From Moraxellaceae bacterium (GTDB lineage: Bacteria; Pseudomonadota; Gammaproteobacteria; Pseudomonadales; Moraxellaceae): a stretch of DNA of 64,000 nucleotides. The stretch covers positions 62,001 through 126,000 of the forward strand of contig JAJUIK010000002.1 of the NCBI GenBank assembly GCA_029267635.1, written 5' to 3'. Below are positions 1-64,000 of the stretch, one piece after another (position 1 is the first letter of the stretch; every line of letters starts with the position of its first letter). Both the position numbers and the translations under genes were made by a program. The notes beneath the pieces are model-generated. The model did no database searches. It was not told the origin of the DNA and worked only from the letters and a program-made list of their open reading frames with translations.

Positions 1-267
1 GCCAATCTTTGCCAAAGCCTGCTCGACCACAACATTAAAATTGAACATGCCTGTGACATGTCCTGTGCATGTACTACCTGCCATGTGATTGTACGCAAAG
101 GTTTTGACAGCCTAGAAGAAATGAATGATGTTGAAGCCGACTTGCTAGATCGTGCCTGGGGTCTGGAACCAGATTCTCGCCTGTCTTGTCAGGTAAAAGT
201 AGTCGATGAAGATTTGGAAATTGAGATTCCAAAATACACGATCAATCATGCTTCAGAAAATCACTAA
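1..267 (+). CDS. fdx: ISC-type 2Fe-2S ferredoxin, 5' end cut by window edge
   Basis: The frame is open from base 1, so the gene begins before the window and only about 88 C-terminal residues are present. Three cysteines lie in the segment EHACDMSCACTTCHV and a fourth in RLSCQV, which is the ligand layout of adrenodoxin-like ISC ferredoxins rather than plant-type ones. Members of this family pass electrons during iron-sulphur cluster assembly. The first internal ATG (base 58) falls inside the ligand loop and is not a real start. A strong hairpin terminator follows directly. The upstream neighbours, which would show whether this sits in an isc operon, are outside the window. Confidence 0.9.
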   Translation, partial: ANLCQSLLDHNIKIEHACDMSCACTTCHVIVRKGFDSLEEMNDVEADLLDRAWGLEPDSRLSCQVKVVDEDLEIEIPKYTINHASENH

Positions 268-280
268 CAGATAAGATCAT

Positions 281-309
281 AAAAAACCACTCTACGGAGT
301 GGTTTTTTT
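281..309 (+). terminator. Rho-independent terminator after fdx
   Basis: A 12-bp stem (AAAAAACCACTC with its complement) closes a TACG loop and runs into a T tract. It ends the ferredoxin transcript. The A/T-rich arms mean it could also stop transcripts of the convergent cyclase gene that ends at 326. Confidence 0.9.
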
Positions 310-325
310 AAAGACTTTTATTTTG

Positions 326-1795
326 TCAATGCAGAGAGAAAGTCTCACGTTTTATCTCTTGCGGAATCTCATCTTCCGAATTGAGTTTGACAATTCCCTG
401 AGAATTAGTCAGTTTCTGCTGTAGCTCAATTCTTTTCACCATATCCTTGAGCGCTTTTACCATTTCCGGATATTCAAAGTTTTGTGCTTCATCAAAATTG
501 AGTACGAGATGGAAACCTTTGGCCTCATAATCAAACCATTGCTGGTTATCAATATTACGAACGTTATGTTTTTCCATGATCTGCCAGGTTTTGACCGGCC
601 CCTGAATACCTTTCAAGAAAATTGGCGGTTTGGGTGCACACAGATAATCACTTTTCACCAGTTGATAAGTTTCATCCGAAATCAAAATTTCATCAACTTT
701 TGCTGCACTTTGCAAACGCGCAGCCAGATTAGCATCTCGCCCCACAATGGTATAGGCCATACGATGTGCTGCGCCATAGTTCCCGACGTGACAATAACCG
801 GTACTGACGCCCATGCGAATATGCAATGCTGGATAGCCCATTTTTAACCAGCGTTCACGTAGCAGTTTCATTTGCTGGCGCATGGCAAGTGCCATTTCCA
901 CACAGGTTTTGGCATCCTGTGCTACCCCATTAGAATGTGGATCACCAAAGAAAATCAGGATCGCATCACCCATAAACTTGTCGACTGTTCCACCGTACTG
1001 CTTGGCAATATCAGTCATGTGACTTAAATAATCGTTTAACAGGAACGCTAAGTCATCTGGAATCAAGGTTTCAGAAAGCTCAGTAAACCCTTGAATATCA
1101 GAGAAGAAAATAGTCATTTTCTTACGCTTATATTCAATTTTGGCTTGTGCTTCCCCGCGCAGAATCGATTGCCAGAGCTGTAATGGCGCATAACGGCTCA
1201 GCTGATTGGCAAGTTCCATATAACGATTCATCTGTTCATAATAATACTTGCGCTTGGTATTTAAATAATGGGTACGACGATTTTGATAATAGCCGCCCAC
1301 CCCAAAATAAGCACTCAGACAGATAAAGCTCAATACGATCAGCTCGGTACTGGCATGATCGAAGTATTCAGCAAAACCAAAAATAAAAATATTGCTCAGA
1401 TAAAAGACCACAATGCCGAGCAAGATGGCCATTGAGACAATCAGAAACGGAATTTTATTGTTAATGGCTGTATAGAGCAGCGCAAATAAGGCAATAAAAC
1501 TTAACACTAGGCTGAGATGGATCGCTGAAAGTGTCACGGCGACAACTACCGCATCAATCACAAACAGCACGTAATTTTTAATTTTTTTACTAAAGCGGTA
1601 TTGTAGCCAACGTGACAATTTAGGATTGATGATGACAGCAAACAGAAAGAATAAGGGCACATAGATCTGATAATTCACATCAGGTGACGTGTAATAATAG
1701 ATCACCACCAATAAAGACAACATGAGATAGCCCATCACCCGATGAAAATACTCAAATTGTCTTGGCTCTTTTTCGACCCAGCTCTCTAATGGCAC
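326..1795 (-). CDS. Membrane-bound class III adenylate cyclase, CyaB-like
   Basis: The 489-residue protein should make cAMP from ATP. The first ~180 residues are about six hydrophobic segments, resembling a MASE2-type membrane sensor. A linker (~180-225) leads to a class III cyclase domain. That domain has the metal-binding Asp of FFSDIQGF (~233), the AC-type Lys in VDKFMGD (~271), a second Asp in MGDAILIFFGDP, and the NLAAR segment with the transition-state Asn and Arg. The wording of the catalytic domain is very close to Pseudomonas CyaB. The only available N-terminal start is a GTG at 1795. The gene is alone on its strand, convergent with fdx. Guanylate cyclase activity is less likely because of the Lys. 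Signal sensed: unknown. Confidence 0.85.
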   Translation of the reverse strand: MPLESWVEKEPRQFEYFHRVMGYLMLSLLVVIYYYTSPDVNYQIYVPLFFLFAVIINPKLSRWLQYRFSKKIKNYVLFVIDAVVVAVTLSAIHLSLVLSFIALFALLYTAINNKIPFLIVSMAILLGIVVFYLSNIFIFGFAEYFDHASTELIVLSFICLSAYFGVGGYYQNRRTHYLNTKRKYYYEQMNRYMELANQLSRYAPLQLWQSILRGEAQAKIEYKRKKMTIFFSDIQGFTELSETLIPDDLAFLLNDYLSHMTDIAKQYGGTVDKFMGDAILIFFGDPHSNGVAQDAKTCVEMALAMRQQMKLLRERWLKMGYPALHIRMGVSTGYCHVGNYGAAHRMAYTIVGRDANLAARLQSAAKVDEILISDETYQLVKSDYLCAPKPPIFLKGIQGPVKTWQIMEKHNVRNIDNQQWFDYEAKGFHLVLNFDEAQNFEYPEMVKALKDMVKRIELQQKLTNSQGIVKLNSEDEIPQEIKRETFSLH

Positions 1796-1855
1796 AAGTG
1801 CGCTCCAATACTCAACGATCTGTCAGCTTTTACTCTGTCTGTAAAATCGCTCAGC

Positions 1856-2290
1856 TTAGTCCATACGCCAATCAAACGGCATATCACCCTGTCCACGCAA
1901 TGCCAACATCAAGGTTTGACGCATATGGTTCAGCACATCATTGTTATATGGCACAGCTGGCGTACCCCACACTGGTTTTGGCCAAGCCACATCATTTTGA
2001 TAACGCACCACATGATGGAAATGCAACTGTGGCACCATATTGCCCAAAGCTGCTACGTTCATTTTATCTGCACGAAAGACACGGGATAACTGACTGGATA
2101 ACCAGCTAGATTCACGTAAGAATTGTTCTTGATCCGCTTGGCTTAATTCGTAAAGTTCGGTCACACCCGGAACGCGCGGAATCAAAATTAACCACGGGAA
2201 TTGCATATCATTCATTAAACGACATGTTGATAGCGGAAAGTCGCCAACCAAAAAAGTATCTTGAGCAAGTTGAGGGTGCAAACTAAACAT
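1856..2290 (-). CDS. HIT family nucleotide hydrolase/transferase
   Basis: The protein is ~144 residues and carries the histidine-triad segment QLHFHHVVR near residue 90, the nucleotidyl-binding motif of HIT proteins, followed by the WPKPVWG segment seen in the bacterial branch close to diadenosine tetraphosphate hydrolases. HIT enzymes split nucleoside phosphate linkages (AMP-X, Ap4A). I start it at the ATG at 2290 (MFSLHPQLAQ), where family similarity begins; the frame is open to 2377, but those extra 29 residues (MRKPNPHHTHTT and a short hydrophobic run) look like read-back into the promoter region. The exact substrate cannot be told from sequence. Confidence 0.85.
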   Translation of the reverse strand: MFSLHPQLAQDTFLVGDFPLSTCRLMNDMQFPWLILIPRVPGVTELYELSQADQEQFLRESSWLSSQLSRVFRADKMNVAALGNMVPQLHFHHVVRYQNDVAWPKPVWGTPAVPYNNDVLNHMRQTLMLALRGQGDMPFDWRMD

Positions 2291-2512
2291 ATCTTTATAT
2301 AATGATGCAATGATAATGATGGCTAATACTATCACATCAAAAGTGGTGTGAGTATGATGTGGATTGGGTTTTCTCACAAATAAGCCGGTGTCGTTTATCT
2401 TGCAACCTTTTCAATCGCTTAGAATTCTAGGCTCAAAAATGATTGTCATAAATGAACCGACAAACGATCAAAATATAGCGGCATGACCAAGTCTCATCCC
2501 GCTACAATCTGC

Positions 2513-5500
2513 TTAACGTGCCAGATCCTGCAGCAAGCCAGAGAGCAGTGCCAAGATAAACTCAATGCGTTTAGCATACTCTTCTAACGCAACCATGACT
2601 TTTAAACGCTGCCCACCATCCATACGATAATACGTCGGATGTTTCTGCATCAACTGGATGATACTGATGGCCTGTACCGGTGTATCCGGAGCAAACTCCA
2701 CATGGCCCCCCTGACGGTTAATATCAACTTTAGTGATACCTAACTGCTCCGCAAGTAAGCGAATCTGATGTACACTAAATAACTGCTTCACCGCTTGCGG
2801 TAAAATACCGAAACGATCAATGAGCTCCATGCGAATATGGTCAAGTTTTTCCTGACTATCCGCATTACTGATACGTTTATAAAACAGCAAACGTTGATGG
2901 ACATCACCCAGATAATCATCTGGAATTAAGGCCGGCATGTGCAGATTAATTTCTGCCGTGAGAGATAAAGGCGCATCAAAATTCGGGGTTTTACCTTTTT
3001 GGATGGCCTTGGTGGCTTTTTCCAACATTTCCATATACAAGCTATAGCCAATCGCCTGCATAGAACCGCTTTGCTGCTCACCCAATAACTCGCCTGCACC
3101 ACGAATTTCCAAATCCTCCGTTGCCAGCATGAAACCAGCCCCTAAGGTAGAGGCACGCTGAATCGCATCCAGACGTTTTTCTGCATCACCTTTGAGGTGC
3201 TTGATGGAAGGGACCAACAAATAAGCATAGGCCTGGTGGTGTGAACGCCCGACCCGTCCACGTAACTGATGCAACTGGGCCAGACCCAGTTTGTCCGCAC
3301 GCTCAATCAGAATGGTATTGGCATTCGGTACATCAATCCCGGTTTCAATAATCGTCGAGCATACCAGTACGTTATATTCTTTATGATAGAACTGTTGCAT
3401 GACCTGCTCTAGTTCACGTTCACGCATTTGTCCATGTGCCACGGCTACACGTGCTTCCGGGATCAACTGCCGAACATTTTCAGCCGCACGTTCAATACTT
3501 TCGACTTCATTGTGCAGGAAATACACTTGACCACCACGCAACAATTCCCGCAGGATCGCTTCTTTAATCGCCTCTGAAGTATGTTCCGTGACAAACGTTT
3601 TGACAGCCAAACGGCGGGCGGGTGGCGTGGCAATAATGGATAAATCCCGCATACCGGAAAAAGCCATATTTAGCGTTCGTGGAATCGGCGTTGCTGTTAG
3701 GGTCAGCATATCAATATTGGCTCGCATCGCCTTGATCCGTTCTTTATCGCGCACACCAAAACGATGTTCTTCATCCACGATCATCAGACCCAAGTCTTTA
3801 AACTGGATATTTTCCTGCAGGATTTTATGGGTCCCGATGACAATATCCACTTTACCATCAGCCAGATCTTCAATCGTTTTCAGATGGGCCTTGCTTGAAC
3901 CAAAACGCGAAAGGACTTCAATACGGACCGGCCAATCGGCAAAACGGTCCTTAAAAGATTCATAATGCTGTTGGGCTAACAGTGTGGTAGGCACCAGTAC
4001 TGCCACCTGTTTATTGTTTTGCACGGCGACAAATGCAGCACGCATCGCCACTTCAGTTTTACCAAAGCCTACATCACCACAAACCAGCCGATCCATCGGA
4101 CGCGCTTGTTGCATATCTGACAGCGTGACCTCAATCGCATTGGCCTGATCTAGCGTTTCCTCATAGGCGAAACCGCTGGCAAATTGCATATACAGATGCT
4201 GATCCAGCGCAAAAGCAAAGCCCGGTTTAGATTGACGTCGTGCCTGAATATGCAGCAATTCGGCCGCCACATCATGAATCTGTTCGAGCGCCTTGCGTTT
4301 TGCCTTACTCCAGGCATCCGTGCCCAGTTTGTGTAACGGGGCTAAATCCGGATCACCACCACTGTAACGACTGATCAGATGCAGATTGGTCACCGGTACA
4401 TAAACTTTGGCACCTTCAGCATAGTCGAGTTGCAAAAACTCATGGGTCTGCTCGTCAATATTTAAGGTCACCAGCCCAGCATAACGCCCTACACCATGAT
4501 CAATATGTACCACCGGTGCACCGATATTCAGCTCGGTCAGGCTACGGATCAAGAACTCTTCCGAAACTTCCTGCTGGCGTTTACGGCGGCGTTGTACCAC
4601 GCGATGTTCATACAACTGATTTTCGGAAATTACCGCGAGCTGGTCGGTCAATAACAGGCCACGATCCAAGGGTGCACTGGTAATGGCAATTCGCAGTTTG
4701 CTTGCTAGAAATTCGGCAAAATTCTGGATATTTGGTATTTCGCCCAAGCTGCTACGCAAGGCATCTTTTAGCGTTTCACGACGTCCCGCGCTCTCGGCCA
4801 CCAGTAAAACCGGATAGTTCACACTATCGATGTATTGTTTAACCCGAATAAAAGGTTGCTCTTGCTTGGGATCAACCGGCAGTTTTGGCGGTTCTTGTGT
4901 TGCCAGATTGAGTGCACCCGCTTTAGCCTCTACCGACTCATGGGTCGCGATGATACGCGGAAACTGGTTTAAGAAAGCCAGTACCTGATTGACCGGAATA
5001 AAAATCTCTTCCGGTGGCAAAATTGGCTGGTCAATATTATGGCGACGCTCCTCATAACGGCGCACTACATCTTTCCAGAACCCGGTTAATTCCTCTTCGA
5101 TTTGCTTATTTGTAATGACAACGCAATTCTTTGGTAAGTATGATGCAATGGTGGATTGACTACGCATCATTTCTTGACTAAAGAAAAGTGGAAAATAAAA
5201 TTCCAAACCCGGTGTGGCAATTCCTTCTAACACATCCTGATAAATCGGATTTTTTTTCGGATTTGCAGTCGGAAAGCATTCGGCATAGCGCTCTCTAAAG
5301 GTAGATCTCGCTTCTTTCAAAGGGAACTCTTTTGCAGGCAGAACGCGGAATGTTTTTAAAGTTTCAGTGGTACGCTGAGTTTCTGGATCAAAAAACTTCA
5401 GGCTATCAATTTCATCATCAAACAGGTCAATACGGATCGGCGCCTGCTGGCCTGATGCGTAAATATCCATAATGCTACCACGTACAGCAAATTCGCCATG

Positions 5501-5974
5501 ATCATAGACTGTATCGACCAGATGATAACCCGCCTGGATCAAGCGTAATTTTTGCTGTTCCAGATCAAATTTCTGTCCAACCTGAATATCAAAATGTTCT
5601 CCCAATATCCACGACAGCGGCGCAACACGCTGAGCCAAGGTAGATGCGGACAGTAACAAAATACCCTGCTGTGGCATATTCGACAGAATAGATAACCGTT
5701 CAGAGACAATATCCTGATGGGGAGATAAACGGTCATAAGGCAGAATTTCCCAATCGGGAAAAATCGTGGGTTTAATCCCGTAAAATTCCAATTCGCTTTC
5801 TAATTGTGCAAGATGTTGATTATTACGCGCCACAATCACCAAAAGTTGCTGAGATTGTGCGCTTATTTCTTTGAAGAATAATGCGGCTGAAGATCCTAAT
5901 AATGAACCAATCCAGCGTTTTTCACCTGCTTTTAATTGTGGCAAGTTGAGTTGAGAGATTTCTTTTTGAAACAT
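2513..5974 (-). CDS. mfd: Transcription-repair coupling factor Mfd
   Basis: This large (~1153 residues) DNA translocase removes RNA polymerase stalled at lesions and recruits UvrA. Visible in order: an N-terminal UvrB-like region (from FQKEISQLNLPQL), the RNA-polymerase-interacting domain with VVHIDHGVGRYAGL (~500), Walker A GDVGFGKTE (~632), the DEEH box, TATPIPRTL, the helicase motif with TGIDVPNANT and QLRGRVGR, and the C-terminal TRCF domain. The longest frame starts at a GTG (6019); the ATG at 5974 (MFQKEISQL) fits the family start better. It stands as a single gene, upstream of the HIT gene on the same strand with ~220 bases between. Confidence 0.97.
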   Translation of the reverse strand: MFQKEISQLNLPQLKAGEKRWIGSLLGSSAALFFKEISAQSQQLLVIVARNNQHLAQLESELEFYGIKPTIFPDWEILPYDRLSPHQDIVSERLSILSNMPQQGILLLSASTLAQRVAPLSWILGEHFDIQVGQKFDLEQQKLRLIQAGYHLVDTVYDHGEFAVRGSIMDIYASGQQAPIRIDLFDDEIDSLKFFDPETQRTTETLKTFRVLPAKEFPLKEARSTFRERYAECFPTANPKKNPIYQDVLEGIATPGLEFYFPLFFSQEMMRSQSTIASYLPKNCVVITNKQIEEELTGFWKDVVRRYEERRHNIDQPILPPEEIFIPVNQVLAFLNQFPRIIATHESVEAKAGALNLATQEPPKLPVDPKQEQPFIRVKQYIDSVNYPVLLVAESAGRRETLKDALRSSLGEIPNIQNFAEFLASKLRIAITSAPLDRGLLLTDQLAVISENQLYEHRVVQRRRKRQQEVSEEFLIRSLTELNIGAPVVHIDHGVGRYAGLVTLNIDEQTHEFLQLDYAEGAKVYVPVTNLHLISRYSGGDPDLAPLHKLGTDAWSKAKRKALEQIHDVAAELLHIQARRQSKPGFAFALDQHLYMQFASGFAYEETLDQANAIEVTLSDMQQARPMDRLVCGDVGFGKTEVAMRAAFVAVQNNKQVAVLVPTTLLAQQHYESFKDRFADWPVRIEVLSRFGSSKAHLKTIEDLADGKVDIVIGTHKILQENIQFKDLGLMIVDEEHRFGVRDKERIKAMRANIDMLTLTATPIPRTLNMAFSGMRDLSIIATPPARRLAVKTFVTEHTSEAIKEAILRELLRGGQVYFLHNEVESIERAAENVRQLIPEARVAVAHGQMRERELEQVMQQFYHKEYNVLVCSTIIETGIDVPNANTILIERADKLGLAQLHQLRGRVGRSHHQAYAYLLVPSIKHLKGDAEKRLDAIQRASTLGAGFMLATEDLEIRGAGELLGEQQSGSMQAIGYSLYMEMLEKATKAIQKGKTPNFDAPLSLTAEINLHMPALIPDDYLGDVHQRLLFYKRISNADSQEKLDHIRMELIDRFGILPQAVKQLFSVHQIRLLAEQLGITKVDINRQGGHVEFAPDTPVQAISIIQLMQKHPTYYRMDGGQRLKVMVALEEYAKRIEFILALLSGLLQDLAR

Positions 5975-6133
5975 GTAGATAGATCTAGGCCTAAATGACA
6001 TTGCCGCTAATACTAGCACGTTGCTTTGGCCAGTTTAGCTAATTTTTCCAAATATGCTGATGTGGCCTATCTTCACCTAAACAACTGAAATGTATTCTCA
6101 CAATTTCATTATCAAAAAATTGACAGCCCAATA

Positions 6134-6490
6134 TTATAAATTGCGTTGAAATTGCACAAAATAAGCATTCAACTTCTGAATGGCTGCTTTGAGTTCAGCT
6201 AAATTCTCTGCGTTATTTCCCAAGCGCTCAACAAAACGCTGAGAAGCAATTTCCAGATCAATTTTTTCGTTGATCTGTGGCGTAATTTCAAACAGTTTTC
6301 TTAAGTTATTAAAGTTGTCGAGTTTACGATTGGAAAAATATTCCAATCGGGCTGATAGCTGATTTAATACGCAACCATCCACAATTGGACCGAGTTCGGG
6401 ATCAAACTGGATATTCTGCTCACGCAGGTAAATTTGCTCAGCAGACTCCTTGGGCTGACCTTTGAGTAGATCAATCAACTTATTCAACAT
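6134..6490 (-). CDS. Hypothetical protein, 118 residues
   Basis: I do not recognise a family. The product is soluble, with no signal peptide or membrane segment, mostly charged and predicted helical (LAELKAAIQKLNAYFVQFQRNL at the C-terminus would suit a short coiled coil). It starts at an ATG and stops 160 bases upstream of mfd on the same strand. Base composition resembles its neighbours, so it reads as a native gene. A 312-base AT-rich spacer with no gene lies in front of it and probably holds its promoter. Confidence 0.7.
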   Translation of the reverse strand: MLNKLIDLLKGQPKESAEQIYLREQNIQFDPELGPIVDGCVLNQLSARLEYFSNRKLDNFNNLRKLFEITPQINEKIDLEIASQRFVERLGNNAENLAELKAAIQKLNAYFVQFQRNL

Positions 6491-6802
6491 AAAACTTACT
6501 TCTTCGCTTAGATAAGGTATTTAATATTGTATTGATTATAATTCTCTTCTTTTATTTTTGTTTAAAGAATTTTTCATATGTATTTTGCTTAGGCTATTTA
6601 ACTCTTTTAGAATAGAACTACTGATTAAATATTTATTTAATATTTTTCAATTAGTTATATTTAGCTTTTAATGACGAAATCTTAAAACTATACGATCACT
6701 CTATTTCTCCCACTCACTAAGAGAAGATCATGTCGTTTGACTCAACTTTATGAGTCTTTATCATTTTGTATAGATTTAAGATCTGTCATCCAAGTGATTG
6801 CC
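6491..6802. other. AT-rich spacer without a gene
   Basis: Between the 118-residue unknown gene and the 3' end of rraA. Very AT-rich, many stops in all frames. It contains one copy (6583-6600) of an 18-base motif that recurs at 44665-44682. No convincing terminator for rraA was seen. Confidence 0.6.
6583..6600 (+). repeat. First copy of an 18-base intergenic motif
   Basis: TTTTGCTTAGGCTATTTA, identical to 44665-44682, in the spacer upstream of the 118-residue unknown gene. Confidence 0.8.
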
Positions 6803-7312
6803 TTATTTCAGCAACTGCTCTTGAGCAACCACAATGCCGTTATTGTCCGCATAAATATAATCGCCAGATTGAATGGTAACTCCACCAAAATGCAAGGTAA
6901 CATCCACTTCTCCCATACCTTTACGGTTACTTTTCTGTGGGATAGCTGCTAAAGCATGGACACCCAAGTCCAATTCCGCGATTGCATCCACATCACGCAC
7001 ACAGCCATAAATAATCACACCATTCCAGTGATTTTTTACTGCAGATTCGGCAATCAAATCCCCCATAAGCGCACAGCGCATTGAAGCACCACCATCTACC
7101 ACCAGCACTTTACCTCTACCATCAGTGGCGAGAAGTTCTTTCACTCGAGAATTGTCTTCAAAGCATTTTACTGTAACCACCTGCCCGCCAAAGGTTTTAC
7201 GCGCGCCATAACTTTTGAAAAATTTGCCATCTAGTGATGGAGTGACCACTTGCAAATTGTGGTCAGGATGATCATCGAGTAAATCACAGGTTACAAATGC
7301 GGCTGCAGTCAC
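6803..7312 (-). CDS. rraA: RraA-family protein (RNase E activity regulator A / HMG aldolase-like)
   Basis: The 169-residue protein is close to the ~161-residue RraA of E. coli, which binds RNase E and slows RNA decay; the fold is also shared with class II HMG/CHA aldolases. Diagnostic segments are KTFGGQVVTVKCFEDNS, VLVVDGGASMRCALMGDLIAE and the GVIIYGCVRDVDAI loop, with the Gly-Asp-Leu and Arg-Asp pair that would bind metal and substrate in the aldolase branch. The start overlaps the stop of the upstream oxidoreductase gene by 4 bases (ATGA), indicating one transcript. Confidence 0.92.
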   Translation of the reverse strand: MTAAAFVTCDLLDDHPDHNLQVVTPSLDGKFFKSYGARKTFGGQVVTVKCFEDNSRVKELLATDGRGKVLVVDGGASMRCALMGDLIAESAVKNHWNGVIIYGCVRDVDAIAELDLGVHALAAIPQKSNRKGMGEVDVTLHFGGVTIQSGDYIYADNNGIVVAQEQLLK

Positions 7313-7992
7313 TTCTTCTCTCCATTGAGCGAGTATTGTTGTATGCTTAAATTATCATAAATTTGAAAGGCTTCGGTCTGCGATTGCGCAACCTCGACCA
7401 TAGTATGAGCCACCTGCTCAGCGGTTACCGGTTTATATTTAAAGGTTTGTGGCAGAAAATTGGAAAGTTTTGCATAAGCCAATTGAGCAGTTTGTTCCAA
7501 TATACGCGGCTCTGAGTGTACCCCAAGCAGTAGAGATGGGCGTAAAATGGAGACCTGAGCCAGATTCAGACTTTGAATATAATCTTCCAGCTCACCTTTA
7601 ACATGATTGTAAAACACCCACGATTTCGGATTGGCTCCTAACGCACTCACCAGAATATAATGAATCGGTTTATCCTGCAGCAAATCAGCAAAATGCGCAT
7701 TGATCTCAAAATCAATATCATAAAAATTTTGTTTAGATCCCGCCTTCTTTAAGGTCGTGCCCAAGCAACTAAATGCGTGACTATGCCCATTCACATCCTC
7801 ATCATTTAGCAATAGAAAATCCTCTAAAATCAACTGTTGTACTTTTGCCAAATTTTCGAATTCTGTTACAGAATGACGTACCACCGCAGTAATAGATTGA
7901 CATTGCTCCAGTTGATGTAAAGCATGCACCAATGTGCGCCCAACCAAACCGGTCGCTCCAATCACAATAGCTTTATTAATCGTTTTAGTCAT
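7309..7992 (-). CDS. NAD(P)H-binding oxidoreductase, atypical SDR-like
   Basis: The 227-residue protein opens with a Rossmann motif GATGLVGRTLVHAL (~12-25) and continues with HAFSCLGTTLKKAGSKQ, a signature of the small NAD(P)-binding proteins related to yeast/human HTATIP2-like reductases. HYILVSALGANPKSWVFYN gives the YxxxK-like region, and ILRPSLLLG follows. A nucleotide-dependent reductase or regulatory Rossmann protein is the safe call; no substrate is known to me. It is translationally coupled to rraA (4-base overlap), which it precedes. Confidence 0.8.
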   Translation of the reverse strand: MTKTINKAIVIGATGLVGRTLVHALHQLEQCQSITAVVRHSVTEFENLAKVQQLILEDFLLLNDEDVNGHSHAFSCLGTTLKKAGSKQNFYDIDFEINAHFADLLQDKPIHYILVSALGANPKSWVFYNHVKGELEDYIQSLNLAQVSILRPSLLLGVHSEPRILEQTAQLAYAKLSNFLPQTFKYKPVTAEQVAHTMVEVAQSQTEAFQIYDNLSIQQYSLNGEKK

Positions 7993-8204
7993 TTTTTATG
8001 CTATCTCCTTCAATTTCTTATAATCTAACGTTTTCTTGCATTTTTATCTGCATCAAAATGTTGTGCAAGCATCGCAAGACTTGACTTCGCTGTGTCATTT
8101 CATCAAAATATGGCACTTGTTTACGGGCTGGTGATAGCGATTTCTGATGAATATCAGTTTAAACTACAGCCCGCCCAGACCAATCAATTTCAAGGAGTGC
8201 AAGA

Positions 8205-8474
8205 GTGGCAAACTCTGCTCAGGCTAAAAAACGTGCGCGTCAAAATGTTAAAGCGCGTAAACACAACGCAAGCTTGCGTTCTATGGTTCGTACTTACATC
8301 AAACGTACTGTAAGTGCTATCGCTGCTGGTGATTATGCTGTTGCTACAGAAGCTTACAAAAAAGCTGTTCCTGTAATCGACCGTATGGCTGATAAAGGCA
8401 TCATCCACAAAAACAAAGCTGCTCGTCATAAGAGCCGTTTGAATGCTCAAGTTAAAGCACTTGCTGCTAACTAA
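8205..8474 (+). CDS. rpsT: 30S ribosomal protein S20
   Basis: The 89-residue, very basic protein begins [21 protein letters not shown], the typical S20 start, and binds 16S rRNA early in small-subunit assembly. The start codon is GTG, with a strong AAGGAG 7 bases upstream; S20 genes often use a weak start, which in E. coli takes part in autoregulation. The transcript has its own upstream spacer and ends at a clear hairpin terminator. The reverse-strand frame over it is a shadow. Confidence 0.98.
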
Positions 8475-8488
8475 TTGATGCATGTAAA

Positions 8489-8512
8489 AGAAGCCCTTTA
8501 CGGGCTTTTTTT
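8489..8512 (+). terminator. Rho-independent terminator after rpsT
   Basis: AAGCCC / GGGCTT stem with a 5-base loop followed by seven Ts, 15 bases after the rpsT stop. Confidence 0.9.
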
Positions 8513-8591
8513 ATGTCTGATTAAAAAATCATAGAACCCCAATAACTTTAAAATCAGTAAACCAATCTCACCTTTTGCTATTTTTCTGAAA

Positions 8592-9341
8592 TCAAGATGT
8601 AGGATGTCGCTGTAAAAATTCAGGAATATGTAAATGCTGTACTTTGCCACGCCAAATCCATTTCAGCTCGCTATTACTGAACTCTTCGCCTTCAAACCAT
8701 ACAAATAAGCCTTCCATCATTGCCGGCCAATCCTGCTCCACAATCTGCCGATGCCCTGAAATCACCGCAATAATTGCCGCGATAATAGTGTCATGACTGA
8801 CAGCCAAACTCAGGCCATAAGGCGTCTGTGGATGAGTGTTGTAAATCAGCTCCAAAACGTCTGCAACACCAGTAATGGGGTGTTTCATACCCGGCAAGGC
8901 ATTATTGACAAAGCTGTTAATAAACCCCAACGCCCCTTGCTGTTTAAAATATGGTGCAGCCTGATGAATATCCAAAACAAAACTGCCTGGCTCCACCAGT
9001 AAACTTTGTTCCACGATTTCGATGCGATGGGTATTACCAAATGGAACGGTCGAAACAGTATCCGCTCCCTCAATCATTAACGCCGCAGTATCGACACAAC
9101 GCTGAATAGGGCTGGAAATACAATGTTGAATAGAACGGCCAGTATTCTGGATGAGATAACCACCCCACGCTTGAGCCAGCTCACGTCCTGGCTCGGTGAG
9201 CTGTAAATCGTAGCCTGCCAGTCCTTGTCCTGCCAGCATCTCCCGCACTGAATGACGGGTAAACAACGTCACCGGCGTTTGCGGATCCGGAAGCAGGTCG
9301 ATGGCATGCAACATGCTAGAGGGCAATAATTCAAGCGACAT
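8592..9341 (-). CDS. Histidine phosphatase superfamily protein
   Basis: The 249-residue soluble protein shows the phosphoglycerate-mutase-like fold: FTRHSVRE (~28) in place of the usual RHG motif gives the nucleophilic His after Arg, SSPIQRCVDTA the phosphate-binding Arg, and AVSHDTIIAAI (~180) the second catalytic His. Enzymes of this superfamily remove phosphates from small molecules or proteins; the substrate cannot be predicted here. It lies 62 bases downstream of cysQ on the same strand and may share its transcript. Confidence 0.8.
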   Translation of the reverse strand: MSLELLPSSMLHAIDLLPDPQTPVTLFTRHSVREMLAGQGLAGYDLQLTEPGRELAQAWGGYLIQNTGRSIQHCISSPIQRCVDTAALMIEGADTVSTVPFGNTHRIEIVEQSLLVEPGSFVLDIHQAAPYFKQQGALGFINSFVNNALPGMKHPITGVADVLELIYNTHPQTPYGLSLAVSHDTIIAAIIAVISGHRQIVEQDWPAMMEGLFVWFEGEEFSNSELKWIWRGKVQHLHIPEFLQRHPTS

Positions 9342-9403
9342 ATCTGATCTGTTTTATCTTGGAGCTTTTCCCACTATACCTGATAAGCACCAGAGAAAAA
9401 CCC

Positions 9404-10258
9404 TCAATTGTTGATCTCGTGATTATTTAAGGTCTCTAATGCAATCCTTTTGGTTTCTGGACTGACAAAAGCGATAAATCCTGAATTTAATACAGTGTCC
9501 CGTTGATTATAAATGAAAGGTTTACCCTCTAAAGTCAGCAATCCACCACCGATACTTTCCAGTAATCCTTGGCCTGCACTGGTATCCCATTCAGAGGTTG
9601 GATGGAAACGTGGATAAATATCAATTTCACCTTCTAGCATCATACAGAATTTATAGGCACTACCCGCTTCGCGTCGCACTACCGGGGTATGTTGCTCAAT
9701 GACCTCGATATACTGTTGATAACGCGCATCCTTACTGTTATGACTCAAACCGATTTGAATAGCTTCCGTTGGTCGAGGCTGCACCACATATTGCAACCAG
9801 TTTTGCTGCGTGAACTGATATTTATACGGTAGGTCATTGAGATATCCCAGATAAACCACCTGTTCACACGGCACCACAATCACCGAGAGAATCGTTTTAT
9901 GCTGCTCAATCAGACTCAGGTTAATAGTAAATTCATCACGTTCATGAATAAACTCTTTAGTGCCATCAAGAGGATCCAGCATCCAGCATCGCGTCCATTG
10001 ATGTCGTTCTGAATAATCGCTTTCTTCCGATATCACGGGAAGCTCAGGCGTGATTAGAGCCAGCTGACTGAGTAAATAGGCATTTACTTTGAGATCGGCT
10101 TGCGTCACAGGTGACTGGTCATGCTTTTCATCAATATCAAAGTCTTGACCCGCACAGTACGCTTGATATTCGTCTAGCAGAATTTGTCCCGCCTGTTGCA
10201 GAACCGGCAGTAACCTCAGCATTAAACCATCAGTAGGTGCTAGCGTTTTGACAAACAT
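9404..10258 (-). CDS. cysQ: 3'(2'),5'-bisphosphate nucleotidase CysQ
   Basis: The 284-residue protein belongs to the inositol-monophosphatase superfamily. PVISEESDYSER gives the metal-binding Glu, WMLDPLDGTKEFIHE the DPLDGT metal/phosphate site, and SEWDTSAGQGLLES the third motif with the WD. The GTKEF variant is typical of CysQ, which degrades 3'-phosphoadenosine-5'-phosphate made during sulphate assimilation. It starts at an ATG at 10258 and is followed by the histidine phosphatase. SuhB-type inositol phosphatase is an alternative but fits the motif less well. Confidence 0.92.
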   Translation of the reverse strand: MFVKTLAPTDGLMLRLLPVLQQAGQILLDEYQAYCAGQDFDIDEKHDQSPVTQADLKVNAYLLSQLALITPELPVISEESDYSERHQWTRCWMLDPLDGTKEFIHERDEFTINLSLIEQHKTILSVIVVPCEQVVYLGYLNDLPYKYQFTQQNWLQYVVQPRPTEAIQIGLSHNSKDARYQQYIEVIEQHTPVVRREAGSAYKFCMMLEGEIDIYPRFHPTSEWDTSAGQGLLESIGGGLLTLEGKPFIYNQRDTVLNSGFIAFVSPETKRIALETLNNHEINN

Positions 10259-10689
10259 ACATTACCTATATTATTTATGACTTGAAGTGAAACTTCTTTA
10301 GCATTCAGATCCATTCCCAACCAGCCAATCCCTGTTTTTACGGGCAATATCATTTACCGAGGAAGATTTTCTTGCTCCACTCTGTGATATGAGTTGCCGC
10401 ATCTGTCCGCATCTGTCCGCATCTGTCCGCATCTTAAAATACTATGCAAAGAATAGATATTAGGCTTTCAGACTACATCTGCAGAAATCCAGTTTTTCCG
10501 CCTGTAAAATGAATTCTACTTTCTTGATCATAGAAGATCATACTGTTGTATATGGTATTTTCAGATCAAGCTATGGATGATCTCGCTCTATTGCATACCT
10601 ATTGAGAACGCTCTAATCTTGAAAGGTTTCAAATAAAAAGAAAATTTAGTTTTCAGCACCACTACTTTAAAGTTGCCGGAGAACAAAAT
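10259..10689. other. Divergent spacer between cysQ and the CDF transporter gene
   Basis: 431 bases without a credible gene. It should hold both divergent promoters. The only marked structure is a decanucleotide tandem repeat at 10398-10434, listed separately. No operator could be assigned. Confidence 0.6.
10398..10434. repeat. Decanucleotide tandem repeat, three full units plus partial
   Basis: The unit ATCTGTCCGC occurs three times head to tail (10401-10430), with CGC before and ATCT after continuing the pattern. It lies ~140 bases upstream of the cysQ start and ~256 upstream of the transporter start, outside any gene. The unit count is likely to change by slippage. Confidence 0.95.
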
Positions 10690-11796
10690 ATGAGTGGTTG
10701 TAATTGTCAATCCAGCCCGACTGTTACCGTCAAAACAACCTTATCTCCTAGCGATGAAAACTCATCAACACAAATCAGCCTATATCAAATCCATCAAATG
10801 GACTGCGCTGCAGAAGAGCAGTTGATCAGGATAAAACTCTCCCGTTTAGATCAAGTCCAGCATCTTGAATTCGATTTTCCCCAAAGAAAATTAAAAGTTT
10901 TTCATGATGGCGATACAGCAGAGATCACAGCACAACTAGAAAGTTTAGGTCTAGACGCTAAATTCATTCAGCAGCTTGGTCCTGCCCTACAATCGACAGC
11001 CGCATTTTCTAGCCGATATCATATTCCACAGATGGACTGCTATGCTGAAGAACAAATGGTACGCTTAGCTCTCGCTCCAATTCAAACTATCCACCATCTT
11101 GAATTTGATTTGCTGCAGCGTACGCTTGACATTCAGCATAACGGTGATGCAACTCTGATAACCACCACTCTGGAAAAATTAGCTCTAGGTGCAACCCTAG
11201 AGTCCACTCAGTCTATTCATGTCACAACTCATGTGCCAGCAAGCCATCAGCAACAGCAGAGGAAAGTACTGCTCACGCTTTTAGCCATTAATGCTATTTT
11301 GTTTTTCATTGAGTTCATCACTGGTATTCTCGCTGCTTCTAGCGGACTGATTGCAGATTCACTGGATATGTTTGCAGATGCTGCCGTATATGGAATAGCG
11401 TTATATGTGGTAGGCAAAGCAAGCAAGTATCAATTGCGTGCAGCTCATATTTCTGGCTGGCTACAATTGGTTTTAGCCCTTAGTGTCGCCCTGGATGTGG
11501 TCCGGCGCTTCCTGTTTGGTAGCGAACCGGATGGCAGCCTCATGATGATCATCAGTCTGGTCGCACTATTCGGCAATGCTGTTTGCCTGTATTTAATTTC
11601 TGGCCATAAAGAAGATGGCGTACATATGAAAGCGAGCTGGATTTTTTCTTCTACCGATGTCATGGTTAATATCGGTGTGATTATGGCAGGTGTACTGGTC
11701 TATTTTACCCATTCCGCTTATCCTGATTTGATAATTGGGAGCATAATTATCTTGCTGGTGCTGAATGGTGCAGGGAAAATTTTAGCACTGAAATAA
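10690..11796 (+). CDS. CDF-like cation transporter with two N-terminal degenerate HMA domains
   Basis: The 368-residue protein has three parts. A short Cys-containing start (SGCNC) comes first. Then two ~75-residue repeats resemble heavy-metal-associated (HMA) domains, with QMDCAAEEQ (Cys39) and QMDCYAEEQ (Cys117); each keeps MDC but has Glu where HMA has its second Cys. From ~197 there are six membrane segments like the cation diffusion facilitator core: TM2 carries D223 and D226xxxD230, while TM5 has FSSTD, i.e. Phe319 where CDF proteins have His before Asp323. The cytoplasmic C-terminal CDF domain is missing; the protein ends right after TM6. A metal export role is inferred from the family. 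Monocistronic, behind a long divergent spacer. Confidence 0.8.
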   Translation: MSGCNCQSSPTVTVKTTLSPSDENSSTQISLYQIHQMDCAAEEQLIRIKLSRLDQVQHLEFDFPQRKLKVFHDGDTAEITAQLESLGLDAKFIQQLGPALQSTAAFSSRYHIPQMDCYAEEQMVRLALAPIQTIHHLEFDLLQRTLDIQHNGDATLITTTLEKLALGATLESTQSIHVTTHVPASHQQQQRKVLLTLLAINAILFFIEFITGILAASSGLIADSLDMFADAAVYGIALYVVGKASKYQLRAAHISGWLQLVLALSVALDVVRRFLFGSEPDGSLMMIISLVALFGNAVCLYLISGHKEDGVHMKASWIFSSTDVMVNIGVIMAGVLVYFTHSAYPDLIIGSIIILLVLNGAGKILALK

Positions 11797-11904
11797 ACTC
11801 AAAACCTGCTTCAATACCTTTTTTAAATCCTACTGAATAGAAAGATAGACCTTTTTTATTTGCAGTTAAAAGCATAACGTCTTACAACTCAAATTACAGA
11901 CAAT

Positions 11905-11930
11905 AAAAAAGCTCATGGATGAGCTTTTTT
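11905..11930. terminator. Bidirectional terminator between transporter and csp genes
   Basis: GCTCAT-GG-ATGAGC stem flanked by an A tract on the left and a T tract on the right, between two convergent genes, so it can act in both directions. Confidence 0.88.
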
Positions 11931-11946
11931 ACTAAAAATTTACTAA

Positions 11947-12159
11947 TTATTGAACGATAGAAATGCCGCTCGCTTGAGCACCTTTTTTACCATCAACAAT
12001 TGCAAACTGCACACGTTGACCTTCTGAAAGCGTCTTAAAACCACTAGTGGTGATTTCACTGTAGTGTGCAAAAACATCTTGACCTGAATCTGCTTGAATA
12101 AAACCAAAACCTTTAGTTTCGTTAAACCATTTCACAGTGCCGGTTACAGTATTTGACAT
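11947..12159 (-). CDS. Cold shock domain protein, CspA family
   Basis: The 70-residue protein is a single cold-shock domain: GTVKWFNETKGFGFIQ holds RNP1 (KGFGFI) and DVFAHYSEI holds RNP2 (VFAHY). It binds single-stranded RNA/DNA and melts mRNA structure. The ~200 bases before the start are AT-rich and free of genes, consistent with the long 5' leader usual for cold-shock mRNAs, though I could not define a cold-shock box. Which paralog (A, C, D, E) it matches cannot be told. Confidence 0.95.
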   Translation of the reverse strand: MSNTVTGTVKWFNETKGFGFIQADSGQDVFAHYSEITTSGFKTLSEGQRVQFAIVDGKKGAQASGISIVQ

Positions 12160-12362
12160 AAGATAATCCTATATTTTAAAAAATTTTTAATTGGCCACAC
12201 CAATATTTAACTGGGAAAAATAAACTCTGAAACTAAAAATCTTTTAAAAACGAAGGATTAAAACTAAAACTGCGAAATGAGAGATTTACTGAAACAATAG
12301 TATTTTTTCTAGTTATTTGTAATTGTACATGCTTCTCAGCAATATACAATCAATAATCTAAA

Positions 12363-12596
12363 TTAATTTAGACGATACAATTGATTAAATGAGGTATAAA
12401 AACTTCTACCGTCAGGGTTAAACGCAATTTCCATCCCAGACTCAAGCTCAATCAGTTTTCCAACCTCAACCCAGGTATAACCATCAGTAGAATTCTGTTT
12501 ACGCTTTAGCGGAATTATTTTCACACTAATTTCTTTGCCATCTGTCGCTGTAGCAACATGCCATTCACTTAAAATATTCAAAAATTGATCACTCAA
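12363..12596 (-). CDS. Hypothetical protein, 77 residues
   Basis: Not recognised. The reading frame has coding-like composition (ending MEIAFNPDGRSFYTSFNQLYRLN), no signal peptide and no membrane segment. The only start in frame is a TTG at 12596 with no clear ribosome binding site, and a stop lies just upstream, so it could be a small native gene with a weak start or a truncated remnant. It sits between the initiator tRNA and the cold shock gene, all on the minus strand. Confidence 0.5.
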   Translation of the reverse strand: MSDQFLNILSEWHVATATDGKEISVKIIPLKRKQNSTDGYTWVEVGKLIELESGMEIAFNPDGRSFYTSFNQLYRLN

Positions 12597-12766
12597 AAAA
12601 TGAGCTTATGTGATTTAACTGGTTTATTTCGATCACTAGAGTAAGGTTTAAAAACAGTATTTCTAGAATTTAATAATTCTTAGCTTTGACTTTGCATTAT
12701 TTAAGCTAATTACTTTTCATGAAGACAATCATGAATAAAGAAGGTATCACATAGAGCATATAAAAT

Positions 12767-12843
<77 letters not shown>

Positions 12844-13267
12844 CCGGAGAGTTAGCTTTATACGCGCTTGTCTAGGATAAAGCAAACTTTATCGGCATAA
12901 AAAGTTCAGCCTGCATGATGCCCTTCTCATTTATTAAACTGCTTAGGGATATTTTTTCTTGCAAAAATTTGAGGAAATTCTGGGCTTAATTCAAATCATT
13001 CTTACCGAATCAAAATTTTTATTTTTTTATTCAGCTTGAATCATCGGGCTATTTAAAGCCATCCATGTAATCCACACAGTTATGCTTTACAATTGCAGGC
13101 ATCTATGTACACACTAAAATAGATGTATTTATATCTCTATTCTCTCTTGAAAACCTGAATGGAATTGATGAACTTTGATTGAACACTACCTTTCATATGT
13201 AAGTTATTTACACCCAATAACTCAGAATGATTTTTTAAAATGTGAAGAAAATCAGGATAATTGAAAG
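12844..13267. other. Divergent spacer between tRNA and HAD gene
   Basis: 424 AT-rich bases with stops in every frame. It must carry the tRNA promoter (minus) and the promoter of the yrfG-hslR pair (plus). I see no further structure. Confidence 0.5.
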
Positions 13268-13954
13268 ATGAAACCTATCATTATGTTCGATATGGATGGC
13301 ACTTTGCTAGATTTGGCCTTTGATGATCTGATCTGGAATCACCGTTTACCTGAGCGACATGCTGAAACCCATCAATATACACTCGAACACAGCCAAGCGA
13401 CGCTATTTGAATTTTATCAGCAGCATAAACATACTATTTCCTGGTATTCCTCTCGCTTTTGGACCGAAAAAGTCGGCGTAGATACCTTACAACTGCAAAA
13501 AGAATACCAGCATCAAATTAAGCCCCGTTCAGGCTGCTTTGAACTGTTAAAGACATTACAGGCTCAAGGTTACCGCTGCTGGCTGCTGACCAATGCAGAT
13601 TGTGCGGGTTTAGCTCTAAAACTTGAAAATATCGACTTGCGTCCTTATTTTGAAATTATGATCAGTAGCGAACAGATCGGTTATTCCAAAGAATATGTGG
13701 AGTTCTGGCAAATTCTGCAATCCATGCATCCTTTTGATCCGCAACATGCTGTACTGATTGATGATATGGCTCCGGTATTGGCAGGTGCACAGCAATTCGG
13801 GATTGCTCATCTGGTGACCATTACTCAGCCCTCTAGTCTGAGAGCACAGCGTGAAGCCCATGAACTCAGCTATCCTGCGATTGATCATTTAACTGAATTT
13901 CTACCTTTACTGGCTCAATTAAACTTCAAGGAAATCGATGCAAAAACTGCTTGA
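13268..13954 (+). CDS. HAD-family phosphatase, YrfG-like (GMP/IMP nucleotidase)
   Basis: The 228-residue haloacid dehalogenase-like enzyme has motif I FDMDGTLLDL (nucleophile Asp8, acid Asp10), motif II LLTNADC, the Lys in SKEY, and motif IV VLIDDMAPVLAGAQ. E. coli YrfG dephosphorylates purine 5'-nucleotides. The assignment is supported by gene order: in E. coli yrfG is also followed by hslR, and here hslR starts 17 bases before this gene ends. Enzyme substrate in this organism is inferred. Confidence 0.87.
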   Translation: MKPIIMFDMDGTLLDLAFDDLIWNHRLPERHAETHQYTLEHSQATLFEFYQQHKHTISWYSSRFWTEKVGVDTLQLQKEYQHQIKPRSGCFELLKTLQAQGYRCWLLTNADCAGLALKLENIDLRPYFEIMISSEQIGYSKEYVEFWQILQSMHPFDPQHAVLIDDMAPVLAGAQQFGIAHLVTITQPSSLRAQREAHELSYPAIDHLTEFLPLLAQLNFKEIDAKTA

Positions 13955-14378
13955 CCCCTCTCGTGTTGACAGCATGCGTGTAGACAAATGGCTTTGGGCT
14001 GCGCGTTTCTTTAAAACCCGTTCTATTGCCAAAGCTGCGATTGAAGGCGGCAAGGTACATCACAATAGCGAGCGCGTTAAAGTTTCCAAAGAAATCCGTG
14101 TCGGTATGGAACTGACCATTCAGCAAGGTTTTGACCGTAAAACGGTGGTGATTGAAGCACTTTCCGATATCCGCGGTCCCGCACCGGTGGCACAACAACT
14201 GTATCGTGAAACAGAAGTAAGCGTTGCACGTCGGGAATTAATCGCATCGCAACGAAAATTGCATAATCTAGCACGACCTGAGCATCGGCCAAGTAAAAAA
14301 GACCGTCGACAAATCAGTAAGTTTAAACAGGATAATGATCAACAATACGACCAGCATTGGTCTTATAATGATGATTAA
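13938..14378 (+). CDS. hslR: Heat shock protein Hsp15 (ribosome-associated S4 protein)
   Basis: The 146-residue protein has an N-terminal S4 RNA-binding domain (MRVDKWLWAARFFKTRSIA, then AAIEGGKVHHNSERV) and a basic C-terminal tail, as in Hsp15, which binds free 50S subunits carrying a stuck nascent chain. The start at 13938 overlaps the preceding gene by 17 bases and has AAGGA six bases upstream; a later ATG at 13974 is possible but would remove the residues that precede the S4 domain in E. coli Hsp15. Pairing with the yrfG-like gene is conserved. Confidence 0.93.
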   Translation: MQKLLDPSRVDSMRVDKWLWAARFFKTRSIAKAAIEGGKVHHNSERVKVSKEIRVGMELTIQQGFDRKTVVIEALSDIRGPAPVAQQLYRETEVSVARRELIASQRKLHNLARPEHRPSKKDRRQISKFKQDNDQQYDQHWSYNDD

Positions 14379-14382
14379 TCAG

Positions 14383-14398
14383 GACGTCATATGATGTC
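14383..14398. promoter_or_regulatory. Near-perfect 16-bp palindrome upstream of recA
   Basis: GACGTCATATGATGTC reads as two 8-base halves with one mismatch, 125 bases before the recA start and just after hslR. It could be an operator or part of a structured leader. No LexA-type CTGT-N8-ACAG box was seen in this spacer. Confidence 0.4.
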
Positions 14399-14522
14399 GT
14401 ACCGGACAGAAATGACATAGTATATAAAATAAGGATCTGTCACTATAACGCTGTGGAAATAAGTTGAAGTCAAACCCATCCACTGAAGTGAATAGTGAAT
14501 TGCATCGTGTTGAGGTTAGAAG

Positions 14523-15572
14523 ATGGATGAGAATAAAAGCAAAGCGCTAAATGCCGCTTTAAGCCAGATTGAAAAACAATTCGGTAAAAATACAGTGATG
14601 CGTTTAGGCGACAATACCGTTCAAGCGGTTGAAGCCGTATCGACAGGTTCGCTCACCCTCGATATCGCATTAGGCATTGGCGGCTTGCCAAAAGGCCGTA
14701 TTGTAGAAATTTACGGTCCTGAATCCTCAGGTAAAACCACGATGACCTTGCAAGCGATCGCGCAATGTCAGAAAGCCGGTGGAACCTGTGCCTTTATCGA
14801 TGCCGAGCATGCGCTTGATCCACAGTATGCGCGCAAATTAGGCGTAGACATCGACAATCTGCTTGTTTCCCAACCGGATAATGGTGAACAGGCGCTAGAA
14901 ATTGCCGATATGCTGGTTCGTTCTGGTGCAATTGACCTGATCGTAGTCGACTCTGTGGCAGCATTGACTCCACGCGCCGAAATTGAAGGCGAAATGGGTG
15001 ACTCACACATGGGTCTACAGGCACGCTTAATGAGCCAGGCATTGCGTAAAATTACCGGTAATGCCAAACGCTCCAACTGCATGGTGATCTTCATTAACCA
15101 GATTCGTATGAAGATTGGCGTAATGTTTGGTAGCCCTGAAACCACCACCGGTGGTAATGCGCTGAAATTCTATGCTTCTGTACGCCTGGATATTCGCCGT
15201 GTGGGTCAAGTGAAAGAAGGTGACGAGATTATTGGTTCGGAAACCAAAGTCAAAGTCGTAAAAAACAAGATGGCCCCTCCATTTAAAGAAGCGCTTTTCC
15301 AAATTCTGTATGGCAAAGGCGTCAACCATATGGGTGAACTGGTCGATTTGGCTGTGCAGCAAGATATTATCCAGAAAGCGGGTGCTTGGTATTCTTATCA
15401 AAGCAATAAAATTGGCCAGGGTAAAAACAACGTTATCCGCTACCTGGAAGAAAACTTACCATTAGCCGATGAAATCGAACGTTTAATCCGCGACCAATTA
15501 CTCACCACTTCAAATGCAGCTCCAGCAAGTGTTGAAGAAGAAGATGAACAGCCAGATTTTCTAGAAGGCTAA
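14523..15572 (+). CDS. recA: Recombinase RecA
   Basis: The 349-residue protein matches RecA throughout: Walker [10 protein letters not shown] (~67-75), Walker [11 protein letters not shown], loop L1 around [10 protein letters not shown], the [22 protein letters not shown]2 region, and the acidic tail [12 protein letters not shown]. It forms filaments on single-stranded DNA for recombination, repair and natural transformation. It has its own promoter region, an AGG ribosome binding site at 14513-14515, and its own terminator, with recX beyond it. Acinetobacter lacks LexA, so control differs from the E. coli SOS scheme. Confidence 0.99.
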
Positions 15573-15584
15573 TTTAAGCTTGAT

Positions 15585-15608
15585 AAAACGCCCTACGGGG
15601 CGTTTTTT
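15585..15608 (+). terminator. Hairpin terminator between recA and recX
   Basis: AAAACGCCC-TAC-GGGGCGTTTTTT, 12 bases after the recA stop. It would limit read-through into recX, keeping RecX below RecA, as described for other bacteria. Confidence 0.9.
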
Positions 15609-15630
15609 GTATAGAGGGAATAAATCACCC

Positions 15631-16119
15631 ATGTATTCAACAACCACAGATAAAAAACCACAACGCAAGCCACTAACTGGTACACGTTTGCGCTCCTATG
15701 CTTTTGCTTTACTGACTAAACGTGAATATTCCAAAGCTGAACTGATCGAAAAACTGAGCCAATATGCAGCAGATCAAGAAGAAGTCCAGCAACTGGTTCA
15801 TGAGCTCAGCGAAAATCAGTATCAAAGTGATCAACGCGTAGCTGAATTGGTCGTGAATAGTCAGATCCGTCAAGGTAAAGGCCCAAACCGGATTAAATTG
15901 GCCTTAAAAAGCAAACAGATTGACCATCAGCTGATTGCTGAGGATTTACAGGAAACAGATTGGATTGAGCAGGCTTATCAGCTAAAAATTAAAAAATTTG
16001 GCACAATTGTAGAAAAAGAGCCGAAATTAAAAGCCAAGCAGATCCGTTTTTTACAATATCGAGGTTTTGAACTGGATACGATTATGAAAGCGATTAGTCG
16101 AACGACTGAAGAAGAATAA
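15631..16119 (+). CDS. recX: Regulatory protein RecX
   Basis: The ~162-residue protein carries the three-helix repeats of RecX: LRSYAFALLTKREYSKAEL, VQQLVHELSENQYQSDQRVAE and IRQGKGPNRIKLALKSKQI. RecX binds the RecA filament and inhibits it. The frame is open from 15580, but that start would lie inside the recA terminator; the ATG at 15631 (MYSTTTDKKPQ) is preceded by GAGGGA and is the better choice. It depends on partial read-through from recA or on a weak promoter of its own. Confidence 0.93.
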   Translation: MYSTTTDKKPQRKPLTGTRLRSYAFALLTKREYSKAELIEKLSQYAADQEEVQQLVHELSENQYQSDQRVAELVVNSQIRQGKGPNRIKLALKSKQIDHQLIAEDLQETDWIEQAYQLKIKKFGTIVEKEPKLKAKQIRFLQYRGFELDTIMKAISRTTEEE

Positions 16120-16120
16120 G

Positions 16121-16237
<117 letters not shown>

Positions 16238-16240
16238 TGC

Positions 16241-16545
16241 AAAAACAGAGTATAGAGATTTTTCCCCAAGTTGCAAGTCCTGTATCAGAATTTCCCGCTG
16301 CTTCTGGCTTATTTGTCTATTTCCTCAACAAATCAGATAGCTATCTATGTAACTATTGATCATTAGCATAGATTGAAACAATAAGTTTGCAACAAAAATG
16401 CTTGAACATTGTAAATCATGATTGCAATTCACCAGCCAGCCGTTTTAAATGACAAGATAAATTTGATAAGGGGTCAAAGCGTCGGTAAAAGATATTTACG
16501 ACACGCTTCTGACCGATTTGCCATAACCTGATGGATCATAACCCT
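16241..16545. other. Spacer between SRP RNA and cpoB
   Basis: 305 bases containing the promoters of the divergent ffs (minus) and cpoB (plus). A long hairpin close to the cpoB start is listed separately. No open frame of note. Confidence 0.6.
16472..16514 (+). promoter_or_regulatory. Extended hairpin in the cpoB leader
   Basis: Stem segments GGTCA/TGACC, AAGCGT/ACGCTT and GTAAA/TTTAC (16 pairs), with a one-base bulge, a 2x3 internal loop and a 5-base apical loop. No T tract follows, so it is not an intrinsic terminator. It ends 31 bases before the chosen ATG of cpoB. Either a structured 5' UTR or a dyad operator. Confidence 0.6.
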
Positions 16546-17367
16546 ATGCTCAAACAGCATGTTTTTTCTCTCATCGCCTTAGTTAGTTCAACGTCTTTAT
16601 ATGCCAATATTCCGATCGAATCACGCGGTCTAAGTCAATCATACAATGGCAATCCAAGCTATAGCATGCCAACGCAAGACTCCGCTGCGGTGGCAAGTAA
16701 TCTTAATTGGCAACTGATCCAAAAAAACCAGCAACTGGAAAATGATATTCGTAGCTTGAGAGGTAAACTCGAAGAGCAAGAAAACGAAATTGAAAAACTA
16801 AAAAGTGAACTCACTAACCGTTATACGGATTTGGACCAGCGCCTGCAACTCCTGCAACAGAAAGTTGACCCAGAAACCAATAATGAAGAAGAAAGTCCGG
16901 CAAATACCCCAGAAACCACAACAACACCCAACACTCCAACTTCCAGCACTACTAGCAATGCAGGTACAGCACCAACAGCTATTCCTGCATCACAACCGAA
17001 TGAGTTAGAAAAAGCAGCTTATACGGTCGCACTTGATGTCTACAAGCAAGGTGGTGCAAAAAAAGCGATTGTTCCTATGCAGAATTTTATCAAAAATCAT
17101 CCGGGCAGCGTTTATACCAGCAATGCCTATTACTGGTTAGCCGAGTTCAACCTCGCGATTGATCCTCCCAATTATGCCGAAGCAAAGAAAAATTATGCGA
17201 TTGTTAGCAATCAGTATCCGAATTCAGCAAAAGCAGCTCGCGCTCTGTATCAACTGTATAGCATTGCTAAGAGTGTAGACCGCAACAATACTCTGGCCAG
17301 TCAATACCGCACTAAATTACTCACCACTTATCCAAAGTCCGAAGAAGCAGGTTTTGTCAGAAACTGA
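16546..17367 (+). CDS. cpoB: CpoB/YbgF-like periplasmic TPR protein
   Basis: The ~273-residue protein has a signal peptide (MLKQHVFSLIALVSSTSLYA), a coiled-coil of ~60 residues (ENDIRSLRGKLEEQENEIEKLKSEL) that trimerises in the family, a Thr/Pro/Ser-rich linker (~125-160), and a C-terminal TPR region (KKAIVPMQNFIKNHPGSVYTSNAYYWLAE). CpoB coordinates outer-membrane constriction by Tol-Pal with peptidoglycan synthesis. Usually it follows tolB-pal; here it stands alone between ffs and lpxA. An ATG 15 bases earlier (16531) is an alternative start. Confidence 0.87.
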   Translation: MLKQHVFSLIALVSSTSLYANIPIESRGLSQSYNGNPSYSMPTQDSAAVASNLNWQLIQKNQQLENDIRSLRGKLEEQENEIEKLKSELTNRYTDLDQRLQLLQQKVDPETNNEEESPANTPETTTTPNTPTSSTTSNAGTAPTAIPASQPNELEKAAYTVALDVYKQGGAKKAIVPMQNFIKNHPGSVYTSNAYYWLAEFNLAIDPPNYAEAKKNYAIVSNQYPNSAKAARALYQLYSIAKSVDRNNTLASQYRTKLLTTYPKSEEAGFVRN

Positions 17368-17391
17368 TTTTCTTAAGGTTCATCATCCAAT

Positions 17392-17421
17392 AAAAAAGAC
17401 ACCCTTTTAGGTGTCTTTTTT
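17392..17421. terminator. Bidirectional terminator between cpoB and lpxA
   Basis: AAAAAAGACACC / GGTGTCTTTTTT stem with a short CTTTTA loop, between convergent genes; A and T tracts on the two sides allow use in both directions. Confidence 0.9.
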
Positions 17422-17442
17422 ATTTGCAGCATTATTCGTTTA

Positions 17443-18231
17443 TTAACGCACAATACCTCGTTGTGATTGTTCCAATGAATCAATCAGCAATTGCACTTCT
17501 GCCACTTGCGGCAATATTTCAGCACGAATACGCTCAAGCGCCTGTTCTGTCGTCAGACTGGCTTTATAAATCAACTTAAAGGCTTCACGTAAACCTTGAA
17601 TCACCTCTTTTGACCAGCCTTTACGACGCATTCCTTCAACATTTAAGCCAAAGGCATGTGCAGGGTTACCCGATGCCATTACATATGCCGGAACATCTTT
17701 TACAATCAGCGATGCACCACCGATCATACTGTAGGAATCAATCTTACAGAATTGATGAATTCCCGAGTTTCCACCCACCACTACATGATTGCCGACGTGA
17801 ACATGGCCTGCTACACCTACATTATTGGCAAAAATATTGTGATCACCCACCATGCAGTCATGGGCAATATGCGTATTGACCATCAGCAGGTTATGACTAC
17901 CAATTTTGGTCAGGCTATTATCCTGCACTGTGCCACGATGCAGACTGCAATGTTCACGAATCCGGTTATGATCACCAATTTCCAACCAGGTTTCTTCACC
18001 TTGATATTTCAGGTCCTGGCAGACTTCACCTACGCTGGCAAACTGAAAAATTTCATTGTGCTCACCAATACGGGTAAAACCACCAATCACCACATGAGAA
18101 TGAAGTTTGGTTCCTGCACCAATGGTAACGTTTGGTCCAATAATACAGTAAGGACCAATCTGTACATCTGGAGCAATGACTGCCGATGAGTCAATAATAG
18201 CGGTGGAATGGATTAGATCGTTATTGCTCAT
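17443..18231 (-). CDS. lpxA: UDP-N-acetylglucosamine O-acyltransferase LpxA
   Basis: The 262-residue left-handed beta-helix enzyme puts the first hydroxyacyl chain on UDP-GlcNAc at the start of lipid A synthesis. Hexapeptide repeats run from IDSSAVIAPDVQIGPYCIIG onward; the catalytic His lies in NTHIAHDCMVGDHNIFANN (~125), and the C-terminal helical domain begins at EGMRRKGWSKEVI. It is the last gene of the bamA-skp-lpxD-fabZ-lpxA run, 8 bases after fabZ. lpxB, next in E. coli, is not here. Confidence 0.98.
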   Translation of the reverse strand: MSNNDLIHSTAIIDSSAVIAPDVQIGPYCIIGPNVTIGAGTKLHSHVVIGGFTRIGEHNEIFQFASVGEVCQDLKYQGEETWLEIGDHNRIREHCSLHRGTVQDNSLTKIGSHNLLMVNTHIAHDCMVGDHNIFANNVGVAGHVHVGNHVVVGGNSGIHQFCKIDSYSMIGGASLIVKDVPAYVMASGNPAHAFGLNVEGMRRKGWSKEVIQGLREAFKLIYKASLTTEQALERIRAEILPQVAEVQLLIDSLEQSQRGIVR

Positions 18232-18238
18232 GCCTGCT

Positions 18239-18718
18239 CTATTTTCTAAGGTGCGAAATCATAATTTCAGCGGTCGTTGCCACAATGCCATCAACCGTAG
18301 CAGTACAATTGTATTTGTAAATGCCACGTTTTTGCATTACCAACTCAGATTTTAATACGAGTTGGTCCCCTGGAACCACCTGTTTTTTAAATCTCACCTT
18401 TTCTGCACCTGCAAACAGGAACAGTGAACCTTCTGTTGGCTTTTCCCCATTCATGATAAAACCCAGCACGCCAGAAATTTGTGCCAGCGCTTCAACGATC
18501 AATACACCCGGCATGATCGGATAGCCTGGGAAATGGCCTTGCAGGAATTCTTCATTAATCGAAACGTTCTTATAACCCACGATGCTATTTTCATGTACTT
18601 CAGTTACACGGTCCACCAATAGGAACGGATAACGGTGAGGTAAGTATTCACGTAGGGTTTGGCTTTGCATTGGTAATTCAGGTACCGTAAAAGCAAGTGT
18701 TTTTGACTCAGTCATCAT
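18239..18718 (-). CDS. fabZ: 3-hydroxyacyl-ACP dehydratase FabZ
   Basis: The ~159-residue hot-dog fold enzyme removes water from 3-hydroxyacyl-ACP in fatty acid elongation. LPHRYPFLLVDRV carries the catalytic His, and GHFPGYPIMPGVLIVEALAQ the catalytic Glu. The frame is open to 18781, but the ATG at 18718 (MMTESKTLAF), four bases after lpxD stops, is the natural start. Its place between lpxD and lpxA is conserved and balances hydroxyacyl-ACP use between phospholipid and lipid A. Confidence 0.98.
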   Translation of the reverse strand: MMTESKTLAFTVPELPMQSQTLREYLPHRYPFLLVDRVTEVHENSIVGYKNVSINEEFLQGHFPGYPIMPGVLIVEALAQISGVLGFIMNGEKPTEGSLFLFAGAEKVRFKKQVVPGDQLVLKSELVMQKRGIYKYNCTATVDGIVATTAEIMISHLRK

Positions 18719-18722
18719 ATTT

Positions 18723-19793
18723 CTATTTACGCAATTTAAAAGTTGATTCAAGAGACTCAATTTGAGTTTGCATATGATCAAGTCGTTTCACAAGCTGGGT
18801 CAATGGCACATCTGCTAATTGTCTCAGGCGGACAACTGTACGTTTCCAATGACTATTTTCCATAAAACCGGTCCCTGAAGAATAACTTCCCGGTTCAGAA
18901 ATATTTTTTGTGACCATTGACATTGCGGTTAAAGTCACATTATCGGCAATTGTAAGATGCCCTGCGACGCCACAAGCTCCTCCCAGGATGCAGTTTTTGC
19001 CAATTTTGGTACTGCCTGCAATCGCCGAGGTTGCTGCAATGGCCGTATTAGCCCCAATCTGAACGTTATGGGCGATTTGCACAAGGTTATCAATAATGAC
19101 GCCATCCTCAAGAATAGTGTCATCCAATGCCCCCCGATCAATACTACAATTCGAGCCAATGCGCACATCATTGCCGATCTGCACCGAACCGAGCTGCGCG
19201 ATACGATGCCATTTTCCTTGATAAGGCGCAAAACCAAAGCCTTCACTACCCACCACCGTATTGGCGTGAATCCGAACACGATCACCGAGTTTGCACTCAC
19301 CGGTTAGCGTCACATGCGAATCGATAAAACTCTGTTTACCAATTTCCACGCCATCATCAATTTTGACATGAGATTGAATGACAGTATCATCACCGACCAC
19401 ACAATTAGCACCGATCACCACATAATGACCAATATAGGCGGAATCGGCAATGATAGCCGAATCATGAATTTGTGCTGTGCTTTCAATGCCCCGTGCAGTG
19501 ACTTTCTTTTCAAACACATGAGTCAACATGGCAAAAGCCAGATAAGGATTAGGCACTACGATGAAGTTATGGTGTTCTGGTAATTGAGCTTTGAGCTCAG
19601 CAGTCACAATGAGGGCGCCTGCTTGCGAGAGACGTGCCTGTTCCAGATATTTGTCGGCATTCACAAAGGCAATATGCTGCTTTTGTGCCACTTCTAAACT
19701 GGCCAAACCTTGTAAGGAGAGATCAGCTTGCCCCACCCACTCGCCTTGAACCAGACGAGCGAGATCTTCTAAGCAGTATTGACGATGTTTCAT
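18723..19793 (-). CDS. lpxD: UDP-3-O-acylglucosamine N-acyltransferase LpxD
   Basis: The 356-residue protein has an N-terminal uridine-binding domain (to ~100), a hexapeptide-repeat beta-helix ([23 protein letters not shown] onward) with the catalytic His in [10 protein letters not shown], and a C-terminal helix ([20 protein letters not shown]) that closes the trimer. It adds the second hydroxyacyl chain in lipid A synthesis. Three bases separate it from skp upstream. Confidence 0.98.
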
Positions 19794-19796
19794 TGA

Positions 19797-20294
19797 TTAT
19801 TTAAATGCATTGACCTTTTGTATCATTTTATCAGTTAAATCATACTTAGCGTCATAGGCAAGTGCAGCATTTTTATTCAAAACAAAGTCTAATTTGTTTT
19901 CCTGGCGCAATTGTTCTGCAGATTGTTTCACGCGGGTTTCCATGGTTTTGTTCATGAGCTGAAGTGTGGTCTGCACCTGCTTCTGCAACTCTTGCTGCAG
20001 TTTATTGAACTCATCCACTTTGGCCTGATACTGGCTTTGCAGTTTAGCCACTTCTGCCGCTGGAGTCGTTTGTCCTTGCTTTTTTAACTCTTCAATTTCA
20101 TGAGCCAACTGTTCCAACCTGTTAGTTGAAGGTTTAATGGATTGGCTCAAACTGGCATTTTGCTGTTTGAGATAGCTGCTGTTTTCAACAACGCGCCCTA
20201 AATCAACTACCCCATAACCGGCAGCATGGCTAATGGCAGACAATCCCAGACTCATCACCATCAGCAAGATTGGCATTTTTTTCATTTTCAGCAT
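19797..20294 (-). CDS. skp: OmpH/Skp-family periplasmic chaperone
   Basis: The 165-residue protein has a signal peptide (KKMPILLMVMSLGLSAISHA) and a long helical, Gln/Lys-rich middle (ENSSYLKQQNASLSQ through KLQSQYQAKVDEFNKLQQELQKQ) that forms the tentacles of Skp. It holds unfolded outer-membrane proteins in the periplasm on the way to BamA. It lies directly downstream of bamA, as in E. coli. Confidence 0.93.
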   Translation of the reverse strand: MLKMKKMPILLMVMSLGLSAISHAAGYGVVDLGRVVENSSYLKQQNASLSQSIKPSTNRLEQLAHEIEELKKQGQTTPAAEVAKLQSQYQAKVDEFNKLQQELQKQVQTTLQLMNKTMETRVKQSAEQLRQENKLDFVLNKNAALAYDAKYDLTDKMIQKVNAFK

Positions 20295-20336
20295 CCTTAT
20301 ACGAGGACTGGAAATTTACGCAAAAAGCGGTCGTAC

Positions 20337-22712
20337 TTAGAAAGTACGACCGATTTCAAACTGAATCGACTTGGTCTCATCGCCATCTTTGTCATTCAAC
20401 GGGAAGGCATAACTCAATGAAAGTGGACCGATCATGGTGATCCACGTAAAGCCAACACCAACACTGTAGCGCATCTCACCAAAATCGAAGCCATAATTGT
20501 CTTCACAGTATTGCTGAGTTGCCGCATCACGAGGTACATCACATTGCGTATCGAAGACTTGCGCGCCTTCCGCAAACAGTACCGGACGTACCTGACGTGT
20601 CCAGTCACCTTTAAATGGCAATGGTAAGACTAATTCAGTACCAAATTGCACGAGTGCATTACCACCAACCTGTTCCGGATCAGGATCTGTGCCATATCCA
20701 GGGGAAGCAGGATCAGCATAATAAACACCTGGATACTCTGGACCTAAAGTGTTCACGTCATAACCGCGGACCGACCCATAACCACCCGCATAGAAGTTTT
20801 TATAGAATGGCAGATCATTACCATAGCCCAACTTACCATAACCCCGTAAAACAAAGTCATAACCGAGAGGCAAGAATGCCTGTGCATCATAGGTAAGTTT
20901 TTGATATTCCACATCACTGCCTGGTATCGCAGTTTCAAAGTTCACGCGATGCGACATACCCGAAGTCGGGAAAATTGGACGGTTTAAGGTATTATAAGAC
21001 CAACCCAAATTCAGGTTATAGGTCAGGAATTGATCACCATTCGCGTCCAGATAATCACGAACATAGGTTGAAACGTAATCACCAGTTTTTACATCGGTCT
21101 GGTCAATGTTCAGTGAAGCGCTCAAACTTTGATTTTCATCAATCGGATAACCGAAACTGAGGCTTCCGCCAAAGCTGTCGGTCACATAGTTATTAACGTT
21201 ATAGTCATTATCTAGCTTGGTTTTACGGTAATACATGTTATAACCACGGCTCACACCATCAATGGTGAAGTAAGGGTCAGTCACACTAAGGTTATAGTAA
21301 TCCTGGGTTTCTGAACGGGATAAATCGATCGAAACACGGTTACCTGTTCCCAAGAAGTTGGTTTGACTCAAACCGGCCTGGAAGGTAATACCGCCACTTT
21401 GTGAATAACCTACCGCCAAAGTACTGGTACCAGAATGTTGTTCTTCCACATCGACATTCAAGTCCATCTGATCCGGCACACCCGGAATACGCACAGGTTT
21501 GATATTCACGGTTTTAAAGAAACCGGTACGCTCCAAACGGACACGTGACAGATCAATCTTTTCATTACTGGCCAAGGCACCTTCCATCTGGCGCATTTCA
21601 CGACGCAATACTTCATCGGCAGTTTTATGATTGCCGGCAAAGTTAATCCGGCGCACGGTAACCTGCTGACCTGGATTAATATAATAATTCAGATCAACAA
21701 TACCGGTTTCATTGTTGATTTGTGGCACGACATTAACTTCAGCAAAGTAATAGCCGGCATTGCCATATTTACGCAGCAACAGCTGTTTCACATTATTCAC
21801 TTTTTCCTGTGAATAGGTGTCATTCTGCTTATAAATCTGCAAAGCCTGCAATTCTTCTGGCTTATAAAGTGCATCGCCCAAGAATTTGCTTTGACCGAAT
21901 TTGAACTGCTCACCTTCATCTACAGACACTTCGATAAAGATATTTTTCTTATCTTCACTGATATTCAGATTCGAGCTGTTAATGGTGAAGTTGATATAAC
22001 CTTTATTCAAATATAAGGCACGCAAGGCTTCGAGACTCGCAGCCATCTTCTCACGCGCATAACGGTCATTACGTGAAATCACCGAGGTCCAGCCGGTTTC
22101 TTTTACCGCAAAAACTTGCTTGATTTCATCGTCTTTAAAGATGCTATTGCCAATGATATTGATATCAAAAACTTTGGCAGCAGTACCTTCCACAAAGTTA
22201 ATGATCAGCTCTACACGGTTGTTTGGACGGGCAATCGTTTCAACACGAATATCGGCATCATAACGGCCTTGCTGTGCGTATTGTTGCTCAAGCTCGGTTT
22301 CCAAAGTCTGCAAGGCAGATTTTTTCAGCACTTCACCTTCTGCCACGCCCATCTTTTTCAGGCCATCTTCCAGTGCGTCTTTCGGAATCAGCTTATTGCC
22401 CTTGAATTCGACTTTAGAAATGACCGGGCGTTCAACCACCTGAAAAACCAAAACATCGTTCTGTTTAAACGCCTTAATATCATCAAACAGACCAGTGGCA
22501 TACAAGGCACGAATGGCATTGGCCAAACTAGTATCATCCACACGATCGCCACTATGAATCGGCAACATGCTGTACACATTGGTCGGCATTAAGCGGACGA
22601 GACCTTCAATTTTTATATCACGTGCAATAAATTCATCTGCCGCATATGCTTGTTGTACTGTTGCCATTGCACTAACGAGTGCCAAAGGCATAAATAAATG
22701 TGTGTGCCGCAT
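20337..22712 (-). CDS. bamA: Outer-membrane assembly factor BamA
   Basis: The 791-residue protein starts with a signal peptide (MRHTHLFMPLALVSAMATVQQAYA), has five POTRA domains (from FIARDIKIEGLVRL to ~430) and a 16-strand beta-barrel ending in IQFEIGRTF with the C-terminal Phe signal. GGYGSVRGYDVNTLGPEYPG holds the conserved VRG(F/Y) barrel-lid motif. It inserts outer-membrane beta-barrels together with the Bam lipoproteins. The extracellular loop around DPEQVGGN and the Cys pair in TQCDVPRDAATQQYC are features of the barrel here. Confidence 0.98.
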   Translation of the reverse strand: MRHTHLFMPLALVSAMATVQQAYAADEFIARDIKIEGLVRLMPTNVYSMLPIHSGDRVDDTSLANAIRALYATGLFDDIKAFKQNDVLVFQVVERPVISKVEFKGNKLIPKDALEDGLKKMGVAEGEVLKKSALQTLETELEQQYAQQGRYDADIRVETIARPNNRVELIINFVEGTAAKVFDINIIGNSIFKDDEIKQVFAVKETGWTSVISRNDRYAREKMAASLEALRALYLNKGYINFTINSSNLNISEDKKNIFIEVSVDEGEQFKFGQSKFLGDALYKPEELQALQIYKQNDTYSQEKVNNVKQLLLRKYGNAGYYFAEVNVVPQINNETGIVDLNYYINPGQQVTVRRINFAGNHKTADEVLRREMRQMEGALASNEKIDLSRVRLERTGFFKTVNIKPVRIPGVPDQMDLNVDVEEQHSGTSTLAVGYSQSGGITFQAGLSQTNFLGTGNRVSIDLSRSETQDYYNLSVTDPYFTIDGVSRGYNMYYRKTKLDNDYNVNNYVTDSFGGSLSFGYPIDENQSLSASLNIDQTDVKTGDYVSTYVRDYLDANGDQFLTYNLNLGWSYNTLNRPIFPTSGMSHRVNFETAIPGSDVEYQKLTYDAQAFLPLGYDFVLRGYGKLGYGNDLPFYKNFYAGGYGSVRGYDVNTLGPEYPGVYYADPASPGYGTDPDPEQVGGNALVQFGTELVLPLPFKGDWTRQVRPVLFAEGAQVFDTQCDVPRDAATQQYCEDNYGFDFGEMRYSVGVGFTWITMIGPLSLSYAFPLNDKDGDETKSIQFEIGRTF

Positions 22713-22757
22713 GCCAGATTTTCCAGTAAAAGTTAATTTATTCCATCTTCTACGTTG

Positions 22758-24119
22758 TTATAAACGCATAAAATCATTAAATAAAGCCAGAAGCATCATG
22801 CTTCCGAGCAGTACCATACCAATTTTCAAACCGACTAATTGTATTTGTTCAGAAACCGGTTTTCCTCGAATTGCTTCAATAAAATAATAGACTAAATGAC
22901 CGCCATCAAGCATCGGAATCGGTAATAGGTTTAAAATTCCCAAACTGACGCTCATCAATGCCATAAAAGAGATAAACGTCTGCCAGCCCATTTCTGCGCT
23001 CTGACCTGCCACCTTGGCAATCGTGATCGGACCGGATAAATTGTCCAGACCAATCAGGCCACGCAGCATTTTCGCCATCGAATTCAGAATCATGCCAGAA
23101 ATCTGACCGGTTTTATCTACCGCCATCAGCAGGGCTTCAGCCGGATTGTATTGTAATGTCTGTTTATATTCCTGCGGAATCGTCATCACCTTACCCGGAT
23201 TATTCTGTATGCCGAGGACACCGCTGACATTGCCCATATTGTCACGCTGACCTTGCGGCATCACTTGCAAATGCACCAACTGCCCCTGACGCAATACATC
23301 AATTTTCAACAATTTTTCTGGCGATTTTTGGACTTTATCCACCACATCAAACCAGTCGTTCATTTTGATGCCATCAATCGCCACAATACGGTCGCCTTCT
23401 CTCATGCCCTGACGAATTGCGGCACCATCTGCACTGAGTTTATCTACTACAGCTGGAATGACCGGACGGTACGGCACAAAACCAAGAGTTTCCAGCGGTG
23501 ACTGGCTTTGATCTTTTAAGAAATTCTGAATTGGCAGATTAAAGTTCTGCAACTGTCCCTGACGTTCCACCTGAACTGCAATAGAACCTGTTTCACCGGC
23601 ACGATCCACCAAGGCATAGTTGAGCTTTTCCCAAGTGGAGGTTTGCAAGCCATCAATTGCGGTAATTTTATCGCCCACCTGCATTTGTGCTGCAGCTGCA
23701 ACAGTATTGGGCAATACTTTACCAATACGGGTATTGAGCTGCTCTTGCGCTGGTAAGAACAAAATCCAGAACAGCACGATCGCAAAAATGAGATTAATCA
23801 ATGGCCCGGCTGCGACAATGGCAATGCGTTTCCATGGTGACTGACGGTTAAAGGCATAAGGCAAGTCCTGTTCTGGCACATTACCTTCGCGCTCATCCAG
23901 CATCTTGACATAACCACCGAGAGGCAAGGCAGAAAGCTGATACTGAATCCCTGATTTTTTTGAGGTCCATTTTAAAACTGTCGGACCAAACCCAATGGAA
24001 TACACCAGAACTTTGACACCAAGTTTACGTGCTACCCAATAATGTCCAAATTCATGAATCGCAATCAACGGACCCAGCAAAAATATTGCGGCAACTATGA
24101 TAAACAAGGCATTCATCAT
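22758..24119 (-). CDS. rseP: Site-2 intramembrane zinc protease RseP
   Basis: The 453-residue inner-membrane protein has the zinc motif HEFGHYW (~23-29) in TM1, two PDZ domains (~115-200 and ~210-300), and NLLPIPMLDGGHLVYY near the C-terminus with the third ligand. It cuts anti-sigma factor RseA and leftover signal peptides. The true start is the ATG at 24119, whose A is shared with the dxr stop (TGATG), so translation is coupled. Two more ATGs follow immediately. Confidence 0.97.
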   Translation of the reverse strand: MMNALFIIVAAIFLLGPLIAIHEFGHYWVARKLGVKVLVYSIGFGPTVLKWTSKKSGIQYQLSALPLGGYVKMLDEREGNVPEQDLPYAFNRQSPWKRIAIVAAGPLINLIFAIVLFWILFLPAQEQLNTRIGKVLPNTVAAAAQMQVGDKITAIDGLQTSTWEKLNYALVDRAGETGSIAVQVERQGQLQNFNLPIQNFLKDQSQSPLETLGFVPYRPVIPAVVDKLSADGAAIRQGMREGDRIVAIDGIKMNDWFDVVDKVQKSPEKLLKIDVLRQGQLVHLQVMPQGQRDNMGNVSGVLGIQNNPGKVMTIPQEYKQTLQYNPAEALLMAVDKTGQISGMILNSMAKMLRGLIGLDNLSGPITIAKVAGQSAEMGWQTFISFMALMSVSLGILNLLPIPMLDGGHLVYYFIEAIRGKPVSEQIQLVGLKIGMVLLGSMMLLALFNDFMRL

Positions 24120-25315
24120 CAACTCCTGAGCTGCGTTACATACTGGTGAGCACAGTCACGTGCACGAGCATCTGCCTGCAAGATCAGTTCCAACTGATCC
24201 GCCGCAGCATTTTCAACCGATTGTAAGGTGTGTTCTACCACTTCCGGAATAGCTGTAAATGAAATTTGCTGTTGTAAAAATGCAGCCACGGCAATTTCAT
24301 TGGCAGCATTTAAAATCGCGGGTGTGACACCACCCGCCTGCATGGCTTGTCGCGCCAGTTTCAAGGCCGGAAAACGGATAATATCGGGTTCCTGAAAATT
24401 AAGCTGCTGATGCACAAATAAATCCAAAGCTGGCACATGCGTCTGAATCCGCTCTGGCCATGCTAATGCATGGGCGATGGGCGTACACATATCAGGATTA
24501 CCCATTTGTGCCAACGTTGAACCATCCACATACTGCACCATGGAATGAATGATACTTTGTGGATGCACCACCACTGTAACAAAATGTTCTGATATTGCAA
24601 ACAAATGGCAGGCTTCAATCAGCTCCAGGCCTTTGTTCATCAAGGTCGCTGAATCTACCGAAATTTTTTGCCCCATCGACCAGTTTGGGTGCTTGCAGGC
24701 CTGTTGTGGCGTGACGGTTTTTAGCTGTTCAAGACTGTGATTAAGAAAAGGACCACCAGAAGCCGTCAATAAAACTCGGGAAACTCCCAGTTTCGGTTCA
24801 CCATTGCGTTCTGCTTGCAGATAGTGTTCGGGTAAGCACTGGAAAATGGCATTATGCTCAGAATCTACGGGGAGCAACAAAGCCTGATGCTCACGTGCTG
24901 CCTGCATCATCAGGTCACCCGACATGACCAACGCTTCTTTATTCGCTAATAAGACCCGCTTACCAGCTTTTACCGCGGCCAAGGTGGGCAATAAACCTGC
25001 CGCACCCACTATTGCAGCCATCACCACATCTACTTCTGCATGTTTTGCAACTGCAATCAGGCCAGCCCCATCCGTTAAAATCTCAATATGGTCAAGCTTT
25101 GCCTGTACCAACAATTGACGCAACTGATCAGCATATTGTGACGGTACAACCGCAATTTTAGGCTGGTATTGTTTGCATATTTCGGCCAACTCTTCGATTC
25201 GACTATGTGCCGTAACCGCGAAGACTGAGTATTTATCAGGATGTTGTTGCAGAACTTTCAAGGTGCTTTGACCAATAGAACCTGTAACACCCAATATGCA
25301 AACCGATTGTGACAT
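24119..25315 (-). CDS. dxr: 1-deoxy-D-xylulose 5-phosphate reductoisomerase
   Basis: The 398-residue enzyme makes MEP, the committed step of the non-mevalonate isoprenoid pathway. It has the NADPH motif GVTGSIGQSTLKVL at the N-terminus, ANKEALVMSG, the metal/substrate segment LPVDSEHNAIFQ with Asp and two Glu, and TASGGPF. It follows cdsA with no spacing and leads into rseP. Confidence 0.98.
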   Translation of the reverse strand: MSQSVCILGVTGSIGQSTLKVLQQHPDKYSVFAVTAHSRIEELAEICKQYQPKIAVVPSQYADQLRQLLVQAKLDHIEILTDGAGLIAVAKHAEVDVVMAAIVGAAGLLPTLAAVKAGKRVLLANKEALVMSGDLMMQAAREHQALLLPVDSEHNAIFQCLPEHYLQAERNGEPKLGVSRVLLTASGGPFLNHSLEQLKTVTPQQACKHPNWSMGQKISVDSATLMNKGLELIEACHLFAISEHFVTVVVHPQSIIHSMVQYVDGSTLAQMGNPDMCTPIAHALAWPERIQTHVPALDLFVHQQLNFQEPDIIRFPALKLARQAMQAGGVTPAILNAANEIAVAAFLQQQISFTAIPEVVEHTLQSVENAAADQLELILQADARARDCAHQYVTQLRS

Positions 25316-26140
25316 TTATAAATCTACACCAATAAGTTTTAAGATATACATACCTGCAGCAAAGATAGGTGCGGCCGCAAGCAATGAATCAATACGGTCC
25401 AGCACACCACCATGTCCCGGCAGAATACGACCGGAGTCCTTCATACCGGCACGACGCTTGATCATCGATTCAAACAAGTCCCCCAAAACTGAGGCAGCGA
25501 CCGTCACTAAAGACAACATCATGAACAAAATATGTTGCGCAATGGTTAAGTCCAAATAGCTCGATTGAACAATCAGAATAATGATGGCTGCAGTTACAAT
25601 CCCGCCGTACAAACCTTCAACCGATTTATTTGGGCTCACTTCTGGAGCGAGTTTCTTTTTACCGAATTTACGCCCGACAAAATACGCTCCACTATCTGCA
25701 CCCCAGACCAGCAGGAACAGATACATCAACCACCAAGGTGAACTTTGCCAGACTGAAAAAATTGCGGTGACCGCGGCAGAGGCTAGAATCACCCCCAGAA
25801 CATACAAGGTCTGGTTGTACCAGCCATCATATTCAGGATAAGAGTGCACCCAGTAACTCGCAAGCAGCCAGGTCAAAATAGAAGCCGACCACAACAAGAG
25901 CGCCATGTCAGCAAAATAAAGTGCCAGACCCGAAAGCAATGCGGTGACCGCACCAAAAGCCCAAGCAAGTGGCTTCATCACCTGTTCTGTTTTTCTAGGC
26001 ATGAGTTTAAACCACTCATAACCTGCCACCCCAGCTGCAACCATCATCAACACCAACATTGGGTAATGAGATCGGGTCGCAAACATACAGCTTAGTACAA
26101 CTGCTACCAAGACCAAGGCGGTAATAATCCGCTCTAACAT
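25316..26140 (-). CDS. cdsA: Phosphatidate cytidylyltransferase CdsA
   Basis: The 274-residue protein has about seven membrane segments and the family signature SMIKRRAGMKDSGRILPGHGG near residue 220, whose Lys and Asp residues bind CTP and metal. It makes CDP-diacylglycerol for all phospholipids. It lies between uppS (11 bases) and dxr (adjacent), the usual lipid/isoprenoid run. Confidence 0.98.
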   Translation of the reverse strand: MLERIITALVLVAVVLSCMFATRSHYPMLVLMMVAAGVAGYEWFKLMPRKTEQVMKPLAWAFGAVTALLSGLALYFADMALLLWSASILTWLLASYWVHSYPEYDGWYNQTLYVLGVILASAAVTAIFSVWQSSPWWLMYLFLLVWGADSGAYFVGRKFGKKKLAPEVSPNKSVEGLYGGIVTAAIIILIVQSSYLDLTIAQHILFMMLSLVTVAASVLGDLFESMIKRRAGMKDSGRILPGHGGVLDRIDSLLAAAPIFAAGMYILKLIGVDL

Positions 26141-26151
26141 TTATGAAGTTC

Positions 26152-26898
26152 TCAATTTTTCTCTTGTTGGATTTGCTCTGAGGTTTTACCAAAGCGCCGC
26201 TCACGTCCTGCAAAGATTGCCAGCGCATGATCCAATTCTTCTACTGTAAATTCAGGCCACAAAGTTTGAGTAAAATACAGTTCGGCATAGGCCGTTTGCC
26301 ACAATAGAAAATTCGATAAACGATAATCTCCACCGGTACGAATCAACAGATCGACTGGAGGTAGATCACCCAAACTGATATATCGGCCAAACAGGTTAGC
26401 ATCAATTTGATCAATTTTAATCTCTTGATTCACCGCGGCTTGTGCAATTTGTTGTGCAGCATGGGTAATATCCCACATTCCGCCATAACTAATGGCGATC
26501 GTCAGGGTCATGCTTGTAAAACTCGCTGTTTTTTGTTCAGCATACGCCATCAAATCGCGCAACTTTGGCGACAAACGTGAACGATCACCGATGAAACGCA
26601 AGGCAATATTGAACTTTTCCATCCGTGGCAACTGCTCATGAATAGTTTCTTCAAGCAATGCCATCAGCAAATCGACCTCAAATTGAGGTCGATTCCAGTT
26701 TTCACTAGAAAATGCAAAAACGGTGAGTGCCCGAATGCCTATTTTTTTACAATGTTCAACAATCGGATCGAGGACAGTTTTACCTTTATGGTGTCCTGCC
26801 CCTTTTTGCATTTGATGTTTTTTGGCAAAGCGGTTGTTACCATCCATAATGATGGCAACATGCTGAGGAAGATGCTGATCTTCTGATGTGGTCATCAA
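26152..26898 (-). CDS. uppS: Undecaprenyl diphosphate synthase
   Basis: The 248-residue cis-prenyltransferase builds the C55 carrier for cell wall and O-antigen. IIMDGNNRFAKKH carries the catalytic Asp and phosphate-binding Arg; the usual GNGRW reads GNNRF here. FAFSSENWNRP and RTGGDYRLSNFLLWQTAYAELYF are the second and third signatures. Start ATG 26898, one base after frr stops. Confidence 0.97.
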   Translation of the reverse strand: MMTTSEDQHLPQHVAIIMDGNNRFAKKHQMQKGAGHHKGKTVLDPIVEHCKKIGIRALTVFAFSSENWNRPQFEVDLLMALLEETIHEQLPRMEKFNIALRFIGDRSRLSPKLRDLMAYAEQKTASFTSMTLTIAISYGGMWDITHAAQQIAQAAVNQEIKIDQIDANLFGRYISLGDLPPVDLLIRTGGDYRLSNFLLWQTAYAELYFTQTLWPEFTVEELDHALAIFAGRERRFGKTSEQIQQEKN

Positions 26899-26899
26899 A

Positions 26900-27454
26900 T
26901 CAGACCTTCATCAATTCAGCTTCTTTCGCAGCAAGACGCTTATCCACTTCTGCAACATATTTATCGGTAATTTTCTGGATATCATCTGCTGCACGACGGT
27001 CATCATCTTCTGAAATTTCTTTTTCTTTCAAAAGTGCTTTCAAATCGCCCAACACATCACGGCGAATGTTACGAATCGCCACTTTGGCATTTTCAGCTTC
27101 AGTACGTGCCACTTTTTGCATGTCACGACGGGTTTCTTCGGTTAATGCTGGCAATGGTACACGGATAGAATCCGCAGTGATTGGATTTAAACCCAGATCA
27201 GATTCACGAATGGCTTTATCAATCGCAGCAACCATAGTACGTTCAAAGGGTTGTACGATAAGCATACGAGAGTCTTCAACACCCACATTGGCCACTTGGT
27301 TTAACGGCACATCAGAGCCATAGTAAGGAACCATCACACCATTCAAAATGGATGGATGTGCACGGCCAGTACGAACCTTAGCAAAACCCTGCTCCAAGGA
27401 TTCGAGGGTTTTTTGCATACGCTGTTCGCTGTCTTTTTTAAGATCGTTAATCAT
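26900..27454 (-). CDS. frr: Ribosome recycling factor
   Basis: The 184-residue protein is full length. [21 protein letters not shown] and the C-terminal helix [21 protein letters not shown] are standard. It splits post-termination ribosomes together with EF-G. It follows pyrH by 79 bases, an arrangement conserved in most bacteria. Confidence 0.98.
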
Positions 27455-27533
27455 AAGATCTTCCTTACTTATCTGTTCAAAAGTGTTATCAATAAAATAG
27501 CGTTAGTATAAAGAGCTTTAGGCTCCGCGTACA

Positions 27534-28262
27534 TTAATTCGTAACGCGAGTCCCTTCTTTTTCGCCCATCACTACAGAAAGCAATGCACCGGCTTTGTTC
27601 ATATCGAAAACCTGTAATGGCACATTGTGGTCACGGCATAGGCAAATCGCCGTCAGATCCATCACACCCAGTTTTTCATCCAGTACCTGATCAAAGGTCA
27701 AACTGTCGTATTTCACTGCGTCTTCGTATTTGCTTGGGTCTTTATTATAAACGCCGTCTACTTTGGTGGCTTTTAGAATCAGATTGGCTTCAATTTCAAT
27801 CCCGCGCAAGCACGCTGCGGTATCCGTAGTAAAGAATGGATTACCGGTACCCGCAACAAATACACATACCTCACCTTGTGACAAGTGACGGATGGCATCA
27901 CGGCTCGAATATGGCTCAACCACAGTCCCGATCGACAAAGCAGACATTAAACGGGTTTTGATGTTACGTCGCACCAAGGCATCACGCATTGCTAGGCCGT
28001 TCATGACGGTCGCCAACATACCCATCTGATCACCAGTCACACGCCCAACCAGACCATCTTTTTGCAACTGGCTGCCACGGTAAAGGTTACCACCACCGAC
28101 CACGATGCCGACTTGCACACCTAAACCGACCAGATGGGCAATCGATAACGACATCTGATCCAGGACCTGAGCATCGATCCCCATGTCTTTATTGCCGGAA
28201 AGCGCCTCACCCGATAGTTTCAACAAGATGCGTGAATAACGTGGGGTTTTTGAGTCTGCCAT
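27534..28262 (-). CDS. pyrH: UMP kinase PyrH
   Basis: The 242-residue amino-acid-kinase-fold enzyme makes UDP from [43 protein letters not shown] and [16 protein letters not shown] are the family signatures. First gene of the pyrH-frr-uppS-cdsA-dxr-rseP-bamA run; tsf and rpsB, often in front of pyrH, are not adjacent here, since rimO lies upstream. Confidence 0.98.
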
Positions 28263-28318
28263 GTTTCTGCTCCAAATAAGGTTTAAAATTAAAATTCTTT
28301 TTAAACAGTCGCCAAAGC

Positions 28319-29662
28319 TTAAGCTGATTTAATTTGAATTAACTTGGCAAACAAATCGTATTCGTCTGCATCGGTAATTTCGACTTCCAGTAAAGCACCC
28401 GGCTGGATCGTGCTTTTATCAATATCTTCAACAAACACATTGCCATCAATTTCTGGTGCATCCGCATAAGAACGTGCGACCGCGACTGGAAACTCTTCTT
28501 CAAGGCTGTCCACCAGCACCATCATGGTTTGACCAATACGTTTTTGCAATTTTGTTGCAGAAATCTCTTGCTGTACCTGCATAAAACGCTCATAGCGCTC
28601 TTGTTTGATTTCTTCTGGCACGTGATCTGGCAAATCATTCGCAGCCGCACCCTCGACCGGTGAATAGGTAAAGCAACCAACGCGATCCAGCTGGGCTTCT
28701 TTCAGCCAGTCGAGCAACATTTGGAAATCTTCTTCAGTTTCACCCGGAAAACCAACCACAAAGGTGGAACGAATCACCAGATCCGGGCATTTTTCACGCC
28801 AGATTTTAATACGTTCTAAGGTATTTTCACTGTGTGCTGGACGTTTCATCAACTTCAGCACTTTCGGGCTGGCATGCTGGAATGGAATGTCCAGATAAGG
28901 CAGGATTTTGCCTTGCGCCATCAGATCAATCACGGCATCAACATGCGGATAAGGATAGACATAGTGCAGACGTACCCAGATGCCTAATTGGCCGAGTGCT
29001 TCACACATATCATAGAATTTGGTTTTGACCGGCTGACCGTTCCAGAAATCCAGCTTATATTTGGTGTCTACCCCATAAGCTGAAGTATCTTGCGAAATGA
29101 CCAGGATTTCTTTTACCCCGGCACGTTTAAGTGCAGCTGCTTCTTCCAGCACAGATCCTACCGGACGTGATACCAGATCACCCCGCATACTTGGAATAAT
29201 GCAAAACGTACAACGATGATTACAACCTTCAGAAATTTTTAAGTAGGCATAATGTTTAGGCGTAAGACGAATACCCTGTTCCGGTACCAAGTCGATAAAA
29301 GGATTGTGCTTTGGTGGTGCTGGGACATATTCATGCACTGCCTCCATCACATCCTGATAAGCGGCTGCACCAGTCACTTTCAGCACATTTGGATGCATTT
29401 GACGAATTTTGTCTTCATCTTTACCCAAACAGCCAGTCACAATCACGCGCCCATTTTCATTCATGGCCTCGCCAATGGCATCGAGGGATTCTTGTACTGC
29501 AGATTCAATAAAACCACAGGTATTCACAACAACGAGATCAGCACCTTCATAATCTGATGCCACTTGATAACCTTCAGTCTTCAACTGAGTTAAAATTCGT
29601 TCGGAATCGACCAATGCCTTAGGACAACCTAAAGAAACAAAACCGACTTTGGGTGATTTCAT
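28319..29662 (-). CDS. rimO: Ribosomal protein S12 methylthiotransferase RimO
   Basis: The ~447-residue radical-SAM enzyme adds a methylthio group to an Asp of S12. It has the N-terminal MTTase domain with Cys residues at [17 protein letters not shown] and VTGCLG; the radical-SAM triad [17 protein letters not shown]; and a C-terminal TRAM domain. GCPKA and the SMRG sequence separate RimO from MiaB. The frame is open to 29758, but the first methionine of the family is at 29662 ([12 protein letters not shown]). Confidence 0.97.
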
Positions 29663-30023
29663 GAATCTGCACTCCACTAGAATGCGCGTATTGTATGTCT
29701 TTTCTGGTGATAAAAATAGTTGCAAAGCCGACTCTTTGCATAATGCACCAAAATACAACCACTCTTTTTAACAAATAATTTTATTGCACCGTTTTAGAAC
29801 AAAATTGTTTTCAGGTAAAATCAAACTGAAGCCCACCTCTTTGATAAAGACCGATTTCAGCGCATTTTTTTACATCACTCGGCTCAAATTCAGTACAACA
29901 AGAAAGTTGGCGTGCATTTTGCTTAAATTGAGCCAGTTTTTTCATCTATGTGTCTCATAACAGGGACACGATAAACATAATGAAGATGCCATTGCGCTAT
30001 TTTAAGACAGGAATTATTCGCTA
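29663..30023. other. Divergent spacer between rimO and ntrB
   Basis: 361 bases without a gene. It holds a candidate sigma-54 promoter (listed separately) and two TGCACC hexamers at 29745-29750 and 29785-29790 that match half of an NtrC site. Confidence 0.6.
29908..29923 (+). promoter_or_regulatory. Candidate sigma-54 (-24/-12) promoter of ntrBC
   Basis: TGGCGTGCATTTTGCT matches the sigma-54 pattern TGGCAC-G-N4-TTGC(A/T): the GG and GC dinucleotides are at the required spacing. Transcription would start near 29934, about 90 bases before ntrB. NtrC-like half-sites lie about 120-190 bases upstream, where enhancers sit. Confidence 0.55.
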
Positions 30024-31133
30024 ATGGATCAAAGCCCCACTATCGACTACCGCTTGCTGGTAGATAACCTAACGACTGCAATTTTGCTGGTCGATAGTCA
30101 TCTGAATGTTTTTTATTTGAACTCGGCCTGTGAAGCCCTTTTCGATATTAGCTTATTGCGCGCTTCGGGACAGCCTGTGCTGAATCTACTTCACGCCCCG
30201 GATGATCCATTTGATACCCATGAAGCTTTAATCAACACATTAAAAACCGGGCAACCCTATACACGTCGCGAAGCTGTCATTAACGTTAACTTTAAAGCCA
30301 TTCATGTCGATTACAGTGCATCACAACTCAATACCGGCAAAAAACACCATCCTTTATTATTGATTGAACTGAATGCGATTGATCGCATGCTGAAAATTTC
30401 CAAAGAAGAAAACTTTATCCAGCAGCATCAGGTGTCACGCCAGCTCATTCGTGGTGTTGCACATGAAATCAAAAATCCTTTGGCGGGCATTCGTGGAGCA
30501 ACCCAGCTTCTGGCACGCAGTTTAAACGATCCACAATATTCCGAATTCACCGACATTATCATTGACGAAGTCGACCGTCTGCGCAATCTGGCCGACACCC
30601 TGCTGGGTTCGCGCCAGTTACCTAGCTACGAGCTGGTCAATATCCATGAGCCACTGGAACGTGTCCGTTCTCTGATTGTGAATCAAACCAAGAAAAAAAT
30701 TAAAATTTCCCGCGATTATGACTTGTCTTTACCGGAAGTTCTGGCAGACCGAGACCAACTCATTCAGGTCATGCTGAATATCAGTGTCAATGCCGTACAG
30801 GCGGTCACGGAAAATAAAGACTTCTTTATCGATCACCAACCCGAACTGATTTTAAGAACGCGGATTCAGCGCTTGGTGACCATTAACGGCGTGCTGAACC
30901 GCTCGGCCGTACGGATTGACATCGAAGATAACGGCCCGGGTGTGCCGGAAGGAATTTTAGAATCAGTGTTCTACCCACTGGTGACAGGGCGTGCTAAAGG
31001 AACCGGACTGGGCTTAAGTATTGCCCAGAACATCATGCACCAACATAACGGAATGATTGAATGCCAATCTGTTCCAGGAAAAACAGTCTTCAGCTTATAT
31101 TTACCTTGGGAGTCAAACCATGTCGCGAAATAA
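30024..31133 (+). CDS. glnL: Nitrogen regulation sensor kinase NtrB (GlnL)
   Basis: The 369-residue soluble histidine kinase has an N-terminal PAS domain (LLVDNLTTAILLVDSHLNVFYLN), an H-box GVAHEIKNPLAGIRGATQLL with the phospho-accepting His (~150), and an ATPase domain with N (NISVNAVQAV), G1 (EDNGPGVPEG) and G2 (GTGLGLSIAQN) boxes. It phosphorylates or dephosphorylates NtrC according to PII state. It overlaps ntrC by 14 bases. glnA is not adjacent. Confidence 0.96.
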   Translation: MDQSPTIDYRLLVDNLTTAILLVDSHLNVFYLNSACEALFDISLLRASGQPVLNLLHAPDDPFDTHEALINTLKTGQPYTRREAVINVNFKAIHVDYSASQLNTGKKHHPLLLIELNAIDRMLKISKEENFIQQHQVSRQLIRGVAHEIKNPLAGIRGATQLLARSLNDPQYSEFTDIIIDEVDRLRNLADTLLGSRQLPSYELVNIHEPLERVRSLIVNQTKKKIKISRDYDLSLPEVLADRDQLIQVMLNISVNAVQAVTENKDFFIDHQPELILRTRIQRLVTINGVLNRSAVRIDIEDNGPGVPEGILESVFYPLVTGRAKGTGLGLSIAQNIMHQHNGMIECQSVPGKTVFSLYLPWESNHVAK

Positions 31134-32607
31134 AATATGGGTAATCGATGATGATCGCGCCATGCGCTGGGTTTTGGAAAAAACCTTTAAAGAAGAAGGA
31201 CTGGATGTGCGCAGTTTTGAAGAAGCCCAAACTGCACTGAACCAGCTCGCAGACGATACACCCGATGTCATCCTCACCGATATCCGCATGCCAGGTATCG
31301 ATGGTTTAACCTTCCTTGGAAAAGTAAAAAGCAGCTATCCGGATTTGCCGGTCATTATTATGACAGCGCATTCCGATCTTGAATCAGCGGTATCCAGCTA
31401 TCAGACCGGGGCCTTTGAATATCTGCCAAAACCTTTTGATATTGATGAAGCGTTGGCATTGGTGCATCGTGCCATTCTGCATGTCAACAAATTACAGCAG
31501 CAGGAATCCGCCAAAACCGTTCCACCGATTCAGTCCGCTGAAATTATTGGTGAATCTCCAGCCATGCAGGAAGTGTTCCGCGCCATTGGCCGGTTGTCAC
31601 AATCACACATTACCGTGCTGATCAACGGAGAATCAGGGACCGGTAAAGAACTGGTGGCACATGCCCTGCACAAACACTCACCGCGCAGCAGCAAGCCGTT
31701 TATTGCGCTCAATATGGCCGCGATCCCTAAAGACCTGATCGAGACCGAACTGTTTGGTCATGAAAAAGGCGCGTTTACTGGCGCTAACACGCAACGTCAG
31801 GGACGTTTCGAACAGGCCAACGGCGGCACTTTATTCCTTGATGAAATTGGTGATATGCCGTTTGAAACCCAGACCCGTTTATTACGTGTGTTGGCAGATG
31901 GCGAGTTCTATCGCGTCGGTGGTCATATTCCGGTGAAAGTCGATGTGCGTATTGTGGCAGCAACGCATCAGGATCTGGAAAAACTGGTGCATGAAGGACG
32001 CTTCCGTGAAGACTTGTATCACCGCCTAAATGTCATCCGTATTCATATTCCTAAACTGGCACATCGCAGTGAAGACATTCCGATGCTGGCCCAGCACTTT
32101 TTGGCACGTGCTGGTAAAGAGCTGGGCGTTAGTCCGAAAATCCTGCGTCATGAAACTGTAGATTATATGCAACAACTTCCATGGCCTGGCAATGTGCGTC
32201 AACTGGAAAACACCTGCCGCTGGCTGACCGTAATGATTACCGGACGTGAAGTTTACCCGGAAGATTTACCTTCTGAACTGAAACAGATTCCTATTCAGAA
32301 ATCAGGTGAACCAGCAACCATCACCAATAGTTTTGACCGGGTGTCTTTGCATCATTGGGACGAAATGTTAGGCCAGTGGGCCATTCAAAAGCTTAAAAAT
32401 GGTGAAATGAAGATTCTCGACATTGCTACTCCGATGTTTGAACGCACCTTGATTAATGCCGCCCTGCAACAAACGCGTGGCCGTAAACGTCATGCCGCCG
32501 AATTGTTAGGCTGGGGCCGTAATACCTTGACCCGCAAACTCAAAGAGCTGGGCATTAGTACCGCAGAAGATGACGAAGAAGATACAAAGTTGTCTTATTC
32601 TGAATAA
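31120..32607 (+). CDS. glnG: Nitrogen regulation response regulator NtrC (GlnG)
   Basis: The ~495-residue sigma-54 activator has a receiver domain with the phospho-Asp in VILTDIRMPGIDG (~54), a AAA+ domain with Walker A GESGTGKELVAHAL, the GAFTGAN loop that contacts sigma-54, and FLDEIGDMP, then a Fis-type HTH at the end (RKRHAAELLGWGRNTLTRKL). The frame is open 63 bases earlier, but MSRNKIWVIDDD at 31120 is the family start and overlaps ntrB by 14 bases. Confidence 0.97.
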   Translation: MSRNKIWVIDDDRAMRWVLEKTFKEEGLDVRSFEEAQTALNQLADDTPDVILTDIRMPGIDGLTFLGKVKSSYPDLPVIIMTAHSDLESAVSSYQTGAFEYLPKPFDIDEALALVHRAILHVNKLQQQESAKTVPPIQSAEIIGESPAMQEVFRAIGRLSQSHITVLINGESGTGKELVAHALHKHSPRSSKPFIALNMAAIPKDLIETELFGHEKGAFTGANTQRQGRFEQANGGTLFLDEIGDMPFETQTRLLRVLADGEFYRVGGHIPVKVDVRIVAATHQDLEKLVHEGRFREDLYHRLNVIRIHIPKLAHRSEDIPMLAQHFLARAGKELGVSPKILRHETVDYMQQLPWPGNVRQLENTCRWLTVMITGREVYPEDLPSELKQIPIQKSGEPATITNSFDRVSLHHWDEMLGQWAIQKLKNGEMKILDIATPMFERTLINAALQQTRGRKRHAAELLGWGRNTLTRKLKELGISTAEDDEEDTKLSYSE

Positions 32608-32675
32608 AAAGCTGCTTTTTTTGTGACGAATAATATGCGATGTATAAGCCATGATGACATTACAAGGTCAATAAC

Positions 32676-33311
32676 ATGCTAAAAACATCCTTATTATTCG
32701 CACCTGTACTGTTCGGTATTTCCATTAGCGCTTTTGCTACGGTGGGTGGTGGTCAACATATTGAGTTTTTAGGCTACGAAGCCAAAGCTCAAAAACTCTA
32801 TTTACTCCGCCATTTTGAAGATGGGCGTGGGCGCTTACCACAACTGTACTATTATCAATTTATTAAAAACCAGTCTTACCCAAGACTCATCCAAGTCAAT
32901 TCCCTCTATCGCAACAAACGTACTGGTTTGATCGATTACGATCAGCATTATCAGGTACTTGAACCCGAGCTGAATAAGATCAAACGCCGTCTACAACCGT
33001 TACAACGTATCACCCCTAAAATTTTTAAAATCACCTTGCATAAACGCCAGCAAAAATCCGTACCCGCGATCTGGGTAGATAGCACGATTAAAGTGCCACA
33101 ATACACCTATCAATATCGGGTTGCTTCGGTCTGGTTCACCAGCCAACTACAACAAGCCGTTAGCTACAAACCTGAATTAACAGTAAAGCAAGCCTTTTAT
33201 ATCCCTCAACAAAACAAGGTAGTTTTAACCACGCAATATTTGGCCTTTCCAGAAGAAACTGGCTATCTGACAGAAGACCCCATTTTATTAGCGGTGAAAA
33301 CCCATCGTTAA
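32676..33311 (+). CDS. Exported hypothetical protein, 211 residues
   Basis: Not recognised. It has a clear signal peptide (MLKTSLLFAPVLFGISISAFA) and a basic mature part rich in Tyr, Gln and Arg, with no cysteines or further membrane segments. It probably lies in the periplasm. It follows ntrC by 68 bases on the same strand without a visible terminator between, so it may be co-transcribed, though nothing links its role to nitrogen control. Confidence 0.75.
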   Translation: MLKTSLLFAPVLFGISISAFATVGGGQHIEFLGYEAKAQKLYLLRHFEDGRGRLPQLYYYQFIKNQSYPRLIQVNSLYRNKRTGLIDYDQHYQVLEPELNKIKRRLQPLQRITPKIFKITLHKRQQKSVPAIWVDSTIKVPQYTYQYRVASVWFTSQLQQAVSYKPELTVKQAFYIPQQNKVVLTTQYLAFPEETGYLTEDPILLAVKTHR

Positions 33312-33717
33312 TCATGGCACAGAGGATAACAGCACATATAGCCTTGTTTGTTATGTTTGGTTTTAGGTAATTTTTACCACGCCGAGAAATCAGCTAAACC
33401 TTACGCAGCTCTAGACCGCTATAACCCGCACTTGGACGAATGATATGATTGTCAGTACGCTGCTCTGTCTTATCCAGCACCTAAATGCGTGCCATTTTCA
33501 CGCACTGAAGCATTACCTCTAAGATGGTTTTTTATGTCATTTTTGCAGACTATAGATAAAGCACTCTACTAATCTTCACTCAGTCAGTTCTGCCACAGCC
33601 TAGTGTTGTATTAAATCTCGTCTTAATTCACCAGGCTGAACAGTTACAGAATTTTTTCAGCAAATTCGCTATAATTGAGTTAATTGTTCTTTTCACCCAT
33701 CTTATTTGCCTGTCTTT
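33312..33717. other. Spacer with a possible decayed coding remnant
   Basis: 406 bases without a gene. On the minus strand, about 33320-33510, one frame reads coding-like peptide (DKTEQRTDNHIIRPSAGYSG) interrupted by TAG stops. I do not recognise the family and this may be chance. Confidence 0.3.
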
Positions 33718-34371
33718 ATGCAAGAACCTTTAGCCCACCCAGATTCCAGCGAATGCAATCAACCGCAAACACGTCGCGGGATTGAACGTCGCCTTGCGCT
33801 ATTGCTCAGTGCCTATCAACTGTTTCTGGAAAAAGGCTACGATGCGGTTTCACTGGATGACATTGTCCAGCATGCTGGTGGTTCAAAAGCATCAATCTAT
33901 AAATATTTTGGCAATAAAGATGGCTTGTTTACCGCGATCTGCGATTATCGACGCGAACAGTTTTTTAAAGACATCTGCATGCCTTTTGACGTTGAGCAAA
34001 GTAATTTACGTTCCTATTTAATCCAGACCTTGCTGAATTTTCAGCGCCATTTGGTCATCCCGGAAAATGCGGCTTTTTTACGTTTAATTATAGAGCAGAC
34101 CCAACGCAGTCCTGAACTTGCCCTCTACATTCATGAACAAGGGCCTAAGCACATTCAAAATTCAATTGCTTATGCGCTGACCAAAGCGGAACAAGCCGGT
34201 TTGATTAAATGTGAACAACCCCTTTCTTCAGCAAAATTCTATTTTGGCATTATCCGAAATTACGAGTGGCGCGTGTTAATGGGCATTGAGATTCAGGAAA
34301 ATGAACAAGAAATCACCGATTACATCCAATATTGCGTAGATCTGTTCTTAGCGAGCCATCAAAGAGACTAG
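33718..34371 (+). CDS. TetR/AcrR family transcriptional regulator
   Basis: The ~217-residue protein has an N-terminal HTH of TetR type (RRLALLLSAYQLFLEKGYDAVSLDDIVQHAGGSKASIYKYFGNKDGLF, here cited in part: GGSKASIYKYFGNK is the recognition helix area) and a longer C-terminal ligand domain (RHLVIPENAAFLRLIIEQTQ) like the AcrR/TetR_C group. It likely represses nearby or distant genes in answer to a small ligand. The ATG at 33718 is preferred over a TTG at 33706. It sits just upstream of argF; a palindrome lies between the two. Confidence 0.87.
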   Translation: MQEPLAHPDSSECNQPQTRRGIERRLALLLSAYQLFLEKGYDAVSLDDIVQHAGGSKASIYKYFGNKDGLFTAICDYRREQFFKDICMPFDVEQSNLRSYLIQTLLNFQRHLVIPENAAFLRLIIEQTQRSPELALYIHEQGPKHIQNSIAYALTKAEQAGLIKCEQPLSSAKFYFGIIRNYEWRVLMGIEIQENEQEITDYIQYCVDLFLASHQRD

Positions 34372-34376
34372 TTTTT

Positions 34377-34404
34377 TTGCATTTTCCCCTACTTATAGTA
34401 TATT
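34377..34404 (+). promoter_or_regulatory. Candidate sigma-70 promoter of argF
   Basis: TTGCAT and TATATT hexamers spaced by 16 bases, directly after the TetR gene stop and 73 bases before the argF start. Confidence 0.4.
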
Positions 34405-34431
34405 ACTCGATTCTCTTTTCTATTCATTAAC

Positions 34432-34447
34432 CAACAACTAATTGTTG
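34432..34447. promoter_or_regulatory. Palindrome in the argF leader
   Basis: CAACAA-CTAA-TTGTTG, two perfect 6-base halves, lies between the candidate promoter and the argF start. It could be an operator (for instance of the neighbouring TetR protein) or a small RNA hairpin. It does not look like an E. coli ARG box. Confidence 0.4.
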
Positions 34448-34476
34448 TTTGAAACAGCAATTATTGTGGAGTAACC

Positions 34477-35397
34477 ATGGCTCTACGGCATTTCCTTACT
34501 TTACGTGACTTATCTAGCTTAGAATTAAACCGCGTCCTAGAACGTGCTCACGAACTAAAACGCATGCAACATGACAATACGGTTTATCAACCTTTTGTCG
34601 GTAAAGTATTGGGAATGATTTTTGAAAAGTCGAGTACACGTACCCGAATTTCATTTGAAGCCGGTATGAGCCAGTTTGGTGGCAGTGCCATTTTCCTTTC
34701 CCCACGTGATACACAGCTTGGCCGCGGCGAACCAATCGAAGACTCGGCACGCGTGATTGCCAGCATGCTGGACATTGTGATGATCCGCACTTTCGGCCAT
34801 GACATTGTGGAACGTTTTGCTTCTTATTCCAAAGTTCCCGTCATCAATGCCTTGACTGATGACCATCATCCCTGCCAATTACTCGCAGACATGCAAACCT
34901 ATCAGGAACATCGTGGTTCTATTGAAGGTAAAACCGTGGCATGGATTGGCGATGGCAACAATATGTGCAATTCTTATATTGAGGCTGCCCACATGTGGGG
35001 ATTTAAACTTAAAATTGCCGCACCGAAAGGTTATGAACCCCAAGAAAAATTCCTCTCTGAATTTGCGCATTGCGTTGAACTGGTCGACTCTGCAGAAGAT
35101 GCTGCGGTCAATGCCGATTTGATCGTGACTGATGTGTGGGCCAGCATGGGTCAGGAAGAAGAACAGAAAATCCGTGAAGCAGCCTTTGCACATTACCAGG
35201 TGAATGAAAAATTAATGGATCTCGCCCACCCTGACTGCTTGTTCATGCACTGCTTGCCGGCACACCGCGGTGAAGAAATTTCAGAAAACATGCTGGACCA
35301 CAAAAATGCGGTGGTCTGGGATGAAGCAGAAAACCGCCTGCATGCGCAAAAAGCGCTGATGGAATTCTTGCTCAACGAAAATCTGAAAAAAGACTAA
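34477..35397 (+). CDS. argF: Ornithine carbamoyltransferase
   Basis: The 306-residue enzyme joins carbamoyl phosphate and ornithine to citrulline in arginine synthesis. [13 protein letters not shown] holds the carbamoyl-phosphate motif STRTR (~52-56), [14 protein letters not shown] the HPCQ motif, and [13 protein letters not shown] the ornithine site. Single gene with own terminator. A catabolic paralog (arcB) is unlikely, as there is no arc operon near. Confidence 0.97.
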
Positions 35398-35431
35398 TAC
35401 AAGCGAGCAGAAAGTAGCTTTTTGTATATCT

Positions 35432-35453
35432 AGCACCTTCGGGTGCTTTTTTT
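35432..35453 (+). terminator. Rho-independent terminator after argF
   Basis: AGCACC-TTCG-GGTGCT stem with a stable TTCG tetraloop and a run of Ts. Confidence 0.92.
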
Positions 35454-35503
35454 CATATCGGATATTCTATAATGATGGCCAAATATGAATATGTGATTAA
35501 AAA

Positions 35504-36001
35504 ATGCGCTTAAAAACAATCCTGCTCACTTGTTCCACTGTATTCATGAGCGCAACCTTATATGCTCAGCCCAGCGAATTGGATCGTTATCTGGTTCAAC
35601 ATGACATTCTCGATGCTCAGTATAAAATCAAAAATGAAGTGGCCTTAAATGAAATTCTGGCCGCACTCAATGATGAAGACTCCCGCACCTTACCCTACCA
35701 GGTCGATCAAAATACCGTACTGGAACAGGTTCAGCTATATGCTGATCATATTGACATCCGCGGGCTGATTATTACCCCTGATTTTGAACAATATGTTCAG
35801 GACATCGGTAACCACCAGATAAAGCACCAATTTCATCAAGCCATGCTGAAGAACTGCCAGCATTTTTTTGAACACGAATTTCAGAAAGTAAATCCCTATC
35901 AAGTCAAAATGACCTTTAGTTCAGAAAAACACCACTATCAGCTTGAAATGCTCAGTAGCGAATGTAAATTCCAATTTCAACACGAAAGAATGAAAAATTG
36001 A
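35504..36001 (+). CDS. Exported hypothetical protein, 165 residues
   Basis: Not recognised. It has a signal peptide (MRLKTILLTCSTVFMSATLYA) and a mature part of ~144 residues with two cysteines (LKNCQHFF and SSECKFQF) that may form a disulphide in the periplasm. No membrane segment after the signal. It stands alone between the argF terminator and the broken ynfA. Confidence 0.75.
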   Translation: MRLKTILLTCSTVFMSATLYAQPSELDRYLVQHDILDAQYKIKNEVALNEILAALNDEDSRTLPYQVDQNTVLEQVQLYADHIDIRGLIITPDFEQYVQDIGNHQIKHQFHQAMLKNCQHFFEHEFQKVNPYQVKMTFSSEKHHYQLEMLSSECKFQFQHERMKN

Positions 36002-36018
36002 AGGTAAGTTAGTTAAAT

Positions 36019-36369
36019 TTAACGTACCAGTCCTTGTGGCTGTAAAATAATCAGGCTAGCGCCAATCCACCACAATACCTCCCATTACATCCCAACAGGT
36101 CAAAGCGACCTGATCAACAAAACGCAACCAGAGCAAGGCAGTAAAAATATAAATCCCGCCATACGCCGCATATATCCGCCCAGACACTGCCGGATGTAAT
36201 GTTAACAACCAGACAAATACAGCCAAACTCAGCACCGCAGGAATCCACAACTAAAAAATTTTTTCCTGTTTCAAGATCAGATAAGTAAAATAACAGTTTA
36301 GAATTTCTGCAATTGCAGTACAACCAAACAGAAAAACACATTTAAAAATTTGAGCAAAACCAGATCCAT
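36019..36369 (-). pseudogene. ynfA: Broken ynfA (UPF0060 small membrane protein)
   Basis: Minus-strand translation gives a nearly complete YnfA: FLFGCTAIAEILNCYFTYL, then LKQEKIF, an in-frame TAG (36251-36253), then [40 protein letters not shown] and [20 protein letters not shown]. After that the frame must shift by one base (about 36066-36085) to recover [15 protein letters not shown] and its stop. The ATG at 36369 is also out of frame with the first block. YnfA is normally a ~108-residue four-helix membrane protein with four-TM SMR-like topology. With at least two lesions it cannot be made whole. Confidence 0.85.
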
Positions 36370-36383
36370 ATTTGTATGGCAAA

Positions 36384-36413
36384 AAATAACCCGTGTCGCA
36401 ACACGGGTTATTT
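36384..36413 (-). terminator. Rho-independent terminator after clpA
   Basis: AAATAACCCGTGT / ACACGGGTTATTT long stem with CGCA-type loop, just past the clpA stop on the minus strand and followed by T's on that strand. Confidence 0.9.
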
Positions 36414-36429
36414 CCTTCAATATTGATGA

Positions 36430-38706
36430 TTATGCAGGTTCAGCTGTTTGATCTTCAAATACTTCCAGTTTCAGACCAACCGCTTTACCCTCTTCTTTTC
36501 TCACCGAGACAGCCACATTGCCGCCATGTTCTGCCAGCTCACCAAATAGGATCATTTCAGCCAGTGGTTTTTTCAAGTGTTCCTGAATCAGGCGTTGCAT
36601 AGGACGCGCACCCATTAAACGGTCATAGCCTTGTTCTGCCATCCATTCACGTGCATCCTGATCTACTTCCAGAATGACTTTTTTCTCGTCCAGTTGCGCC
36701 TGCAATTCAGTCAAGAATTTATCCACCACCGACTCAATCACCGTGGTCGGCAAGGCTTTAAACTGAATCACACCATCAAGACGGTTACGGAATTCTGGGG
36801 AGAAGGCTTTTTTCATCGCTTCCTGGTTGTCATTACTATTATCCTGCTCCATAAAACCAATGCTGGTACGGGAAATACTTTCTGCCCCAATATTGGTGGT
36901 CAGAATAATAATCACATTGCGGAAGTCGGATTTACGGCCATTATTGTCGGTCAGTGAACCATGATCCATCACTTGCAATAACAGGTTAAAGACATCTGGA
37001 TGCGCTTTTTCAATTTCATCCAGCAATAACACACAATGCGGATTTTTATGGATGGCATCGGTCAGCAAGCCACCTTGATCATATCCGACATAGCCTGGAG
37101 GCGCACCGATCAGACGGGAGACAGCATGACGCTCCATATACTCTGACATGTCGAAACGTACCAATTCAACTCCCAACAATTTGGCCAATTGTTTGGTAAC
37201 TTCAGTTTTACCCACCCCGGTTGGACCAGCGAAGACAAAACTACCCACCGGTTTATCCGGTGATTTTAGACCGGCACGGGCTAATTTAATGGCTGATGCC
37301 AATGTGGTAATCGCTTCATCCTGACCAAAGACCACACGTTTGAGATCACGTTCAAGATTTTCGAGTACGGTTTTATCATCTTTCGACACGGTTTTAGGCG
37401 GGATACGGGCAATTTTCGCCACGATATCTTCAATGTTTTCTACCGTGATGATTGAATTTTCACTTTCCGCTTTCAGACGGCGCTGTGCACCGGCTTCATC
37501 AATCACATCAATGGCCTTATCTGGCAAGAAACGGTCATTGATAAATTTGGCAGACAACTCTACCGCCGACACCAAGGCTTTGTCATCATATTGCACATGA
37601 TGAAACTCTTCGAACTTGCTTTTTAAACCGCGCAAAATATCGATGGTTTCTGCGATACTTGGTTCATTCACATCAATTTTCTGGAAACGGCGTGATAAAG
37701 CGTGATCTTTTTCAAAAACCTGACGATATTCCTGGAAGGTGGTGGACCCGATACAACGCAATGTTCCATTTGCCAGAGCAGGCTTGATCAGGTTGGAGGC
37801 ATCCATGGTACTCCCCATGCTTGAACCCGCACCAATGATCATGTGAATTTCATCAATAAACAGTACTGCTTCCGGTTTTTTCTTTAACGCATTTAGCAGC
37901 TGTTTAAGGCGTTTTTCAAAATCACCACGATATTTGGTTCCCGCGACGAGTGCACCAATATCCAGGCTATAAATTTCGGCATGGCTCAGCGGTTGTGGTG
38001 CTTTACCATTGACGATCAACCAGGCTAAACCTTCCGCAATCGAAGTTTTGCCCACTCCCGGATCACCCACCAATAATGGGTTGTTTTTACGGCGTCGGCA
38101 GAGAATCTGTGCAGCACGTTCAATTTCTTTTTCACGGCCGATTAGCGGATCTGTTTTGCCTTTTTGTGCTTCGGCATTTAGGTTAAGGGTATATAATTCA
38201 AGCGGACCAGCATTATTTGAACTGCTGGTTTCGCCTTCAATATCTTCCACTTCTTCTTCGGCCTGCACTTCATCTTTACGTGTCCCATGCGATAGATATT
38301 GTGTCAGTGTCAGACGGTTAATCTGATGACGTTTTAATAGGTACACGGCAAAAGAATCACGTTCCGAATACATGGCCACCAGAATGTCGGCGCCTTCTAC
38401 TGTACGGTCACCCCCACTGGATTGCACATGAAAAATAGCACGTTGCAGAATACGGTCAAAACTTTCAGTTGGATGCGGTGCCTGATCGACATTTTCACCC
38501 AACTTTGGCGTATGTTGTTCTACATATTCTTCTAATTCTTTACGCAAAACCACGACATCTGCCCCACACGCTTTGAGTGCATTCACGGCAGAATCGTTAT
38601 CTAGTAGAGCCAACAGCAAATGTTCCACTGTTAAAAACTCATGTCTCTTTTGTCGAGCCATGCTAACAGCCAAACGTAATGATACTTCTAATTGACGACT
38701 GAGCAT
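36430..38706 (-). CDS. clpA: ATP-dependent Clp protease ATPase subunit ClpA
   Basis: The 758-residue double AAA+ unfoldase has an N-terminal repeat domain (LSRQLEVSLRLAVSMARQKRHEFLTVEHLLL region), a first ATPase with Walker A GDPGVGKT and Walker B VLFIDEIHMI, and a second with GPTGVGKTEV and CVLLLDEIEKAH. It feeds substrates to ClpP. It follows clpS by 11 bases, the usual pair; clpP lies elsewhere. Confidence 0.97.
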   Translation of the reverse strand: MLSRQLEVSLRLAVSMARQKRHEFLTVEHLLLALLDNDSAVNALKACGADVVVLRKELEEYVEQHTPKLGENVDQAPHPTESFDRILQRAIFHVQSSGGDRTVEGADILVAMYSERDSFAVYLLKRHQINRLTLTQYLSHGTRKDEVQAEEEVEDIEGETSSSNNAGPLELYTLNLNAEAQKGKTDPLIGREKEIERAAQILCRRRKNNPLLVGDPGVGKTSIAEGLAWLIVNGKAPQPLSHAEIYSLDIGALVAGTKYRGDFEKRLKQLLNALKKKPEAVLFIDEIHMIIGAGSSMGSTMDASNLIKPALANGTLRCIGSTTFQEYRQVFEKDHALSRRFQKIDVNEPSIAETIDILRGLKSKFEEFHHVQYDDKALVSAVELSAKFINDRFLPDKAIDVIDEAGAQRRLKAESENSIITVENIEDIVAKIARIPPKTVSKDDKTVLENLERDLKRVVFGQDEAITTLASAIKLARAGLKSPDKPVGSFVFAGPTGVGKTEVTKQLAKLLGVELVRFDMSEYMERHAVSRLIGAPPGYVGYDQGGLLTDAIHKNPHCVLLLDEIEKAHPDVFNLLLQVMDHGSLTDNNGRKSDFRNVIIILTTNIGAESISRTSIGFMEQDNSNDNQEAMKKAFSPEFRNRLDGVIQFKALPTTVIESVVDKFLTELQAQLDEKKVILEVDQDAREWMAEQGYDRLMGARPMQRLIQEHLKKPLAEMILFGELAEHGGNVAVSVRKEEGKAVGLKLEVFEDQTAEPA

Positions 38707-38717
38707 GCATCACCCCC

Positions 38718-39131
38718 TTATTCTTTTGGCTCAATTTGGCACAACAAAGGATGTCCTTGTGATCGAGCATAATTATTGACTTGGTTTGCTTTGGTTTCCG
38801 CGATGTCCCGTGGATACACACCGGCAACTCCTTTCCCTTCATAATGTACTGTTAACATTACTTGTGTTGCCTGGTCAAGATTCATTGCAAAGTATTGTTG
38901 TAAAATTTCAATTACAAAATCCATCGGCGTATAGTCATCATTCATCAACACCACAACATACAGCGGCGGTCGCTTTAATTGCGGTTGTGCCGTTTGTACT
39001 GCGACATCGCCTTCCTCATGCTCTTGCGGTGCATCACCTAAGCGTGGATTGTAATGCCAATCGACATAGCCAGATTGATGAAAAGACGCTTTAACTTCAT
39101 TTAAACAGATTTGACGCTTGTATGTTCGCAT
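38718..39131 (-). CDS. clpS: ClpA adaptor protein ClpS
   Basis: The 137-residue protein has the ClpS core [20 protein letters not shown], with the N-degron pocket residues, then the helix [19 protein letters not shown]. ClpS gives ClpA proteins with destabilising N-terminal residues. The ~52 residues before the core are longer than in E. coli ClpS (106 residues in total); no later methionine offers a shorter start before the core, so the extension seems real. Confidence 0.96.
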
Positions 39132-39149
39132 AGAGTTTTTAATTCACTG

Positions 39150-39905
39150 TTACTGTGCTTTAGCTTCTGCTTGAGGAATTTCAGAAACAAAGGCGGAAGA
39201 ATTTTCTACAGGTTTGCCACGCTGCCAGCTAAAACGTTTAATCACTGGTGTTGCACCGGTTAAACGCACTTCAATAAATTGCGGAACAAAACCTTTTGGC
39301 ATGGTCCAGCGTCCGGTCAAACGTTCAAATTCGGCAAAATTAAACTGACTGTCCTGCATCGGAATGACCAGCACTTCATGTTCACGGATCAGGCGCAATT
39401 CTGCCGTTCCCGCAACAGAACGGCGTCCCGGATTGACCTGAACCAGATCCAGTTGATATTCATAAGCATTTTCCGGCAAAGGCTTAATGCCAAGATTTTG
39501 CACGGTAAGGCCCAGACCACCACGCTGACGCAGGACCTCACGATACAGTAAGCTCAGCCCTTCCATTTGGGTCTTGTCAGTTCGTGCCTGATTCAACGCT
39601 TCAGTCAGATTATTGGCATTACTCACAGCCATATCGCGTTCTTGCACGGCAATATTTAGGCTTTTATTGACCAGATTCAATGCCTGCTTCTGTTTTTCTA
39701 CCACATCCACCAGTTGCTCGGCATCTGCATCATAGCCCACTACAGTTAATCCCTGACGATGGCCCACTGAATAACCCAACCCCAGACTGCCTAGGGTCAG
39801 AATAACAGCCCCAATGACCAATGGCATATTGGTCTGTAAAAACGGTTTTTTCGGTAAATGGCTAGGTTCTGACGTATTCTCTAATTCAGTGTTATGCATC
39901 GTCAT
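39150..39905 (-). CDS. Membrane-anchored coiled-coil protein, DUF6776-like
   Basis: The 251-residue protein has one membrane segment (LVIGAVILTLGSLGLGYSVG, ~30-50), a coiled-coil stretch (DAEQLVDVVEKQKQALNLVNKS to ~130), and a C-terminal beta-rich domain (AYEYQLDLVQVNPGRRSVAGTAELRLI) facing the periplasm. I relate it to the DUF6776 family from memory; no function is known. It is 18 bases upstream of clpS on the same strand and could be co-transcribed. Confidence 0.7.
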   Translation of the reverse strand: MTMHNTELENTSEPSHLPKKPFLQTNMPLVIGAVILTLGSLGLGYSVGHRQGLTVVGYDADAEQLVDVVEKQKQALNLVNKSLNIAVQERDMAVSNANNLTEALNQARTDKTQMEGLSLLYREVLRQRGGLGLTVQNLGIKPLPENAYEYQLDLVQVNPGRRSVAGTAELRLIREHEVLVIPMQDSQFNFAEFERLTGRWTMPKGFVPQFIEVRLTGATPVIKRFSWQRGKPVENSSAFVSEIPQAEAKAQ

Positions 39906-39977
39906 CTCGGGTTATGATCAATTCAAGACACACATTTAAAGCGAAATTTAAATGTGTGTGAAGGGATAAAGCGTTTT

Positions 39978-41027
39978 TTATGGTAATAAGCCAATGCCCG
40001 TCAAGCCGGCATTTTCAGCAAAATCAAACATCAGGTTCATATTTTGCACAGCTTGTCCGGCAGCTCCTTTGACTAGGTTATCTTGTGCAGCTAAGACAAT
40101 TAGCTTTTTAGGTTGTGGCTTATACAGCGCGATACGCAACTGGTTCGCTCCACGTACCGAGCGCGTTTCCGGTGAGCTATTGGCTGGCATGACATCGACA
40201 AACTGCTCATTGGCATAGAATGATTCATACAGACTTTGCAAGTCTGCCTGATCGCCAGCATCCGTCAAATCAATATACATCGTACTCAGCATGCCGCGGA
40301 TCATCGGCACCAAATGCGGAACAAATACGATATGGTCGAACACACCTTTTTGACCGGAAATATTTTCCAGCGCTTCCACGATTTCCGGATGATGACGATG
40401 ACCCGCTACGCCGTAGGCCTTAAAGTTATCGGCATTTTCGCTATAAATCATGCCCAAACTGGCTTTACGGCCGGCACCAGATACACCCGATTTTGCATCA
40501 ATAATAATACTTTCAGGCTGAACGAGTTTTTCAGCACTTTTCAACAGAGGGGCCAAACCCAACTGCACCGTCGTCGGATAACAGCCCGGATTACCAATCA
40601 CCTTAGCCTGTTTGATTTTTTCACGGTTCAGCTCGGATAAACCATACACTGAATTTTGCAAGAGTTCCGGGCAAACGTGCTGCATGCCATACCATTTTTC
40701 GAATTGCGCCAAGTCCTGTAAACGGAAGTCTGCAGCCAGATCAATGACCTTGGTATTGGCTGCAACCAGTTCACGTGCATGCTGCATCGCGACACCATGT
40801 GGCGTTGCGAAAAACACCACATCACAGGCCTTGAGTGCTTCAATATCCAGATCAGAATATTGTAAGTCGGTATGACCACGCAGATTTGGAAACATATCGT
40901 CTACACGGCGACCCGCTTCAGTACGTGAGGTTAAAACACTGACTTGAACCTGCGGATGACGTAATAAAAGACGTAATAACTCAACGCCTGTATAACCTGT
41001 TCCACCTACAATTCCGACAGTAATCAC
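39978..41027 (-). CDS. argC: N-acetyl-gamma-glutamyl-phosphate reductase
   Basis: The 349-residue enzyme catalyses the third step of arginine synthesis. [17 protein letters not shown] is the NADPH motif, [16 protein letters not shown] carries the catalytic Cys (~148), and [11 protein letters not shown] the active His. Single gene; other arg genes are not adjacent apart from argF 5 kb away. Confidence 0.97.
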
Positions 41028-41170
41028 GTTTAGAACCTCAACTTAAAAGTATCTATAAAATAACATCATAGTATGACAGGAAGTTGGGCTTTTCTAAACT
41101 GTTTTAGTTGAGTTTTATTTTTATGAATTACCCAGCCATACCATGCAAAATACATTTTTCAGCACGATTC

Positions 41171-41386
41171 TTACCAATGCCATCGACAGAGATAAATTGC
41201 AAAAATAAAAGCCGGCAAGGCAAACAAAATGATCGGATCAAAACTCCGGATGAAAGGACTTAATCCGATACTCGCCAAAACAGTTCCTATGATGGGAATC
41301 ACTTTCGATAAATGTAGGTTTCTAGCCCAGGCAATTCCCATCCAAACCAAGAATAACCATGCCAGCATCCCCCTGGTCAAAATCAA
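41171..41386 (-). CDS. Small membrane protein, ~65-71 residues
   Basis: Not recognised. Two or three hydrophobic segments (MLAWLFLVWMGIAWA, VIPIIGTVLASIGL, IILFALPAFIFAIYL) make up nearly the whole protein. The start is unclear: TTG at 41386 or ATG at 41368; the frame stays open a further ~14 codons upstream (RVSFSVSSDGYL) to a TAG, so the 5' part may have been lost or use an unusual start. Confidence 0.5.
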   Translation of the reverse strand: MILTRGMLAWLFLVWMGIAWARNLHLSKVIPIIGTVLASIGLSPFIRSFDPIILFALPAFIFAIYLCRWHW

Positions 41387-41556
41387 ATAACCATCCGAAG
41401 AAACGCTAAATGAAACGCGTGCTAAAATCTAAAAAGGTGTCAGGAGAAAAATATAATAAAAAATAATGCCGGCCATGAAGCGAATAATATTAAAATTAAA
41501 GCGACTGTTTTTGATAGACAATGTTGGATTTTATTATTTTTATCTTCAGATCACCG

Positions 41557-42237
41557 CTATTTCAAACAATACCACCAATACGGTAATGCACTGTTTTTTA
41601 ACTGATGACGGTGTTGCTGAAAATTGGGATCATGTTGGTGTACCTCTCGCCAAAATTTTGCACTATGATCAAAATATCGGGTATGCGCCAATTCATGCAC
41701 ACAAACATAACGCACAATTTCATGCGAAAAAAGCACCAATCCTGCATGTAGCATGATGTCATGCTTGGCAGAACAGCTGCCCCAACGGGTCTTCGGCTGA
41801 CGAATGTTGCATTGTGCAAAAGACAATTTACGCTCCTCACTGAGTCGCTTGAGGTAAGTCGGTAAATGAGCTTTGGCATAGGACAGAACAAAGTTTTTTA
41901 GATACTGTTCCGGTTGCCGGTCACTAATCTCTAAATGTAGCTGTTCCGGATTCCATATCCATGCATTTTTTTGGCTTTGGTAACGAATCTGAATCGGCTG
42001 TTCCAAATTAAAAAGTTTTAATGCATCAGGAAGTATATGTGCTTGTTGCTGTTGTTTTTGTTGTTGCCAGATCTCTCGCAACCATTGTTCTGATTGCTGA
42101 AGAAAATGCTGGATCTGCTTTTGCGAACAACGTAACGGTACCGTCAACCGGACATTTGCCTGATCAACACGCAAGCGCAAACGGGTCGCTCTTGCATGTC
42201 GAACAATCTTAATTTCAGGTAAATCCGCTAGATTCAT
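41557..42237 (-). CDS. YgjP-like M48 metallopeptidase domain protein
   Basis: The ~226-residue soluble protein has CVHELAHTRYFDHSAKFW, a HExxH-type zinc motif with downstream His, typical of the YgjP/WLM branch of zincin-like proteases. The N-terminal half has RLRLRVDQANVRLTVPLRCSQ as in family members. The start at 42237 (MNLADLPEIK), 17 bases after rpiA stops, is preferred over 42303, which would overlap rpiA. The natural substrate is unknown. Confidence 0.85.
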   Translation of the reverse strand: MNLADLPEIKIVRHARATRLRLRVDQANVRLTVPLRCSQKQIQHFLQQSEQWLREIWQQQKQQQQAHILPDALKLFNLEQPIQIRYQSQKNAWIWNPEQLHLEISDRQPEQYLKNFVLSYAKAHLPTYLKRLSEERKLSFAQCNIRQPKTRWGSCSAKHDIMLHAGLVLFSHEIVRYVCVHELAHTRYFDHSAKFWREVHQHDPNFQQHRHQLKNSALPYWWYCLK

Positions 42238-42253
42238 CGCAAAAATTTCTGAA

Positions 42254-42925
42254 TTAAATCGCGGTACGCTCTTCAATGCCCTCATTGGTGGCCACGATGG
42301 CAATATCGGCCTTATTCAGAGCAAAAATACCATTAGTCACCACACCTGGAATATTGTTAATGGTTTTTTCCAGCTCAATCGCATTCAGGATATTGAGGTT
42401 ATACACATCCAGAATCACATTGCCGTTATCGGTCACCACACCCTCACGGTAAACCGGATCACCACCTAAAGTCACCAATTTACGCGCCACTGCTGAACGT
42501 GCCATGGGAATCACTTCTACAGGAAGTGGAAATTCACGACCTAATTGTTCCACCCATTTGGAATCATCTACAATACAGACAAACTTTTTCGCAATCGAAG
42601 CCACAATTTTTTCGCGGGTTAAAGCTGCACCACCACCTTTGATCATATGTAAGTGACGGTCAATTTCATCCGCACCATCCACATAGGCATCCAGACCACC
42701 CACGTGGTTCATATCGACCACTTCGATACCGAGATTTTTCAAACGCTCTGCAGTAGCTTCTGAACTGGCCACAGCAGCTTCAAGTTGCAATTCCGGCAAA
42801 AGATCGATCAAGAAATTGACGGTACTGCCTGTGCCTACGCCTAAAATGCCACCTTTAGGCAAGTGTTTTAAAGCGGCCTTGGCAGCAGCTTGTTTTTTCT
42901 CATCTTGGGTTGCATATAGACTCAT
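42254..42925 (-). CDS. rpiA: Ribose-5-phosphate isomerase A
   Basis: The ~223-residue enzyme interconverts ribose 5-phosphate and ribulose 5-phosphate. [37 protein letters not shown] (quoted in part: VDGADEID and [11 protein letters not shown]) and [10 protein letters not shown] are signatures. The ATG at 42925 with GTGAAG before it is better than the TTG at 42937. Divergent from ilvA. Confidence 0.97.
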
Positions 42926-43030
42926 GGCTTCACTCAACTAATTTTGGATATTTGCCCAATTAAACGGCGCAAATGCAAAGGGGTTTGTTACAATAAAGTC
43001 TTATTTTAAACTGTTAGATGGAAGATTAAC

Positions 43031-44569
43031 ATGCTGTCTCGTTTGGTTCGACAAATTTTGCAAGCCACCGTCTATGACGTTGCAATCGAAACCCCACTCG
43101 AAGCGGCGCCACGAATTAGTGAAAAACTAAACAATAACATTCGCTTTAAGCGTGAAGACTTACAACCTGTCTTTTCTTTTAAACTGCGCGGTGCCTATAA
43201 CCGTATCAGTCAGCTACCGAAATCTCAGCTAGAACGTGGCGTGATTACCGCTTCAGCGGGCAACCATGCTCAAGGTGTTGCCCTTTCCGGACAAAAACTG
43301 GGGATTCGTGCCATTATTGTCATGCCGAAAACCACACCCGATATTAAAGTCCAAGCGGTCAAACGCCTAGGTGGTGAAGTCGTTTTGCATGGCGACTCGT
43401 TTGACGTTGCAAACAAATACGCGATTCAACGTGCTCAAGAAGAAGGTCTGACCTTTATACCCCCTTATGATGATGAGCTGGTGATGGCTGGTCAGGGAAC
43501 CATTGCCAATGAAATTTTACGTCAGTGGCGTGATGTAGAATATGTCTTTGTTGCTGTCGGTGGTGGCGGTCTGATTGCGGGTGTGGCGGCTTATTTGGGT
43601 GATGTTGCGCCACACGTCAAAGTAATTCCAGTGGAATATGAAGAGTCTGCTTGCTTAAAAGCAGCATTAGAAGCTGGTGAACGGGTCATTTTACCGCAAG
43701 TGGGTTTATTCGCTGACGGGACTGCTGTAGCACAAATTGGTGAGAAACCATTTGAAGTGATTCGACTGCAAAAGTCTGACCAGTCTGGCCCAATTGTCGA
43801 ACCGAATGTCGTAACCGTAAATACCGACGAAATATGTGCCGCCATCAAGGATACCTTTGACGAAAACCGCAGCATTGTTGAACCTTCAGGTGCAATGGCT
43901 TTAGCCGGCATCAAGAAGTATGTGGCTGAGCATGGTATCGAAAACAAAAACATTGTTTCGATTGTCTGCGGTGCCAACATGAACTTTGACCGTTTACGCT
44001 ATATTGCAGAACGTACAGAGTTAGGTGAGCACCGCGAAGCGATTTTTGCCGTTACTATTCCAGAAGAAAAAGGTTCTTTCCTCAACTTCTGCCGCGCACT
44101 ACAAGGTCGTAACATTACCGAATTCAACTATCGTGTCAGCGAAAGTGAGCAAGCCCAAGTCTTTGTCGGCATCAGTTTAAAAGCAGGTCAGGCAGAACGT
44201 AAAGAAATCTTCGCAGCCCTCAAAGAAAATTATGATGTCGATGATTTATCTGATGACGAAGTGGCGAAACTACACATTCGTTATCTCATCGGTGGTCATG
44301 CCAATCTGGAAGATGAACGCTTATTCCGTGTGGAATTCCCTGAACGTCCTGGTGCTTTACTCACCTTCCTGGAGCGTCTCGGTCCAAGCCACAACATTAC
44401 TCTGTTCCATTATCGTAACCATGGCGCAGCGGAAGGCCGTGTTCTGGTCGGCTTACAGGCAACAGATGCCAAACAGAATCCAGATGGCTTAATTGAAACA
44501 CTGGAACAAATTACTTATCCGTATGCGGAAATCAGTGACAACTTAGGCTATCGACGCTTCTTGAAGTAA
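43031..44569 (+). CDS. ilvA: Threonine ammonia-lyase, biosynthetic (long form)
   Basis: The 512-residue PLP enzyme deaminates threonine to 2-oxobutanoate for isoleucine. FSFKLRGAYNRI holds the PLP Lys (~58), SAGNHAQGVA the substrate loop, and VGGGGLIAGVAAYL the phosphate site. The C-terminal ~190 residues are two ACT-like regulatory domains (FAVTIPEEKGSFLNFC and FRVEFPERPGALLTFL) that bind isoleucine and valine. Divergent from rpiA, a common pairing in related bacteria. Confidence 0.97.
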   Translation: MLSRLVRQILQATVYDVAIETPLEAAPRISEKLNNNIRFKREDLQPVFSFKLRGAYNRISQLPKSQLERGVITASAGNHAQGVALSGQKLGIRAIIVMPKTTPDIKVQAVKRLGGEVVLHGDSFDVANKYAIQRAQEEGLTFIPPYDDELVMAGQGTIANEILRQWRDVEYVFVAVGGGGLIAGVAAYLGDVAPHVKVIPVEYEESACLKAALEAGERVILPQVGLFADGTAVAQIGEKPFEVIRLQKSDQSGPIVEPNVVTVNTDEICAAIKDTFDENRSIVEPSGAMALAGIKKYVAEHGIENKNIVSIVCGANMNFDRLRYIAERTELGEHREAIFAVTIPEEKGSFLNFCRALQGRNITEFNYRVSESEQAQVFVGISLKAGQAERKEIFAALKENYDVDDLSDDEVAKLHIRYLIGGHANLEDERLFRVEFPERPGALLTFLERLGPSHNITLFHYRNHGAAEGRVLVGLQATDAKQNPDGLIETLEQITYPYAEISDNLGYRRFLK

Positions 44570-44577
44570 CCGCATCT

Positions 44578-44606
44578 AAAAAGCCATTCAATAGAATGGC
44601 TTTTTT
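44578..44606 (+). terminator. Rho-independent terminator after ilvA
   Basis: AGCCATTC-AATA-GAATGGCT with flanking A and T runs, 8 bases past the ilvA stop. Confidence 0.92.
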
Positions 44607-44664
44607 ATACAATTTTTTTTAATAAAATGACTTTTATGAATGATTCAATTTATAAAGGTAAATT

Positions 44665-44682
44665 TTTTGCTTAGGCTATTTA
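44665..44682 (+). repeat. Second copy of an 18-base intergenic motif
   Basis: TTTTGCTTAGGCTATTTA is identical to bases 6583-6600, same strand. Here it lies between the ilvA and M16C protease terminators. Confidence 0.8.
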
Positions 44683-44694
44683 GTTAATATCTAT

Positions 44695-44722
44695 AAAAAA
44701 CCATCCGAAAGGATGGTTTTTT
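44695..44722 (-). terminator. Terminator after the M16C protease gene
   Basis: CCATCC-GAAA-GGATGG with A and T tracts on both sides, 52 bases beyond the protease stop on the minus strand; symmetrical, so it may also catch read-through from ilvA. Confidence 0.85.
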
Positions 44723-44774
44723 AGTTGACTGACTTGCAGTCAATAATTCAAATCATTTTCAATCTTTCGATGAC

Positions 44775-47714
44775 TTAATTTACTTGTTTAATTTCAAAGC
44801 CAAGCTGCTCTAAAGCTTCGCGTTTGGCAAATGGTGCAACGACTGCTTTGACCGGTTGATGGGCAAGTAAATACTCTTGAGCAACTCGCTTAAGATCATC
44901 CAAAGTTACATTCAATAAGCGCTCACGCAAGATTTTACGGAATGCCGGCGTACGGCCATGCAATAGGGCATAACACGAAGTAATGGCCTCGCCTGCAGGC
45001 GAGCCTGGTTTATCCATGCTGGCAATCAAGCCCAAGATGGCTTCTTCGAGCTGATGTGGCTGCTGTTCAATTTGCAATAACCATTGCACGCTTGCCGCAA
45101 AATCCGCAAAAGTTTCTGCCAAACGTGGATCACGATAACTATAGAAACGGAACGAACAGGCATTACCATCATAGCTCGCGCCACCACCATAAGCACCGCC
45201 TTTTTCGCGAATTGCACTATGCAAGAAACCATTGCGCAAATAGGCTGCCAGCACCATTAGGGGGGCTGCATCTGGATGTGACACTTCCACCGCTGTATAA
45301 GCTGCTGCACAGAACTGTACATTAGTTTGGATCAACCAGGCTTGATCCTGATTGCTTTCTTCATGGGATACAGCAGTCAAAGCCACTTCACGCTTATCAA
45401 CGGCCAATTTATCCCAAACATTCTGGATTTCTTCTAATAACAGCTCAGTATGTTGCTCTTCACAGACCAGCAAGAATTGTTTTGGTGCCTGCAATAATTT
45501 CTGATGAATAGATTTTAACTCATCAATCAACTGATCATAAGCCGTTTCATCATTTTCAATCTTGCTGACCAGCTCAGACAACCAGTTCAGGGCACCGAGT
45601 CCAGTCGTATGATGGTCGCGCTGCGCCAGTGCACTCATATTACGTGAGGCAACCTGCATCGCATAACTGTGTCCTGAACCCGAAATACGTGAATGCCAAC
45701 GGGTTTTGCGTTGCTGTAACAATTCGATAATGCGCGGCTTTTCATCAAAACGTAGCTGTTCAAAAGCCAATTTCAACAAACGGATAGCATCAAGCTTGTG
45801 ACTTAAGGATTTTGTGGTCAAGGTTAGCCAGGCACTAATCTGCTGCTTGTCATCCACCTTGCTGCGCAAGGAAGCCCCCATACCTAAACCGCCACTCACT
45901 GCTGTTTGCAGCTGTTGCAACTCCAGATAACCATATTCACCAGCGCCCACTTCTCCCATCAGAACCGATAGCAAGCTAAAATATGGCGATTTCACGATTT
46001 CATCTGGAATTTTGATCAGCACTTGCTGGTAATAAATACCATTGGTCCCAGCATGATAGAGATTTAATGGCGTATCCAGACCATTACAAATAATTTCACG
46101 CAACTGACCTTGGACAATCTGTAAATCTGCAGGAACATCTTCTAACCCTACTTTCGGCAACAGATTCAGATCATCAGGGGTATCCTGACGGATTTTCAAG
46201 GCGTCAGTTTGCGCATTAATTTCAGCACGTCGCTCATCCGTTAAAGATGCCGCAATTTCCGCCAGACGCGCTTGCTCTGCTTGCTGCTCACAGATGGATT
46301 TGGTCGCATCCGGCAGTAAAGTCATCTGTACACGATGCGGATTATCCAGTAAATGCGTCTGGATCAAACCAGACAGCCACATTGGATCTTGCAGTTCTTC
46401 TTTGACCTGTTCAATTGCAGAATCCACATCCCAGACCTGAACCGGATCATTATGATGAATTACGCTGCTCAAGCCATTCAAAATCAGGCTTAAACCATAC
46501 GGCATGCCATCACCATTGATTTCACGCTGATGCAATTCAATCTGGTGCAGAATTGCTTCAACCAGTTCAACATCTACAGGTTTCGATGCCACGTCTTGCA
46601 AGATATTCAGAACGCCTTGTTTGAACTCTTCAGCATGCTCTGGATTAGAACCTTGCACGCCGCAGTAAAAGGTCATTTCAAAATTACTATCATCGACGCC
46701 CATCATTGGACCCGTCGATTGCGCATAACTGCAGGTTTCCAGATAATGGCGCAACGGAGACGCAGAGTTTTCCAGCAACACCCCTTCAACCAGACGCATA
46801 CCCAAACGCAATTTAATATCACTGGCTTGTGGCAATAACCAGGCCATCACATGATAGGTCTTGTCTTTCAGATCTTCAGCATCTACCGCATAGGTTTCAG
46901 TCACCTCAACCGGTGCTGCCAAGCGTTTTTCCGGTTTGGAGTACAAGGTTTTTCCAGCTTCAAACTTGTGCAAAGCCAGCGTTTCAAACTGCTCTTGCAA
47001 TTCATAAGCCGACTGATCGCCGAAGGTCATAAATACCGCATTACTTGGGTGATAATGCGACTGGTAGAAATCCACCAACTGTTCATAGCTCAGGTCAGGA
47101 ATATCTTTCGGGTCACCACCAGAATTATAGTGATAAGTGGTTTGCGGGAATAAATGATGAGCCAGCTGGTGATACAGCTGATCCGCAGGTGCACTCATCG
47201 CACCTTTCATTTCATTAAACACCACACCTTTATAAACCGGCTGGTCATTTTCCAGTTCAATGCGAATCCCTTCCTGGGCAAAATCCAGTGGATTCAGGTT
47301 TGCAGCAAAAGCGGCATCCAGATATACGGACAACAGATTCTGGAAATCTTTTTTATTCTGGGTAGCAAATGGATAAGCTGTCCAGTCTGCCGAGGTAAAG
47401 GCATTCATAAAGGTATTCAGCGAACGGCGTACCATTAAAAAGAACGGATCACGTACCGGGAATTTTTCTGAACCACACAAAGCGGTATGTTCAAGAATAT
47501 GCGCCGTGCCTTTTGAATCCATCGGCTGGGTACGGAACGCAACCAAAAATACATTCTCATCATAGGGAGTGGCAAGATGATAATGCACCGCACCGGTGAC
47601 TTTATGCTTATATTCAGAGACACAGATATCTAAGGCGTCAACATGGTGTTGACGTACCAACTGAAACGCAGGATGGACAGTTTGAGCAATGGTTTCAGTG
47701 ACATCGACGGTCAT
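44775..47714 (-). CDS. M16C insulinase-family protease, PreP-like
   Basis: The ~979-residue zinc protease has the inverted motif HILEHTALCGSEKFPVRDPF (HxxEH, ~70-74) with the distal Glu ~80 residues later, and the four-domain layout of presequence proteases (PreP/Cym1). These degrade short free peptides inside a closed chamber. No signal peptide is seen, so a cytosolic place is likely. The start MTVDVTETIA at 47714 is preferred to 47738. Monocistronic. Confidence 0.93.
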   Translation of the reverse strand: MTVDVTETIAQTVHPAFQLVRQHHVDALDICVSEYKHKVTGAVHYHLATPYDENVFLVAFRTQPMDSKGTAHILEHTALCGSEKFPVRDPFFLMVRRSLNTFMNAFTSADWTAYPFATQNKKDFQNLLSVYLDAAFAANLNPLDFAQEGIRIELENDQPVYKGVVFNEMKGAMSAPADQLYHQLAHHLFPQTTYHYNSGGDPKDIPDLSYEQLVDFYQSHYHPSNAVFMTFGDQSAYELQEQFETLALHKFEAGKTLYSKPEKRLAAPVEVTETYAVDAEDLKDKTYHVMAWLLPQASDIKLRLGMRLVEGVLLENSASPLRHYLETCSYAQSTGPMMGVDDSNFEMTFYCGVQGSNPEHAEEFKQGVLNILQDVASKPVDVELVEAILHQIELHQREINGDGMPYGLSLILNGLSSVIHHNDPVQVWDVDSAIEQVKEELQDPMWLSGLIQTHLLDNPHRVQMTLLPDATKSICEQQAEQARLAEIAASLTDERRAEINAQTDALKIRQDTPDDLNLLPKVGLEDVPADLQIVQGQLREIICNGLDTPLNLYHAGTNGIYYQQVLIKIPDEIVKSPYFSLLSVLMGEVGAGEYGYLELQQLQTAVSGGLGMGASLRSKVDDKQQISAWLTLTTKSLSHKLDAIRLLKLAFEQLRFDEKPRIIELLQQRKTRWHSRISGSGHSYAMQVASRNMSALAQRDHHTTGLGALNWLSELVSKIENDETAYDQLIDELKSIHQKLLQAPKQFLLVCEEQHTELLLEEIQNVWDKLAVDKREVALTAVSHEESNQDQAWLIQTNVQFCAAAYTAVEVSHPDAAPLMVLAAYLRNGFLHSAIREKGGAYGGGASYDGNACSFRFYSYRDPRLAETFADFAASVQWLLQIEQQPHQLEEAILGLIASMDKPGSPAGEAITSCYALLHGRTPAFRKILRERLLNVTLDDLKRVAQEYLLAHQPVKAVVAPFAKREALEQLGFEIKQVN

Positions 47715-47940
47715 GTGATCTCCTACTAAAAAAATCAAGAATTAATCTTCAGGCATTATACCTATAGTTTTTGCAACAATTCACGCATTTACACAGGGAT
47801 TATTCAGTGCAATTACATTTGTTCACGATCCTTCATTACAAAGGACATAAAACTGAAAATTTGAATTTTTTTCATCAAACTACAGCAATCCTGAGCATTG
47901 GTGTAAACTTGGGCTTTTATTTTGTGATGTGATTTGTAAC

Positions 47941-48942
47941 ATGGCGACTGTTGATCTTTTTGCAATTGGTAATGCATTAATTGACCAAGAATTTAGAGTA
48001 TCGGATGACTGTCTGGTGCAAGAAAACCTGCAAAAAGGCACCATGCAACTGAGCGATGGCGAAACACAAAGTGCTCTTTATCAGCATTTAAAAACTACCC
48101 AACTCTATAAAGGTCAAGCCAGTGGTGGTTCGGCCGCCAATACCACGGTGGCATTCAGCGCACTCGGTGGCACAGCATTTTACGGTTGCCGTGTGGGCAA
48201 TGACGAACTGGGTGAAATCTATCTGCAAGGCTTGAAAGAAGCCGGGATTGAAACCACAGAAAAATCCATCAGTGAAGGCGTGACAGGGACCTGTATGGTA
48301 CTGATCAGTGAAGATTCTGAACGGACCATGCAAACTTTCCTGGGTACTACAGCGGAACTGTCTGCCAAGCAAATCGACTTTACATCATTGAAAACTGCCA
48401 AGTGGCTGTATATCGAAGGTTATTTGTCAACCAGCGATACCGCGCGTCAGGCAGTCCGTGAAGCACGCCAAATTGCCCGTGCACATGGCGTCAAAATTGC
48501 CTTAACGCTCTCTGATCCTGCCATGGTGCAATATGCACGTGCCGGCCTCGATGAGCTTATGGATGATGGCGTGGATTTGCTGTTCTGTAACGAACATGAA
48601 GCCATGATGTATAGCCAGACTGAAACCGTTGAGGATGCATTGGCAAAACTGCAATCACTTAGTCATATCACTGTCATTACACGTAGCGAAAAAGGTGCAG
48701 TAATTGCAACACCCGAGCAACACTTCACAGTGAATGGCCGTCCGGTGAAAGCAGTCGATGCCAATGGCGCAGGTGATGCATTTGCCGGTGCGCTTTTGTA
48801 TGGATTAAATTCCGGACTTTCCATTCAAGCTGCCGCTGAACTTGCTATTCTGATCTCCAGTGAAGTTGTGGCTCACTTCGGTCCACGTTTAGCCTTGGCT
48901 GAATATGCACAGCTTCTACAAAAATTCAAGGAATGTGCCTAA
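47941..48942 (+). CDS. PfkB-family carbohydrate kinase, adenosine kinase-like
   Basis: The ~333-residue ribokinase-fold enzyme has ASGGSAANTTVAFSALGG (substrate lid region) and VDANGAGDAFAGALLYGL with the catalytic Asp. The sequence is nearest to the adenosine-kinase/inosine-kinase branch of bacterial PfkB proteins, but the phosphate acceptor cannot be fixed from sequence. Start at 47941 (MATVDLFAIGNAL). The stop is one base before the ATG of the Rieske gene, so the two are coupled. Confidence 0.88.
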   Translation: MATVDLFAIGNALIDQEFRVSDDCLVQENLQKGTMQLSDGETQSALYQHLKTTQLYKGQASGGSAANTTVAFSALGGTAFYGCRVGNDELGEIYLQGLKEAGIETTEKSISEGVTGTCMVLISEDSERTMQTFLGTTAELSAKQIDFTSLKTAKWLYIEGYLSTSDTARQAVREARQIARAHGVKIALTLSDPAMVQYARAGLDELMDDGVDLLFCNEHEAMMYSQTETVEDALAKLQSLSHITVITRSEKGAVIATPEQHFTVNGRPVKAVDANGAGDAFAGALLYGLNSGLSIQAAAELAILISSEVVAHFGPRLALAEYAQLLQKFKECA

Positions 48943-48943
48943 C

Positions 48944-49267
48944 ATGAATAAAATCTGCATGACGGAAGATATTCCTGAACGCGAAGCACGCGCTTTTGAA
49001 ACGTCTAGCGGCGACACCATTTTTGTGACCCAGCGTGATGGTTGTTTTTATGCCTATCAAAACCTCTGTCCTCACCTACAGGTTGAACTGGAATTTTTAG
49101 AGAACCAGTTTCTCGATCGTGATCAGGAATACATCGAATGCTCTACCCATGGAGCGCTCTTTCGGGTTGAAACAGGTGAATGTATTTCCGGGCCATGTTT
49201 AGGTCAGTCACTTGAAAAAGTGGACATTAAAGTGCATTCTGATGGTGGGATCTATCTAGAAGAATAA
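48944..49267 (+). CDS. Small Rieske 2Fe-2S protein
   Basis: The 107-residue protein consists of one Rieske domain: NLCPHLQVEL (Cys-x-His) and IECSTHGALFRVETGEC (Cys-x2-His) supply the cluster ligands. It resembles soluble Rieske ferredoxins of the nitrite-reductase small subunit/dioxygenase type. No signal or membrane anchor. It lies between the PfkB kinase (one base) and the YqiJ-like gene (15 bases), forming a likely operon; the redox partner is unknown. Confidence 0.9.
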   Translation: MNKICMTEDIPEREARAFETSSGDTIFVTQRDGCFYAYQNLCPHLQVELEFLENQFLDRDQEYIECSTHGALFRVETGECISGPCLGQSLEKVDIKVHSDGGIYLEE

Positions 49268-49282
49268 TTTTACAGGTTTGCC

Positions 49283-49891
49283 ATGACTGAGTTTCTACTG
49301 AACTATGACTTGCTGCCGTTTCACTTGAGTGTGCTCGCCTTGGTTCTGCTCAGCATGGCCGAAACCATCGGTTATTATATTGGTCTGCGTCCGAGCAGTT
49401 TTCTCGCGCGCAGATCGCCGCAATGGATTAAGGAATCCCCCCTGTTTCATGTGAAATTTTCCAAAATCCTGATCCTGGTGTTTCTACTGCTCAATTTCAG
49501 CGTCGCCGGCTATTTCTTGCAGCTCATCTTTTATGCAAGCAAAGCACATTTTATCTCTGCCTTCTACTTGATTGTTCCCGCCCTGATCATCGCGATTTTT
49601 TTTACCGTATTCATGATCCATTGTCTGGATCAAGTCATTAAGCCACAACGCACTTTTCAGCAAACCAATCTAATCGGACGTCTCGCTACCCTTTCAAGCT
49701 GCAGTGCACGTCTAGGTTCCTCATCTCAAGCCCGTGTTCGGGATGAATTTGGACAGCTGCATTATGTTCAGGTCGAACCAGAATTTGGCGAACTCGAATC
49801 CCGCTCTCAAATTATTCTGATTCGCTTCAAAAAGAACCATTACATTGCGAAAAAAATTTCCACATCCAATCATTTATTTAATCCCGACTAA
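49283..49891 (+). CDS. YqiJ-like membrane protein with OB-fold domain
   Basis: The 202-residue protein has three membrane segments (LPFHLSVLALVLLSMAETIG, ILILVFLLLNFSVAGYFLQL, LIVPALIIAIFFTVFMI) and a soluble OB-like C-terminal domain (NLIGRLATLSS to RSQIILIRF), as in the DUF1449/YqiJ family, which often accompanies flotillin YqiK. A flotillin gene is not adjacent here. Function is unknown; membrane surface organisation is suggested for the family. Probably last gene of the PfkB-Rieske unit. Confidence 0.8.
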   Translation: MTEFLLNYDLLPFHLSVLALVLLSMAETIGYYIGLRPSSFLARRSPQWIKESPLFHVKFSKILILVFLLLNFSVAGYFLQLIFYASKAHFISAFYLIVPALIIAIFFTVFMIHCLDQVIKPQRTFQQTNLIGRLATLSSCSARLGSSSQARVRDEFGQLHYVQVEPEFGELESRSQIILIRFKKNHYIAKKISTSNHLFNPD

Positions 49892-50200
49892 ATTTGTTAC
49901 GATTATTTTTTATTATTAAATATGGTTTAATTTATTTTAATTTTATATTATTATTTTGAATAAAATTTAATCATAAGCATTAAATATAACTATTTTAGTC
50001 GAGATTAATATTATAAATACAACTGTTTTTATAGGTTTTAATTTTGCTTAAAAAATTCATTTTTATTACAAATAAAAAATCATAAGTTATTAATTTTTAA
50101 CAAAAATACAATATATTTTTATTTTAATTATATAAGGTATTCCTTTTTCGTATCTTTTTGTTTAATAATAGTTGTAAGTTTAAAAAACAGGCTTATTTCT
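49892..50200. other. Extremely AT-rich spacer before the cytochrome bd operon
   Basis: 309 bases, nearly all A and T, without an open frame of note. It must carry the promoter of cydP-cydA-cydB-cydX-ybgE. Such AT-rich DNA is a typical H-NS target and naturally bent, but no specific site could be picked out. Confidence 0.6.
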
Positions 50201-50392
50201 ATGAGCTTAGTTCCTAAAGATTTTAATCGTCGACTTGTACGAGAAATTACGATTATTTTAATAATCAAAATCATACTTTTACTCGGAATCAAACATATTT
50301 GGTTCGATGCTCCCACTATTCCCAAAAACTTTGACACTCAAGTTGCCGAGCGTATTGCTGGCAGTCCTTCCCAAAACAAGGAGACACGTTGA
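50201..50392 (+). CDS. cydP: Cytochrome oxidase putative small subunit CydP
   Basis: The 63-residue protein has one membrane helix ([20 protein letters not shown]) preceded by a basic N-terminus (NRRLVRE), matching the small CydP proteins found just upstream of cydA in several Gram-negative bacteria. It is taken as an accessory part of the bd oxidase. Its stop overlaps the cydA start by one base (TGATG), so it is the first gene of the operon. Confidence 0.85.
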
Positions 50393-51978
50393 TGATTTCT
50401 GAAAGCGTGGTCGATCTCTCGCGGTTCCAATTCGCAATGACCGCGATGTATCACTTTATTTTTGTCCCTCTGACTTTAGGTATGGCTTTTCTTCTTGCCA
50501 TCATGGAAACCACTTATGTGATTTCCGGCAAAGAAATTTATAAAGACATGACCAAATTCTGGGGGAAACTCTTCGGTATTAACTTCGCACTCGGAGTTAC
50601 GACAGGTTTAACCATGGAATTCCAGTTTGGTACAAACTGGGCGTATTACTCACACTATGTGGGCGATATCTTTGGTGCGCCTCTGGCAATTGAAGGCCTG
50701 ATGGCCTTCTTCCTTGAATCGACTTTTATTGGTCTGTTCTTCTTTGGCTGGGACCGACTGTCAAAAGTGCAGCATTTGGCTGTGACTTGGCTGGTTGCCT
50801 TGGGTTCCAATATGTCGGCCTTATGGATCCTCATCGCGAATGGTTGGATGCAAAACCCAGTCGGTTCCGCATTTAACTACGAAACCATGCGAATGGAACT
50901 GGTCGACTTCGGGGCATTGCTTTTCAACCCGGTGGCTCAGGTTAAATTTGTCCATACTGTCTCTGCCGGTTATGTGACAGGCGCAATTTTCGTATTGGCG
51001 ATTTCAAGTTTCTACTTGCTGAAAAAACGTGACTTGCCTTTTGCACGCCGTTCTTTCGCGATTGCGGCTATTTTTGGTTTAGCTTCTACACTATCCGTGA
51101 TCTTGCTGGGTGACGAATCAGGTTATGAGCTGGGGGATGTACAAAAAACTAAACTAGCGGCAATTGAAGCAGAATGGGAAACTGAACCAGCTCCAGCAGG
51201 CTTCACTCTATTTGGTTTACCGAATCAGGAAGAAATGCGTACTGACTATGCGGTTAAAATCCCTTATGTGATGGGAATTATCGCTACCCGTTCACTTAAT
51301 ACGGAAGTCACTGGCTTGAAAGACCTGATGAAGCAACATGAAGTACGTATCCGTAACGGTATGATTGCTTATAGCGAACTTGAAAAACTTCGCGCTGGTG
51401 ACAAATCCCCTGAGCTGCGTGCTTCTTTTGAGAAAAATCAAAAAGACTTAGGCTATGGTTTACTGCTTAAAAAATATTCTCCAAATGTGGTCGATGCATC
51501 TGAAGCACACATTCAAGCAGCGGTAAAAGACAGTATTCCGAATGTCGCAAGCCTGTTCTGGTCATTCCGTGCTATGGTGGCTTCTGGTTTCTTGATGCTG
51601 TTACTGTTTATCTTGGCGACATGGGCTGTAGCGAAACGCAATGCGGAAAACAAACCTTGGTTACTTAAATTTGCGCTGTTTGCTCTGCCATTACCATGGA
51701 TCGCAGCACAAACTGGTTGGTATGTCGCTGAAGGTGGCCGTCAACCATGGACAATTGGTGAAATCTTACCAACACATCTTTCGACTTCCACCTTAAGTAC
51801 TGGTGACATCTGGGGCTCTATTATTGCCTTGGCAGCCTTCTATACCGTGTTGTTGATTATTGAAATGTACTTGATGATCCGCTTCGCTCGTCTAGGCCCA
51901 AGTTCACTGCATACTGGTAAATACCATTTCGAAAAATTGGAAGCTCAACATTCTGCTTCTCAGGAGGCTCAATCATGA
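50392..51978 (+). CDS. cydA: Cytochrome bd ubiquinol oxidase subunit I
   Basis: The ~528-residue membrane protein binds hemes b558, b595 and d and oxidises ubiquinol. The proximal His is in [13 protein letters not shown] (~19), [16 protein letters not shown] is a core motif, and the periplasmic Q-loop is the long E. coli form ([18 protein letters not shown] to ~390), unlike the short loop of CioA oxidases. The true start is ATG at 50392, with AAGGAG eight bases before; the open frame begins one codon earlier at TTG. Confidence 0.97.
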
Positions 51979-53120
51979 TCGAATATGAACTCCTAAAAAT
52001 TATCTGGTGGGTGCTGGTCGGTGTATTGCTGATTGGCTTTGCCCTGACCGATGGCTTTGATATGGGTTCTATGGCCCTCATGCCATTCGTCGGTAAAACA
52101 GATAACGAACGTCGTGCTGCGATCAATACCATTGCTCCGCACTGGGACGGCAACCAGGTCTGGTTCATTACTGCAGGTGGCGCATTATTTGCGGCTTGGC
52201 CAATGGTCTATGCTACTGCCTTCTCTGGCATGTATTGGGCATTACTCTTAGTCTTGTTTGCCCTGTTCTTACGACCAGTCGGCTTTGACTACCGCTCAAA
52301 ACTGGAAAATACCAAATGGCGTAATTCTTGGGACTGGGGTTTGTGTATTGGTGGTGCAGTACCGGCGTTAGTCTTCGGCGTTGCATTTGGCAATATGTTC
52401 CTGGGTGTGCCATTTACCTTGGATGAAACCGTACGTTCTACCTATACTGGCAGCTTCTTTGCACTACTCAACCCATTCGCTCTAGTCTGCGGAATCGTCA
52501 GCCTGAGCATGTTGTGTGCACATGGTGGTGCATGGCTTATGCTACGTACTGATGGTGACTTACGTATCCGCTCTGCAAAAGCCACACAGATCATGGGTAT
52601 CGTTTTCCTGGTATGCTTCCTGGCTGTAGGTGTATGGTTATACTTCGGCGGAATTCAAGGTTATACCTTGGTGACTCCATACGATACCAATGGCGTTGCA
52701 AATCCATTAGCCAAAGAAGTCTTGACCAACGCCAATCCGGGCTGGATGAACAACTATAGCACTTACCCAATTACCATGATTGCGCCAATTATGGCAATCT
52801 TAGGTGCGATTATTGTTATTCTTGCTGCAGGTAAAAACAAAGCGGGCATGAGCTTCCTGGGTTCTTCACTTGCTGTTACAGGTGCGATTTTGACTGCTGG
52901 TTTTGCACTATTCCCATTCTTAATGCCATCAAGTATCAATCCGATTGCCAGCTTGACCATGTGGGATGCGGTTTCCAGTCAAATGACCTTGACCGTTATG
53001 ACCATCGCAGCTTGTATTTTTGTACCGATCATCTTGCTCTACACGACCTGGTGTTATTACAAAATGTGGCGTGTTATTACTCATAAACACATCGAAGCAG
53101 ATTCACATAGCCTTTACTAA
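51975..53120 (+). CDS. cydB: Cytochrome bd ubiquinol oxidase subunit II
   Basis: The 381-residue protein has about nine membrane helices ([23 protein letters not shown] with the Trp/Asp residues of CydB at the start). It forms the heterodimer with CydA for high-affinity oxygen respiration. It overlaps cydA by four bases (ATGA). Confidence 0.97.
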
Positions 53121-53141
53121 GGCTATTCGAGGAGAACAATT

Positions 53142-53243
53142 ATGTGGTATTTTGCATGGATTCTGGGCATTTTAATGGCATGTTTTGCCGGTGTTTTAAG
53201 TGCCTTGTATATCGAACATCATCAAGATCTGGATGAGGAATAA
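53142..53243 (+). CDS. cydX: Cytochrome bd subunit X (33 residues)
   Basis: A single-helix protein starting MWYFAWILGILMACFAGVLS with a short acidic tail (DLDEE). It matches CydX, which stabilises the hemes of the bd oxidase. It is preceded by GAGGAG (53129-53134), follows cydB by 21 bases, and ends three bases before ybgE. Confidence 0.95.
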   Translation: MWYFAWILGILMACFAGVLSALYIEHHQDLDEE

Positions 53244-53246
53244 CAC

Positions 53247-53546
53247 ATGACTGAACAAGCAATGACAACATCAAAGAAAAGTATGCTGCACACCATTGCA
53301 ATGATCCTTTCATTTTTGTTGGCATTGCCTTTGGCCAGTGTGCTTTTGATTCACCCCAGCCTAATGCTAGATCAACATGGTGCTTATAACCATAATGTCA
53401 TGATGATTATCATGCTTGGCATCTCTGGGGGGTTCATTCACGGCGTAGGTTTTGCACCACGTTTCTGGTTATGGAAATGGCTATTTAGCCCAATTGTGGC
53501 GTGGCCATTGATGTTACTTGGTTATTACACCTGGTTCTTGACCTAA
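53247..53546 (+). CDS. ybgE: Cyd operon protein YbgE
   Basis: The 99-residue membrane protein has three hydrophobic segments (IAMILSFLLALPLASVLLI, VMMIIMLGISGGFIHGVGF, FSPIVAWPLMLLGYYTWFL) and the FIHGVGF motif of the YbgE family found in cyd operons. Its exact role is unknown. It is the last gene of the operon, followed by a strong terminator. Confidence 0.92.
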   Translation: MTEQAMTTSKKSMLHTIAMILSFLLALPLASVLLIHPSLMLDQHGAYNHNVMMIIMLGISGGFIHGVGFAPRFWLWKWLFSPIVAWPLMLLGYYTWFLT

Positions 53547-53557
53547 GCCGACCTCAT

Positions 53558-53588
53558 AAAAAAAGACCTCAATTCGAGGTCTTTTTTT
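53558..53588. terminator. Bidirectional terminator after the cyd operon
   Basis: GACCTC-AATTC-GAGGTC stem with long A and T runs on either side, between convergent ybgE and the DUF2057 gene. Confidence 0.92.
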
Positions 53589-53603
53589 ATCGCTTCGTTT
53601 TAA

Positions 53604-54248
53604 TTATTGTGCTTGCTCAGCCAACCAGGTCATAAACTTCTGGCGCTCTACTTTAGACGCCTTCTTCCATAATTGAATCAGCTGTTGATCTACAGCATTT
53701 GGACTAGAAGCTGTCACGGCCGATTGAGCCACTGCAGTATAAACTGGTGCAGGCTGATTGACTGGAGCTGTTTTCTTTTGTGTCAAATCATAAGCACGGC
53801 CAAATAACCCACCAGTTAACCATGGCTTCGCTTCGGTATTCGCACCTGTTTGCTCAACCAATAACTGATTATTCTTGTTAAATAAACCAATTGTCGGTTG
53901 CTCAGCGTATTTTTTGGCAGCTTCAAAACTTGCCGGTGCATTTACCAACGCAAGTTTATAGTTTTCTCCATCTTGCAACACTGGTGTTTTTAAAGTTACT
54001 ACACCGGATTTCACCACATCATGTTCACCATTCATATGCTGGAAAAACTGCACATAACGAACACTTAAGCTGGTTTCACCGGCATCAACTTTATATTGAT
54101 TGTTCTTAGCACGGAACAGGCCTGCATTTACTTCTTGATCATTCACTGCCAAAATCGCGATTTCCTCAGGAGCGCTAATGGTCACTGCTGAAAATACTGA
54201 ACCACTTATAGCCAAGCCCAACGCGGCAATTGCTAATCTTAAAGTCAT
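53604..54248 (-). CDS. Exported DUF2057 (YccT-like) protein
   Basis: The 214-residue protein has a signal peptide (MTLRLAIAALGLAISGSVFS) and a beta-rich domain (APEEIAILAVNDQEVNAGLF, SLSVRYVQFF) like YccT, followed by a Pro/Ala/Val-rich linker and a short C-terminal helix (LWKKASKVERQKFMTWLAEQ). YccT is thought to be periplasmic and has been linked to curli control in Salmonella; the role here is unknown. Monocistronic, convergent with the cyd operon. Confidence 0.83.
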   Translation of the reverse strand: MTLRLAIAALGLAISGSVFSAVTISAPEEIAILAVNDQEVNAGLFRAKNNQYKVDAGETSLSVRYVQFFQHMNGEHDVVKSGVVTLKTPVLQDGENYKLALVNAPASFEAAKKYAEQPTIGLFNKNNQLLVEQTGANTEAKPWLTGGLFGRAYDLTQKKTAPVNQPAPVYTAVAQSAVTASSPNAVDQQLIQLWKKASKVERQKFMTWLAEQAQ

Positions 54249-54447
54249 TGTTAGCCTTCTCTATCTATCGTAGTCAAAAATTTATCTGCACTATGCTATG
54301 CAGTGATGACAATTTTATGACAAAAATTCTAATTCATATAGTAACTGCTTGATATTTTTTACGATATTGATTTCCTATTTTCATTCAATGGCTCAAACCT
54401 ACGGTATAAAACTCATTCTTTCGTTTGATACTGTTTTCATCTTTTAT

Positions 54448-55134
54448 TCAGTGAAAGACTCTAAAACAGATTTCTTTATCCATTGGCTCTTTTTCAACTG
54501 CTGGAGCTTCAATAGACCCAAAAACCAGTTGTGCTTTTAATTGCCAAGACATAGGCAGCTCAAATAATTGAGTGACCTGCTCATGAATAAGTGAATTATA
54601 ATGCTGCAAACACGCCCCGAGTCCTGCATCAGCCAAGGCTGTCCAGACAGCAAACTGGGCCATGCCAGAAGTCTGTTCAGACCACTGCGGAAAATATTCT
54701 GCCTGCAAAGGAATCTGTTTCTGTAACTGGCCAATTACACTCTGGTCTTCATAGAATAAAACCGTTCCTAATGCATCAGCACATTGCTCAATCTTCATGG
54801 CAAAACCCGCAAACACATGCGAAGGCACTAACGGACGTTGTTTTTCTTTGACAATCTCCCAAAATTGTTGATGGGCATTATCAAATAAAATAATGATGCG
54901 GGCACTTCTGGAATTTAATGCGGAAGGACAACACGCCATAGCATCCTGAATCAATTGCGTAATTTCTTTTTGGCTCAAAGAAACCTTTTTGCCCAAAGCA
55001 TAAATACTCCGGCGCTGCTGCATCTGCTGCACCAATGTTTTACTGTCATCCGCGACGATTTCTTTCATTTTAGACTTGAAGTCTTTGTTCAAATCCGTCG
55101 TCAGCACCTGACCAATTTTGTTTAACAAAGCCAT
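54448..55134 (-). CDS. Nitroreductase family protein (Frm2/YdgI-like)
   Basis: The 228-residue flavoprotein has RRSIYALGKKVSLSQKEI at the N-terminus with the FMN-phosphate Arg residues, CPSALNSRSARIIILF, and GLGACLQHYNSLI near the C-terminus, a pattern of the nitroreductase subgroup that includes yeast Frm2/Hbn1. It probably reduces nitro or quinone compounds with NAD(P)H. Alone on its strand with spacers on both sides. Confidence 0.88.
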   Translation of the reverse strand: MALLNKIGQVLTTDLNKDFKSKMKEIVADDSKTLVQQMQQRRSIYALGKKVSLSQKEITQLIQDAMACCPSALNSRSARIIILFDNAHQQFWEIVKEKQRPLVPSHVFAGFAMKIEQCADALGTVLFYEDQSVIGQLQKQIPLQAEYFPQWSEQTSGMAQFAVWTALADAGLGACLQHYNSLIHEQVTQLFELPMSWQLKAQLVFGSIEAPAVEKEPMDKEICFRVFH

Positions 55135-55306
55135 TCACAATCTCCTCTTACAGCATAATCACATATTTTTTATATGACTTTATCTTACCCATCTTATCTA
55201 TAAAAACAGGCTTTGAGAAAAATCATCCGTTGCTTTTTAAAACAAATAGTTAGGCTAAAAATGATAAACTCCGCACTTAGCAGAGTTTATGTGAATTAGA
55301 ATGCTT

Positions 55307-56404
55307 TTATGATTTCTGGTCAGTTTCAAACAACGCTGCCACAAAAGACTTGGCGGAGAATGGACGTAAATCATCAATCTTCTCGCCCACCCCAATAAAG
55401 CGAATTGGCACATGCGTGCGACTCGCAATATTGAAGAGCACACCGCCTTTCGCAGTACCATCCAGTTTGGTAATGGTAATCCCGGTCAAACCCACCGCCT
55501 CATCAAATATTTCTACCTGATTGATGGCATTTTGCCCAGTACCGGCATCAACCACCAACATGATTTCATGCGGTGCAGTTGCATCAATTTTCTGCATTAC
55601 CCGTTTCACTTTTTTGAGCTCTTCCATCAGGTTGCTCTTGGTGTGTAAACGACCTGCGGTATCGGCAATCAGCACATCAATACCACGTGCACGCGCACTC
55701 TCAAAGGCATCAAAAATCACCGATGCACTATCCGCTCCATGACCTTGAGCCACGACTGCAATATTATTACGCTCACCCCAGATCTGTAGCTGTTCAGTCG
55801 CTGCCGCGCGGAATGTATCACCGGCAGCCAACATCACTTTTTTGCCTTCACCCTGCAAACGTTTTGCCAGTTTACCAATCGTGGTGGTTTTCCCTACCCC
55901 ATTCACACCCACCATCAAAATCACATAAGGCGATTTATTCGGATCAATGTGCAAAGGTTTTACCCGTGGTGCCAGCAAAGCAACCAGCTCTTCCTGCAAC
56001 GCCTTATATAAGGCGTGAGAATAGATCAGGTCGCCACGCGCGGTCCGCTCGGTCAAATTAGCAATAATAGTTTTCGTTGCTTCGACCCCGATATCTGCAA
56101 CTAACAGCTGTTCTTCAACTTCTTCCAGCAACTCGTCATCGATTTCTTTACCACCGATCAGGATATTAACCATTCCATCCGCAAAACTTTTACGGGTTTT
56201 AGTCAAGCCCTCTTTCATACGGCTAAAGAAACCACCTTTCGGTTGTTCTTTTTCAACAGCAGGTTCTGCCGCAACTGGCTCTTCTAGTTTTGTAGATTCA
56301 ACGATGGGAACATCAACAGCGGGTAAACTAGGTAAAGTGACATCATCATCCCCGATATCAGCATCAATCAAGAATTTGTTTTGCATATTAGATTGCTGTT
56401 GCAT
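55307..56404 (-). CDS. ftsY: Signal recognition particle receptor FtsY
   Basis: The 365-residue GTPase has an acidic N-terminus (to ~60), an N-domain and a G-domain with GVNGVGKTTTIGKLAKRL (P-loop), DTFRAAATEQL, DTAGRLHT and TKLDGTAKGG. It binds Ffh-4.5S RNA at the membrane; the 4.5S RNA gene is in this window at 16121-16237. ftsE-ftsX, its neighbours in E. coli, are absent here. Confidence 0.97.
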   Translation of the reverse strand: MQQQSNMQNKFLIDADIGDDDVTLPSLPAVDVPIVESTKLEEPVAAEPAVEKEQPKGGFFSRMKEGLTKTRKSFADGMVNILIGGKEIDDELLEEVEEQLLVADIGVEATKTIIANLTERTARGDLIYSHALYKALQEELVALLAPRVKPLHIDPNKSPYVILMVGVNGVGKTTTIGKLAKRLQGEGKKVMLAAGDTFRAAATEQLQIWGERNNIAVVAQGHGADSASVIFDAFESARARGIDVLIADTAGRLHTKSNLMEELKKVKRVMQKIDATAPHEIMLVVDAGTGQNAINQVEIFDEAVGLTGITITKLDGTAKGGVLFNIASRTHVPIRFIGVGEKIDDLRPFSAKSFVAALFETDQKS

Positions 56405-56572
56405 GCCGATTCCTTGAAAAGCATTGCGTTAAAAAAGAAAGATTTTAGCATATATTCTGTTTTTTTCTTGTGTCAAATCCAGACCGGAATTTCTCAGGAC
56501 ATTTTAAAGTAATGCATTCAACTGAATTTGAGTTTAGCTATGCGCAAATAGGGGCGGATCAGTACACCAAAC

Positions 56573-56899
56573 TTATTGCATATCTTCAATAGCAATCGCG
56601 GGATAATGCTTGACCTGATCCTGTTCGAATTGATAACCCTGCATCAATTTTAAATAACTTCCGCGCTGGACCGGTTCATGTTGTAATAACAGCTGAGCCA
56701 TACGTTGTGTTTTAGGATAAGTTGCTTGCTGGGCCAGCCGAATCACGTATTGTCGCTGGCTGGGCTCAACGGGCTGGAATACCGCGACCAGTGCCAACAG
56801 CAGAATCAAGACAATAATAAAAATCAAAAAAGCATTGTAGATGTATTCGGGTTTTAAACTGCTTTTGAAATGATGTAATTGTTGAAAAAAGACGTTCAT
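56573..56899 (-). CDS. Small membrane protein, 108 residues
   Basis: Not recognised. One strong membrane helix (YNAFLIFIIVLILLLALVAVF, ~21-41) follows a short cytosolic start; the remaining ~65 residues (RLAQQATYPKTQRMAQLLLQ) are polar and helical and would face the periplasm. AGAGG six bases upstream of the ATG supports the start. It follows the next unknown gene (57003-57362) on the same strand by ~100 bases. Confidence 0.7.
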   Translation of the reverse strand: MNVFFQQLHHFKSSLKPEYIYNAFLIFIIVLILLLALVAVFQPVEPSQRQYVIRLAQQATYPKTQRMAQLLLQHEPVQRGSYLKLMQGYQFEQDQVKHYPAIAIEDMQ

Positions 56900-57002
56900 A
56901 CACTACCTCTAATGTGCAGGCAGTGTAGGAGGTCTGTATAAGAAGTACAAGAGAGTGTGCGTAATAACTGGCTTCACTGGCCAGCCATTACGCAAATTCT
57001 AA

Positions 57003-57362
57003 TTAATATCCCATTATGGGCGGAATGACGGCAAAGTACAAAATTGCGGCAATAATAATCAGCACAATAAACATGGCAAACTCACTCACACCATGTTCAG
57101 CATCCGCAGGATGTAAATCTTCATCATCCGCGATACGGCGTAATTCACCATCATAAACCAGATAAAAATGTCGGCGCTGCTCCGCAGGCAATTCATGCAC
57201 TAAATCTTTCACGCGTTTACGCTGTGCCAAACAGTAATCACCTAAATGGATTTCAGGGCGAAAAATTGCATTATCCAGTTGCTGACGATGATATTGTGCC
57301 AATGCAACAACTTGTGAATCACTTGGGGGCATATCAAAATTTAAACCATCGATTGTTTTCAT
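57003..57362 (-). CDS. Hypothetical protein with C-terminal membrane anchor, 119 residues
   Basis: Not recognised. The first ~90 residues are soluble (RKRVKDLVHELPAEQRRHFYLVYDGELRRIADDEDLHPAD is the central part, cited for its charge); the last ~25 form a membrane helix (FAMFIVLIIIAAILYFAVIP), so the protein would be tail-anchored with its bulk in the cytoplasm. AAGGAG before the ATG is a strong ribosome binding site. Confidence 0.72.
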   Translation of the reverse strand: MKTIDGLNFDMPPSDSQVVALAQYHRQQLDNAIFRPEIHLGDYCLAQRKRVKDLVHELPAEQRRHFYLVYDGELRRIADDEDLHPADAEHGVSEFAMFIVLIIIAAILYFAVIPPIMGY

Positions 57363-57579
57363 ATTATTCTCCTTGTTATCACTTCCTCACCTATTGATTT
57401 TAATAAAAATACTTTCTGATTATTGTTTAATCATGTAATCTTGAAAATATGAAATTTACCCCTATATCTTTATTGACAATCCTGAAGTGTTGTCATATTA
57501 GTTTAATAGAGCCAAAATAGACTACTATGAAGACCAAAAGGGTCTTAATCTGTGATCATAATTACAATAAGGAGTTTAT

Positions 57580-57813
57580 ATGATGCACCATGTTTCTCAC
57601 CATGACTTAGAACACACCTATGCCAATGCGGTAAATACCATTCAATCACAAATGAACTTTGAAGATGCAGTAAAACAGTTAGAAGAAGTCGCTCGTGCTG
57701 GACACGGCAAAGCAGCATTATTCCTCGCTGAACTTTACTATCAAGGTTTCCGGGTAGAACGCGATTCGATGAAAGCACAGTATTGGCAGAAGATGGCCAC
57801 GATGAAAGCATAA
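57580..57813 (+). CDS. Small SEL1-like repeat protein, 77 residues
   Basis: A His-rich start (MMHHVSHHDLEH) precedes AVKQLEEVARAGHGKAALFLAELYYQGFRVERDSMKAQYWQKMA, cited in part: AGHGKAALFLAELYYQG fits one SEL1/TPR-like repeat pair. Usually such repeats come in series; here only one or two are present. AAGGAG lies upstream and a terminator follows immediately, so it is a self-standing gene. Function unknown; protein-protein contact is likely. Confidence 0.75.
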   Translation: MMHHVSHHDLEHTYANAVNTIQSQMNFEDAVKQLEEVARAGHGKAALFLAELYYQGFRVERDSMKAQYWQKMATMKA

Positions 57814-57814
57814 T

Positions 57815-57842
57815 AAAACGTCACTTAGGTGGCGTTTTTTTA
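57815..57842 (+). terminator. Terminator after the SEL1-like gene
   Basis: AAACGTCAC / GTGGCGTTT stem (one G-T wobble) around a TTAG loop, followed by Ts; begins two bases past the stop. Confidence 0.85.
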
Positions 57843-57942
57843 TGGCTCAATTAATATTTATTTACGTTTTTTCAGCAATCCTTACACCAACTTTTCATTT
57901 TGATTTCCTAGAATAGACGCAACTTCCTAACGACCACTTCCT

Positions 57943-58317
57943 ATGCCCAAGTTCAGTCATCTATCCCCCGTTTCCCAAGATCTAATCATCAAAATCTCAA
58001 TTCTAAAAAGCATGATGTACTGTGGTGTACTTTGGGGACTCTATCAGCAAGGCTGGGCGATTAAGTCTGATCATGAAGGCTTCACGTTCCCTTTCTGGCT
58101 CAATGGCGTACAAGCCCATCGCTATGCCAAAATTCACTGGCCTAGTTACACTCCTCGTAAAATTACCCCACAAGATTTTCAACAGTCGCTGTTGCCGACC
58201 CTATCCCGCCTGCATGTGACACCAGCGCTTTTTAATTCAACTGGACAAAAATTAAGATTATCGACACAACAAATGCGTCATTTCTTTTTCCAAGATAACC
58301 ATTGGCAAACCACTTAA
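57943..58317 (+). CDS. DUF2750 family protein
   Basis: The 124-residue soluble protein has the DUF2750 pattern: GVLWGLYQQGWAIKSD, FTFPFWLNGVQAHRYAKIHW and YTPRKITPQDFQQSLLPTLS. No function is known for the family. Starts at an ATG at 57943 and is followed by a 140-base spacer before the CBS gene. Confidence 0.82.
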   Translation: MPKFSHLSPVSQDLIIKISILKSMMYCGVLWGLYQQGWAIKSDHEGFTFPFWLNGVQAHRYAKIHWPSYTPRKITPQDFQQSLLPTLSRLHVTPALFNSTGQKLRLSTQQMRHFFFQDNHWQTT

Positions 58318-58458
58318 AATAACAAGACCTTGATCATTTAAATTCATGTTGATTTTTCAAAAGAAAAATACATATTTTTGACTGGAAACTATTTGCAATT
58401 TGATTAATTCAAGCTAATTTAACAGAAAACCGTATAACAACAGCAAGGATAAACTGCC

Positions 58459-58890
58459 ATGACCAATGTAGCTCAAGTGATTAAAAATAAACCAGAAAAA
58501 GAAATTTTTACCATTTCTCCAGACTCCACAGTACTGGAAGCAATTTCTGTTATGGCAGACAAAGGTATTGGTGCTTTGGTAGTGACCGATGCAGATCGCG
58601 TAGTCGGTATTCTATCTGAACGTGATTACACACGTAAAATTGCCCTCATGGAGCGTAATTCATACAATACAACGGTCAATGAGATTATGACCAGTCAAGT
58701 GATTACTGTGACATTAACCCATACGGTAGAAGAATGTCTGCAATTAATTACCGATCGCCATTTACGCCATTTGCCTGTTCTTGAGCAAGGCAAATTGATC
58801 GGTTTAGTGTCTATTGGTGATTTGGTCAAGGCCACCATGGAAGATCAGAAGCAAATGATCCAACAGTTGCGCCAATATATTTCTGGTTAA
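58459..58890 (+). CDS. CBS-domain pair protein
   Basis: The 143-residue protein consists of two CBS domains (FTISPDSTVLEAISVMADKG and VITVTLTHTVEECLQLITDR), with LSERDYTRKI and VSIGDLVKATMEDQ. Such stand-alone pairs bind adenine nucleotides and may sense energy state. No partner domain or neighbouring effector is present. Terminator follows. Confidence 0.92.
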   Translation: MTNVAQVIKNKPEKEIFTISPDSTVLEAISVMADKGIGALVVTDADRVVGILSERDYTRKIALMERNSYNTTVNEIMTSQVITVTLTHTVEECLQLITDRHLRHLPVLEQGKLIGLVSIGDLVKATMEDQKQMIQQLRQYISG

Positions 58891-58909
58891 TCAGCAATAT
58901 CTTGGAAAT

Positions 58910-58936
58910 AAAAAAGCATCCCAAGATGCTTTTTTA
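58910..58936. terminator. Terminator after the CBS gene
   Basis: AAAAGCATC-CCAA-GATGCTTTT stem with A and T runs on both sides; it stands between the CBS gene (+) and the trpB remnant (-). Confidence 0.9.
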
Positions 58937-58949
58937 TTTCCTGGCTCTT

Positions 58950-59385
58950 TTATAAGCCAAGTTTATTCGCTAAAGAGTTCGCATCTTTATCACAACGACC
59001 AGACAGATTCACCACAATATTGAGGTCCTTAGCCAAATGGAGTGCTTCACACAAGGCCTAAGCCACAGCATGTGAACTTTCCAGAGCAGGAACAATCCCT
59101 TCGATACGTGACATCATCATAAATGTATTCAGGCATTCTTTATCTGTTGCCGTCGTTTATTCTACCCGACCGATATCTTTCAGAAAGCTATGTTGTGGCC
59201 CCACACCCGGATAGTCCAGACCTGATGCAATAGACTGCATAGGCAATGGTTCACCCTATTCATCTTCGAGCACATAACATGCCATACTATGCAGCTGACC
59301 CGGTTTACCCAACGTCAAAGAAGCTGAATGCATGTCGGTGGCCAAACCATGACCGGCAGGCTTACTGGACAGCCACCAGAAAACT
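58950..59385 (-). pseudogene. trpB: Decayed trpB-type gene, C-terminal third only
   Basis: One minus-strand frame reads like the C-terminal ~135 residues of tryptophan synthase beta: [57 protein letters not shown] and NIVVNLSGRCDKDANSLANK. Three stops break it: TAG at 59256-59258 (before GEPLP), TAA at 59157-59159 (after GRVE) and TAG at 59058-59060 (after HAVA); the frame is never shifted. Similarity fades near 59355-59385 and the N-terminal two thirds, including the PLP Lys, are gone. No trpA or trpF is next to it. It cannot make an enzyme. Confidence 0.88.
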
Positions 59386-59424
59386 ACCGAGTATCACTAA
59401 GGATACTTCAATCTTTATTGTGAT

Positions 59425-59823
59425 TTAAAGTGGCGGTGAGTTTTTATAAGCTTTCTTATTCGCGCTATATTTAGACCAGAAATAACCGATGATCAATCCC
59501 AAACCGGTTACAAATAAAATAGCGGATAAATTAATCCACACCAGCAAGCTTTGCTTGGTGACAATGCCAAACAACAAACCAAAAATCGCCGGTGCGATAG
59601 CGGCATTGCTACCTTCTGATACGGTTGGCGTGAACAAAATCGCAAACAGTACAATCCAGCTCACACTGCCCACAGGATAAGGTAACCGTTTGGCCAGCCC
59701 ATACCAGCACCACAGCATAATCAGGGCTGTGACTATATAGACCGTCACCGCAATGCTATCTTCAGGAATAGAATCGAGTGCAGTAATCAAACCGGTCCAA
59801 ATTCCTGAAGAAGACTCAAGCAC
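59425..59823 (-). CDS. Membrane protein of unknown function, ~132 residues
   Basis: Not recognised. Four membrane helices ([70 protein letters not shown]) and a short basic tail. The frame is open further upstream, but there it only shadows ycgL; a GTG at 59823 ([11 protein letters not shown]) is the likely start, 8 bases inside the ycgL 3' end, so the two are coupled. Confidence 0.72.
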
Positions 59824-60127
59824 CGCGTAATCCCTCAGGTTCGGCTGCGTTCGGATTAATAAATCCTTCTGGCGGCATCTGGATAAAGAAGCCTTTGGTT
59901 TGCAAGGAATCCAGCACATGCAATACATTCACACGCGCCAATTTACGCGTTTCCGCCAATTCTAAATGCATTACAAACGTCGCACGGCCAAAAACATTAC
60001 GAATAGAGTCAGGCACTACATCACCAAACGGATTATCATGATCGACCTCCTCATTCGGATGATTCGGGCGGGCAATGTAAATGTACATTTCATCTTTTTT
60101 GCTTGAACGATAGATATCACAGTGCAT
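59816..60127 (-). CDS. YcgL domain protein
   Basis: The ~103-residue protein starts [19 protein letters not shown] and shows [19 protein letters not shown] and GFFIQMPPE, the YcgL signature. Function unknown. In E. coli and Pseudomonas YcgL genes also lie next to rnd, as here. The ATG at 60127 is taken as start rather than 60145. Confidence 0.9.
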
Positions 60128-60258
60128 ATTGGCTACAAAACTCATAAAACTTCTGCCACAGGATACATCAAAAAAAACTCAGATACATTAGCGATTGTTC
60201 AGCTAATGGTCAGGTTTTTAATCCAGAGAACCATAATTTCAAATGAAAGCCCAAGAAA

Positions 60259-61401
60259 TTAATCTGCCACTTTCATTTGGGTCAATAAATAATTTTCATC
60301 CGCATGCAAAATTTCAATTAGCGGTTGAGTCAGCACTTCATAACGCCAGCCGAGCAGATAATCCGGCAAATCCTGTTCATCGCCATGAAAAACCACATGC
60401 TGGTAAACGGCATTCAGCCATTTTTTACGTAATAATACTTCTTTCGGCACGCTGGTTTCTTCACCCACCTGCTGCAACAGAAGGTTGACCTTATGCCCAA
60501 CATCTTGCGAGGAGTGACGGATAGGACGCGCCATACGTAATGGCCAGTCGTCTGGATCAGGTAAGAACTTTAACAAATCCAAAATGGTCTTGCCATGTTC
60601 ACGGATAATATTCGGGCGAATATCTTTGACCTGTGATAACTGGAACTGATTACGCGGATTTTTCTCCACCAGATCCAGCATAGTCGCATTTTTCAGGATA
60701 AAGCTGCGTGGCTGATTCAACGCTTTAACCATTTGTTCACGCCAGACAGACAGCTGTTGCAATTGCATGAGCTGACGGCGCGAATGACGGTAATTCCCCA
60801 CATCCAGATATAGTGCTTTTAGTGGGGTTTCAATACCAATTTCACGGGTCAGATGCTGACTATCCTGCAAAGCACACTCGTAAAGATGCTTAGAGAGCAA
60901 ATCTTGCTTGATTTTATCTGCCAACTGCATCAAATAACGCACATCATTTGCGGCATAGCTGAGCTGCTGCTCAGTCAAGGGACGTGCCAACCAGTCCGAA
61001 CGGGTTTGGTCTTTATCAATGTCGATATCTAAAAACTGTTTTAAAGCATTTTGATAACTGATTTGTAAACCCTGTCCCAAAAATGACAGGCCGATCTGGG
61101 TATCAAACACATTATCGAGATGCTTTTTCTGGGCATAATGATAAATCAGGTCAATATCTTCACCACAGGCATGGAACACATTCAATTTGGCCTGAAAAAT
61201 TTTGTCCCAAAATTCTGTTAAATCCAGCGTGGTTCCATCCAGCAAAAACACCTGTTCCGCAATATTAATCTGGAACACGCCCAGCTTAGGCCACAGCGTA
61301 TCCACTTTAATAAATTCGGTATCAAGACCATAAACCGGATATTGTTCCATCAAGGACAATACTTCAGGGAGATCCTGCTGTTGCTGGATAAATCTAAACA
61401 T
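60259..61401 (-). CDS. rnd: Ribonuclease D
   Basis: The ~380-residue 3'-5' exonuclease trims tRNA 3' ends. The DEDD residues are in GLDTEFIKV (Asp, Glu), HACGEDIDLI (Asp) and YAANDVRYLM (Asp, with Tyr), followed by HRDC domains (~210-290 and beyond). The ATG at 61401 is chosen over the TTG at 61410. Located beside ycgL, a conserved pair. Confidence 0.95.
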   Translation of the reverse strand: MFRFIQQQQDLPEVLSLMEQYPVYGLDTEFIKVDTLWPKLGVFQINIAEQVFLLDGTTLDLTEFWDKIFQAKLNVFHACGEDIDLIYHYAQKKHLDNVFDTQIGLSFLGQGLQISYQNALKQFLDIDIDKDQTRSDWLARPLTEQQLSYAANDVRYLMQLADKIKQDLLSKHLYECALQDSQHLTREIGIETPLKALYLDVGNYRHSRRQLMQLQQLSVWREQMVKALNQPRSFILKNATMLDLVEKNPRNQFQLSQVKDIRPNIIREHGKTILDLLKFLPDPDDWPLRMARPIRHSSQDVGHKVNLLLQQVGEETSVPKEVLLRKKWLNAVYQHVVFHGDEQDLPDYLLGWRYEVLTQPLIEILHADENYLLTQMKVAD

Positions 61402-61766
61402 ATACTGCAAATCAAAAACTACTCTATCGCAATCGGGTTTATAACATTTAAATCAACGTCATTTCTACTCGATCAATATGACGCCCTGATTGAATCTATA
61501 ATTTAATGCTTTAATCATATTTTTAAATAAAACTTAATTATATTTTATCTATTTGATTTTAATTGTTTTAATTCAAATATCTTTGATATGAACTGTAAGA
61601 AATAAAAATCATCTCGAATATCCAAAAACAAGCTAAAAGTATTTATTTATGCAGCAATTAAAACAGATAAAATCAATATTTCTAATAAATTCATAGGCTA
61701 ATACTGTTATATTTTTGAATTTTTGTTCAATTTCTTGAAATAGAAAAAATAAGCACCATCAGGTGC
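61402..61766. other. AT-rich spacer between recR and rnd
   Basis: 365 very AT-rich bases with no credible open frame (the longest ATG frame is ~15 codons). It holds the rnd promoter and the recR terminator at its lower end. Confidence 0.6.
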
Positions 61767-61772
61767 TTATTT
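61747..61772 (-). terminator. Terminator overlapping the recR stop codon
   Basis: AATAAGCACC-ATCA-GGTGCTTATT. On the minus strand the stem's first bases contain the recR TAA (61767-61769), so ribosomes finishing recR would cover the hairpin. Confidence 0.88.
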
Positions 61773-62363
61773 CATGCGCATTCGGTTATGTACCGCCTGA
61801 CTTAAAGTATGGCTATCGACGTATTCTAACTCCCCACCCTGCGGTACCCCTTGGGCAATTCGGGTCATCTGCACAGGCAAATGCTTGGTCGCTTCCACCA
61901 GATAATGAGCGGTTGCTTGCCCTTCTACAGTCGCATTAGTTGCCAGAATCACTTCTTGCACGTTACCTTGGCTCAGTCGCTGAATTAGATAAGGAATCCC
62001 GATTTCTTCCGGACCAATGCCATCGAGTGGAGAAAGATGCCCACCTAAGACATGATATTTGCCTTTGAAACTGCCACTTTGCTCAATCGCCATCACATCT
62101 GCAGGAGATTCCACCACGCAGAGCAATTGTTCATCACGCTCAGCAGACGCACAAATCGCACAAATGTCATGCTCAGTTAAGGAATGACAAATGGAACACT
62201 CATGAATATAAGAGGTGGCTTCATTCAAGGCATGTGCCAGCCCTACGGCACCTTCCCGGTTTTTCATCAGCAAATGCAACGCCATGCGCTGGGCCGATTT
62301 TGGCCCAACACTTGGCAAAATACGCAACGCTTGTACTAGCTGATCAAAGCGGTCACTAAACAC
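61767..62363 (-). CDS. recR: Recombination mediator RecR
   Basis: The 198-residue protein has an HhH motif (LPSVGPKSAQRMALHLL), a four-Cys zinc finger (CSICHSLTEHDICAICAS) and a Toprim domain (LCVVESPADVMAIEQSG, with the acidic residues). It helps RecO load RecA at gaps. Its start is a GTG. It follows ybaB, the usual dnaX-ybaB-recR order, though dnaX is not here. Confidence 0.97.
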   Translation of the reverse strand: MFSDRFDQLVQALRILPSVGPKSAQRMALHLLMKNREGAVGLAHALNEATSYIHECSICHSLTEHDICAICASAERDEQLLCVVESPADVMAIEQSGSFKGKYHVLGGHLSPLDGIGPEEIGIPYLIQRLSQGNVQEVILATNATVEGQATAHYLVEATKHLPVQMTRIAQGVPQGGELEYVDSHTLSQAVHNRMRMK

Positions 62364-62374
62364 AGAAAACGTCC

Positions 62375-62704
62375 TTAGAACAAGCCAGACAGACCTGGTG
62401 GCAAGCCCATACCGCTATTGGCTGCTTTCATTTTTTCATCTGAAATGACTTCGACCTGACGTGACGCATCGTTCACAGCCGCTGCAATCAAATCTTCAAT
62501 CATGTCTGGCTCATCTTGTAGCAATTCCGGATTGATTTCGATGCGTTTCACGACATAACGGCAAGTCATGGTGACTTTTACCAATCCACCGCCCGCTTCT
62601 GCCTGTACTTCAGTTTGTGCCAATTCTTCTTTGGCTTTTTTAATGTTGCTTTCCATGTCTTTTTGCATGCGCTGGGCTTGCTGCATCAACATATTAATAT
62701 TCAT
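62375..62704 (-). CDS. ybaB: Nucleoid-associated protein YbaB/EbfC
   Basis: The ~109-residue DNA-binding protein ([20 protein letters not shown]) has the YbaB fold with [17 protein letters not shown] in the beta sheet. The ATG at 62704 with GGAG six bases upstream is the start, 15 bases after metZ ends... the gene order on this strand is metZ, ybaB, recR. It is coupled with recR (11-base gap). Confidence 0.95.
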
Positions 62705-62731
62705 AAAATACTCCAAATATCTTTATAAAAA

Positions 62732-63922
62732 TTAGATCAAATCTAAACCACGTGACAGGTCACGAATAATATCATCAATATCTTCCAAGCCAACAGACAC
62801 TCGGATTAAACCTTCACGAATACCTGCAGCTTCTTTGGCTTCTGGCGACAATTTACCATGTGTGGTAGTAGCAGGATGTGTAATTGTTGATTTTGCATCG
62901 CCGAGATTACCGGTAATTGAAATAAACTGGGTATTGTCGATCACAGTCCAGGCACCTTCACGACCACCGTTCACTTCAAAAGAAACAATGCCGCCAAAAC
63001 CGCTTTGCTGTTTGGCCGCCAACTCATGACCCACATGATTTGGTAAACCGGCATAATAAACTTTCTCAACCTTATCATGCTGACTGAGCCATTCTGCTAG
63101 TTTTTGCGCACCAGTTGAATGTGCTTTCATACGCAGATTAAGCGTTTCCAGACCTTTCAGGAACACCCAGGCATTGAATGGACTCATGGATGGGCCAAGT
63201 GTACGCACCATACCAAACACTTCTTCCAGTAACTGATGCTTGCCTACAACTGCACCACCCAAAGCACGGCCTTGACCATCCAGATATTTTGTTGCCGAGT
63301 AAATCACCAGATCCGCACCAAACTGTAATGGGCGCTGTAACACTGGTGTACAGAAACTGTTATCAATCGCCAGTAAAGCTCCATTCGCGTGAGCAACATC
63401 CGCCAAGGCCTGAATATCGGCTATTTCAGCCAGCGGATTGGATGGAGATTCTACAAAGAGCAATTTGGTTTCTGGACGAACCGCTTGTTTCCATGCCTCA
63501 ACATCGGTCAAATCAACGAAATAAACAGCCACACCAAATTTGGCGATATATTTTTCAAATAATGATACCGTTGAACCAAATACGGCACGTGAGCAGATGA
63601 CGTGATCACCGGCTTTTAAATACGCCATCGCTACAGCCAAGATCGCCGCCATACCCGAACTGGTCGCCACAGCACGTTCTGCACCTTCAAGTGCCGCTAG
63701 ACGCTTCTCAAACATCGCCACAGTTGGATTGGTAAAACGAGAATAGATGTTGCCAGGAACCTGACCGGAAAATTTAGCCGCGGCTTCCGCTGCATTGGCA
63801 TACACAAAAGAAGAGGTGAGGAAAATCGGCTCCCCATGCTCCCCTTCAAAACTGCGGGTATGACCTGTACGGATGGCTAAAGTATCAAGTTGATAATCAA
63901 ATTCGTCTTGTTGTTGGCTCAT
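62732..63922 (-). CDS. metZ: O-succinylhomoserine sulfhydrylase
   Basis: The ~396-residue PLP enzyme of the Cys/Met-metabolism family makes homocysteine from O-succinylhomoserine and sulphide. SATKYLDGQGRALGG carries the PLP Lys, ATSSGMAAILAVAMAYLK the N-terminal PLP site, and GNIYSRFTNPTVAMFE is typical. The GQGRALGG wording matches MetZ of Pseudomonas/Acinetobacter. Starts at ATG 63922 (MSQQQDEFDY); the frame is open to the window end but without family similarity. The upstream gene lies outside. Confidence 0.93.
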   Translation of the reverse strand: MSQQQDEFDYQLDTLAIRTGHTRSFEGEHGEPIFLTSSFVYANAAEAAAKFSGQVPGNIYSRFTNPTVAMFEKRLAALEGAERAVATSSGMAAILAVAMAYLKAGDHVICSRAVFGSTVSLFEKYIAKFGVAVYFVDLTDVEAWKQAVRPETKLLFVESPSNPLAEIADIQALADVAHANGALLAIDNSFCTPVLQRPLQFGADLVIYSATKYLDGQGRALGGAVVGKHQLLEEVFGMVRTLGPSMSPFNAWVFLKGLETLNLRMKAHSTGAQKLAEWLSQHDKVEKVYYAGLPNHVGHELAAKQQSGFGGIVSFEVNGGREGAWTVIDNTQFISITGNLGDAKSTITHPATTTHGKLSPEAKEAAGIREGLIRVSVGLEDIDDIIRDLSRGLDLI

Positions 63923-64000
63923 GTCTATTACTCTACCCAGTCGGAAACGACTGCTGATGTGAAAAACTGCCAACATTTTGAGCGCCGGATGTAGCACTGG

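Follow-up and report, generated by a model that had tools for sequence, protein, structure and literature searches.

A CDF-type protein with a tandem HMA head and no C-terminal domain, a probable cation exporter from a Moraxellaceae bacterium

The window analyzed here, a stretch of 64,000 nucleotides from a Moraxellaceae bacterium, contains at positions 10690–11796 of the plus strand one intact ORF with an ATG start that encodes 368 amino acids plus stop. From the ORF, Pfam profiles, and an AlphaFold model, the product was assigned as an HMA-HMA-CDF protein, a probable cation exporter without a C-terminal domain; by profile and six-helix fold it is a member of the CDF/Cation_efflux superfamily. 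It is best explained as an inner-membrane Zn(II)/Cd(II) exporter of a C-terminal-less CDF branch that carries a tandem HMA head of the Zn/Cd type, a reading to which we assign a probability of about two in three. Judged from the relatives compared, the whole family shares the site change, the single-Cys HMA repeats, and the lack of a C-terminal domain, and none of them sets the window copy apart. A CDF is normally pictured with a four-ligand site and a dimer domain at its C-terminus; the HMA-CDF family lacks both, yet it is widespread, and it offers a natural experiment on the requirements for Zn or Cd transport by a CDF. Members of the family are named only generically, e.g. "cation transporter," and among the papers listed in literature searches, which reached little of the subscription literature, none described an HMA-CDF fusion.

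Domain architecture

The first HMA domain comprises residues 28–98 (10771–10983, plus strand, as are all features of the gene) according to model secondary structure, Pfam, and fold comparison, and it contains the motif MDCAAEE with Cys39, Glu42, and Glu43 (10798–10818). The second comprises residues 105–176 (11002–11217) with the motif MDCYAEE, i.e. Cys117, Glu120, and Glu121 (11032–11052). The Pfam HMA profile PF00403 matched the protein in two stretches with 41.7 bits (cut-off 24.8). Repeat 2 alone scored 19.6 bits, below that cut-off, and was assigned by the model, by fold comparison, and by BLASTP of repeat 1 versus repeat 2 (49% identity over 63 residues, E = 2e-21). The CxxC of copper-chaperone HMA domains is absent; both repeats read MDCxxEE. 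The CDF core (residues 184–365, 11239–11784) is defined by Pfam, model, and fold comparison and reached 53.3 bits with Cation_efflux PF01545 (cut-off 26.6). TIGR01297, which describes full-length CDFs of the YiiP/CzcD type, gave 65.6 bits, below its cut-off of 82.35; three relatives tested against it also stayed below (57.7–68.4 bits).

The AlphaFold model, built from a 61-row alignment (mean pLDDT 89, pTM 0.69), shows two HMA folds and six helices and no further domain; it informs on the domains and not on the placing of head versus core. VIA-align superimposed the core on YiiP (8f6k) with Z = 21.4 and rmsd 2.2 over 184 residues, the match stopping at YiiP residue 203, and placed it on human ZnT structures as well, while the HMA domains matched the small HMA structures 1cc7, 1fee, and 3cjk (Z about 12). 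Foldseek agreed with this placement apart from its top row, ATP7B. This hit had the best E-value (7.7e-06) and was rejected as a chance combination of shared HMA domains and helices (rmsd 21.5, TM 0.21). The cytoplasmic C-terminal domain of canonical CDFs is absent from the window protein, both from the model and from the protein end, which lies three residues after TM6. Thus, the two single-Cys MDCxxEE HMA repeats, the six-helix CDF core, and the missing C-terminal domain that a previous sequence-only reading had proposed were all recovered by independent methods, and its own caveat, that the repeats might lack an HMA fold, could be discarded.

Metal site and family of the HMA-CDF protein

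The window protein served as query for collecting relatives by similarity; 134 distinct CDF proteins, itself included, were drawn from 176 loci. Genome contigs were scanned with two peptide patterns, of which the best 80 of 566 hits were kept; one pattern adjoins Phe319, so that His variants are possibly under-sampled by it. A class-wide profile search is free of this bias and contributed loci for its best 30 places. By tail length, 125 of the 134 proteins have no C-terminal domain. They were sorted by a motif that requires F or C at one position and N or T at another, giving 114 proteins with Phe and 11 with Cys in place of the TM5 His; the tail after the TM5 motif is 44–69 residues long in the former and 53–62 in the latter. 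The nine proteins outside the motif have no HMA motif (0/9), a pattern search found a TM5-type HxxxD in four of them, and we take them to be other CDFs.

An 18-sequence profile of the core aligned the TM2 residues Asp226xxxAsp230 (11365–11379) with the His/Asp pair of ZnT8. In TM5 (Phe319-Ser-Ser-Thr322-Asp323, 11644–11658), the same alignment paired Phe319 with the His and Asp323 with the Asp of ZnT8 without gaps (E = 1.9e-9). ZnT7 and SLC30A10 gave the identical TM5 pairing, with weak scores for their TM5 pieces. The by-eye assignment of DxxxD in TM2 and FxxxD in TM5 was therefore right. In place of the four-ligand site A with His/Asp-xxx-Asp in TM5, for which YiiP served as comparison in the form given in the accessible text of PMC4995437, the window protein has Phe319xxxAsp323, i.e. 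Phe for the CDF His/Asp ligand. Asp226, Asp230, and Asp323 are present in all aligned rows save one gap, so that the window protein combines a core devoid of the C-terminal domain with a retained Asp-Asp-Asp set, the features that define a C-terminal-less CDF of the CdfX-like kind. A TM5 His occurred in none of the 125 C-terminal-less proteins. The possibility raised earlier that a His/Asp had been overlooked was pursued in the 92 HMA-bearing proteins, and none was found: all 92 distinct proteins with at least one MDC-type HMA, the window protein among them, have Phe at this position. Their 160 MDC motifs contain no CxxC and a single departure from EE, a count that covers only HMA domains in which an MDC or MEC motif is present.

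A search for a fourth ligand among conserved D, E, H, C, and N residues of the core returned His312, Cys299, Asn296, Asn327, and Glu208, each in 113–114 of the 114 Phe-type proteins, and His253 in 95 of 114. Site A would probably consist of the three Asp together with water, a backbone group, or a polar neighbor (Ser320 or residue 322). At residue 322, where the class motif admits N or T, the window protein alone has Thr (codon ACC, 11653–11655) and the other 124 of the 125 C-terminal-less proteins have Asn, which is common to the Phe and Cys types and present in the nearest orthologue, from the genome G174. Adjoining the ligand Asp323, Thr322 is on this comparison the best-marked oddity of the window copy.

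Such a site could also mean a changed mechanism: with three Asp only, the protein might work as an HMA-gated channel or facilitator of low affinity, or accept other divalent ions (Fe, Mn), instead of acting as a Zn/Cd-proton antiporter. The lack of a TM5 His in all 125 proteins fits this idea, while the retention of the three Asp argues against it; together with the gene context given below, we regard it as unlikely. A further option, less likely than not, is that the family forms a distinct class of CDF exporters that has dispensed throughout with the fourth site-A ligand and relies for metal delivery on a cytosolic, CadA-like HMA head; transport would then be gated by occupancy of this head in place of a C-terminal domain, and the Thr322 copy would be a natural variant of altered selectivity.

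The 134 proteins carry no HMA copy in 42 cases, one in 27, two in 62, and three in 3. The three-HMA relatives (L106, L123, L132) were in Noviherbaspirillum and Oxalicibacterium, and a one-HMA relative, L022:1126–1929, is devoid of the TM1–TM2 stretch in the alignment. A frame of 3058 residues with an HMA pair in genome G024 proved to contain a stretch of N (8,360 of them across the locus) and was dropped. A tree of 74 of the 125 cores was rooted with the Cys type, leaving out near-duplicates at 94% or more, X-containing rows, L022, and L157. All proteins with an HMA domain fall into a single starred branch within the Phe type (43 rows, 100/98), and for this reason the HMA head was probably gained once, its copy number changing later. 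The window protein pairs with that of G174 (100/89).

In the class-wide profile search, 101 of 369 genomes matched at E = 1e-30 or better, many with HMA-less forms; a separate search within the same genus gave matches at 1e-35 in 77 of 175 genomes, and the own genome is counted in both. Among 72,556 plasmid records, 1377 matched the window protein, and in 388 the match spans at least 80% of the query; the shorter ones include many P-type ATPases in which the head alone matches. The HMA-CDF family is common in Acinetobacter and also occurs on plasmids of Acinetobacter and enterobacteria whose records list human sources. Four contigs recorded as Acinetobacter phage MD-2021a (H201–H204) match the window protein over 98–99% of its length; these phage-labelled contigs are possibly host or plasmid DNA.

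Gene context in relatives and in the window

Partners were counted in loci spanning 6,500 bases or more, many of them closely related and from Acinetobacter. CadR relatives (blastp E = 1e-12 or better) turned up in 31 of 34 such loci where the protein has two or more HMA domains and in 5 of 10 where it has one. The CadR-type operator CTATAGTnnCTATAG (at most two mismatches, within 250 bases upstream) preceded 44 of 65 genes for proteins with two or more HMA domains, 9 of 27 with one, 1 of 22 HMA-less Phe-type genes, and none of 11 Cys-type genes. Among 334 unrelated ORFs that served as a control (250 aa or more), one had the operator, and its locus holds an operator-bearing HMA-CDF gene. A CzcA (RND) relative was found in 5 of 34 and 0 of 10 loci, respectively, most loci of proteins with two or more HMA domains reaching 4 kb to a side. 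On the Acinetobacter plasmid pALWEK1.1, the order is CDF, czcA-, czcB-, and czcC-like genes, a hypothetical gene, cadR, HMA-CDF, feoA, and feoB; a plasmid locus of A. variabilis has czc-type RND genes and feoA near the HMA-CDF gene. Gene names of the czcABC, cysQ-, csp-, and recA-like kind are labels by reading.

These loci bear on the changed-mechanism alternative in both directions. In its favor, feoA follows the HMA-CDF gene on both plasmids read and feoB on one, and a FeoB relative was present in 10 of 34 loci with two or more HMA domains (1 of 10 with one). Against it stand the CadR-linked control of most loci with two or more HMA domains and the net Zn efflux by CdfX, a C-terminal-less CDF, as far as described in the available part of PMC11580412.

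A different possibility is a copper-related transporter or tolerance accessory, in which the head would take Cu and the core export or buffer it. Copper proteins are the best-known carriers of the HMA fold, and a copA-type multicopper oxidase (label by reading) was in 3 of 10 one-HMA loci and 2 of 34 with two or more HMA domains, a locus of A. nosocomialis (L124) with a family member being one case where it occurred. In a genome of the same genus, a one-HMA member stands directly after two genes read as copA and copB (L058). CDF cores carry divalent ions, which counts against copper, as do the uniform lack of CxxC in the MDC motifs and a context dominated by CadR. According to the excerpted text of PMC5346208, the A. 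baumannii CDF gene A1S_0709 apparently forms one operon with copA and copB and was induced 2.4-fold by Cu, in accordance with the copper alternative, but 2.9-fold by Zn and not by Zn plus Cu; its authors called its importance in Zn export questionable and also report an orthologue of it in the laboratory strain A. baylyi ADP1. Since L058 shows the same copA/copB order with a one-HMA member, A1S_0709 probably belongs to the HMA-CDF family. Taken together, a copper function seems quite unlikely.

The proposal of the sequence-only reading that the metal or the direction might differ from classical exporters is not supported: the CadR, operator, and czc context, the CadA-type ATPase head described below, and the published Zn export by CdfX point to ordinary Zn/Cd export. 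As for its other proposal, an N-terminal head serving as sensor or dimer interface in place of the C-terminal domain, a metal sensor or loader appears to be the most economical reading. For the preferred Zn(II)/Cd(II) exporter, the CDF core would exchange a cytoplasmic metal ion for protons like other CDFs, with export from the cytoplasm to the periplasm. Both MDCxxEE domains would capture cytosolic Zn or Cd by Cys and Glu, and the head would then load the core or lift an inhibition at high metal, thus doing the sensing that is done by the C-terminal domain in YiiP.

The window gene itself stands alone between minus-strand genes at 9404–10258 and 11947–12159, and neither a metal gene nor CadR lies beside it. 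The upstream intergenic region (10259–10689) contains no CadR-type operator within three mismatches, and the whole window gave no match with up to three mismatches. Hence a cadR neighbor and an operator, the hallmarks of a CadR-regulated metal-resistance gene that most relatives with two or more HMA domains show, are both absent from the window copy. A promoter scan of 10240–12000 returned two sites (shuffle mean 5.2), of which one lies upstream on the minus strand and the other within the gene. A perfect 10-bp tandem repeat, CCGCATCTGT, with 3.8 copies occupies 10397–10434 in the upstream region, which shares only short common patches with G174 in an alignment. PADLOC gave no match, and Rfam gave nothing near the gene but a tRNA; this is a tRNA-Met on the minus strand, downstream of the gene (12767–12843).

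The same neighbors flank the gene on both sides in G174, the nearest species, and the GC content of the gene is 43.4% versus 43.2% for the window; the gene is therefore not a recent insert. The window protein and its G174 orthologue share 65% identity (CDF core 77%, HMA domains 54 and 57%), versus 83, 83, 88, and 97% for four neighbor proteins. In agreement, dN was 0.27 versus 0.015–0.12 in these four; dS was about 1.8, near saturation, and dN/dS about 0.15. These values suggest either purifying selection less strict than on the neighbors or an adaptive change of the head. In seven proteins picked by hand, the number of Cys before the first HMA domain was 2 in the window protein and G174, 9–11 in L003, L036, and L066, and 3–4 in L063 and L111.

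The window copy might accordingly be read as a decaying or re-purposed relative that has lost Zn/Cd transport, on account of Thr322, seen in the window alone, the missing CadR operator, the raised dN, and the two Cys as compared with 9–11 in three Acinetobacter relatives, though the other two relatives have 3–4. The intact ORF, the same position and equally short N-terminus in G174, the low dN/dS (with dS near saturation), and the matching GC content make decay very improbable. The lone position without a metal gene, Thr322, the faster protein change, and the small number of RND loci are nevertheless counted against the Zn/Cd reading.

The own genome is a 2.45-Mb draft of 32 contigs, with the window gene on contig 22. 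It belongs to the genus Acinetobacter, as a matching place in a same-genus genome coincides with a position on the Acinetobacter contig NZ_KE340379.1. The only CadR match of the own genome is distant (27%) and adjoins a CopA-type ATPase. On contig C31 (L183, L184), a CopA-type ATPase with tandem CASC HMA domains has a MerR-family gene adjacent. Two P1B ATPases pass the cadmium model TIGR01512, yet they score higher as copper type (590.7 and 593.1 versus 397.6 and 387.4 bits), which is opposite to the CadA-type ATPase from Leclercia (copper 414.2, cadmium 500.8 bits). For RND proteins, TIGR00914 gave two matches in the genome, both below cut-off, and one other CDF, with a C-terminal domain, was found. 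With this gene complement, the window gene may carry much of the cytoplasmic Zn export of its host.

Comparison with known transport systems

The Zn/Cd export reading is preferred because of the CadR, operator, and czc context, the CadA-type head, and the Zn export by CdfX (Rmet_2299) of Cupriavidus metallidurans. In the accessible part of PMC11580412, CdfX is like the window protein a CDF without cytoplasmic C-terminal domain, lies near cadA/cadR, and is Zn/Cd-responsive; it accounted for net Zn efflux in a multiple mutant and is controlled by ZntR. The single cdfX deletion had no effect, and a role in Cd could not be shown according to the same text. CdfX had been placed in a lead-resistance cluster in 2010, as stated in the part of PMC2864759 at hand. 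It differs from the window protein in that the available text of PMC11580412 does not describe an HMA head, the comparison being one by published description and not by TM5 sequence; no Cupriavidus was among the records listed (60 of 844 and 40 of 188) in plasmid searches for its sequence.

Two further lines concern metal-related genes of Acinetobacter. A 2021 report is said to give the CDF gene czcE a part in cadmium resistance. In the accessible text of PMC8749419, czcE is a putative zinc exporter. Deletion of the G62 island in strain ATCC 17978, by which several genes were lost together, halved the MIC of Zn, Co, Cd, and Ni (PMC6070778, seen in part).

YiiP/FieF and ZnT8 share the six-helix core with the window protein, and the TM2 pair and the TM5 Asp of ZnT8 align with it; the window protein is without their C-terminal domain and TM5 His and has two HMA domains in addition. 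The N-terminal domain of the plant ATPases HMA2 and HMA4 binds Zn by an HMA fold with a CCxxE motif, and it resembles the window head in using Cys and Glu instead of CxxC, as far as the excerpts of PMC6305203 and PMC6255694 go. Because of this CCxxE variant, a single-Cys HMA need not mean an unfamiliar metal. The plant domains are unlike the window head in their two adjacent Cys and their location on an ATPase. To our knowledge, MmCDF3 from Maricaulis maris has no HMA head. Going by the title of Russell and Soulimane 2012, as cited in the available part of PMC4995437, it is a CDF without cytoplasmic domain that binds Zn and Cd.

The closest counterpart of the head is found in the CadA-type P1B-2 ATPase on a Leclercia plasmid (L179), which has a tandem MDCPTEE HMA head and is encoded beside cadR. 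Its residues 6–174 are 32% identical to the head of the window protein (E = 4.5e-19); L179 is the tandem-head ATPase that was read, others being represented as matches listed to residues 3–150. Unlike the window protein, this CadA has an ATP-driven ATPase core and not a CDF core. The HMA-CDF family also lends itself to testing whether a metal-sensing head can be exchanged between CDF cores and ATP-driven pumps.
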